From a virus, in IMG/VR virus record IMGVR_UViG_3300025617_000069, positions 1 to 31,139 of that record: a stretch of DNA of 31,139 nt; one strand, 5' to 3'. Shown piece after piece: positions 1 through 31,139 of this stretch (positions within the stretch are counted from its first letter, which is position 1; each line of letters starts with the position of its first letter). The position numbers and the translations under genes are program-made. The notes beneath the pieces were generated by a model, which was not told the origin of the DNA, searched no databases, and worked only from the letters and a program-made list of their open reading frames with translations.

Positions 1-46
1 CTCTGTTGTCTCTATCCCATAACTCATTGTGTATTTGTTCTTCCAT
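1..46 (-). CDS. 5' end of a hypothetical protein (partial)
   Basis: An ATG at 46-44 opens a frame that stays open to the window edge; the first 15 residues read MEEQIHNELWDRDNR. The leader is A/T-rich (AAAACACATTT before the ATG), like other starts here, and a copy of the recurrent TATTTAT motif lies about 35 bases upstream. Too little is visible to assign a function. It is the next gene downstream of the 103-786 glycosyltransferase. Confidence 0.45.
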   Translation of the reverse strand, partial: MEEQIHNELWDRDNR

Positions 47-79
47 AAATGTGTTTTTAAAGTGGTGCTACGACACTAT

Positions 80-90
80 TAATATAAATA
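80..90 (-). promoter_or_regulatory. TATTTATWWTA motif (copy 1)
   Basis: The minus strand reads TATTTATATTA here, preceded by TTCTTA. It lies between the 103-786 gene and the partial gene starting at 46. It matches the intergenic motif repeated through the window, a candidate phage promoter element. Confidence 0.4.
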
Positions 91-102
91 TAAGAAATTT
101 TT

Positions 103-786
103 TTATATAATCCAACTTTTTTCATGACCAGGTCTAACATCAGTATTGACAAAAATCTTGAATCCAGCCTCAGTAGCTTTTAGGCAGAATCCTACATCTT
201 CAGAACAAAAATCTCTAACTCCTTCACTATACTCTTCCCATACAGGTCTAAACCAAGGGTATTCTAATTTTTCAAAAACACCTTTTTTGATAAGCATAAA
301 TCCAAATCCAGTATAAGCAACGGGAAATACTTTTTCTTCTGCTTTATCTAGTAAATGATTTTCATTTAAAAATTCATACTTACCATTGTTACTGTAGTAT
401 TCATTATCCCAATTTTCTACAGTTGCATAAGCTGCATTGCTAGCCATTTTATAAATACCTGATATTATATCTTTATCTGTATCGATGAGGGTTTTGACTT
501 GTTCAGGAGCAAAAAACATATCAGAATCAATCCACATTATGTAATCATAATCAACTTTACCATCCCATGGATTTTGATTAACTCCTCTTCGTGTATCAGC
601 ACCTAAACAACGGTTTCTAACGTAATAAACATTAGAATCATACTGGTTACTTAAAATAGGATTAATATTATTGTTTATACACCAAACAAATAAATTAGTC
701 CAACATTTTAAAAATGTATCTGAAAACCTATTTCCTGGGACACAGAAAATAATAGTAATTGGTTTAGTGTTTGGTTCTTTTTTCAT
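103..786 (-). CDS. GT-A fold glycosyltransferase-like protein
   Basis: A 227-aa protein resembling family 2-type (GT-A) glycosyltransferases, which move a sugar from a nucleotide-sugar donor. The N-terminus has a hydrophobic strand (ITIIFCVPG, 10-18). A DxD motif follows a hydrophobic strand in IMWIDSDMFF (D87, D89), the expected metal/nucleotide-sugar site. A later SEDVGF segment (E196-D197) and a C-terminal histidine (H221) fit the acidic acceptor site and the metal ligand of the family. No signal peptide or membrane segment is seen, so it should be cytoplasmic. It follows tRNA-Glu and queC; the acceptor (DNA base, virion protein or host glycan) cannot be read from sequence. The fold is fairly secure, the substrate unknown. 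Confidence 0.75.
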   Translation of the reverse strand: MKKEPNTKPITIIFCVPGNRFSDTFLKCWTNLFVWCINNNINPILSNQYDSNVYYVRNRCLGADTRRGVNQNPWDGKVDYDYIMWIDSDMFFAPEQVKTLIDTDKDIISGIYKMASNAAYATVENWDNEYYSNNGKYEFLNENHLLDKAEEKVFPVAYTGFGFMLIKKGVFEKLEYPWFRPVWEEYSEGVRDFCSEDVGFCLKATEAGFKIFVNTDVRPGHEKSWII

Positions 787-801
787 TTACGTATTTATTA
801 G

Positions 802-873
802 TAGCCCGTAGGGGAATCGAACCCCTCTTACCAGGATGAAAACCTGGCGTCCTAGCCGATAGACGAACGGGCC
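802..873 (-). tRNA. tRNA-Glu (anticodon UUC)
   Basis: A complete 72-nt cloverleaf reads on the minus strand. The acceptor stem pairs GGCCCGT with ACGGGCT (G1-U72 is a wobble). The D stem is GTCT/GGAC, the anticodon stem CCAGG/CCTGG with loop TTTTCAT (anticodon TTC), and the T stem AGGGG/CCCCT with loop TTCGATT. The discriminator is A and CCA is not encoded. It sits between queC and the glycosyltransferase and is probably cut from their shared transcript. It would help decode GAA, a frequent codon in this AT-rich phage. Confidence 0.95.
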
Positions 874-946
874 ATTTAGATCCATTTACTTTACATCTGC
901 AAGTACAAGAGATTGAGGAGCTAATTGCATACACAATCTAAATGGA
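872..946. repeat. Competing inverted repeats between queC and tRNA-Glu
   Basis: CCATTTAGAT (872-881) is the exact reverse complement of ATCTAAATGG (936-945). The neighbouring TCCATTTA (881-888) is the reverse complement of TAAATGGA (939-946). The right-hand arm can therefore pair with either of two tandem CCATTTA copies. The first pairing includes the first two bases of the tRNA. No gene or second convincing tRNA was found in 874-954. The role is unknown; it may affect processing of the queC-tRNA transcript. Confidence 0.45.
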
Positions 947-954
947 CCATAAAC

Positions 955-1761
955 TTAAGCTACGTGATCGGCTAATACCTTCTCAACTGCAGCTTTTGCT
1001 ACTTCGTAATCCACTTCTCCAGTTTCATCCTCATATTGTACGGGATCTTTTCTGCCAAGAGCAATAAAAGCCTCAATCCTCTCAACACTAGAAGCAGACT
1101 TATAATCACTATTTCCCGAAGGATAAGGCTTGTAAGAAGTATTTGTTCTTTTATAAACTTCATCAAAATCAATACCTAAAATTTCACATAATTTTTCTCC
1201 ATCTTTTAAGATACCTAATTTATCTGTATCAAGATAAGGAGTAAAATATCCTACTTTTTCAGCATCCCAGTTACCGATTCTAAAAGCTGCATCATCTGCA
1301 TCTCTAAATTCTTGACGACAATCTGGATAAATAGCATGATCACCTGAATGAATTCCTAAAGCAATATCTGTATCGTTTCCATTAGCATTAGCAGCTGATA
1401 GAGCAACTGCCTGTGTAATAGAAGCAAATATTTTATTACGATTAGGAACAACAGTAGCTTTCATGTTATCCTCTTCATAATGACCTTCTGGTACATCATC
1501 TCCTCCTGCTACTAAAGCAGAGTTAAGTAGACTAGATAAACCTCCAAGGGTAATAATTTCATGTCTAAGTTTTCCTGATAGTTCAGGAGAAGTTTCATGA
1601 ATATAATCGACTAAAGATTTAGCTTTTTCTAACTCAACACTATGCTTTTGACCATAATTAAAAGAAATAGCTGTTACTTGATCATACTCTTTAAGAGCAC
1701 GTAATAATAAAGTTGACGAGTCCATCCCGCCGCTAAGTGATACTACAACATTTTTTCCCAT
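955..1761 (-). CDS. queC: QueC-like 7-cyano-7-deazaguanine synthase, zinc cysteines absent
   Basis: A 268-aa homologue of QueC, the ATP-dependent enzyme that turns 7-carboxy-7-deazaguanine into preQ0 for queuosine-type tRNA modification and, in some phages, for deazaguanine DNA modification. The N-terminal PP-loop (SGGMDS, 10-15) is intact, as are the following SFNYGQKH segment and the central VPNRNKIF and LGIHSGDHAIYPDCR blocks. The C-terminal region that in the family carries four zinc-binding cysteines (SCY...CGxCxxC) reads TNTSYKPYPSGNSDYKSASS, with no cysteine in it. The remainder (SVERIEAF) aligns well, so this is substitution and not truncation. No queD, queE, folE or dpdA is in this window. 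Family membership is firm; ordinary preQ0 synthesis is less certain. Confidence 0.88.
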   Translation of the reverse strand: MGKNVVVSLSGGMDSSTLLLRALKEYDQVTAISFNYGQKHSVELEKAKSLVDYIHETSPELSGKLRHEIITLGGLSSLLNSALVAGGDDVPEGHYEEDNMKATVVPNRNKIFASITQAVALSAANANGNDTDIALGIHSGDHAIYPDCRQEFRDADDAAFRIGNWDAEKVGYFTPYLDTDKLGILKDGEKLCEILGIDFDEVYKRTNTSYKPYPSGNSDYKSASSVERIEAFIALGRKDPVQYEDETGEVDYEVAKAAVEKVLADHVA

Positions 1762-1843
1762 GTTTTACTTATTTAATTTTTGCCAGGTATTATTAAGCGT
1801 ATAGGCAAACGCTTTTATTTTACATTTGTAAATACCATTCACA

Positions 1844-2353
1844 TTATATCTCTTCCATTACTTTATCTAACTTCTTTTGAAGTTTATCAAATGCAGGTTC
1901 AATTACATCATCCCAAAAATATTCTTGATCTTCATCATCATCAATATCTTGTTCTTCCTTAATTATTTCTCCATAGTATACTTCAAATACTCCAATTGGT
2001 TGATGTCCTTCATCCCAATATTTGCCTGAGACTTTGATTTCATCGTCAATTTCAGCCATTTGTCTGTAAATCTCTAAAATCATGTCTGATGGTGGATACC
2101 AAGCTGTATCTAAATAAATTTCACATCTATTATCACTTGAACGATAATATCCTTCATCCCAAATTTGAACCCATTTTGAACCAACCTTATCAATAAATAA
2201 TTCTGCATCTGCTCCAAATTCATCTACAATATGGGGTGCTTCTTTTTGATTTGGGTAAGGCCCACTATGGCACTTTTCAAATCGTTCTACGAAATTATCA
2301 ATTGCTTCCTTAGATCCTTCTATATAGATCTCTGTTCTATTACTATTTGCCAT
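1844..2353 (-). CDS. Hypothetical acidic protein
   Basis: A 169-aa soluble protein of unknown function. The N-terminus (TEIYIEGSKEAIDNFVERFE) looks like a beta-alpha-beta, ferredoxin-like unit. The middle is rich in aromatic residues (KWVQIWDEGYY, DTAWYPPSD), and 130-150 is a very acidic stretch (EEQDIDDDEDQE) before a C-terminal helix. The general pattern recalls Api92/DUF1281-type phage proteins, but this is only an impression. It lies 22 bases downstream of the 2376-2675 gene and upstream of queC, in the same transcription direction. No catalytic motif is evident. Confidence 0.6.
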   Translation of the reverse strand: MANSNRTEIYIEGSKEAIDNFVERFEKCHSGPYPNQKEAPHIVDEFGADAELFIDKVGSKWVQIWDEGYYRSSDNRCEIYLDTAWYPPSDMILEIYRQMAEIDDEIKVSGKYWDEGHQPIGVFEVYYGEIIKEEQDIDDDEDQEYFWDDVIEPAFDKLQKKLDKVMEEI

Positions 2354-2375
2354 AACTTAATCGTATAATTAAATG

Positions 2376-2675
2376 CTACACATTAACTATGTTAATCATT
2401 TTTTCACTAATACTTTTGTAAGTATCAATGTATTCTTTTATAGAACTATAACTTTTTTTCTCATTTAATTTCTCTTCTGCTACTTTTTTTATTGCGTAAG
2501 AAAAGTTAGCTGGGTAGCAGATAGTTTTAATATAGTGAGTATCCTTATCTCCTTTAATTACTCTCTCATATACGGTGTATCCTCCTGTTGAAGATTTACT
2601 AATAAAAAAGGGTTCCATACTAGGATCTTGAATAATAGTATCACTAGTTGGTATTGAATCTGGTTTACGTAACAT
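2376..2675 (-). CDS. Hypothetical protein
   Basis: A 99-aa protein of unknown function between thioredoxin (9 bases upstream) and the 169-aa acidic protein. It starts MLRKPDS and has a central GGYTVYERV / HYIKTICYP beta region followed by a lysine-rich helical C-terminus (KKVAEEKLNEKKSYSSIKEY). Tight spacing with its neighbours and matching base composition support it as a real gene. No motif suggests an activity. Confidence 0.6.
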   Translation of the reverse strand: MLRKPDSIPTSDTIIQDPSMEPFFISKSSTGGYTVYERVIKGDKDTHYIKTICYPANFSYAIKKVAEEKLNEKKSYSSIKEYIDTYKSISEKMINIVNV

Positions 2676-2684
2676 TTATATAAC

Positions 2685-2942
2685 TTATTTTAAAATTAAT
2701 TCTTTTAATTGATCTTGTTTTAGAAGCCCTGCCTTAGAAACTTCTTCACCATCTTTTATAATAACAGTAAAGGGTATAGACTGTACTCTATATTGAGCTG
2801 CTAAACCTGTTTGGTCTTTTTCAATATTAACATCTACAAACTCTACTTCTTCTTTTAGTTCTTCTTTTACCTTATCCCATACTTTACTATACATTCTGCA
2901 GGGACCGCACCAATCTGCGTAAAATTTTATAGCTTTTACCAT
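2685..2942 (-). CDS. trxA: Thioredoxin
   Basis: An 85-aa compact thioredoxin with the WCGPC active site (residues 11-15) directly after the first strand and the cis-proline loop SIPFT (P57). It is shorter than cellular thioredoxins (about 105-110 aa), lacking the N-terminal helix, as phage versions often do. The likely job is re-reducing the C-terminal cysteine pair of the ribonucleotide reductase large subunit, encoded two genes upstream. It is cytoplasmic, and the leader before the ATG is an AT repeat (TATATTATATTATATT). A glutaredoxin is less likely because of the CGPC motif and short alpha/beta pattern. Confidence 0.92.
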   Translation of the reverse strand: MVKAIKFYADWCGPCRMYSKVWDKVKEELKEEVEFVDVNIEKDQTGLAAQYRVQSIPFTVIIKDGEEVSKAGLLKQDQLKELILK

Positions 2943-2978
2943 AATATAATATAATATAATTTATTTAGAATTCCAACT

Positions 2979-3383
2979 TTATTTAACAGTATTTCCATCA
3001 ACTGCTATTTCATGCCAATGTACTCTACCTTCTTCTATCGCTTTCTTAATATTTTTTTGTTTAGACATTAAGAATGAAGAGCCGCTTTTAACTTCTATAA
3101 TATGAACTGCACACTTGGTCTTACTTCCTGTATCTGTAAATGCTACGTAGTCTATAGGCATACCTAAGAATGTACAGTCCTCAACAGGAACAGGAAAATT
3201 AGACATAAAAGGAACAAAGTGTTCTATAGTTTTTCCCCATTGTACTGCCCCGGACCTTTTTTTAGCATCTATTTTAATAAACCGTTTCTGTGCTTCGAAG
3301 TCTTCTTTTAACTTTTTAATTTTATGTAGAAAAAAGAATACTACTCCTATTAGGACTAATCCTAAAAAAATTGATAATATCAT
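2979..3383 (-). CDS. Membrane-anchored Holliday-junction-resolvase-like endonuclease
   Basis: A 134-aa protein with an N-terminal hydrophobic helix (about residues 2-19, followed by KIKKLKED) and a short coiled stretch. The C-terminal domain has a PD-(D/E)xK pattern: E54 in GKTIEHF, then PID (D78), then IIEVKSG (E97, K99), and a conserved-looking KQKNIKKAIEEGRVHW tail. This fits the Holliday-junction-resolvase-related family (Endonuc_Holl), many members of which also begin with a membrane helix. It probably cleaves branched DNA during replication or packaging. It lies 9 bases after nrdA and upstream of thioredoxin. Fold assignment is good; cleavage specificity is inferred. Confidence 0.75.
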   Translation of the reverse strand: MILSIFLGLVLIGVVFFFLHKIKKLKEDFEAQKRFIKIDAKKRSGAVQWGKTIEHFVPFMSNFPVPVEDCTFLGMPIDYVAFTDTGSKTKCAVHIIEVKSGSSFLMSKQKNIKKAIEEGRVHWHEIAVDGNTVK

Positions 3384-3392
3384 AACTTTATT

Positions 3393-5108
3393 TTAACCGT
3401 CGCAGCTCAAACAATCTGTGCTAGTACGACTTCCTATATCTCCATTTATTACTGAATCTGTTCTTAAGTAGTATAAGGTCTTTATTCCAAGTCTCCAAGC
3501 AGTCATATGTACCTCATTAATAAACTTAGGACTATCTGTAGGATCAAAAGCCAAATTTAAAGATTGGGTTTGATCGATATACTTCTGTCTAGCAGCAGCT
3601 TGTTCAACTAATTGCAGCTGATTTATTTCAGCAAAAGTTAAGAAGATAGGTTTATCTTCTGCTGGCATAATATCTTCTGGTAGGTTTGCAATAGATCCTC
3701 TATCTTTCATAATTTGATCCCATACTTCTTCAGTATTAGCACCTTTCTGATCTAAGTAAGATTCTAAAGCTGCATTTTTTCTAATAAAAGTACCTTTAGC
3801 AGAATTAAAAGTATAGATATTAGCAGGAATAGGTTCAATACCAGCAGATACTCCACCGGCTATAGTAGAATTAGAGACCGTAGGCGCTATTGCCATTACG
3901 TGTGTATTTCTCATACCTGTACCCCTACACCAAACTGGTTCTCCGTATTCATCAGCTAATTTCCTAGAAGCATTTTCTGCTTTCTGTTTAATATCTGAGA
4001 ATATTTGATGAGTAAGTGAAGTTGCAGCGATAGAAGTGAAAGGGATTCTTTCATTTTGTAAGAAAGTATGCCATCCTAAAACTCCTAGTCCAATTGCTCT
4101 TCCTTTTTTAGCACTTCTATGGGCCCTAACTAAAGATTCTCTTCCGGAAGTTTTAGCTAAAAATTCTTCTAGTACTCCATCTAAGAAGTATATAGCAGTT
4201 TCTACTAAATCAGTATTTCTCCACTCATGCCATTTAGTAAGGTTAACAGAAGATAAACAACAAATAAAACTATGTTCTTCATCTGTATGTAAAGTAATTT
4301 CACTACAGATATTTGTCATTGAAACGTCTAAATTATTCTTCTTATATGCTGGTGGATTAGCATTATTTACGTTATCATGGTACATAATATATGGCTCACC
4401 AGTCTCTACTCTAGACTTAAGTATTTTAACCCAAATTCTCATTGCCTCAGCGTCTCTATGCTCTAATTTTTGCATAAAGTTATCATCCACTACAATACAT
4501 TGATGTAGGTTTAGACACTGTCTATTAGGGTCTCCTTTAGGTCTCCTAATCTCTAAAAATTCTTCTATATCTGGGTGATTTATATCGAGATTTACTGAAG
4601 CTGCTCCTCTTCTAACTGCTCCTTGATTTGTAGCAATAATAGTAGAATCGTAGATCTTAGCCCATGGAACTATCCCTTCAGATTGGCCCATATCGTCTTT
4701 GCCTATTTTTTCACCTCTACCTCTTACTTTCGATAATCCAATTCCTACTCCTCCACCTAAAGAGGTTAATCTCATGAGTTCAGCATTAGTAAGTCCAATA
4801 CCTCGAATTGAGTCGGGTGTATCAATTCCAAAACATGAGATTGGTAATCCTCTATCGGTTCCTGTATTTGAAAGTACAGGGGAGGCTAAGTTCAACCATC
4901 CTTTCCACATATAGCGAAAAAATTTATTCGCTAAATCAGGTCTATCTAATCTTTGTGCTACTCTATTTGCTACTCTTCTGTAAGCTAATTTAGGTGTCTC
5001 ATTAGGTAATAAATAACCTTTTGAAACAGTTGCTAACGAAACTTCATTCATCCATTCAGGATAATCTTTACCTGCCTCCCATTGGGAGTAATCTACTTGT
5101 ACACTCAT
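3393..5108 (-). CDS. nrdA: Class I ribonucleotide reductase, large (alpha) subunit
   Basis: A 571-aa catalytic subunit that reduces ribonucleoside diphosphates to deoxy forms together with NrdB. Key residues are visible: the redox cysteine pair C92 (SCFG) and C283 (FICCLSS), the catalytic N266-C268-E270 triad (NICSE), the Y546-Y547 radical-transfer dyad (LYYLRT), and the C-terminal C566-C569 pair (CLSCDG) that is re-reduced by thioredoxin. It is shorter than E. coli or T4 NrdA (about 750-760 aa) because the N-terminal ATP-cone is missing, so overall dATP inhibition through that domain is not expected. It begins 13 bases after nrdB. Thioredoxin lies two genes downstream, forming a dNTP-supply unit. 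Confidence 0.95.
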   Translation of the reverse strand: MSVQVDYSQWEAGKDYPEWMNEVSLATVSKGYLLPNETPKLAYRRVANRVAQRLDRPDLANKFFRYMWKGWLNLASPVLSNTGTDRGLPISCFGIDTPDSIRGIGLTNAELMRLTSLGGGVGIGLSKVRGRGEKIGKDDMGQSEGIVPWAKIYDSTIIATNQGAVRRGAASVNLDINHPDIEEFLEIRRPKGDPNRQCLNLHQCIVVDDNFMQKLEHRDAEAMRIWVKILKSRVETGEPYIMYHDNVNNANPPAYKKNNLDVSMTNICSEITLHTDEEHSFICCLSSVNLTKWHEWRNTDLVETAIYFLDGVLEEFLAKTSGRESLVRAHRSAKKGRAIGLGVLGWHTFLQNERIPFTSIAATSLTHQIFSDIKQKAENASRKLADEYGEPVWCRGTGMRNTHVMAIAPTVSNSTIAGGVSAGIEPIPANIYTFNSAKGTFIRKNAALESYLDQKGANTEEVWDQIMKDRGSIANLPEDIMPAEDKPIFLTFAEINQLQLVEQAAARQKYIDQTQSLNLAFDPTDSPKFINEVHMTAWRLGIKTLYYLRTDSVINGDIGSRTSTDCLSCDG

Positions 5109-5121
5109 TAATTATATTTTT

Positions 5122-6105
5122 TTAAAACATTGCGTTAGCATCCCATTCCATATGACCTTTTGCGTAATTAGTTACCCTATTAGCAAAGAAGTCAGTTTGT
5201 TGTTTCCCAGCGATTACAGCATCAAACCATTTCATAGTCTTTAATGCACCTTTATCAATTTCTTCAGCAGGAATAATAGGTTTTAATCCTAAATCTGCCA
5301 TTTTTGTATTAATTCTATGTTTGATAAAGTTTTTTAACTCTTCTTTTGAAAGATTTTCTAAATCCCCCATTTCAAATACTTTATCAATAAAGTCAAATTC
5401 TAGTTTAGAAGCCAATAATGCTGCTTGTTGAATTTCCGCTACTAATTTATCAGTTTTAAATTCTGGATGCTCTTGCATAAGAGTTCTAAATAACCAGCAT
5501 CCTGCTTCTGAATGTAGTGATTCATCTCTTACAGACCATTCAACTATCTGTCCTACTCCTTTTAACTTATTACGCATTTTAAAGGATAATAAGACTGCAA
5601 AAGAAGAAAATAAGTTAACCCCCTCTGTAAAAGCAGAAAAAATTGCTAATGATTTAGCTCTTTCATGCCAGTTTGGAGTACCGTCGTGATTATCTCTTAC
5701 GGTCATTAACGCTTCTATCTTAGCCATAGTAGTCTCATCCTCCAAAAATTCAGCAAAATCATCTAATCCTAATTGCTCATTAAGTAAAGAGTAAGCTTCT
5801 GCATGAATAGTTTCCGAAGAACCTAATGTTGTACCCATCATAATAACTTCTGGTTTTCTAAACCACTTGGTAACTAATGTAGACCAATAATCGTTTACTA
5901 TCGTTTCTGTTTGAGCAAAACCTTTAAGAATTTGACCGACTACGTTTTTTTCATGATCTTTTAAATTAGATTTCCAGTCGGTAACATCTTGGGACATCGG
6001 AACTTCTGTGTGTAACCAATGTGCTTGTTGTTGTTTAAGCCAGTAATCAAATGCTTTAGGATATTCGAAAGGTTTATATACTACTCTTTCTTCTAGTAAA
6101 CTCAT
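5122..6105 (-). CDS. nrdB: Class I ribonucleotide reductase, small (beta) subunit
   Basis: A 327-aa radical-generating subunit with a dinuclear metal site. Ligand motifs appear in order: E67 (TETIVND), E98-x-x-H101 (SSETIHAEAY), E161 (TEGVNL) and E195-x-x-H198 (RDESLH). Y105, seven residues after E98, matches the position of the E. coli tyrosyl radical Y122, so this is a normal tyrosine-containing subunit. It partners with NrdA, encoded immediately downstream. The upstream gap (6106-6195) contains a motif copy and a strong leader hairpin, suggesting that the nrd-trx group has its own transcription start. Length is close to phage and Bacteroidota NrdB proteins. Confidence 0.95.
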   Translation of the reverse strand: MSLLEERVVYKPFEYPKAFDYWLKQQQAHWLHTEVPMSQDVTDWKSNLKDHEKNVVGQILKGFAQTETIVNDYWSTLVTKWFRKPEVIMMGTTLGSSETIHAEAYSLLNEQLGLDDFAEFLEDETTMAKIEALMTVRDNHDGTPNWHERAKSLAIFSAFTEGVNLFSSFAVLLSFKMRNKLKGVGQIVEWSVRDESLHSEAGCWLFRTLMQEHPEFKTDKLVAEIQQAALLASKLEFDFIDKVFEMGDLENLSKEELKNFIKHRINTKMADLGLKPIIPAEEIDKGALKTMKWFDAVIAGKQQTDFFANRVTNYAKGHMEWDANAMF

Positions 6106-6142
6106 ATATCTTTATATATTAATTGGTTAATAAGACAGTGAA

Positions 6143-6175
6143 TCCCCAAGAGAGTTTAGATCTTTCTCTTGAGGA
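6143..6175 (-). promoter_or_regulatory. Leader hairpin upstream of nrdB
   Basis: TCCCCAAGAGA (6143-6153) and TCTCTTGAGGA (6165-6175) pair at 10 of 11 positions around an 11-nt loop. On the minus strand it begins 3 bases after the TATTTATTATA motif and ends about 37 bases before the nrdB ATG. No U-tract follows, so it is unlikely to be a plain terminator for the helicase gene. A 5' stabilising hairpin or protein-binding site in the nrdB leader fits better. Confidence 0.5.
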
Positions 6176-6178
6176 TAC

Positions 6179-6189
6179 TATAATAAATA
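6179..6189 (-). promoter_or_regulatory. TATTTATWWTA motif (copy 2, nrdB)
   Basis: The minus strand reads TATTTATTATA between the end of the helicase gene and nrdB. As a -10-like element it would start a transcript at or just before the leader hairpin. This copy shows that the motif is not confined to structural genes. Confidence 0.45.
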
Positions 6190-6195
6190 TGTCTT

Positions 6196-7557
6196 TTATT
6201 CGTTATTAATTTGTTCAACACTGAAAAACTTCTGTGCTAATGCTTTATGGGTGGAAGTTACTCCATTTTCGTTCGGCATATCTAAACTATCTAAGTCAGT
6301 CTTACCTTCGAATTCAATATGACCATTATTAGTATCCATTTTTACATTATAGGTCATACCGTCTTGGCCGTATCTATTTTTCATAACATGAACTCTACCG
6401 GTACCTAATACTTTATCTTCTTTTTGCCTTGAAAGAGACAGACAAATATCCGCAACCATCATTTTATCATAACTTCCTGCTGCCTTGTCTCCCTCAATAA
6501 CAGAATCCTTTGCTCCCATTCTATTAACTTGAGAAGGGGTAAGTATCGGAATCTTAAGTTCTTTTGCTAAACCTTTGGTAGCAATAAACACATCATCAAT
6601 TTCATCTTTTCTTTCGAATGATTTACCCTTAGAAGGGCCTCTTAAATAATCTACATAATCTATAATTACTATATCTGGTTTGTGCTCCATATCGATACAT
6701 TTTTGAATATGTGATTTAATTGTATTAACTGAAGCTGATTTAGGAGCATATTCTTTAACTATCAACTTACCTTTAAGATTGTCTACGTATTTCTGTACTT
6801 CTTTACGGTGTTTATTAACATCATCAATAGAGTACCCTGTAAAATAACAGTCAAATCTTTTACCAACGTAATCTTCCCCGAGTTCCAAAGTGTAATAATT
6901 GACTTTATAACCAAGCTGGACAGCATGAGCAGCAATGGCAACCATAGTCCAAGACTTACCACCGCCCGGATTACCAAACACAATAGCTAAATCACCAGGC
7001 CCAAATCCTCCTTGAATTCCATCGTTAAGGACAGGCCAAGGAGAAGGAACAGTAGGACGGTAATCAGTTCTATACCTACTTTCCACATCTTTATTATATT
7101 CATGTCCAATATTTTTATCCATCCCAGCTTTCATAGCCTTCTCTACTACATTCCGAATACCGTCGTAGTCTCCTTGCTTAAGAAGATCTGCTGAATCAAG
7201 TATTGCTGATTTCATTTCCTGGTTTTTACAGAAATTAGTAAACTCCTCCTGTATGTATTTCAGATCATCTTGAGACGCCTGATAACTGTTACGTAATTCC
7301 TCTTTAAGAGCTACTTGTAAAACTTCGTTTTCTACTTTTTGAAGCTCTACCTTAAGTACGTCCATAGTAATGGTAGTATGGTACTTATCAAAGTAAGAAG
7401 TAATTTGATTAATAATCCACTTATGTGAATCTGCATCAAAATATCCATCTGTCAATACATCTCTAACGTTAAGAAGAAATCCTTTATCAGTTAAAAGAGA
7501 CCCTAAAACTTTTAATTGAAATCCTTTGCCGTACTGTTGTAGTGATTTTAATGTCAT
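6196..7557 (-). CDS. DnaB-family replicative helicase (T4 gp41-like)
   Basis: A 453-aa hexameric-type helicase that would unwind the lagging-strand template at the phage fork. The N-terminal ~150 residues are helical, as in DnaB/gp41. The RecA-like C-terminal domain has Walker A GNPGGGKS (195-202), a LELGE segment near 225-228, Walker B (IVIIDYVDYLRG, D300), the LTPSQVNR motif with its sensor glutamine and asparagine, and a late MKNRYGQDG region supplying the arginine finger. Length agrees with T4 gp41 (475 aa) and short DnaB. No separate primase or helicase loader is in the window. It lies downstream of the 5'-exonuclease and upstream of nrdB. Confidence 0.9.
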   Translation of the reverse strand: MTLKSLQQYGKGFQLKVLGSLLTDKGFLLNVRDVLTDGYFDADSHKWIINQITSYFDKYHTTITMDVLKVELQKVENEVLQVALKEELRNSYQASQDDLKYIQEEFTNFCKNQEMKSAILDSADLLKQGDYDGIRNVVEKAMKAGMDKNIGHEYNKDVESRYRTDYRPTVPSPWPVLNDGIQGGFGPGDLAIVFGNPGGGKSWTMVAIAAHAVQLGYKVNYYTLELGEDYVGKRFDCYFTGYSIDDVNKHRKEVQKYVDNLKGKLIVKEYAPKSASVNTIKSHIQKCIDMEHKPDIVIIDYVDYLRGPSKGKSFERKDEIDDVFIATKGLAKELKIPILTPSQVNRMGAKDSVIEGDKAAGSYDKMMVADICLSLSRQKEDKVLGTGRVHVMKNRYGQDGMTYNVKMDTNNGHIEFEGKTDLDSLDMPNENGVTSTHKALAQKFFSVEQINNE

Positions 7558-7588
7558 GTTATAACCTTTATTTAAATATAATTAATTT

Positions 7589-7607
7589 TTAGTTGAAAAG
7601 CAACTAA
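7589..7607 (-). other. 7-bp hairpin between exonuclease and helicase genes
   Basis: TTAGTTG (7589-7595) and CAACTAA (7601-7607) form a perfect stem with a 5-nt loop in the 58-base gap between the 5'-exonuclease stop (7616) and the helicase start (7557). On the minus strand it is followed by AAATTAATT and not by a U-run, so termination would be weak at best. The same TTAGTT arm occurs in the hairpin at 12409. Confidence 0.35.
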
Positions 7608-7615
7608 TACTTTAC

Positions 7616-8644
7616 TTATTTTACTGTTGTCAAGCTTCTAAAATTTTCAAGCCATCCTTCTGTATTTTTAGTAATCCCCTCAATTTTATCTTGATCCAAT
7701 AACCTTAAAAATGCACCTGTTTGTAAGTCCGGAAGAGGAGATCTAAGTACATCCATAACGTACTCTTTCTCTTTATCATCTAAGTCAGAAATGTTTAGAT
7801 CCATTAACTTGTAATTAGTCTCAACTCTATCCCACTCTGTAATAATTTTAGGAAAGATCTTTTTAACTTTTTTCTCTTCTAACTTTTCCGCACATATATC
7901 ATATACGTACTCCAAACTCAAATCTGGTTCTTTAGTAAGTAAGGGGAATTCTGAAAGAATAGTTTTTATTCCTAACCCCTTGACACCAGCTAAATTATCG
8001 GAATTATCACCTAATAATGCTTTAACTATATTGTAATTTTCCGGTAATACCTTAAGTTCGTCAAATATATTACTCTCTGTAAAGGTCTTCTTTTTTACTG
8101 GTGCATATACCTCTACAGTATTATCAATTAGCTGTAAGAAATCTTTATCTGATGAGACTATTGTGCATTTTTTTACTTTAGATATAGATGCTCTTTTAGC
8201 TATATACGCTATAATATCATCTGCTTCTAATTTTTCCATCATTAGCTGTTGAACAGGCAAGCATTCTAGGTAATCTTGAGTTCTAAATAGTTGACCTATC
8301 AACGCTTCTGTTTCTTCTGCTTTAGTATCGTACAGTCCCCAATGAGTTATTCTAGAAGTAGCTCTTTGTGCTTTATAGTTTGGATCAATATTCTTTCTAT
8401 TAGCAGAACCTCCTTTTCCGTCCCATACAATTATTACTCTTGTTGGATCAAAAATCCTAGTAACGTACCCTAAAGAGCGAAGGAAGCCCACCAGGCCTCC
8501 GATATGCGCGCCTGATGGGTTCATCGCCTTGAGTAATGAAAAGCTACGAATTAACATATTCATAGCGTCTACAATCAAGATATGATCGTTCAACTCACGG
8601 GGTGGGGTTTCTTTTAAGTTATTTAGGATATCGTCGTATGCCAT
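7616..8644 (-). CDS. 5'-3' exonuclease / flap endonuclease (T4 RNase H-like)
   Basis: A 342-aa FEN/5'-nuclease that would remove RNA primers and 5' flaps from Okazaki fragments. The metal-binding acids of the PIN-like core are visible: D26 (LIVDAMN), D75 (IVWDGKGG), the E140-x-D142-D143 cluster (LEADDIIAY), D166 and D168 (SSDKDF), and D213/D216 (LLGDNSDN). The helix-3-turn-helix DNA-binding segment follows (GVKGLGIKTI, 221-229). It is complete compared with T4 RNase H (305 aa). Its ATG overlaps the uvsX stop by one base (TAATG), which implies translational coupling. There is no polymerase domain; the family A polymerase is a separate gene upstream. Confidence 0.9.
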   Translation of the reverse strand: MAYDDILNNLKETPPRELNDHILIVDAMNMLIRSFSLLKAMNPSGAHIGGLVGFLRSLGYVTRIFDPTRVIIVWDGKGGSANRKNIDPNYKAQRATSRITHWGLYDTKAEETEALIGQLFRTQDYLECLPVQQLMMEKLEADDIIAYIAKRASISKVKKCTIVSSDKDFLQLIDNTVEVYAPVKKKTFTESNIFDELKVLPENYNIVKALLGDNSDNLAGVKGLGIKTILSEFPLLTKEPDLSLEYVYDICAEKLEEKKVKKIFPKIITEWDRVETNYKLMDLNISDLDDKEKEYVMDVLRSPLPDLQTGAFLRLLDQDKIEGITKNTEGWLENFRSLTTVK

Positions 8645-9717
8645 TAATCTAATATATTAGGAGTTATAGTTTCTTCTTCTAAGTCTCCTTCTTCTATTAA
8701 ATCAAAGTCAATACTACCAACTAATTTAAGCCAGTGATCTTTATGTTCATTCTTATACTTATCGATAGCTCGTTTATCGTCTGGTATGAATCCATGAGAT
8801 GTCATTACAACTCTACCTCTAGATTGTACTCCTCCAATATGGTTCTTCTCTACTTGAACGTTAGTACGTTTAGCAAATTCTACTTGAAGACCATCTTTGA
8901 TAGCTTTAATCTTAGAAGTACCTGGGTTAGTAATATTACCAAAAGTAATAACTAACGTAGAATCATACCACATAGACATACCTCCTTTATTCTGTAGCTT
9001 AGGTTGTCCCATTGGTGATTCAGGTTTCATAGTCCACACCTTATTGATAGCAACTAAAGTGTTAGTAAAAGGTGAGTTTTCCTTTCTTGATAATAGTATT
9101 TTCTGATTCAGATTATTACCGAATTGAGTAGACATAGCACCTGCATTCCATTCATTATTGTTCTTGTTAGAACGTACTGATAAATCACAAGGAATAGAAC
9201 CGATAGAATCCCAGAAGAAACACATATCAAAAGGTAAGTTACCTTTAGCTTGTTCATCCATAAGATCTGCCATATATACTGCTACTTCTTCGATAGTATT
9301 TAAAGTCCCTCTATCAGCATATAGGAAATGACCTTCATAATCAATTACAGTACCTGTTTCATCAGTAACTTCATCGAATTTAAGCCCCATTTCTTTAGCA
9401 TGATCCCAAGACCACTTCATCTCAGAAATAATAAAGACCGGAAGAATACCTAGCTTTTGAGCGTTTACTGCAGCTTCTAATAATGCTGTTGTTTTACCCG
9501 TATCACTATGTCCTCTAAGTAGGGTAATATGTCCTGTTGGTATTCCAGGAAGAGAAGTTATATCTTGGAAAGCTTTAGATAGTGGAATCCAGCCCTGCTC
9601 CTTGAATTTTACAGAAGCATTTGAGAAACCTTTCTTCTTCTTAAAGTTTCCAAGATTAAAACTCTTCTTAACAGCAGCTGTTGCTGCAGCTGTTACCTCT
9701 TGTTTTGTTTTTGCCAT
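8644..9717 (-). CDS. uvsX: UvsX-like RecA recombinase
   Basis: A 357-aa RecA-family ATPase that would form filaments on SSB-covered single-stranded DNA for recombination-dependent replication and repair. Walker A is GHSDTGKT (69-76); a following ISEMKWSWD segment and Walker B with D170 (MCFFWDSIGSIP) are clear. The region MSTQFGNNLNQKIL matches the DNA-binding loop area of UvsX. The C-terminus is acidic (EEGDLEEET). It is a bit shorter than T4 UvsX (391 aa). It sits two bases after the SSB gene and overlaps the 5'-exonuclease start, so the three are one translation unit. The basic N-terminal 40 residues probably mediate DNA or subunit contacts. Confidence 0.92.
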   Translation of the reverse strand: MAKTKQEVTAAATAAVKKSFNLGNFKKKKGFSNASVKFKEQGWIPLSKAFQDITSLPGIPTGHITLLRGHSDTGKTTALLEAAVNAQKLGILPVFIISEMKWSWDHAKEMGLKFDEVTDETGTVIDYEGHFLYADRGTLNTIEEVAVYMADLMDEQAKGNLPFDMCFFWDSIGSIPCDLSVRSNKNNNEWNAGAMSTQFGNNLNQKILLSRKENSPFTNTLVAINKVWTMKPESPMGQPKLQNKGGMSMWYDSTLVITFGNITNPGTSKIKAIKDGLQVEFAKRTNVQVEKNHIGGVQSRGRVVMTSHGFIPDDKRAIDKYKNEHKDHWLKLVGSIDFDLIEEGDLEEETITPNILD

Positions 9718-9719
9718 AT

Positions 9720-10517
9720 TTACTCGTTGAATAAGTCATCAAATTTGCTAACTGTGTCTTGGTTGCCAGCAGTAGCTGTTTCCAATGTAAAGTCAGTCTT
9801 TCGAGGACTTGTGCTTTCTGGCGTAATTTCAGAACCTGCTGCAGGAGTTTCTTCTTCTGCTGATCCTGGGTTTAGATAATTTTGAAGTTGTTTTTTAATA
9901 AACTCGTAGTCATACTCAGTATGCACTTCTACTGGGTTAGGTTGTTCTTTCAACCACGTATCAACTAAATCATTGTTATCTGATAGAGGTGTTTGTTTAG
10001 GTTTAATTCTAACAGTAGTTTCTGGGTAAGGGTTACCTTGTCTCTGCTCGACTACCATGTCCCAACCGTTAATTACGTCAGTAAAGTCCCCTACATCCTC
10101 ATCTTCTGCTAAAGCAAGTAATGATTTATAAATAGTAACTCCAAAACCCCATAATCTTACACCTTTATCTTCTTCTCCTCTTACAATCACCGGAGCAAAG
10201 ATTCTAGTTTTAGGGCTAATCTTACCAGATAATGACCAATTGTCTTTATCGTTGGTTTTTCTAAGTTCTTTTACGAACTCTTCAATCGGGTCTTGCTTAC
10301 CAAAGTTAGATAAAGCAATCATAGGGTATTTACCGATACCGTAGTGAAACTTTAACTCTTTAAAAGGAAAAGCAGGATCGAAAGCAGAAGGTACAATACG
10401 TACTGTCTGTTTTCCTAATTCAGGTTTCCAAAAAATTGTGGAGTAGTCAGTTTTCTCTCGTTGCTGACCGTTGTTGTTCAAGGCATCTAGTTTAGCCTTA
10501 ATAGCATTAATGTCCAT
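9720..10517 (-). CDS. Single-stranded DNA-binding protein (T4 gp32-like)
   Basis: A 265-aa gp32-type SSB. The N-terminus (MDINAIKAKLDALN) is a basic helix like the cooperativity domain. The core begins with the typical TIFWKPELGKQTVRIVPS segment, then KELKFHYGIGKYPMIALS and an OB-fold-like region to about 190. The C-terminus is a low-complexity linker ending in an acidic tail (TVSKFDDLFNE), which in gp32 recruits partners. It differs from T4 gp32 (301 aa) in having no cysteines, so the zinc-ribbon ligands of T4 are absent. Its place directly before uvsX supports the assignment. It would coat replication intermediates and modulate UvsX and polymerase. Confidence 0.85.
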   Translation of the reverse strand: MDINAIKAKLDALNNNGQQREKTDYSTIFWKPELGKQTVRIVPSAFDPAFPFKELKFHYGIGKYPMIALSNFGKQDPIEEFVKELRKTNDKDNWSLSGKISPKTRIFAPVIVRGEEDKGVRLWGFGVTIYKSLLALAEDEDVGDFTDVINGWDMVVEQRQGNPYPETTVRIKPKQTPLSDNNDLVDTWLKEQPNPVEVHTEYDYEFIKKQLQNYLNPGSAEEETPAAGSEITPESTSPRKTDFTLETATAGNQDTVSKFDDLFNE

Positions 10518-10566
10518 ATAACTAATTTTAATTTATAACTTATTATACCAATATAAGAACTTATTT

Positions 10567-11022
10567 TCAGTTCTCCAACTCTATTATCTTAAAAAGTTTG
10601 GTATTTACCCTTTTAAGTTCAGGTCCTTTAGTAAGTAGTACACAGTTTCTGTAATCTGTCCAGTTAACTCTATAACTTGTGTCTAATACACCTCCATTTA
10701 ATCCTTTAATTAAAGTATTTAAAGCATTAATAGTGTAAAGGGTGTTGGTTTCTTTTTTTCTATGTACAAGAATAGTATTCTCTAAAAATGTTGATACATT
10801 TCCAAAGTCTACGTTATAAGTACATATGTATTCATCTTGACTCTTTGAATAAAGAACAAAAATCTTATTATATATAATTTTGTACTTTTCCTGTATAGTA
10901 GTTAATACGTCTTCTAGGTCTTCTTGAGTAGAGAACGTACAAAACAGCTTGTTGCTCATATCTTCGTTTAAATATACATCATCGAAATCGTATTCGATGG
11001 AAAAATCTGTAACTGATTGCAT
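10567..11022 (-). CDS. Hypothetical protein in the replication cluster
   Basis: A 151-aa protein of unknown function between the family A polymerase and the SSB. It begins with an acidic segment (IEYDFDDVYLNEDM), continues with alternating strands (KIFVLYSKSQDEYICTYNV) and ends with an RNCVLLTKG / VNTKLFKIIEL pattern. No membrane segment or catalytic motif is evident. Its position suggests a replication or recombination accessory. The ATG at 11020-11022 lies only two bases from a TATTTATAATA motif, so if that motif is a promoter the message would be leaderless or start downstream of this ATG (next Met is residue 22). Confidence 0.6.
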   Translation of the reverse strand: MQSVTDFSIEYDFDDVYLNEDMSNKLFCTFSTQEDLEDVLTTIQEKYKIIYNKIFVLYSKSQDEYICTYNVDFGNVSTFLENTILVHRKKETNTLYTINALNTLIKGLNGGVLDTSYRVNWTDYRNCVLLTKGPELKRVNTKLFKIIELEN

Positions 11023-11024
11023 TC

Positions 11025-11035
11025 TATTATAAATA
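11025..11035 (-). promoter_or_regulatory. TATTTATWWTA motif (copy 3)
   Basis: The minus strand reads TATTTATAATA, an exact match to the most common form, in the 23-base gap after the polymerase gene. Only GA separates it from the ATG of the 151-aa gene. Confidence 0.4.
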
Positions 11036-11045
11036 TGAAACTGTT

Positions 11046-12371
11046 TTACAAAACTAAATTTTTACTAAACTTAAACTTAACTGGGAATTTCCCGTCTTCT
11101 TCCAGGATTTCTTGTATCCTTTCTAAAGTCTCTTTACCGTCTTCTTTACTAAAGTCAAAGAGTATAGCATCATAGGTAAATACTGCTATTTTAGTCTGTT
11201 TACCCTTTAGGTACCGTAGCACTTCTTTTAATATACGAATATTATTTGATGTTTCCAACGATTGCATCATATAATTCATTAATTTAGCTGGATGCATATC
11301 TTTAAGTTCATCTGTAAATCCTTTTCCTGATTGAGGATTGCATACTATTCCTATTTCTTTAAATACTGACCACATGTTATCTATGTACTCCTGTATTAAT
11401 TTAAATATTTCAAGATTTTTATGTTCCTCCGGTATTTTCCCGTATATAGCCTGAAAGTTTATCTGTTTTGCCTCCTTATATTGATCGTCAGTAATATCTT
11501 CAGTACCAAAGTAATGTTTAGCTAACTGCTTATGAGCTGATTCGCTTGATAGTGGGTAATCAATCTGATCGCAAAGTAAACGCAAGTGATACCCATCAAA
11601 ATCAAACTCCACAAAGTAATCGTTTTGCGGTCGGAAGGTACTGCGATGCTTCTCCGTGTGAGGAATAGCAGCGAAATTAACACTGTTAAAAGAATTAGTG
11701 GGTCTAGATGTAGCATTATATAGGTTATATGATGTTAATACTCTATTGTCAACTATATTATAAAGTGGATCCCTTGGAGAGAACGTTTCTACAAACGGTT
11801 CGTAATACACCCCTATACCATGTTGCTCTATTAGGTAGAAAACGTTAGTTGCAGTATTATTATAGAAGTCAAAACCTGAGGGTTTTTCAAAATCTATTAC
11901 AAATTTTATTTTATCATAAAAGTTCTCATAAGATTCGTATAATTTACTTAAAGGAATAAGTTGATTTATAAAAGGTTTATCTCTGAACTTATTATAAAAG
12001 TAGTTGATAGTAGGATTAGATCTATCTATCTCTAATCTATCAAATTTAACCATACAGTAAAGTAAAGATAAATCTGTGGCATCCTGTAAATTAAAGTGGT
12101 ACAGAAGTTTCTTTTTATCTACCGTATATAGTTTTTTACTCTTAAGAAGAAGTTCATAGACCCGTTGTTTATTTATATTTAAACCTTCATCGTGATCTAT
12201 AGGAATAATAAATCCGTGATCTGATTTTAATAGTCTTAGGTATACCGCTATAGGGGAAGTTAGTTTAGGATGGTATAGGTCATGAGTAGGTATAACTTCT
12301 ACATAACATCCTAATCTAATAAGATTTTCAAGATTAACTAACTTAGATTCTTCTTCTACTATATAAAACAC
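11046..12371 (-). CDS. Reduced family A DNA polymerase
   Basis: A 441-aa protein with the PolA palm and fingers signatures. The template-contact block TSRPTNSFNSVNFAAIP (221-237) corresponds to TGRLSSSxPNLQNIP. Motif A is D257 in EFDFDGYHLRLL; motif B is K302, F306, Y310-G311 (AKQINFQAIYG); motif C has D401 in VFTYDAILFD. Compared with E. coli Pol I, the steric-gate glutamate of motif A is His262, the motif C VHDE reads TYDA, and the first motif B arginine is Tyr. F306 corresponds to F762. The N-terminal ~200 residues may be a degenerate 3'-5' exonuclease-like fold, with no clear acidic catalytic set. Start is GTG at 12371. As the only polymerase in the replication cluster it is probably replicative, but that is inference. 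Confidence 0.8.
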   Translation of the reverse strand: MFYIVEEESKLVNLENLIRLGCYVEVIPTHDLYHPKLTSPIAVYLRLLKSDHGFIIPIDHDEGLNINKQRVYELLLKSKKLYTVDKKKLLYHFNLQDATDLSLLYCMVKFDRLEIDRSNPTINYFYNKFRDKPFINQLIPLSKLYESYENFYDKIKFVIDFEKPSGFDFYNNTATNVFYLIEQHGIGVYYEPFVETFSPRDPLYNIVDNRVLTSYNLYNATSRPTNSFNSVNFAAIPHTEKHRSTFRPQNDYFVEFDFDGYHLRLLCDQIDYPLSSESAHKQLAKHYFGTEDITDDQYKEAKQINFQAIYGKIPEEHKNLEIFKLIQEYIDNMWSVFKEIGIVCNPQSGKGFTDELKDMHPAKLMNYMMQSLETSNNIRILKEVLRYLKGKQTKIAVFTYDAILFDFSKEDGKETLERIQEILEEDGKFPVKFKFSKNLVL

Positions 12372-12398
12372 TTACAAAACCTTTTTATATAATATAGT

Positions 12399-12423
12399 AA
12401 AAAAAAGTTTAGTTTACAACTAA
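12399..12423 (-). terminator. Intrinsic terminator, weak, AT-rich
   Basis: On the minus strand TTAGTT-GTA-AACTAA (12423-12409) forms a 6-bp stem with a 3-nt loop that overlaps the stop codon of the 282-aa gene. A run of eight T (12406-12399) follows after AC. It lies exactly between the tail module and the polymerase gene. The stem is AT-rich, so termination may be partial. Confidence 0.5.
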
Positions 12424-13268
12424 TAGTAGATATTTCTAGTTAGATTATTATTTGAGGTGTTAGTACCGTCTATGTTATCTCCTCCAAATTCATCCTGATC
12501 TTCAGAAATAAAGTATTGAGTTTCTCTAGAACTACCACCTCCACCGCCTCCGGTTCGCCTAGTAGGTAGTGTTGGTAACTTAGTTGGCCGTTGAGGTTTA
12601 ACAGATCTTTTAATAGGTTTAGGCTTTTCAAATCTCTTTAGAGGCTTTTCTTTAGGTGTTATTTGAATATTTGAAACTTGTCTTATTATACGAACTTTTT
12701 CAGTTCTTGGCAGTTCTTCAAATTTATAGCCTTCTACATCTGATTCTATATTTACAAACTTATCAAATTCTACAATAAATAATTCTAACCCTTTCATCTC
12801 TAAAGATGCTTTAGTTGTATTCTCTTTATTTCTGGTAGCTGCTCCTTTGTACAGGTATCCCTGATTAAAAATATCTTTTACCGGTTTGTCTAAAATCCAT
12901 TTTAATGAGATACCCTGAAAGTATTTTTCTTCTAATTTTTTTTGGGATGTCTGTTTGTTTACTTCAATAATTTTCCCATTTCTAGTATCTTTAATAAAGT
13001 ACCTAAGGAAAAATCCTTTCTTATAGTCCTCCGGTTCAGGGAAAACTGGCTCAGAAACTATTTTATCTTCATATTCAGGTAATGGTATGTGAGGTTCTGA
13101 GTCATCTTGAAATATTCTTATAGCATCCTTAGAAGGGGCAGAACCTGTATAAGTCTCTCCGTTATACAATTTATGGTACGAACCTTCATACGGTTCCCCG
13201 TTGGGAAGTAGAAACTCACCTCTCAAAGCAAAAAGTCCTTTTATATATTTAAATGCTGGTAGCCACAT
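12420..13268 (-). CDS. Hypothetical virion-associated protein with proline/lysine- and glycine-rich linker
   Basis: A 282-aa protein of unknown function following the baseplate hub gene by three bases. The first ~60 residues (GEFLLPNGEPYEGSYHKLYNGETYTGS) form a short beta motif seen in phage structural proteins. The middle (about 90-190) is a mixed domain. From about 205 the chain becomes a proline/lysine-rich stretch (KPLKRFEKPKPIKRS) followed by a run of six glycines and a polar, Asn-rich C-terminus. The last gene of the tail run, before a terminator, it is probably a minor baseplate or tail component or a tail-assembly factor. No catalytic motif is visible. Confidence 0.6.
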   Translation of the reverse strand: MWLPAFKYIKGLFALRGEFLLPNGEPYEGSYHKLYNGETYTGSAPSKDAIRIFQDDSEPHIPLPEYEDKIVSEPVFPEPEDYKKGFFLRYFIKDTRNGKIIEVNKQTSQKKLEEKYFQGISLKWILDKPVKDIFNQGYLYKGAATRNKENTTKASLEMKGLELFIVEFDKFVNIESDVEGYKFEELPRTEKVRIIRQVSNIQITPKEKPLKRFEKPKPIKRSVKPQRPTKLPTLPTRRTGGGGGGSSRETQYFISEDQDEFGGDNIDGTNTSNNNLTRNIYY

Positions 13269-13271
13269 AAG

Positions 13272-16043
13272 TTATTCTTTACTGTTTGGATCCCATGCCT
13301 GGAAATGCATCCAGTCATAATTTTTTGATTTACCTAAACTGTACCATCCGTTTTGTTCAAAAATCTTAATCATTTTTTCATATTCAGGTTTAGAAAATAA
13401 TGCATTAGGAGACTTAGTTTTAAGAGCATTTTTAGATGCATATAAATCTATTGCTATACCCCATGAATGCATACTCCAAGTTGTACCTCCTCTCTTAGAT
13501 CTTTTATTATATACCCCACTATAAATATTAATGCCTAATTTTTTAATTTTTGCTGATCCGTATTCTTTTAATATACCGTCAAATGCTGATCTTAAGCTAT
13601 CTGCAACATCCTTATGAACATTACCGATTGTTCTAACAGGTTTACCATCGTAGGTTAAATTAAAACCTCTAGGTACTGCTACCTTACTAAAGTTTTTCGG
13701 ATCACCAGGTTCACCGTACTTAGCTCTAACGTTTAATTGAGTGCCCGAGGTGGTGTTTTCTTTTTCTGATTGTTTACTTCTTTTTTCTTTTTGTTGTTGT
13801 ATTTTTTGCTGTGCAGCTAAGAATGTTGGATCGGGAGTTTCAGTAGAAGGTAAATTGAACATTTTTGTAGTTATGTCTGTAACCCACCTATTATCTGTTC
13901 CAATACTATCTGTTAAACCTGTTATAATAAATCCAACTTTATTATGATATCTCGAAGGTAAAATATTATTCTGAATCTTAAAAGCCTCTCCTACTTTTAA
14001 GCCGCTAATACCTTCAATCGTAAAAGAAAGGTTTAATGGAATAATACCGCTATAGGATGCTTTACGGCCTGACTGTCTTTTTACTCTTTGGGTATGTTTA
14101 TAAGCTAATTTAGTAAATTCGCTATGGTCTGTTGATGCATTTCTAAAAGCTTCTCTATCCCATTTTTTATTTGTAGCATATAGCTTATATACATCCGCTA
14201 CTTTTTGACCATAATCTAAAGCTTTCTCGTTAAGTTTTTCTTGATCTGAGGCTTCATCATCAGAAGATTTATTTTCAGAAGGACCTGTGGATAATTTCTT
14301 TTTAAACCTGTCTTGTACACCGTCATTATATCTTACAATACCGTCTAAACTCTTATCATCTCCAGAAACAGCTGCTGATATGGCTAACATTTTTGTTAGT
14401 TCCCCAGAAATCTTTGATTCTAATTTAAAATCAGTTACTAAACTTCCTAACCCAACTAAATCTAAAGTACTAAAACTATCTCCGCTTGAAGTTTCTGGAT
14501 CATAGTAATTTCTATCTATTAATCTCCATTCATTTACTCTTTTATCTAAATCTAAATCTAGTTTATTAATTCCTCCTAAATTAGTATTAATATCGCTCAA
14601 TACCTTTTTAAGAAATGTAAATACATTAGCATTAGCGTCTGAGTTATCTATTTTAGCATTAGCAAAACCTTCTACAATGTTTATTAAATGGTCTACATTA
14701 ACTAATATACTGTAAATGTTGGTTGTCTCACCGTCAGGTCCTCTAGTTTCTCGAGGAGCTACACCTCCGTATAGATCTCTATCGGAAAAATATACACCTT
14801 GTTCTTCTTTTAGTTTTAGAGCACAGATACCTGGGTTCAGGCCAATATGACCGGGAAAGGTTATAAATGTGCTTGAAAGTTTTTGTTCGTATCTATTAAT
14901 TCGGAACTGAGTTTCTTTTTCTCCGTCTTCGTTCTCTGGTACTAAAAGAGAGTTACAAAGTCCTAGTAACCCGCCTAGGTTTATAAAAACAAAAGAATTT
15001 TGATAACTGGTTCCGGGTTCATATTTTGCATCATCTCCTGTGGCAGTTTCTTCTAAACCTACTATATTGAATCTGTTACTTCTCATTAAAGTAAAATCTT
15101 CCTTAGTGATTTGTTTCCCATCAGGACCTTTAACATATTTCTCTATAAACGTTACGTTATCCCCTTTCTTCTTTAGAATGTGTAATGCTTTGAGAAAAGT
15201 AAAATCTTTATCTTTACCAGACTCAGCACTTATAAACTCATTAATACCGCTTTTTTTAGAGTTTGGGAGTAATAAAGAAAGTGATTCTACAATTTCACCT
15301 TTTGCTTGTATAGATACTGAACAATCAAAACCGCCGTCTTTGTTATAGGACCAGCTAAAATTTATAATTCTTCCTAAGAAAGCACTATAGTTATAACTTG
15401 TACTTTCTTCTAATTCTGAGATTTCAACTTCTAATTCGGATAATTTTTTCTGTTTCTTTAAATATTTTTCAGTCAATGAAGATTGGAAAGTTGATACATT
15501 ACCGTCTTTATCGTCATAGTATGCCGATGCTCCATATTCTACAAGAATATTAAACCCTGGTCTAAAATACAACCTTTCAACTGCGTCTAATTGCTCTAAC
15601 GACCAAACGGAAAAACCTATTTCTGCTTTTTTTAAAGTACCGTAAGCACCTTGTGACTGTACTGTAAATGAATTTATACCGATCATAGGTCTAAATCCTG
15701 TTAATGCATCGTATGTATACGCACTATCGTTTTCTAGAAAGTTACCTAATAGTTTTAAACCTTCTCTATTTTTTAATGTAGAGTTTCCTTTATCGTCTTT
15801 GCTGTTTTTTAAAACTCCTCCTTGTAGTATAAAATTAGAAGCTAATCCTTCTGTAAGTTCTGTTTCTTTTTCATCTGTTTTTGTATTAACAGAAGATACA
15901 ACTCTTACCCATGCTCCTTTATTATTTAAGAGCATATTGTTTTCAAATACCCTACTGTTATCTTTTAATAAGTCTTTTCTAGCTTCTAGTTGTCTATAAA
16001 CGCCAGAACTTATCGGTATACCAAATGCTTTTCCTCCTGACAT
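13272..16043 (-). CDS. Baseplate hub protein with C-terminal M15 peptidase
   Basis: A 923-aa baseplate hub, apparently combining a gp27-like hub region and a cell-wall lysin. The N-terminal ~260 residues have hub-type strands (LEQLDAVERLYFRPGFNILV, and a SAFLGRIINFSWSYN region). The middle to about 700 is a long mixed region ending in SFTIEGISGLKVGEAF. A glutamine/lysine-rich linker (about 750-780) leads to a D-Ala-D-Ala carboxypeptidase-like M15 domain with H859 and D866 (SMHSWGIAIDLY) and D910/H913 (DWMHFQ), the expected zinc site. T4 instead carries lysozyme on gp5. Its ATG overlaps the upstream stop by one base (TAATG). The peptidase would open peptidoglycan during injection; the hub assignment rests partly on gene order. 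Confidence 0.82.
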   Translation of the reverse strand: MSGGKAFGIPISSGVYRQLEARKDLLKDNSRVFENNMLLNNKGAWVRVVSSVNTKTDEKETELTEGLASNFILQGGVLKNSKDDKGNSTLKNREGLKLLGNFLENDSAYTYDALTGFRPMIGINSFTVQSQGAYGTLKKAEIGFSVWSLEQLDAVERLYFRPGFNILVEYGASAYYDDKDGNVSTFQSSLTEKYLKKQKKLSELEVEISELEESTSYNYSAFLGRIINFSWSYNKDGGFDCSVSIQAKGEIVESLSLLLPNSKKSGINEFISAESGKDKDFTFLKALHILKKKGDNVTFIEKYVKGPDGKQITKEDFTLMRSNRFNIVGLEETATGDDAKYEPGTSYQNSFVFINLGGLLGLCNSLLVPENEDGEKETQFRINRYEQKLSSTFITFPGHIGLNPGICALKLKEEQGVYFSDRDLYGGVAPRETRGPDGETTNIYSILVNVDHLINIVEGFANAKIDNSDANANVFTFLKKVLSDINTNLGGINKLDLDLDKRVNEWRLIDRNYYDPETSSGDSFSTLDLVGLGSLVTDFKLESKISGELTKMLAISAAVSGDDKSLDGIVRYNDGVQDRFKKKLSTGPSENKSSDDEASDQEKLNEKALDYGQKVADVYKLYATNKKWDREAFRNASTDHSEFTKLAYKHTQRVKRQSGRKASYSGIIPLNLSFTIEGISGLKVGEAFKIQNNILPSRYHNKVGFIITGLTDSIGTDNRWVTDITTKMFNLPSTETPDPTFLAAQQKIQQQKEKRSKQSEKENTTSGTQLNVRAKYGEPGDPKNFSKVAVPRGFNLTYDGKPVRTIGNVHKDVADSLRSAFDGILKEYGSAKIKKLGINIYSGVYNKRSKRGGTTWSMHSWGIAIDLYASKNALKTKSPNALFSKPEYEKMIKIFEQNGWYSLGKSKNYDWMHFQAWDPNSKE

Positions 16044-16345
16044 TATCTTTCATTATTTAATTTGTTATAAAGGTTGATAACGTTAGACGGATCTGCAGGA
16101 ATTCTTATCTGTACACCTGGTTTAACAGCTAATGAGTCTTTTTTGAAATTATTCGCACCGGCGATTATCCACCATAAAGAAGCATTATTATAAAACTGTA
16201 GAGCTAACGTATCATATCTATCACCTGCGGTTGTAATAGCGTAAATATCATCAGAACTTAAAGGAATTTCAGGAAATATAGTATTTCTATAGTACCTGGT
16301 TCCTTCAGAGTCTTTTTTTACTTGTATATTTTTGTACCTGTTCAT
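16043..16345 (-). CDS. LysM-like baseplate protein (gp53-like)
   Basis: A 100-aa protein resembling the small LysM-containing baseplate proteins of myophages (T4 gp53 and the gpX-type family). The LysM-like core is visible: DIYAITTAGDRYDTLALQFYNN, then SLWWIIAGANNF and PGVQIRIP. In the family this domain ties baseplate wedge and hub components together and is not a secreted peptidoglycan binder; there is no signal peptide. It lies between the tube-initiator-like gene (one base upstream) and the hub, and its stop overlaps the hub ATG, indicating coordinated translation of baseplate parts. Confidence 0.75.
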   Translation of the reverse strand: MNRYKNIQVKKDSEGTRYYRNTIFPEIPLSSDDIYAITTAGDRYDTLALQFYNNASLWWIIAGANNFKKDSLAVKPGVQIRIPADPSNVINLYNKLNNER

Positions 16346-16346
16346 A

Positions 16347-17684
16347 TTATATTAATGTATTACCTACATTATTAATGTACTTTTCACCAAATTGAGAGTT
16401 AAAACTATGTACTGGTTGGAACTGACATTGTACATCTAAAATATGAGGAAGTTCAGCATCTTCATTTCTACCGCCAAAATGGTAGTCAGTGTTCCAGCTC
16501 AAATTTACGCTGCTGAAAAATCCGGTTTGACTAATTAGGTAATCTCCTATAGTTACTGTAGCGAAATTTCCTCTCATAAAACTACTTCCTACATATGTCG
16601 GTGCCATTTGACCTACTAATAGATTAAGTTTATTATAAAGAGGATCTACTTCTGATCTTGATAGAGCTGCTACTTTAAAACCAAACTGTATGCTTCTACT
16701 AAACCCAGAGTATGTATAGAAATCTTCTGCTCTACCTATATACTTAAATGAATTCCAATCAGCAGAATAATCATCACTAAAAGAATCTAAAAATGCTCTA
16801 AAGTTTAAATGTGTAACTGTTGGTTCACCCCCTACTGTTGTTTGGGGAGAAATAATTTTAAATCTAAACTTTATTAAATCGTGAAACTCTTTTTCGGTCT
16901 GTTCATCTATAGAACTAACATCTTCTATTGAACTAGTTTGTGGTGCTTTAGCAGTTATTACATCAAATGCAGTAGAAGGGTCAGTATAGTTGAATCCTGC
17001 ATCTTTGTTTATCAGGAATTCGTTATTTCTATCCGTAAGTGAACTTGTAGTAGAAAAGTATCCTCTTGTTTCTATATCATTGAAAGATCCTTTAAAAGCT
17101 GGAGTAGTAGGTAAATTGCTTGTATTTCTAAACTTTTCAGCTCTGTTTGGTTCATTATTAGGTTTAGCAAAATAGTCTAAAACTATATTACTTTTATTTT
17201 GAGTAAAATCACCTGAGGTTTCTATTTTACCCGTAGTTGTTATATTCCCGTCTTGGTTTCTATTATTTTTATATTCTATATGCCCCTGTACACCCGGTAA
17301 GTAACCTAGTTTACCTGCGAATCCTTTAACAAAATGTGTTCCGGTACCAGAAACTGGTACTTGGGCTAAGGTCGATGCTAGTATTTTAGCAGTAGATGCT
17401 ACACCTCTTAGGATATCACCTGCTAAAGTACCTTTTTTATCGCTCTTTATTCTCTGCTCTAGAGTATTTAAAGTAGCTTGATTAGCAGCAAATTTTAAAG
17501 CAGCTGGAGTGGTGGTTAATAATTTACCTATTCTTAAAGCATCGTCTATTCGTTTAACACCTTCCAATTCGATACCGGACGAACTTGCGCTACCATCTAT
17601 TGGTTTAGTAACCAAAGGATCTTGAGCTCCAAATTCACCGTAAGATAAATTCTTAAGGTCAGTCTGTATATTAATTAAAGGCAT
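16347..17684 (-). CDS. Tail-tube initiator / baseplate cap protein (gp48/gp54-like)
   Basis: A 445-aa structural protein. Residues from about 275 form a tube-like domain: a fold of strands with TVTHLNFRAFLDSFSDDY, YTYSGFSRSIQFGFKVAA and LPHILDVQCQFQPVH, alternating in the way tail-tube and tube-initiator proteins do. The N-terminal half is helical and low-complexity, with AAALK-type helices (about 45-110). Its site between the tape measure and the LysM/hub genes matches the T4 order 29-48-54, where gp48 and gp54 cap the hub and start tube polymerisation. A single protein here may do both jobs. Structural role is well supported; the exact T4 counterpart is inferred. Confidence 0.65.
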   Translation of the reverse strand: MPLINIQTDLKNLSYGEFGAQDPLVTKPIDGSASSSGIELEGVKRIDDALRIGKLLTTTPAALKFAANQATLNTLEQRIKSDKKGTLAGDILRGVASTAKILASTLAQVPVSGTGTHFVKGFAGKLGYLPGVQGHIEYKNNRNQDGNITTTGKIETSGDFTQNKSNIVLDYFAKPNNEPNRAEKFRNTSNLPTTPAFKGSFNDIETRGYFSTTSSLTDRNNEFLINKDAGFNYTDPSTAFDVITAKAPQTSSIEDVSSIDEQTEKEFHDLIKFRFKIISPQTTVGGEPTVTHLNFRAFLDSFSDDYSADWNSFKYIGRAEDFYTYSGFSRSIQFGFKVAALSRSEVDPLYNKLNLLVGQMAPTYVGSSFMRGNFATVTIGDYLISQTGFFSSVNLSWNTDYHFGGRNEDAELPHILDVQCQFQPVHSFNSQFGEKYINNVGNTLI

Positions 17685-17703
17685 GAGAAGAAATAAGTTT
17701 TAG

Positions 17704-17943
17704 TTAACCTGTAATATCTCTAGCTCTATCTTTTATTCCTTTTTCTGGAAGGTTGTCTAAGTAGTTATTAGCAGGTTTCTTTCCTTTTAAGCTTAATCTA
17801 GATTCTTTAGCTAGAATATCCGGTTCATCGGTGATAGATGAGTTATAGTGTAGAGTAGAAGTATTCTTAGCTGCATCCCTAGTTAAAGGTGTTTGACCTT
17901 TTAATCCTAATACAGACTCTTTTAATTTAGTTAATAGTGACAT
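17704..17943 (-). CDS. Small tail-module protein with internal repeat
   Basis: A 79-aa basic protein with two similar segments: KESVLGLKGQTP (about 8-19) and KESRLSLKGKKP (about 46-57), the second followed by NNYLDNLPEKG. The repeat suggests a short linear binding motif used twice; it has no enzyme motif, signal peptide or membrane segment. A motif copy lies 11 bases upstream of the ATG. Sitting between the tape measure and the tube initiator, it is probably a minor tail component or assembly factor. I do not recognise a named family. Confidence 0.6.
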   Translation of the reverse strand: MSLLTKLKESVLGLKGQTPLTRDAAKNTSTLHYNSSITDEPDILAKESRLSLKGKKPANNYLDNLPEKGIKDRARDITG

Positions 17944-17954
17944 ATTATTATTTT

Positions 17955-17965
17955 TATTATAAATA
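17955..17965 (-). promoter_or_regulatory. TATTTATWWTA motif (copy 4)
   Basis: TATTTATAATA on the minus strand, in the 26-base gap between the tape measure and the 79-aa gene, 11 bases before the ATG. Confidence 0.45.
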
Positions 17966-17969
17966 GTTA

Positions 17970-20282
17970 TTAATTGCTAAGTTTGGAATTTAGTACTAAT
18001 GTTTCTCCTACTTTGCTTCCATCTAAGTAAACATTTCCACCGTTAGAAACTACAGTAATCAATTTTTCTAGTAATGCTTCTACGTTACCCCCTAATTTTG
18101 TTCCGCCAGCCATTGTGATAGTATCCTCATTCAAGGGCTTTAATACAAAATCTTTAACGTTTAAAGTTCCGGATACTCCTCCTGTGCCTTTATAAGCATC
18201 CGAGATTCCGGTTGCGTTTAAATTTTCTGCACCAGACATAGTTCCAATACCGGCAGCAATACCTGTACCTATATCTAGAGCATTAGCAGTTATTAGTGCG
18301 CTATGATCTACTGCTTCTGCGCCAGCTTGTTTGGCCTTATCAAATTGGAGGGTTGTAGCATAATAAGCTGCTTGTAAACCTTTATAGGTAGCCATAACCG
18401 TATGGTAAGCAACTTTTAAAGGCTGTACCATCGTAGCATTAAGTATCATACCTAAACCAGATACTACATTTTTTACGTTTGTAAATGTATCTAATAAGTT
18501 ATTTATCTTCCCTTCTGGGCCTCCGAGAGATTCAGCAAAAGATTTTACTTTATCTACTATATTATTAATAAATTCAGGATTGGACTCTAAGTAGCTTGTT
18601 ATTTTAGCTACAGTAGGCTCTATAGAGGTCATAAAAATACTCTTCAGGTTCTCCGTAAGGTTATTTATTTTGTCCTGAAATGAGATATTATTTTTAAGTC
18701 GAGTAAATTCTTCATTCCCAATCATTTTTAAAGCTTTTTGGGTACCGTGAATTTTCTCTAGCCTTTTAAATTCTTCTTCTCTAGCCTCTGCGGATGAAAA
18801 ACCTGATGCTTCTAATGCTTTCTGGTCGGTATACATTTTGGCTAGCTCTTCTCTTGACATACCTAAAGCTTTAGCTACTGATTGTTGAGCTAAAACATTA
18901 TTAGAAGCAAATGCTTCTTGAACTGCTTCTTGCTTGCTTATTTCTTGAGCTACAGTAGCTAGATCTCCGTTTAGTGCAGCCATCCTAGCTTTGTCTAAAT
19001 TTAATTCCTTACCGGTCATTAATTGAGCAGTCATTTCGTTTTCTATGCTACTCTCAAAATCTAATAAACTTTCAGATATGCTTTCTAATTGACTGAAAGA
19101 AAGTCCAACTTTTCTTGCTTGTGCTGCTGCTTTACCTAATGCTTGAGCTGAAAATCCAGAGTTAATTTTAAATGCTGCTGAGGCGGAAGCAACATCCTTC
19201 ATAATGGCTTGGGATTGTATGTTAAATCCATTTTGCATTTCGAATGCTTCTGCTGCTCCTAAAGCTTCTTTTGCAAATTCTTTTGTATTCTGTCCTGATG
19301 CTATGAGGTCCTTAGCGATCTGGTTAGTAGCTTCTGCTGATAATCCAAATTTATTATTGAGTGTATCAAGAGAAGAGTTAAATACTTCTGTATTAGTATT
19401 AACCATCCCTGTAGCATCAGCAAATCCTCTAGCTAATTCTAATCCTTTACCTAATCTAGAAGTTAAGTAATTAACATTTTTTTCAGCTTTTTGGAATTCG
19501 AATGCAGTAGCTGCTGCCTCCTCTTTAGTCATATTAAAGGACTTGGCAGTTTTAGCAGAGTTTTTATCTACTGCTAGCATTAATTTAACTAATCCACTAA
19601 CCCCTCCTACTATAAGACCTATATATCCACCTGATTTCAAAAAATTCATTGCACTAGAGGCTGCAGATTTGGCAAATCCTTTCATCCCTGCTCCTAATAC
19701 ACTTACTTTCTTTCCATTCTTTTGATTAGAAAGTACTGTTTCTCTTGCTGCTTTTGCTGCATCTTGAAAAGGTCCTGAAAGTTTACGTAATCCCGGTATA
19801 TCGCTGACGACATTAGAGATACCTGAAAAGAAGGATGTACGTGCATCTAGTTTTGCTGCATCTGCTGCTATATCACCGTATGTATCTGCTAATGATTTTG
19901 CATTATCTCTTGCAGCAGTTAAATTTCTTGCTTGATCTAGTACAGCATCTTTTGCATCTCCTGTTAATCTAGCTGCTCTATCGTAAAGATCATTTATCTT
20001 AACATTTAATGTTTGTACTTTAGCTAAATTTTTCTCTTGTTCTGCAGTTGCAAGGGCGGTTGCTTTAGAAGAGACAGCAGCTTTTTTTTGTATTTCAGCA
20101 ACTTTAGAAGCACTTCTACTTATACCGGAAAACGCACCTCCATAATCAGCTAACATCTCGCCTTGTTCCCTTAAAGCTGTGTTAGCTGCACGTGCTGCAT
20201 CTTTAATTTCGAGCATAGAATCTTTAATAGATTCTGCTCTCTTTATATTTTGGTCGTCTATATTTAAATTATCATCAGCCAT
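17970..20282 (-). CDS. Tail tape-measure protein
   Basis: A 770-aa, mostly helical, alanine-rich protein fitting a tape measure, which sets tail length and is ejected ahead of DNA. Residues 1-160 are coiled-coil-like. A hydrophobic glycine-rich stretch (GGYIGLIVGGVSGLVKLML, about 219-237) is the usual membrane-active segment. A long helical region (about 255-560) follows, and the C-terminal third is less charged with a second hydrophobic area near 610-700. It lies after the gp26-like/frameshift pair, the normal place for a tape measure after tail-assembly chaperones. T4 gp29 is 590 aa, so the tail may be longer. Identity rests on length, composition and position more than on motifs. Confidence 0.8.
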   Translation of the reverse strand: MADDNLNIDDQNIKRAESIKDSMLEIKDAARAANTALREQGEMLADYGGAFSGISRSASKVAEIQKKAAVSSKATALATAEQEKNLAKVQTLNVKINDLYDRAARLTGDAKDAVLDQARNLTAARDNAKSLADTYGDIAADAAKLDARTSFFSGISNVVSDIPGLRKLSGPFQDAAKAARETVLSNQKNGKKVSVLGAGMKGFAKSAASSAMNFLKSGGYIGLIVGGVSGLVKLMLAVDKNSAKTAKSFNMTKEEAAATAFEFQKAEKNVNYLTSRLGKGLELARGFADATGMVNTNTEVFNSSLDTLNNKFGLSAEATNQIAKDLIASGQNTKEFAKEALGAAEAFEMQNGFNIQSQAIMKDVASASAAFKINSGFSAQALGKAAAQARKVGLSFSQLESISESLLDFESSIENEMTAQLMTGKELNLDKARMAALNGDLATVAQEISKQEAVQEAFASNNVLAQQSVAKALGMSREELAKMYTDQKALEASGFSSAEAREEEFKRLEKIHGTQKALKMIGNEEFTRLKNNISFQDKINNLTENLKSIFMTSIEPTVAKITSYLESNPEFINNIVDKVKSFAESLGGPEGKINNLLDTFTNVKNVVSGLGMILNATMVQPLKVAYHTVMATYKGLQAAYYATTLQFDKAKQAGAEAVDHSALITANALDIGTGIAAGIGTMSGAENLNATGISDAYKGTGGVSGTLNVKDFVLKPLNEDTITMAGGTKLGGNVEALLEKLITVVSNGGNVYLDGSKVGETLVLNSKLSN

Positions 20283-20296
20283 AGTACAGTGCTATA

Positions 20297-20307
20297 TACT
20301 ATAAATA
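20297..20307 (-). promoter_or_regulatory. TATTTATWWTA motif (copy 5, tape measure)
   Basis: TATTTATAGTA on the minus strand, 14 bases before the tape-measure ATG and directly after the hairpin at 20309-20337. Confidence 0.42.
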
Positions 20308-20308
20308 G

Positions 20309-20337
20309 CTAAGGCCTCTATTATTTAGAAGCCTTAG
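20309..20337 (-). other. Hairpin around the stop codon of the frameshift extension
   Basis: CTAAGGC (20309-20315) and GCCTTAG (20331-20337) form a perfect 7-bp stem; the TAA of the frameshifted frame (20321-20323) lies in the loop. On the minus strand it is followed by CTATTTATAG and not a T-run, so it could be a weak terminator or an RNA stability element just before a promoter-like motif. Confidence 0.4.
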
Positions 20338-20569
20338 TAGTGAATGTAGGTCTTTTAATTTTACCGGAGTTTTTAGTTTTTGCTTCTTGAATAGCTTTAT
20401 CGTTCTCTTCATTTTGCTTTTCATAGTATTCTCTCAACTTATTAAAAGTAAATTTACGAAGCCAAATAGGCATATTATATACTGTAAACCAGTCGTAGCC
20501 GCCTTTACCGTAAAATAGTATGTCATGTATTTGCGAAAAAATATATTCTCTATGCTGTAATGTCAGGCC
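20321..20569 (-). CDS. Frameshift extension of the gp26-like tail-assembly protein
   Basis: An 82-codon frame, +1 relative to the gp26-like gene, runs from just after the seven-T run at 20570-20576 to TAA at 20321. It reads GLTLQHREYIFSQIHDILFY, then GKGGYDWFTVYNMPIWLRKF, then a charged helix (NKLREYYEKQNEENDKAIQE) and a basic tail. The only ATG is at residue 33, so the well-formed first half could be made only by frameshifting from the upstream gene, giving a protein of about 322 aa. Gene order (tube, this pair, tape measure) matches tail-assembly chaperones, which widely use programmed frameshifts. Either +1 or -2 slippage gives this frame; -1 quickly meets a TGA. The coding nature is strongly suggested; the mechanism is inferred. 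Confidence 0.7.
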   Translation of the reverse strand, partial: GLTLQHREYIFSQIHDILFYGKGGYDWFTVYNMPIWLRKFTFNKLREYYEKQNEENDKAIQEAKTKNSGKIKRPTFTTKASK

Positions 20570-21290
20570 AAAAAAACCCGATCCCTATTGGGATATCTAC
20601 AGCCTCCTTTCTCCCGTCGTCGTAGTAGACCATGTTAACATCCGGTGAAATGTTAGCATAGTATTCTCGTATAGCTCTTGCATCTTTAGCTAGTAGAAAA
20701 TTATCTACAAAATTTCTAATATCTTTCTTTTCTCTACTTCCATTAACTGATGTTATCATATGTTTTAATCTTGAAGTAGTTATTGTAGAAGATTCTTTAT
20801 TAAGTTTTTTATTACCTTGTATTTCTCTATCAATAATCTGCTCATCTTTATGAGTTAAAAGCTTAATAGTAACAGTATTATCAGTGTTAGGCAATTCGAA
20901 AGCAAAATCGTTTTGCCTATCCTTAAATATCGAATAGTCAATTTCTTTATTTTCTAATGTACTTAAATCTACAGTCACCTCTTTACCTAAAGTATTAAAT
21001 GTGTAGTCTTTTCCATAAGATAGTACTCTAGCTGCCATCATAATAGCGTTTTTATCGCCAATGAGAATATCATCATAATTTACATTATCTGTAACTATAA
21101 GAGATTTAAGTAGTTTATCAATAACTGTTCCGTTATTAATGTAGTTTTGATTAGTTAAAATATCCTCCTCTTTAGCAGTCATGTATTTCATTTCAATTTG
21201 ACCACTTGCTAGAGGTGAATCTTCAGGGTAAAGTAATCCTTTTGATGGTAGTTCTACCGTTTCAGTAGGTAGTTTAAATTGTGATTCCAT
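20550..21290 (-). CDS. T4 gp26-like baseplate/tail-assembly protein
   Basis: A 246-aa protein starting MESQFKLPTETVELPSKG. The start at 21290 is preferred over an in-frame ATG at 21356 because the extra 22 residues are a hydrophobic AT-coded stretch, and a TATTTATA motif lies between the two. The N-terminal KLPTxTVELPSKG and MTAKEEDILTNQ segments resemble T4 gp26-type baseplate hub assembly proteins. The C-terminus (IPIGIGFFWPDITA) contains the slippery run GGG-TTT-TTT-T. It would act as the short chaperone form, while the frameshifted form carries an 82-aa extension, as with lambda gpG and gpGT. It lies between the HNH gene and the tape measure. Confidence 0.8.
   Translation of the reverse strand: MESQFKLPTETVELPSKGLLYPEDSPLASGQIEMKYMTAKEEDILTNQNYINNGTVIDKLLKSLIVTDNVNYDDILIGDKNAIMMAARVLSYGKDYTFNTLGKEVTVDLSTLENKEIDYSIFKDRQNDFAFELPNTDNTVTIKLLTHKDEQIIDREIQGNKKLNKESSTITTSRLKHMITSVNGSREKKDIRNFVDNFLLAKDARAIREYYANISPDVNMVYYDDGRKEAVDIPIGIGFFWPDITA
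20570..20579 (-). promoter_or_regulatory. Programmed frameshift site GGGTTTTTTT
   Basis: In the gp26-like reading frame the minus strand reads GGG TTT TTT TGG CCT. A phenylalanine tRNA on the second TTT can slip +1 (or -2) along the seven-T run and still pair fully, moving into the frame of the 20569-20321 extension. The zero-frame stop lies 18 bases after the run. Confidence 0.6.
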
Positions 21291-21317
21291 AAATTTTATT
21301 AAGTTATAACTTATTCT

Positions 21318-21328
21318 ATATATAAATA
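21318..21328 (-). promoter_or_regulatory. TATTTATWWTA motif (copy 6, gp26-like)
   Basis: TATTTATATAT on the minus strand, 27 bases before the preferred ATG at 21290 and inside the longer alternative frame, which argues for the shorter start. Confidence 0.42.
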
Positions 21329-21371
21329 TACGAAAAATAAACTTTATAGACAACAAAAAACCCGGAATAAA

Positions 21372-21992
21372 TTATTCAATTTTCCAACCTTTCATCATTT
21401 TACCTTTATTATCTAATCCTCTTCTAATAAGAGTAGATTGTTTAATTCCACTAAGTTTACTTAACTCTGGGTAGGAAACGGCTGTAAAGGTTCTCCCGTC
21501 TTCAAACTCAACTGTATAGGGTCCACCGTACCACTGCTTTCCTCCTTTTAATCTTTCAGATACTTTTTTAGAAAGTTTTTTTCTACCTTCCTCAGTAATA
21601 TCTGATTTCATACCTTTAAATACCCTAGAGGAGTTATTAGTGTTACCTTTCATTGCTAAAGAAATCTTTTCTTTGTGAGATAAGGTTTTATTAGCTTTCC
21701 ATAAATCTTGTAATACTCTTCTAGCTTCGCCGTACTGTTCTTTGGTTAGTTTTCTTTTACCGTCATATGATAATCTATGAAATGCCCATAACATTTTTTT
21801 ACCGTAGGTAGAATGATCTTTCCAAAATTCTGCTAAAAGTCTATGTGCCTCAAAATGTTCTTCCGGTGTTAAAAGAACTGTTGAAGATTTTTTACCGAAA
21901 CACTTTGGTATAATGTGATGTGCTTCGTAGTAACCATCTTTTTTGTTTCTTTGTTTACCTAATGCCTGTCTAATAAGTTGAATATATTCCAT
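21372..21992 (-). CDS. HNH homing-type endonuclease
   Basis: A 206-aa free-standing endonuclease of the HNH type found as homing genes in T-even-like phages. The nuclease core is near the N-terminus: H25-H26 (YEAHHIIPKCFG) and H46/H50 (LTPEEHFEAHRLL). The usual asparagine before the LT strand is not obvious (SSTVLLT). NUMOD3-like segments follow (LSHKEKISLAMKGN, and ITEEGRKKLSKKVSERLKG), and a C-terminal helix-turn-helix (SYPELSKLSGIKQSTLIRRG) would recognise the target. It interrupts the normal tube to gp26 order and starts immediately after the tube-gene terminator, so it is probably a mobile insertion that cuts related genomes lacking it. Confidence 0.88.
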   Translation of the reverse strand: MEYIQLIRQALGKQRNKKDGYYEAHHIIPKCFGKKSSTVLLTPEEHFEAHRLLAEFWKDHSTYGKKMLWAFHRLSYDGKRKLTKEQYGEARRVLQDLWKANKTLSHKEKISLAMKGNTNNSSRVFKGMKSDITEEGRKKLSKKVSERLKGGKQWYGGPYTVEFEDGRTFTAVSYPELSKLSGIKQSTLIRRGLDNKGKMMKGWKIE

Positions 21993-22025
21993 AAAAAAAG
22001 CCCTATCTAATAATAAATAGGGCTT
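21993..22025 (-). terminator. Intrinsic terminator after the tail-tube gene
   Basis: AAGCCCTAT (21998-22006) and ATAGGGCTT (22017-22025) form a perfect 9-bp stem around a 10-nt loop. On the minus strand the stem ends in a run of seven T that reaches the base next to the HNH start codon (21992). It is the strongest terminator in the window and should sharply limit read-through from tube into the HNH gene. Confidence 0.85.
22009..22019 (-). promoter_or_regulatory. TATTTATWWTA motif (copy 7, inside terminator)
   Basis: TATTTATTATT on the minus strand, formed by the loop and the inner end of one arm of the tube-gene terminator, 16 bases before the HNH ATG. It may be chance, given the AT-rich loop, or a promoter for the gene beyond the terminator. 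Confidence 0.3.
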
Positions 22026-22058
22026 AATTACTAAAAAATAATAGTTAAGTATGCGACA

Positions 22059-22544
22059 TCAGTAATTCAAGACGCAATAATCCATTGCTACAGTAATACT
22101 GATTTCCACAGCCTCGTCAGATGTCCAGTCATACTGACCAAAGTCTCCGTTAGTTAAGATTGCTCCTTTGATGATCCACTCTCCTACGATATCACCAACA
22201 GGTCCTAATATGTTAAGTGTTAAATCCTTCTTATAGAAGTCTGAATATCCAGCTCTTCCAGTTACAGATTCATATCCTTGTCTTGCCCATTCCATTACTG
22301 CTTGAGCTCCGGAAGGAGTTACTGGATCGTATAGAGTCATGGTCATATCGTCCCATTCTCTTTTTCCTCTAATTTTTCTATATGAATTGATGTGATCTAA
22401 TTTGATTACGTTATCGGTAAAAGTAGGAGCTTTTACATTCTTTACCATAAAGGAAGGAATGTTATCGATAAGCATTACAAATCTGTTCTGTACCTTTGGT
22501 TCAAAGGCTTTAAACATTATTTCGTTTGGATCTAATACTGCCAT
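22059..22544 (-). CDS. Tail tube protein (gp19-like)
   Basis: A 161-aa protein that would stack as hexameric rings to make the inner tail tube through which DNA passes. The start MAVLDPNEIMFKAFEPKVQNRF, the VKAPTFTDNVIKLDHINSYRKIRGKREW region and the closing AVEISITVAMDYC are the recognisable layout of T4 gp19-type proteins (T4 gp19 is 163 aa). It follows the sheath gene by 38 bases, the normal 18-19 order, and has its own motif copy and a strong terminator after it, consistent with high expression of a major structural protein. Confidence 0.92.
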   Translation of the reverse strand: MAVLDPNEIMFKAFEPKVQNRFVMLIDNIPSFMVKNVKAPTFTDNVIKLDHINSYRKIRGKREWDDMTMTLYDPVTPSGAQAVMEWARQGYESVTGRAGYSDFYKKDLTLNILGPVGDIVGEWIIKGAILTNGDFGQYDWTSDEAVEISITVAMDYCVLNY

Positions 22545-22557
22545 GTTGTATTTACTT

Positions 22558-22568
22558 TATTATAAATA
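22558..22568 (-). promoter_or_regulatory. TATTTATWWTA motif (copy 8, tail tube)
   Basis: TATTTATAATA on the minus strand, 13 bases before the tail-tube ATG, in the short sheath-tube gap. Confidence 0.5.
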
Positions 22569-22582
22569 TCGTTAATTAAAAA

Positions 22583-24340
22583 TTATCCGTTAAATGTTGC
22601 ACCTGTAGGTTCAACTGTAAAGTCAAGAACTATAAATTCTGCAGTCTTAGCTGGCTGAATAAAGATTTGACCTACTAATTGATTTCTATCTACAACATCT
22701 GCGGTGTTGTTTGTATCATCCATTACTACTCTAAATGTATAAAGACCCTGTCTTTGTACAACTGATTCTAAGTAAGGATTAACTACTGATAAGAATCTAT
22801 TTCTAGTTGCTACTGTGTTTTGTTCAAACACTAAGTTTCTAGCTTGATCTCCTAAGAACTTTTTAAGTTCGATTAACAACCTTCTTACATTGACTCTATC
22901 TAAAGCAGAAGCTTTAGTTTGTAATGTCTTCTGACCAAATACTGCAATGCCTTGTCCAGGAAAAGTAGCAATTGGGTTAATCTTACCATCATATAATAAG
23001 TCTCTTTGACCTCTATTAAGTTTCTGTTCTGCTTGAATTACTCCAACTACTCCACCTCTTACTAATCCAGCAGGTGCAAACCAAGGTGCTGAACTATTAT
23101 CTGTGAATGCATACACTCCTGGTATAACACATGATGCAGGTACGAAAGCATTTCTTCCTGTTGCCATTCTTACCTGTACCCAAGGCCAGTATGAAGCTGC
23201 ATATGAACTATTTAATGATGTAGCTGTTGATGTAATATTTGCTACAGTTGAACCGTAATTATCTAAATCTACTACTGCGATACAATCTCCTCTAGACTCT
23301 GCTAAAGTAATTACACTGTTTAAAGCTCCTGCTTGATCTGAGTTTTCATATATTAATCCTGGTGTAGATACTATATTGAATAAGTACTCATCTTTATTAC
23401 CTAGGATTGAAATAGCATCGTTATAGTTAGCAGCTTTTAATCCCTGTGAATTATTGTTAGAGATTGTTGTTCCGTAGTTAGCATTAGCAACTGCATTAGA
23501 ACCAGCAGCACCGTGGAAAGAACCAGATTCTACTATTGGTAAAGAACCTGAATATGAAGCTCCATCCGTATCTGATCCTACTGTTACACCATCGTTAAGT
23601 AAGTATCCAGTTGTTTGAGAATTTACTGCTGAAACATAGATATAATTAGATTTATTTATATACTCACCAAAAGATTTGATGTAAGTCTTATCTCCATCGG
23701 TAGCTTTTGATTTATACTGAGTACCTATCTTAGTTTCGATATAATTATCTGATTCTGGATCTAATGAACAATTATTAAATGTTTCTAGTACAATTTTGTT
23801 ATTGTGGCTATCATCTCCTCTTCTTACCAGTAATGTAAATGTACCTTTTTTGTTATCTACATTTTGAATTTCCCATCTAATATTATCTGCTGATCCTGAG
23901 GTAATTACTCCACCGCTGCCTGCGATTTCAGTACCTGGAGATGTAAGCCCGGTAGATGCATTAAAGATTTCTCCTTGACCTAATGTTTTAATAACAAAAG
24001 GTTGTACGGAACCGTCCGCTGAAGATGAAATGTGTGTTGATGTTGCAGATGTAAATGAACCTGTTACTACTCTGGTTACTAATACTGAATTTCCTCCTTG
24101 TTGGAAATAGTTTTTTACCCCTACTGAGGTTAAAAATTCTTGCTTAGTTGATCCTGAAGTAAAAGTCTCTCCAAACTTTCTAACGTATTCATTATATGAA
24201 GTAACGATAGTTGGTTCTTCAACTGGTCCTTTTACTGTTGGTCCGATGATTGCTGCACCAGCTTCTACTGGAGCAGGATTGATAAAGGAAAGATCATTTT
24301 CTCTTGCAAATACACCTGGTGAGATGATAGTTTCTGCCAT
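22583..24340 (-). CDS. Contractile tail sheath protein (gp18-like)
   Basis: A 585-aa tail sheath whose contraction drives the tube through the host envelope. The N-terminus (MAETIISPGVFARENDLSF, then EAGAAIIGPTVKGPVEEPTIVTSYNEYVRKFGETF) is diagnostic of sheath proteins. Residues about 100-330 are a variable, Ser/Thr/Gly-rich surface domain. The C-terminal half has the conserved core: YWPWVQVRM, PASCVIPGVYA, GKINPIATFPGQGIAVFGQKT, VNVRRLLIELKKFLGDQARNLVFEQN and IFIQPAKTAEFIVLDFTVEPTG, which builds the inner layer contacting the tube. Slightly shorter than T4 gp18 (659 aa). Two motif copies lie in its 140-base upstream gap. Confidence 0.95.
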   Translation of the reverse strand: MAETIISPGVFARENDLSFINPAPVEAGAAIIGPTVKGPVEEPTIVTSYNEYVRKFGETFTSGSTKQEFLTSVGVKNYFQQGGNSVLVTRVVTGSFTSATSTHISSSADGSVQPFVIKTLGQGEIFNASTGLTSPGTEIAGSGGVITSGSADNIRWEIQNVDNKKGTFTLLVRRGDDSHNNKIVLETFNNCSLDPESDNYIETKIGTQYKSKATDGDKTYIKSFGEYINKSNYIYVSAVNSQTTGYLLNDGVTVGSDTDGASYSGSLPIVESGSFHGAAGSNAVANANYGTTISNNNSQGLKAANYNDAISILGNKDEYLFNIVSTPGLIYENSDQAGALNSVITLAESRGDCIAVVDLDNYGSTVANITSTATSLNSSYAASYWPWVQVRMATGRNAFVPASCVIPGVYAFTDNSSAPWFAPAGLVRGGVVGVIQAEQKLNRGQRDLLYDGKINPIATFPGQGIAVFGQKTLQTKASALDRVNVRRLLIELKKFLGDQARNLVFEQNTVATRNRFLSVVNPYLESVVQRQGLYTFRVVMDDTNNTADVVDRNQLVGQIFIQPAKTAEFIVLDFTVEPTGATFNG

Positions 24341-24363
24341 GTTGGTCTATTTTATTTAAATTT

Positions 24364-24374
24364 TATTATAAATA
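24364..24374 (-). promoter_or_regulatory. TATTTATWWTA motif (copy 9, sheath proximal)
   Basis: TATTTATAATA on the minus strand, 23 bases before the sheath ATG. It is one of two copies in the gene-free stretch 24341-24480. Confidence 0.5.
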
Positions 24375-24420
24375 TCATTCGGGAATGTAAAACAGTACAG
24401 TCAAAAAAGTTTTACTTCTC

Positions 24421-24431
24421 TATAATAAATA
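24421..24431 (-). promoter_or_regulatory. TATTTATWWTA motif (copy 10, sheath distal)
   Basis: TATTTATTATA on the minus strand, directly after the hairpin at 24434-24458 and about 80 bases before the sheath ATG. Confidence 0.45.
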
Positions 24432-24433
24432 GG

Positions 24434-24458
24434 AAAGGAGGATGTAAAACCCTCCTTT
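24434..24458 (-). terminator. Hairpin after the coiled-coil gene
   Basis: AAAGGAGG (24434-24441) and CCTCCTTT (24451-24458) form a perfect 8-bp stem with a 9-nt loop, 23 bases after the stop of the 103-aa gene. On the minus strand CCTATTTATTATAG follows, so there is only a weak U-rich tract. Probably a terminator or mRNA 3'-end stabiliser placed just before the sheath promoter-like motifs. Confidence 0.5.
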
Positions 24459-24480
24459 GCACTAAGTATGTAAAAGTTTT

Positions 24481-24792
24481 TTATTTTGCCTCTTCTACAA
24501 CTGCTGGCTCTACTGTTGTTTCAGTAGCAGCTTCTTTGGCTTTAGGTGCCGGAATAAACTCACCAGCTTGTAAGTCAATAGATCCAACTCCGTAACTATC
24601 TTCTAAAGATTTTACTAAGTCTGTCTCTGATTGTCTTAATTCAGCTAAGAATTCTTCTGCTCTAGTTTTTCTGTCGTCTAGATTAATTTCTGCTAGAGAA
24701 ATTTGTCCTAACTCTTGAACAAGTGCAGCGTTCTTTTGCTGAAGTTCTGATAACTGGCTAAGCTCTTCTTGAGTTAACTTTTGATTTGCCAT
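24481..24792 (-). CDS. Small coiled-coil protein upstream of the sheath
   Basis: A 103-aa protein, mostly one long coiled coil (about residues 5-70: LTQEELSQLSELQQKNAALVQ and onward), then a short GSIDLQAGEFIPAP segment and an Ala/Glu/Thr-rich tail. Small coiled-coil proteins of this layout recur in T4-like phages of marine hosts; no function is known to me. Its position directly upstream of the sheath and its own motif copy suggest a late, perhaps abundant, structural or assembly protein. Confidence 0.65.
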   Translation of the reverse strand: MANQKLTQEELSQLSELQQKNAALVQELGQISLAEINLDDRKTRAEEFLAELRQSETDLVKSLEDSYGVGSIDLQAGEFIPAPKAKEAATETTVEPAVVEEAK

Positions 24793-24830
24793 AATTTAAT
24801 TTAATTAATCGATTAATATAATTTTAATAT

Positions 24831-24841
24831 AGTAATAAATA
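24831..24841 (-). promoter_or_regulatory. TATTTATWWTA motif (copy 11)
   Basis: TATTTATTACT on the minus strand, 38 bases before the ATG of the coiled-coil gene. A slightly degenerate copy. Confidence 0.35.
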
Positions 24842-24857
24842 TTTGAATAAACAACTT

Positions 24858-25220
24858 TTAGTCTAAATATTTTGTAACAACAGTAGGGTTAATTCTTTCA
24901 GCTAAGCTGCTTGAAATTCGATTTTTAATTGTAGTTACCGGATCACTATCTTCTGGTGATTCCATCGAAGATGTTACCCATCCGATAATCTCATCATGTG
25001 TAATACTATCAAATGAAGTAAACGATGATAGATCAGATGTAGAAAGTTGTTGAGTCCCTATTACTCCATCTCTATAAGTAGAACCGCTTACTTCGATAGA
25101 TCCATTTAATGCCCAATGTACGTTAAATACAACATCGTTTTGTGTGTTTACGGGGTCTTGTGAATCAGAAGCAGTAGGGTATGTATCTAAAGTTCTGCAG
25201 TTCCATTCGTATGTGATCAT
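24858..25220 (-). CDS. Hypothetical tail-region protein
   Basis: A 120-aa protein of unknown function. The first half has beta character (ITYEWNCRTLDTYPT, NDVVFNVHWALNGSIEVSGSTYRDG); the second is helical, with HDEIIGWVTSSME and NRISSSLAERINP. The pattern, a tryptophan-initiated strand, a short variable loop and an EIIGWV helix, matches small proteins found beside structural genes in cyanophage-type T4-like genomes, so a virion or tail-fibre-related role is plausible. The downstream coiled-coil gene starts 65 bases on. A motif copy lies 14 bases upstream of the ATG. Confidence 0.65.
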   Translation of the reverse strand: MITYEWNCRTLDTYPTASDSQDPVNTQNDVVFNVHWALNGSIEVSGSTYRDGVIGTQQLSTSDLSSFTSFDSITHDEIIGWVTSSMESPEDSDPVTTIKNRISSSLAERINPTVVTKYLD

Positions 25221-25234
25221 AATAGTTTGCTTTT

Positions 25235-25245
25235 ATATATAAATA
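25235..25245 (-). promoter_or_regulatory. TATTTATWWTA motif (copy 12)
   Basis: TATTTATATAT on the minus strand, in the 27-base gap between the family 25-like glycosyltransferase and the 120-aa gene. Confidence 0.42.
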
Positions 25246-25247
25246 GG

Positions 25248-26150
25248 TTAATTTCTAAGAAAGTGTATACTAGCCCAATTGTCGACTACATCGCCGTTGG
25301 GTAGTTTTCTAGATTTAAATGTTATTTTTTCTATCGGTATATCTTGATATATTTTACATTCTCTTACATTTCGTCTATGACGTAAATCATCTATAGTCAT
25401 ATAGTTTTCATATAAATCTATTCTTGTAGAACTAGCACGATTGGATACACCTAATGTGCTAACGTGTAACTTAATTTGATTTCTATGGTAATCTGATAAG
25501 TAACCTCTGTCTTGGTAGAAGTAACAATATTCGGGAGAATACCTTATAAGGTCACATGATTCTAAGAATACGTCTGCAGCAAATTTAATCGGCGATATTT
25601 GATCTAGTATTTTTTCTGCTCCTTTTCTGCTAATCTGGTATGCATGTGCACCGTACTCATTTGTATTTAGCCAAGTTTCATACAAACTATCTGTAATGGG
25701 TTTTCTATATTTAATAGTCGAATCGTACTTGTATGTCTCTCTACCCCAAAATACTACATCATAATCGCTACTTTTAGTGTCTTCAATAAATTTTGCAAAA
25801 TTGCCGTTGCAATAATCTTGCCAGAAATGTTTACTTACTTTAGCATCGTCTTCTAATATTAAACAGTTATCATATTCTGAATCATAAAAGGTCTGTACTG
25901 CTCTCTTGTGCGATAAAGCTGTTGCAATAATATTTTTAGTAAGAAGGCCTGCAGGATCTGTAAAAACAGGAAATAGAGTTTTATTATCAATTAAATCAGG
26001 TATACTGGTTAGGGATTCACCTGTAACTGCTGGTATTATTTTTAGATTTAAATTTTTAATAAAGCTTAATTCTTTTTCTAGATTTTGTATTCGTACATAA
26101 TCTTCCGTTCGGGTAATAACGTATATTATATCGACTCCTAAATTTTTCAT
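25248..26150 (-). CDS. Family 25-like glycosyltransferase (LPS-type)
   Basis: A 300-aa protein resembling GT25 enzymes (LPS beta-1,4-galactosyltransferase type). Visible family features: an N-terminal VIYVITRTEDYVR strand, ALSHKRAVQ (78-86), the acidic metal/sugar-nucleotide motif LILEDDA (E100, D101, D102), and the acceptor-side block GAHAYQISRKGAEKIL (167-182) followed by AADVFL (D193). No signal peptide or membrane helix, so cytoplasmic. It shares an ATGA overlap with the upstream glycosyltransferase-like gene, so the two are translated together and may act in sequence. The acceptor could be a tail fibre protein, DNA base or host surface glycan. Family good, acceptor unknown. Confidence 0.8.
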   Translation of the reverse strand: MKNLGVDIIYVITRTEDYVRIQNLEKELSFIKNLNLKIIPAVTGESLTSIPDLIDNKTLFPVFTDPAGLLTKNIIATALSHKRAVQTFYDSEYDNCLILEDDAKVSKHFWQDYCNGNFAKFIEDTKSSDYDVVFWGRETYKYDSTIKYRKPITDSLYETWLNTNEYGAHAYQISRKGAEKILDQISPIKFAADVFLESCDLIRYSPEYCYFYQDRGYLSDYHRNQIKLHVSTLGVSNRASSTRIDLYENYMTIDDLRHRRNVRECKIYQDIPIEKITFKSRKLPNGDVVDNWASIHFLRN

Positions 26151-27037
26151 CTATTGTATATAAATCTTGTTAATTTATCATTTAGGTACTCTATGTTAAT
26201 TAATTTAGATGCATTTATACATCTATATAGATACTGTATAGTTTCATCATATCTAAATTTAGAATGATTATCTAATACATTACGTTTATTAACTCCATAA
26301 TGAAAATAGTACTTCTTAGTCTCTTCTAGATCCCAAATTCCAATGTCGTTAAGATCCTGTGAGTATTCATAGGATTTACAGCAGAATATATTTTTACTAA
26401 GAGTCTTATGTTTAATATTTTCTTTAACTAACCAATCTTTTAACATATACTGTTCTGATATAGTTAAGTATCCTGAATGTATGTTTTTTCCGACTAACTG
26501 TGTAAATTCTGTATGGTTTTGAATTACTCTTTGACCGTATCTTTGTGCAAATGCAGGATCAGGTATATAAAGTAAACTTACATTAGCTGCTTGATTTTGA
26601 TGAAACTCTATAGGATTAGTAAGTCTCTTATTATGCTCATCCCAAGGATTAATATACCATGACGACATATCTTCATCGTATGAATAGATTATACTATCGT
26701 CTAAATGTTCATCAATATTTTTAAAAATTAAAAAATCGTGATCAATTATAACAAATGGTTCAGTTGCTTGCGATACTATTTTAGATTTGCAACCAGACCA
26801 TAACTGATCTCTGTTGATTCTTTCGTTATATTCTAAAGGTTTTACCTCATCCCAAAGATAAAAAATATCTAAAGGAAGGAATTTATTATAGGTCATAGTA
26901 TCTAAGTATATAACCGTCTTATGTGATGGATGGTACTTTTTCCAAAGACATACAGATGCTATAAATAATGTAGTGTTGAATCTACTATAAAAGCTATCTA
27001 GCCCTTTAGTATTTTCATAAACCCAAATTGCTTTCAT
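26147..27037 (-). CDS. Glycosyltransferase-like protein (GT-A type)
   Basis: A 296-aa protein with features of nucleotide-sugar transferases. The first ~60 residues alternate strands and helices (KAIWVYENT, TVIYLDT). A D-x-D motif lies in FVIIDHDFLIF (D99, D101), and Asn/Gln/Trp-rich loops follow (YINPWDEHN, FHQNQAANVSLLYIPD). A conserved-looking FHYG element (about 252) sits near the end. No secretion signal. It lies directly upstream of the family 25-like enzyme with an ATGA overlap and 24 bases after the 182-aa tail protein. It looks like uncharacterised Bacteroidota proteins of DUF6734 type, though I cannot verify this. The glycosyltransferase role is probable. Confidence 0.65.
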   Translation of the reverse strand: MKAIWVYENTKGLDSFYSRFNTTLFIASVCLWKKYHPSHKTVIYLDTMTYNKFLPLDIFYLWDEVKPLEYNERINRDQLWSGCKSKIVSQATEPFVIIDHDFLIFKNIDEHLDDSIIYSYDEDMSSWYINPWDEHNKRLTNPIEFHQNQAANVSLLYIPDPAFAQRYGQRVIQNHTEFTQLVGKNIHSGYLTISEQYMLKDWLVKENIKHKTLSKNIFCCKSYEYSQDLNDIGIWDLEETKKYYFHYGVNKRNVLDNHSKFRYDETIQYLYRCINASKLINIEYLNDKLTRFIYNR

Positions 27038-27060
27038 GATATAACCTTTTTTGTTTAATT

Positions 27061-27609
27061 TTAAGCATCTAATATATTTTCAGCAGGTATTTGTTCTGCT
27101 AGAATGCCTTTGTAATGAGAATAACATTGTTCAAGTAGACTTCCTGAACGATCTAGTTCAATAGGATGTTTTTGTTCTATTGATTGACTATATACTGTTT
27201 GAGCTCTCCATTTAATAGTTTCGGTAGTTGTAACTTCATTACCGTCTTCATCAAAATCAGTGACTTCTACACTTTTAGTTACCACTGATTGTGTATAGTG
27301 GTTTATGGTAATATCTTGCAAAGCTCCAGTAAGAGGAAGGGTAATTAAATCATCTAATTGTAACGAACCAGAATAACTACCAGACTCTAAACTCATGCTA
27401 AGAAATGGTACTATATAAGTTCCAAAAGGAGTATCATCTTCATAGTACTGAATTCTTGACATTTCAGCTTCTTGTGGGTTTCTAAATAATATAGGATTAT
27501 ATTCTATCTCACCCATCCAGGGTTTAAACTTGACAAACTCTATCCTTAAGTACGACTCAGATGTCGGACCTGCAACTGTATTAAGGGTACCTTTTAACTG
27601 TATTGCCAT
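27061..27609 (-). CDS. Beta-rich tail-fibre-region protein
   Basis: A 182-aa protein of unknown function, predicted to be mostly beta. The N-terminus (AIQLKGTLNTVAGPTSESYLRIEFVKF) and later SMSLESGSYSGSLQLDD and VTDFDEDGNEVTTTETIKW segments look like structural virion repeats. It closes with a helix (LLEQCYSHYKGIL). It sits between the LamG-type proteins and the two glycosyltransferase genes, so an adhesin base or connector, or a protein modified by those enzymes, is plausible. A perfect motif copy is 7 bases upstream of the ATG. Confidence 0.6.
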   Translation of the reverse strand: MAIQLKGTLNTVAGPTSESYLRIEFVKFKPWMGEIEYNPILFRNPQEAEMSRIQYYEDDTPFGTYIVPFLSMSLESGSYSGSLQLDDLITLPLTGALQDITINHYTQSVVTKSVEVTDFDEDGNEVTTTETIKWRAQTVYSQSIEQKHPIELDRSGSLLEQCYSHYKGILAEQIPAENILDA

Positions 27610-27616
27610 AATCTTT

Positions 27617-27627
27617 TATTATAAATA
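27617..27627 (-). promoter_or_regulatory. TATTTATWWTA motif (copy 13)
   Basis: TATTTATAATA on the minus strand, preceded by GTTCTTA (compare copy 1), 7 bases before the ATG of the 182-aa gene and between it and the LamG stop. Confidence 0.48.
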
Positions 27628-27640
27628 TAAGAACTTTATT

Positions 27641-28990
27641 TTATATATCAAACCTATTTTTGTAGGCTCTGTAGTTTTGTTGTACTTCTTGTGCTGAGAG
27701 TGCTCTGTTATACATTTTAACTATAGGGATCTCTCCATTAAAATATCTGCTATACCCCCCGTTATATTCATATCTTCCAATATATCTAGTCTTAAGAGCA
27801 CTATAGTTAGAAGACCAGATAAAAGATGCATGATCACCTCCTTCTGCTACTCCATTAACATAAAATTGCATACTAGTTCCCGATTCCTGTACAAAAGTGA
27901 TATGGTACCAGGTATTAGATTGAAAAACCGTACTTCCATATTTCCACACTCCTTGACCGTGATCCCAAACTGCTAATTTGCTGCTTAAAAGAGCTAACCA
28001 ATTTGCATTAAAATCATCGGCTTCTGCTGAGTTGAAATGTTGAAGTGTTGATGCTGAGTTGGTGTTAAATACATATTCTGCTGCCCATCCTTGATTATTA
28101 GATGCAATACCAATATCTGTATTAAAATACAAGTAATCATCTGTACCGTCGAATGTAAAAGAACTTTTTTTTCCATTAGAAGTATAATTAATACCATTAT
28201 AGGTGTTGGCTTTAGTATTTTTATTAATTAAATCCGACCAACCCGATTCACCTTTTTCTATAAGTTCCTTTATAGATGGCTCCTTCCCATCTATTTTATC
28301 TACCCTAGGATATGCAAATTCTATTCCGGAATTTACATTTGTAGTATAATAATGGTATGATCTATGCATTGCGGATGTGGTACTTGAAGCCCATCTTGAA
28401 TCTTGTCCTCCTATATTTCCATAACTTTTATCTGATATTTTTACTCCGTTTTCATACCAACCAGAGTCAGGGTGTCTTAATCCTGCTGTATAGGTATGAG
28501 GGAATACATGACTTACAACTAGATACCATTGGTTTTGTGTTAAAGATGCAATTGAAGGGTAGGTAAAATATGGATTTCCTTGAGATGCATTATTATCATT
28601 TCTAATTGGAGCGGGGTTCATTCCCATATAGAAAGTACCTCCTGTACCTGCAGTATATCTCCTAACCCACACAGAATATCTATAAGTAGAATTATTGTCT
28701 ATAGGGTAATATGAACTATTCCAACCCCCATCAGCACCAGATGTTGCATCCGGTGTTGTTCTCCAGGTTACAGAATTTCTACCCCATGGATCATCAGTTA
28801 CTAATACTCTGTTCTGTTCAGATGAACTACCATTACCACCGTACCCAGATTGTCCTCCAGTACCTGTAGCCCAATTTCCAGGATCAGGTAAAATATTATT
28901 TACCTGTGTTGCTTTTAAAGTTGATCGTCTACTAGCACCATCTAAGGCTAATACTAATCCATCTTGTTTTATGTGTGGTCCTGAATACAT
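27641..28990 (-). CDS. LamG-like tail adhesin (copy A)
   Basis: A 449-aa tail protein. It starts with a GPHIKQDGLVLALDGAS segment also seen in copy B. The middle (about 50-190) is a Gly/Ser/Tyr-rich beta domain resembling a carbohydrate-binding module. The C-terminal ~200 residues form a concanavalin-like/laminin-G-type jelly roll: FTFDGTDDYLYF, GWAAEYVFN, NTWYHITFVQESGTSMQFYVNGV, RYIGRYEY and the closing FNGEIPIVKMYNRALSAQEV motif. Such domains bind glycans, fitting host-surface recognition. Its ATG overlaps the stop of copy B by one base (TAATG), so both are co-translated. No signal peptide, as expected for a virion component. Confidence 0.78.
   Translation of the reverse strand: MYSGPHIKQDGLVLALDGASRRSTLKATQVNNILPDPGNWATGTGGQSGYGGNGSSSEQNRVLVTDDPWGRNSVTWRTTPDATSGADGGWNSSYYPIDNNSTYRYSVWVRRYTAGTGGTFYMGMNPAPIRNDNNASQGNPYFTYPSIASLTQNQWYLVVSHVFPHTYTAGLRHPDSGWYENGVKISDKSYGNIGGQDSRWASSTTSAMHRSYHYYTTNVNSGIEFAYPRVDKIDGKEPSIKELIEKGESGWSDLINKNTKANTYNGINYTSNGKKSSFTFDGTDDYLYFNTDIGIASNNQGWAAEYVFNTNSASTLQHFNSAEADDFNANWLALLSSKLAVWDHGQGVWKYGSTVFQSNTWYHITFVQESGTSMQFYVNGVAEGGDHASFIWSSNYSALKTRYIGRYEYNGGYSRYFNGEIPIVKMYNRALSAQEVQQNYRAYKNRFDI
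27670..27705 (-). repeat. 36-bp perfect direct repeat, copy A
   Basis: This segment is identical to 29019-29054. It codes, near the C-terminus of each LamG-like protein, for RALSAQEVQQNY. Bases on both sides differ more, so identity is concentrated here. Confidence 0.85.
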
Positions 28991-30252
28991 TATATATTAA
29001 ATCTGTTTTTGTATGAGTTGTAGTTTTGTTGTACTTCTTGTGCTGAGAGTGCTCGGTTGTAGTACTTAGCTACTGGGATTTCTCCTTGAAACCAGCTTCC
29101 AACATTTCCACCAAATGCTCTCTGCCCACCTATATATAAATTTGTACTATCAGGTGCTCCTGAAAAAGAGGTTGTCGAATTAGATACAGATACTCCATTT
29201 TTATATAAAACCAAACCAGACCCTCCTTGAAAAACAGCTGTTATATGGTGATAAGTATCTCTTGTAAGTCCAGCAGTAGCAGGGTAAGTGCCTGTACTAG
29301 CATCTCTTATTTGGAATCCTATATTAGTTGTTCCATATTTATAAAATCCGTATTGACCTGCATAACTACCTGCAATTGAAAATATATTACTATTAAACCC
29401 ATTTGCCCAAGTAGCTCCTGTAGGAACCATAAATACACATTCCATTGTAAAGGGTTGAGAATAATCTGTTATCCCTATTCCTGTTACACTATCTATTCTA
29501 TCATCCGTACCATCAAACGTAGGTTGTCCATCAGAATCAAATGATACATTAGATACATCTATGTTTGTAGTTTTTTTTAAATCTATAATAGATTGTGTTG
29601 ATGAACGAGTACCGTTAACAAATGGAGTAGCATGTTCTTTTTGCTCTACTTGAAGTCTTTTTACTTTATATTCCATTAAACCCGTACCACTATAACCTGG
29701 ATATACTGCTACTCTAAATGAAGTCCCGCTTCCAGTGTACCAACCAGTCTGTAAAGTGTATATGTATCTGGTCCAGCCTCCACCTAAATCTATTGTTGTA
29801 ACATCACTACTATTGCTACTTAGAGGTTTTTCATTATAAGTTGTATCATCGGCAGTAGAGCCCAATCCGTAAAAAGAAATACTGTATGCATTTGATGGGT
29901 TTATCCAAATATCAATAGTTACAGTAGTTTTTAGGGAAGTATCGAGTGTATATGTAGAACTTTGATTTAATCTATCATGACCACCAGCACCTGTTGATGT
30001 ACATTTTTTATGAAAATAATAATACCTATTTTCAAAAGCTACTTCACTAGTATCAACTTGTGAATTAGATGTATCTGTTGAAGACCATCCTGTCAAATCT
30101 CCTGTCGAAAAGTCTGGATTGGTTACTAAATTGGTTGTAGGTTCTCCTTTATTAAATCGGTAAGCAACATCAGTACCCATAGTACCGTAATTAGTATCAT
30201 ACCCAAATACTAATCCATCTCTTTCTATGTTAGGTCCTCCAGCTGTAGCCAT
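28990..30252 (-). CDS. LamG-like tail adhesin (copy B)
   Basis: A 420-aa paralogue of the downstream LamG protein. Shared blocks are the N-terminal GPNIERDGLVFGYD, the PTFDGTDDRID and GLVLYKNGV jelly-roll signatures, and the C-terminal FQGEIPVAKYYNRALSAQEV closure. The central third differs: residues about 35-210 (NLVTNPDFSTGDLTGWSSTD, and onward) resemble carbohydrate-binding modules in which an FSxGxxxGW strand is typical. It follows the 110-aa protein by one base and its stop overlaps the copy A start. The likely role is binding host surface glycans, with the two copies giving different specificities. Adhesin function is inferred from domain type and location. Confidence 0.78.
   Translation of the reverse strand: MATAGGPNIERDGLVFGYDTNYGTMGTDVAYRFNKGEPTTNLVTNPDFSTGDLTGWSSTDTSNSQVDTSEVAFENRYYYFHKKCTSTGAGGHDRLNQSSTYTLDTSLKTTVTIDIWINPSNAYSISFYGLGSTADDTTYNEKPLSSNSSDVTTIDLGGGWTRYIYTLQTGWYTGSGTSFRVAVYPGYSGTGLMEYKVKRLQVEQKEHATPFVNGTRSSTQSIIDLKKTTNIDVSNVSFDSDGQPTFDGTDDRIDSVTGIGITDYSQPFTMECVFMVPTGATWANGFNSNIFSIAGSYAGQYGFYKYGTTNIGFQIRDASTGTYPATAGLTRDTYHHITAVFQGGSGLVLYKNGVSVSNSTTSFSGAPDSTNLYIGGQRAFGGNVGSWFQGEIPVAKYYNRALSAQEVQQNYNSYKNRFNI
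29019..29054 (-). repeat. 36-bp perfect direct repeat, copy B
   Basis: Second copy of the 36-bp repeat (see 27670-27705), about 1.35 kb away, coding for the same C-terminal motif. A possible crossover point between the two adhesin genes. Confidence 0.85.
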
Positions 30253-30253
30253 A

Positions 30254-30586
30254 TTATTCTAAACTTCCTGTTGTAGTCCAATCACTACCAGTTAATAAAT
30301 TCAATATTTCAGTATGGTTATATTCTGTATATTGCTCATCATAAATTGAAGGTCTACCATAAACACCTGCCTCGATAGAGGAAGTAAGCCATGTATCTGG
30401 ATCTTCTGCATCTGGGTAATATTCTTCATATGATGCTGTTATTTCGTTTATTTCATATTTAATGAAGGTTTGACTGCCATCTGTTGATAGACGTAATGAA
30501 TCTACATTTGATTCTAATACTTGGTTAAAATCTATTGAGCTTGTTAGGCTTGTTGGTATGACCAACCATCTTCTATTTTCAAACAT
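30254..30586 (-). CDS. Small tail-region protein
   Basis: A 110-aa protein of unknown function. It starts with a beta-like segment (MFENRRWLVIPTSLTSSIDF) and continues with acidic, tyrosine-rich stretches (EYYPDAEDPDTW, EQYTEYNHTEIL). It lies one base before LamG copy B and three bases after the 70-aa gene, all in one direction. Similar small proteins accompany tail adhesins in other phages and may be chaperones or caps; nothing here proves that. Confidence 0.55.
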   Translation of the reverse strand: MFENRRWLVIPTSLTSSIDFNQVLESNVDSLRLSTDGSQTFIKYEINEITASYEEYYPDAEDPDTWLTSSIEAGVYGRPSIYDEQYTEYNHTEILNLLTGSDWTTTGSLE

Positions 30587-30589
30587 AAT

Positions 30590-30802
30590 TTATACATTTT
30601 TTTCTACTTCAACTATATTCCAAAAGGACAGTTGTTTCATTTGATTCTCATACTCATCTAAAAGGGTAGAAGGCATAGTATCATCATAATATTCTCCACC
30701 ATTTGACCAAATAGTATTCCCACTTAGATCTTGTACTTCACGGGTTAATAAATTTCCGGAAATAGTTAGTATAAGTTTCATATCTTTTAACTGTGTAGTC
30801 AT
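30590..30802 (-). CDS. Small hypothetical protein in the adhesin cluster
   Basis: A 70-aa protein of unknown function (TTQLKDMKLILTISGNLLTREV, then a polar region and a helical KQLSFWNIVEVEKNV end). It starts 6 bases after the stop of the fibrinogen-like gene and ends 3 bases before the 110-aa gene, so it is probably co-transcribed. No recognisable domain. Confidence 0.5.
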   Translation of the reverse strand: MTTQLKDMKLILTISGNLLTREVQDLSGNTIWSNGGEYYDDTMPSTLLDEYENQMKQLSFWNIVEVEKNV

Positions 30803-30808
30803 AATATC

Positions 30809-31139
30809 TTATTTAATATAAACTGCTCCATAATTATATGCATTCCCAGATGATGAACCAGTCCAATGCGGTTTATCTTGATATCCCCCACCCGCAAAAT
30901 AATTTCCCGTCCAACAACTACTATACCACCATGGGTTATTATTATAATACGTAGAACAGTTTCCGCCATTGGTATCTTGATCGTTATCAAATGTAGTTAA
31001 ACTATAACCACTACTGGCATGAGAATAAAAACCTGGTGTAACACCTCCAACTATATTGGTTAAATTACCAACGGACTGGAATCCGTAAGTGCTTGAGAAA
31101 CCTGTGGTTGTCCAACTTGATCTAAACGTATGTGTACCC
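30809..31139 (-). CDS. Tail protein with fibrinogen C-terminal-like domain (partial)
   Basis: The 3' end of a gene whose start is outside the window; 109 residues are visible before TAA at 30809. They carry the hallmark of fibrinogen-related domains: an acidic calcium-type loop (FDNDQD, D51/D53/D55 of the fragment), NC at 60-61, a WWY core and the partner cysteine C75 (PWWYSSC), then WTGNYFAGG, HW and AYNYGAVYIK, paralleling the GNCA...WWY..C...NLNG order of ficolins. These domains bind acetylated sugars in animals, so a receptor-binding tail tip is a reasonable inference. A different reading frame (30799-30990) overlaps it and is not real. The 5' part visible here is Thr/Ser/Gly-rich. Confidence 0.72.
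   Translation of the reverse strand, partial: GTHTFRSSWTTTGFSSTYGFQSVGNLTNIVGGVTPGFYSHASSGYSLTTFDNDQDTNGGNCSTYYNNNPWWYSSCWTGNYFAGGGYQDKPHWTGSSSGNAYNYGAVYIK

Follow-up and report, generated by a model that had tools for sequence, protein, structure and literature searches.

Organization of the tail locus

The window (the whole stretch of DNA analysed here) is an IMG/VR virus record of 31,139 bases. A series of its minus-strand genes encodes a tail sheath protein (22583-24340; Pfam PF04984, E-value 1.1e-13), a gp19-like tail tube protein (22059-22544; PHROG tail tube, E-value 1.5e-23, and PF06841 with an E-value of 0.001, which is below the curated cut-off), a small ORF, a gp26-like protein (20550-21290) and a probable tape measure protein (17970-20282). 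The last assignment is based on position and length and on the equivalent gene of Flavobacterium phage immuto, which is annotated as tape measure; a Pfam search with the window protein yields no match. The small ORF (206 aa, 21372-21992, minus strand), located between the tube and chaperone genes, contains an HHIIPKCFG motif that by eye resembles HNH homing endonucleases, and Pfam and NCBIfam searches detect no match. Elsewhere on the minus strand, the ORF at 955-1761 appears by eye to be QueC-like (7-cyano-7-deazaguanine synthase), which suggests DNA modification, and two adjoining ORFs (27641-28990 and 28990-30252) with near-identical C-termini, ALSAQEVQQNYxxYKNRF, look LamG-like and are perhaps duplicated virion or tail-fibre genes.

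Two overlapping ORFs lie between the tail tube and the probable tape measure genes, and the gene order in immuto is identical. The first, the gp26-like ORF, starts with ATG at 21290, encodes 246 aa (TAC-N, the predicted short tail assembly chaperone) and ends in ATC GGG TTT TTT TGG CCT GAC ATT ACA GCA TAG, with the stop codon at 20552-20550. This 3' end includes a run of seven T's (20570-20576, minus strand), read in the 0 frame as TTT TTT T(GG). Immediately downstream, the +1 frame reads GGC CTG ACA TTA CAG CAT AGA GAA TAT and stays open to the TAA at 20323-20321, an extension of 82 codons including GGC (TAC-C; 20321-20569 with its stop, minus strand). In the overlap of the two frames (20550-20569, minus strand), the 0 frame encodes WPDITA followed by the stop, and the +1 frame encodes GLTLQH. 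The predicted fusion, TAC-NC, is 322 aa long, and the extension ends 38 nt before the probable tape measure gene. The sole ATG of the extension is codon 33 (20471-20473, minus strand), which falls within the conserved MPIWLRKF motif and is not credible as a start. At this junction, the -1 frame closes at once at the TGA in CCTGAC, and there is no canonical -1 heptamer X_XXY_YYZ in the 0 frame. Direct reading thus agrees with the sequence-only reading of this DNA in its coordinates and sequence text, in the single ATG at residue 33, in the immediate TGA of the -1 frame and in the placement between tube and tape measure.

Conservation of the junction and its exceptions

With the gp26-like protein as query, IMG/VR yields 80 homologues of 55-100% identity. 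In all 80, TTTTTTT or TTTCTTT occupies the same phase of the 0 frame, a 0-frame stop follows within a few codons, and the +1 frame holds the extension as far as the contigs reach, with the common core GLT..R..LFSQIHEIVFHGkGGYDWxTVYNMPIWLRKFTF. Isolates with complete genomes show this layout too: Flavobacterium phage immuto (sequence TTTCTTTGG), Microcystis phage Mel-JY01, Rhodothermus phage RM378, Bacillus phage SP-15, Listeria phage LIS04 and Streptococcus phage GXN1. Counting wider relatives, the predicted frameshift is conserved in hundreds. The alignment of homologues thus bears out the proposal of a programmed frameshift made from the window alone: the site and the +1 frame are retained together, with selection (see below) in the +1 frame alone, a pattern well outside what chance would produce. 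In the isolate records, the first ORF is labelled baseplate hub, baseplate protein or hypothetical, and the extension is absent, called separately or shortened to a small hypothetical ORF. It had been anticipated that annotation would easily miss the extension, and in the public records examined, including those of immuto, SP-15 and LIS04, it has been overlooked.

Homologues with a broken second frame or a start codon of its own, which the sequence-only reading had named as counter-evidence, are almost absent. None of the 80 nearest homologues has an interruption in the second frame, and a well-placed ATG occurs solely among wider relatives, in one small branch (L235 and L240) where the frameshift is lost and TAC-C is a separate ORF that starts just past the TAC-N stop. 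Because of these two loci, covalent fusion of TAC-N and TAC-C is no strict requirement across all relatives. Another relative, L219, contains tandem genes (1501-2241 and 2244-3131) in a T4-like arrangement: the first ends like TAC-N, and the second joins TAC-N and TAC-C in a single reading frame whose register is the predicted one. In L024, a deletion of roughly 120 bases relative to L023, from about position 1036, removes the extension stop together with the tape measure start and fuses the two in frame; the deletion may be real or an assembly artefact.

Homology to T4 gp26 and gp51

An hhalign comparison of the fusion profile with T4 gp51 yields an alignment of 224 columns that reaches the C-terminal end of gp51 (P = 4.4e-8), whereas the match to T4 gp26 stops at the Phe-Phe junction (P = 1.3e-7); the controls (reversed gp51, gp25 and gp27) give P values of at least 0.5. 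The TAC-C extension alone is similar to the C-terminus of gp51 (P = 2.4e-4). The Pfam profile PF12322, T4_baseplate, is matched by 44 of 58 diverse relatives and by the in-frame fusion gene of L219, and the gp26-like protein of the window, searched alone, is below the threshold for this family. When Pfam, PHROGs and PDB sequences are searched with just the extension, all matches are weak (PHROG “tail assembly chaperone”, E-value 0.08), and a PDB search with its predicted fold (pLDDT 71) identifies no match; neither does a PDB profile search started with the TAC-N alignment. When the AlphaFold2 model of TAC-N (pLDDT 94) is re-aligned to the 293 PDB chains ranked highest by Foldseek, the top two matches are weak and of low Z-score: YqbN (3klu, Z = 5.2, 89 aligned residues, rmsd 4.5) and HK97 gp13 (2ob9, Z = 5.0, 88 aligned residues, rmsd 3.7). 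YqbN is a relative of phage tail chaperones, and gp13 is the tail chaperone of HK97.

T4 gene 26 is reported to encode TAC-N and gene 51 to encode TAC-NC (Vladimirov et al. 2022), and both L219 and the profile comparisons agree with this assignment. Given that the fusion profile matches gp51 end to end and that its first domain matches gp26, the window gene is best interpreted as the source of both tail assembly chaperones of a contractile phage of the T4 type, the longer one through a +1 frameshift, with a probability of about 0.92. The assignment to tail assembly chaperones, originally suggested by gene position, is thus strengthened by PF12322 in relatives and by profile homology.

The predicted slip site

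We infer the following course of events at the junction, from the shift itself and its efficiency to the tRNA step and the roles of the products. Most ribosomes would stop at the TAG, yielding TAC-N, and a minority would shift +1 at UUU UUU U, yielding TAC-NC with the added TAC-C domain. The most likely step is that the P-site tRNA-Phe (anticodon GAA) slips from UUU to the UUU or UUC that overlaps it before the following codon, UUU or UGG in the window, has been decoded, as at the UUU_C of influenza PA-X. By analogy with gpG and gpGT of phage lambda, TAC-N would coat the tape measure, with TAC-NC, the less abundant form, recruiting tube subunits. The junction peptide predicted for the window fusion is EAVDIPIGIGFFGLTLQHR. 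At the immuto site, TTT CTT TGG, slippage on UUU predicts a product that reads ...GVSFFGLTPEYR, and slippage on CUU one that reads ...GVSFLGLTPEYR.

Re-pairing one base downstream is possible solely for codons of three equal bases. Among the 56 unambiguous +1 representatives (70% clusters), every overlap includes such a codon: UUU_Y in 54 and CCC_A in two (L193 and L202). Within the SP-15-like clade, the slip codon of one branch (L193, L198 and L202) has apparently been swapped for CCC_A. Several sites leave a single candidate: at TTT CTA TTC (L084), the first Phe codon must slip, and at TTC TTT TGG (L225) and TTC TTT CGT (L176 and L190), the second must. By sequence, the UUU to UUC type of re-pairing is available in relatives at UUU_CGU, UUU_CUU and UUU_CUA; the window has the UUU_U form. 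The 0-frame stop lies 3-9 codons past the slip codon, and the codon that directly follows the last slip codon is mostly UGG, CGT or TAC (35, 12 and 7 representatives, respectively). RNA folding downstream of the slip site reveals no structure that stands out (mean z-score of -0.27 vs -0.52 in a control region).

The same variants bear on two other ways to reach the downstream frame. Slippage of RNA polymerase on the T run, by which some mRNAs would be one U shorter, deserves consideration for the window, where seven T's are long enough; however, the same overlap is present without a homopolymer at TTTCTTT (L031, L060, L069 and immuto), at TTC TTT TGG (L225-L239), at TTC TTT CGT (L176, L190 and GXN1) and at TTT CTA TTC (L084), and we regard this explanation as very unlikely. 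A ribosomal shift of -2, in the manner of phage Mu, would yield the same downstream frame and a junction that reads ...GIGFFFGLTLQHR. On the pure T7 of the window, the P-site Phe-tRNA at the second UUU can indeed re-pair two bases back, but no such re-pairing exists at TTT CTT TGG, TTC TTT TGG, TTC TTT CGT or TTT CTA TTC, whereas +1 slippage on UUU_Y is possible in all of these, which makes the -2 shift highly improbable. Of the two directions in the initial suggestion, “+1 or -2”, the first is accordingly favoured.

Translation of the extension

Over 112 pairs, the +1 frame downstream of the 0-frame stop has a pN/pS of 0.15. For the stretch from this stop to Met33, the +1 frame gives 0.26, as opposed to 1.05 and 2.06 for the two alternative frames; purifying selection thus acts on the extension in the +1 frame only, and the stretch that has no start codon is therefore translated protein.

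These values also speak against termination-reinitiation, in which the extension would be a separate small protein with its own start near the TAC-N stop, as the TAC-C ORF of L235 and L240 would allow. Not only the part of the extension before Met33 is under purifying selection, but in 25 of 76 loci there is no ATG, GTG or TTG in the usable interval, i.e., from the preceding +1-frame stop to 15 codons before the MPIW motif, and three loci (L031, L035 and L069) lack even the ATG at this motif. Furthermore, a Shine-Dalgarno-like sequence precedes the Met33 ATG in just 5 of 76 loci, and the two domains are fused in L219 and in T4 gp51. Reinitiation appears most improbable on this evidence. CTG, considered as a start codon of the extension, was dropped by eye: it is replaced by CAG in L005 and by CTA in L079. 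Finally, a T7 run is a typical place for indel errors, but a sequencing or assembly error, or a decayed gene, is refuted by the recurrence of the same architecture, interrupted sites included, across 80 contigs and in a number of completely sequenced isolates, and its probability is negligible.

Predicted direction of the shift in the family

Frameshifts of phage tail chaperones are usually of the -1 type, and the one predicted for the window has the opposite direction. More distant relatives (XacN1, RAS14, Atu_ph07, LR756511 and Aswh_1) require a -1 shift. When representatives at 70% identity with an adjacent Phe-Phe pair are compared, the base before this pair is T in 11 of 11 loci of the -1 type and in 0 of 61 loci of the +1 type (Fisher P = 3e-13, not corrected for relatedness). 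Mapping the +1 label on the tree takes a minimum of four changes along well-supported branches, and L157 (A_AAT_TTC) is a -1 member within a +1 clade. These patterns make it somewhat more probable than the contrary that ribosomes can shift in either direction at one conserved Phe-Phe junction within a single family of homologues and that the preceding base selects between the two, T creating the T_TTT_TTY heptamer with a -1 shift and any other base, together with UUU_Y, leading to +1. This one-base rule is a correlation across loci.

Comparison with known systems

The closest known counterpart is T4 gp26/gp51, which by profile comparison and PF12322 belongs to the same protein family as the window gene; T4 has two separate genes, whereas the window has one gene with a predicted +1 shift. 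Vladimirov, Gautam and Davidson (2022, Virology 566:9-15) reportedly describe frameshift-made TAC-NC in several T4-like groups. In the part of PMC12846349 that cites this work, the poly-T sites of these groups are described as -1. The TAC of Vandenendeviridae and Andersonviridae (PMC12846349) resembles the window in the poly-T frameshift at the 3' end of TAC-N, but the site is GTTTTT and the shift is -1.

Phage lambda gpG/gpGT shares with the window the combination of a short chaperone with an extension made by infrequent frameshifting, encoded between tube and tape measure (PMC5009743), but lambda shifts -1 (Xu, Hendrix & Duda 2004) and the window is predicted to shift +1; the searches performed here reveal no sequence similarity of the window protein to gpG/gpGT. 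The same review presents frameshifting of tail chaperones as the rule for long-tailed phages, “except T4” (PMC5009743). For haloviruses of the HF1 group and HSTV-2, a +1 shift at TTT-CGN sites such as TTT-CGC, between tube and tape measure, has been proposed, as a prediction only (PMC7230728; PMC5009743). The direction, the UUU_C slip codon and the gene position are as here, but these are archaeal viruses. At the +1 site of influenza A PA-X, UCC_UUU_CGU, tRNA-Phe slips from UUU to UUC, and a broader group of UUU_C sites was predicted in that study (PMC3498833). The UUU_CGU of the SP-15-like branch is identical to the PA-X site, and the window has UUU_UUU_UGG; influenza A is a eukaryotic RNA virus, and PA-X is unrelated to the window protein.

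Implications

Frameshifted tail chaperones are textbook knowledge, frameshifting in T4-like groups has been known since 2022, and a +1 shift has been proposed for the HF1 haloviruses; novelty here therefore rests on the variant and on its breadth. In the literature searched, which did not include Vladimirov et al. 2022, we found no description of the broad +1 UUU_Y form in the T4-type family or of the separation of the two directions by one base.

In reviews, T4 stands out as the case that breaks the frameshifting rule for the tail chaperones of long-tailed phages. The family analysed here holds all solutions in homologous proteins, namely a +1 shift, a -1 shift, T4-like tandem genes and a split second domain, and with these side by side, both the choice of direction and the loss of the shift are testable by single-base changes. 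The analysis also brings to light a conserved domain of tail proteins, overlooked by the present annotation of the public records covered, for example those of immuto, SP-15 and LIS04, and the family provides a large training set for finders of +1 motifs, which have no general bacterial motif.
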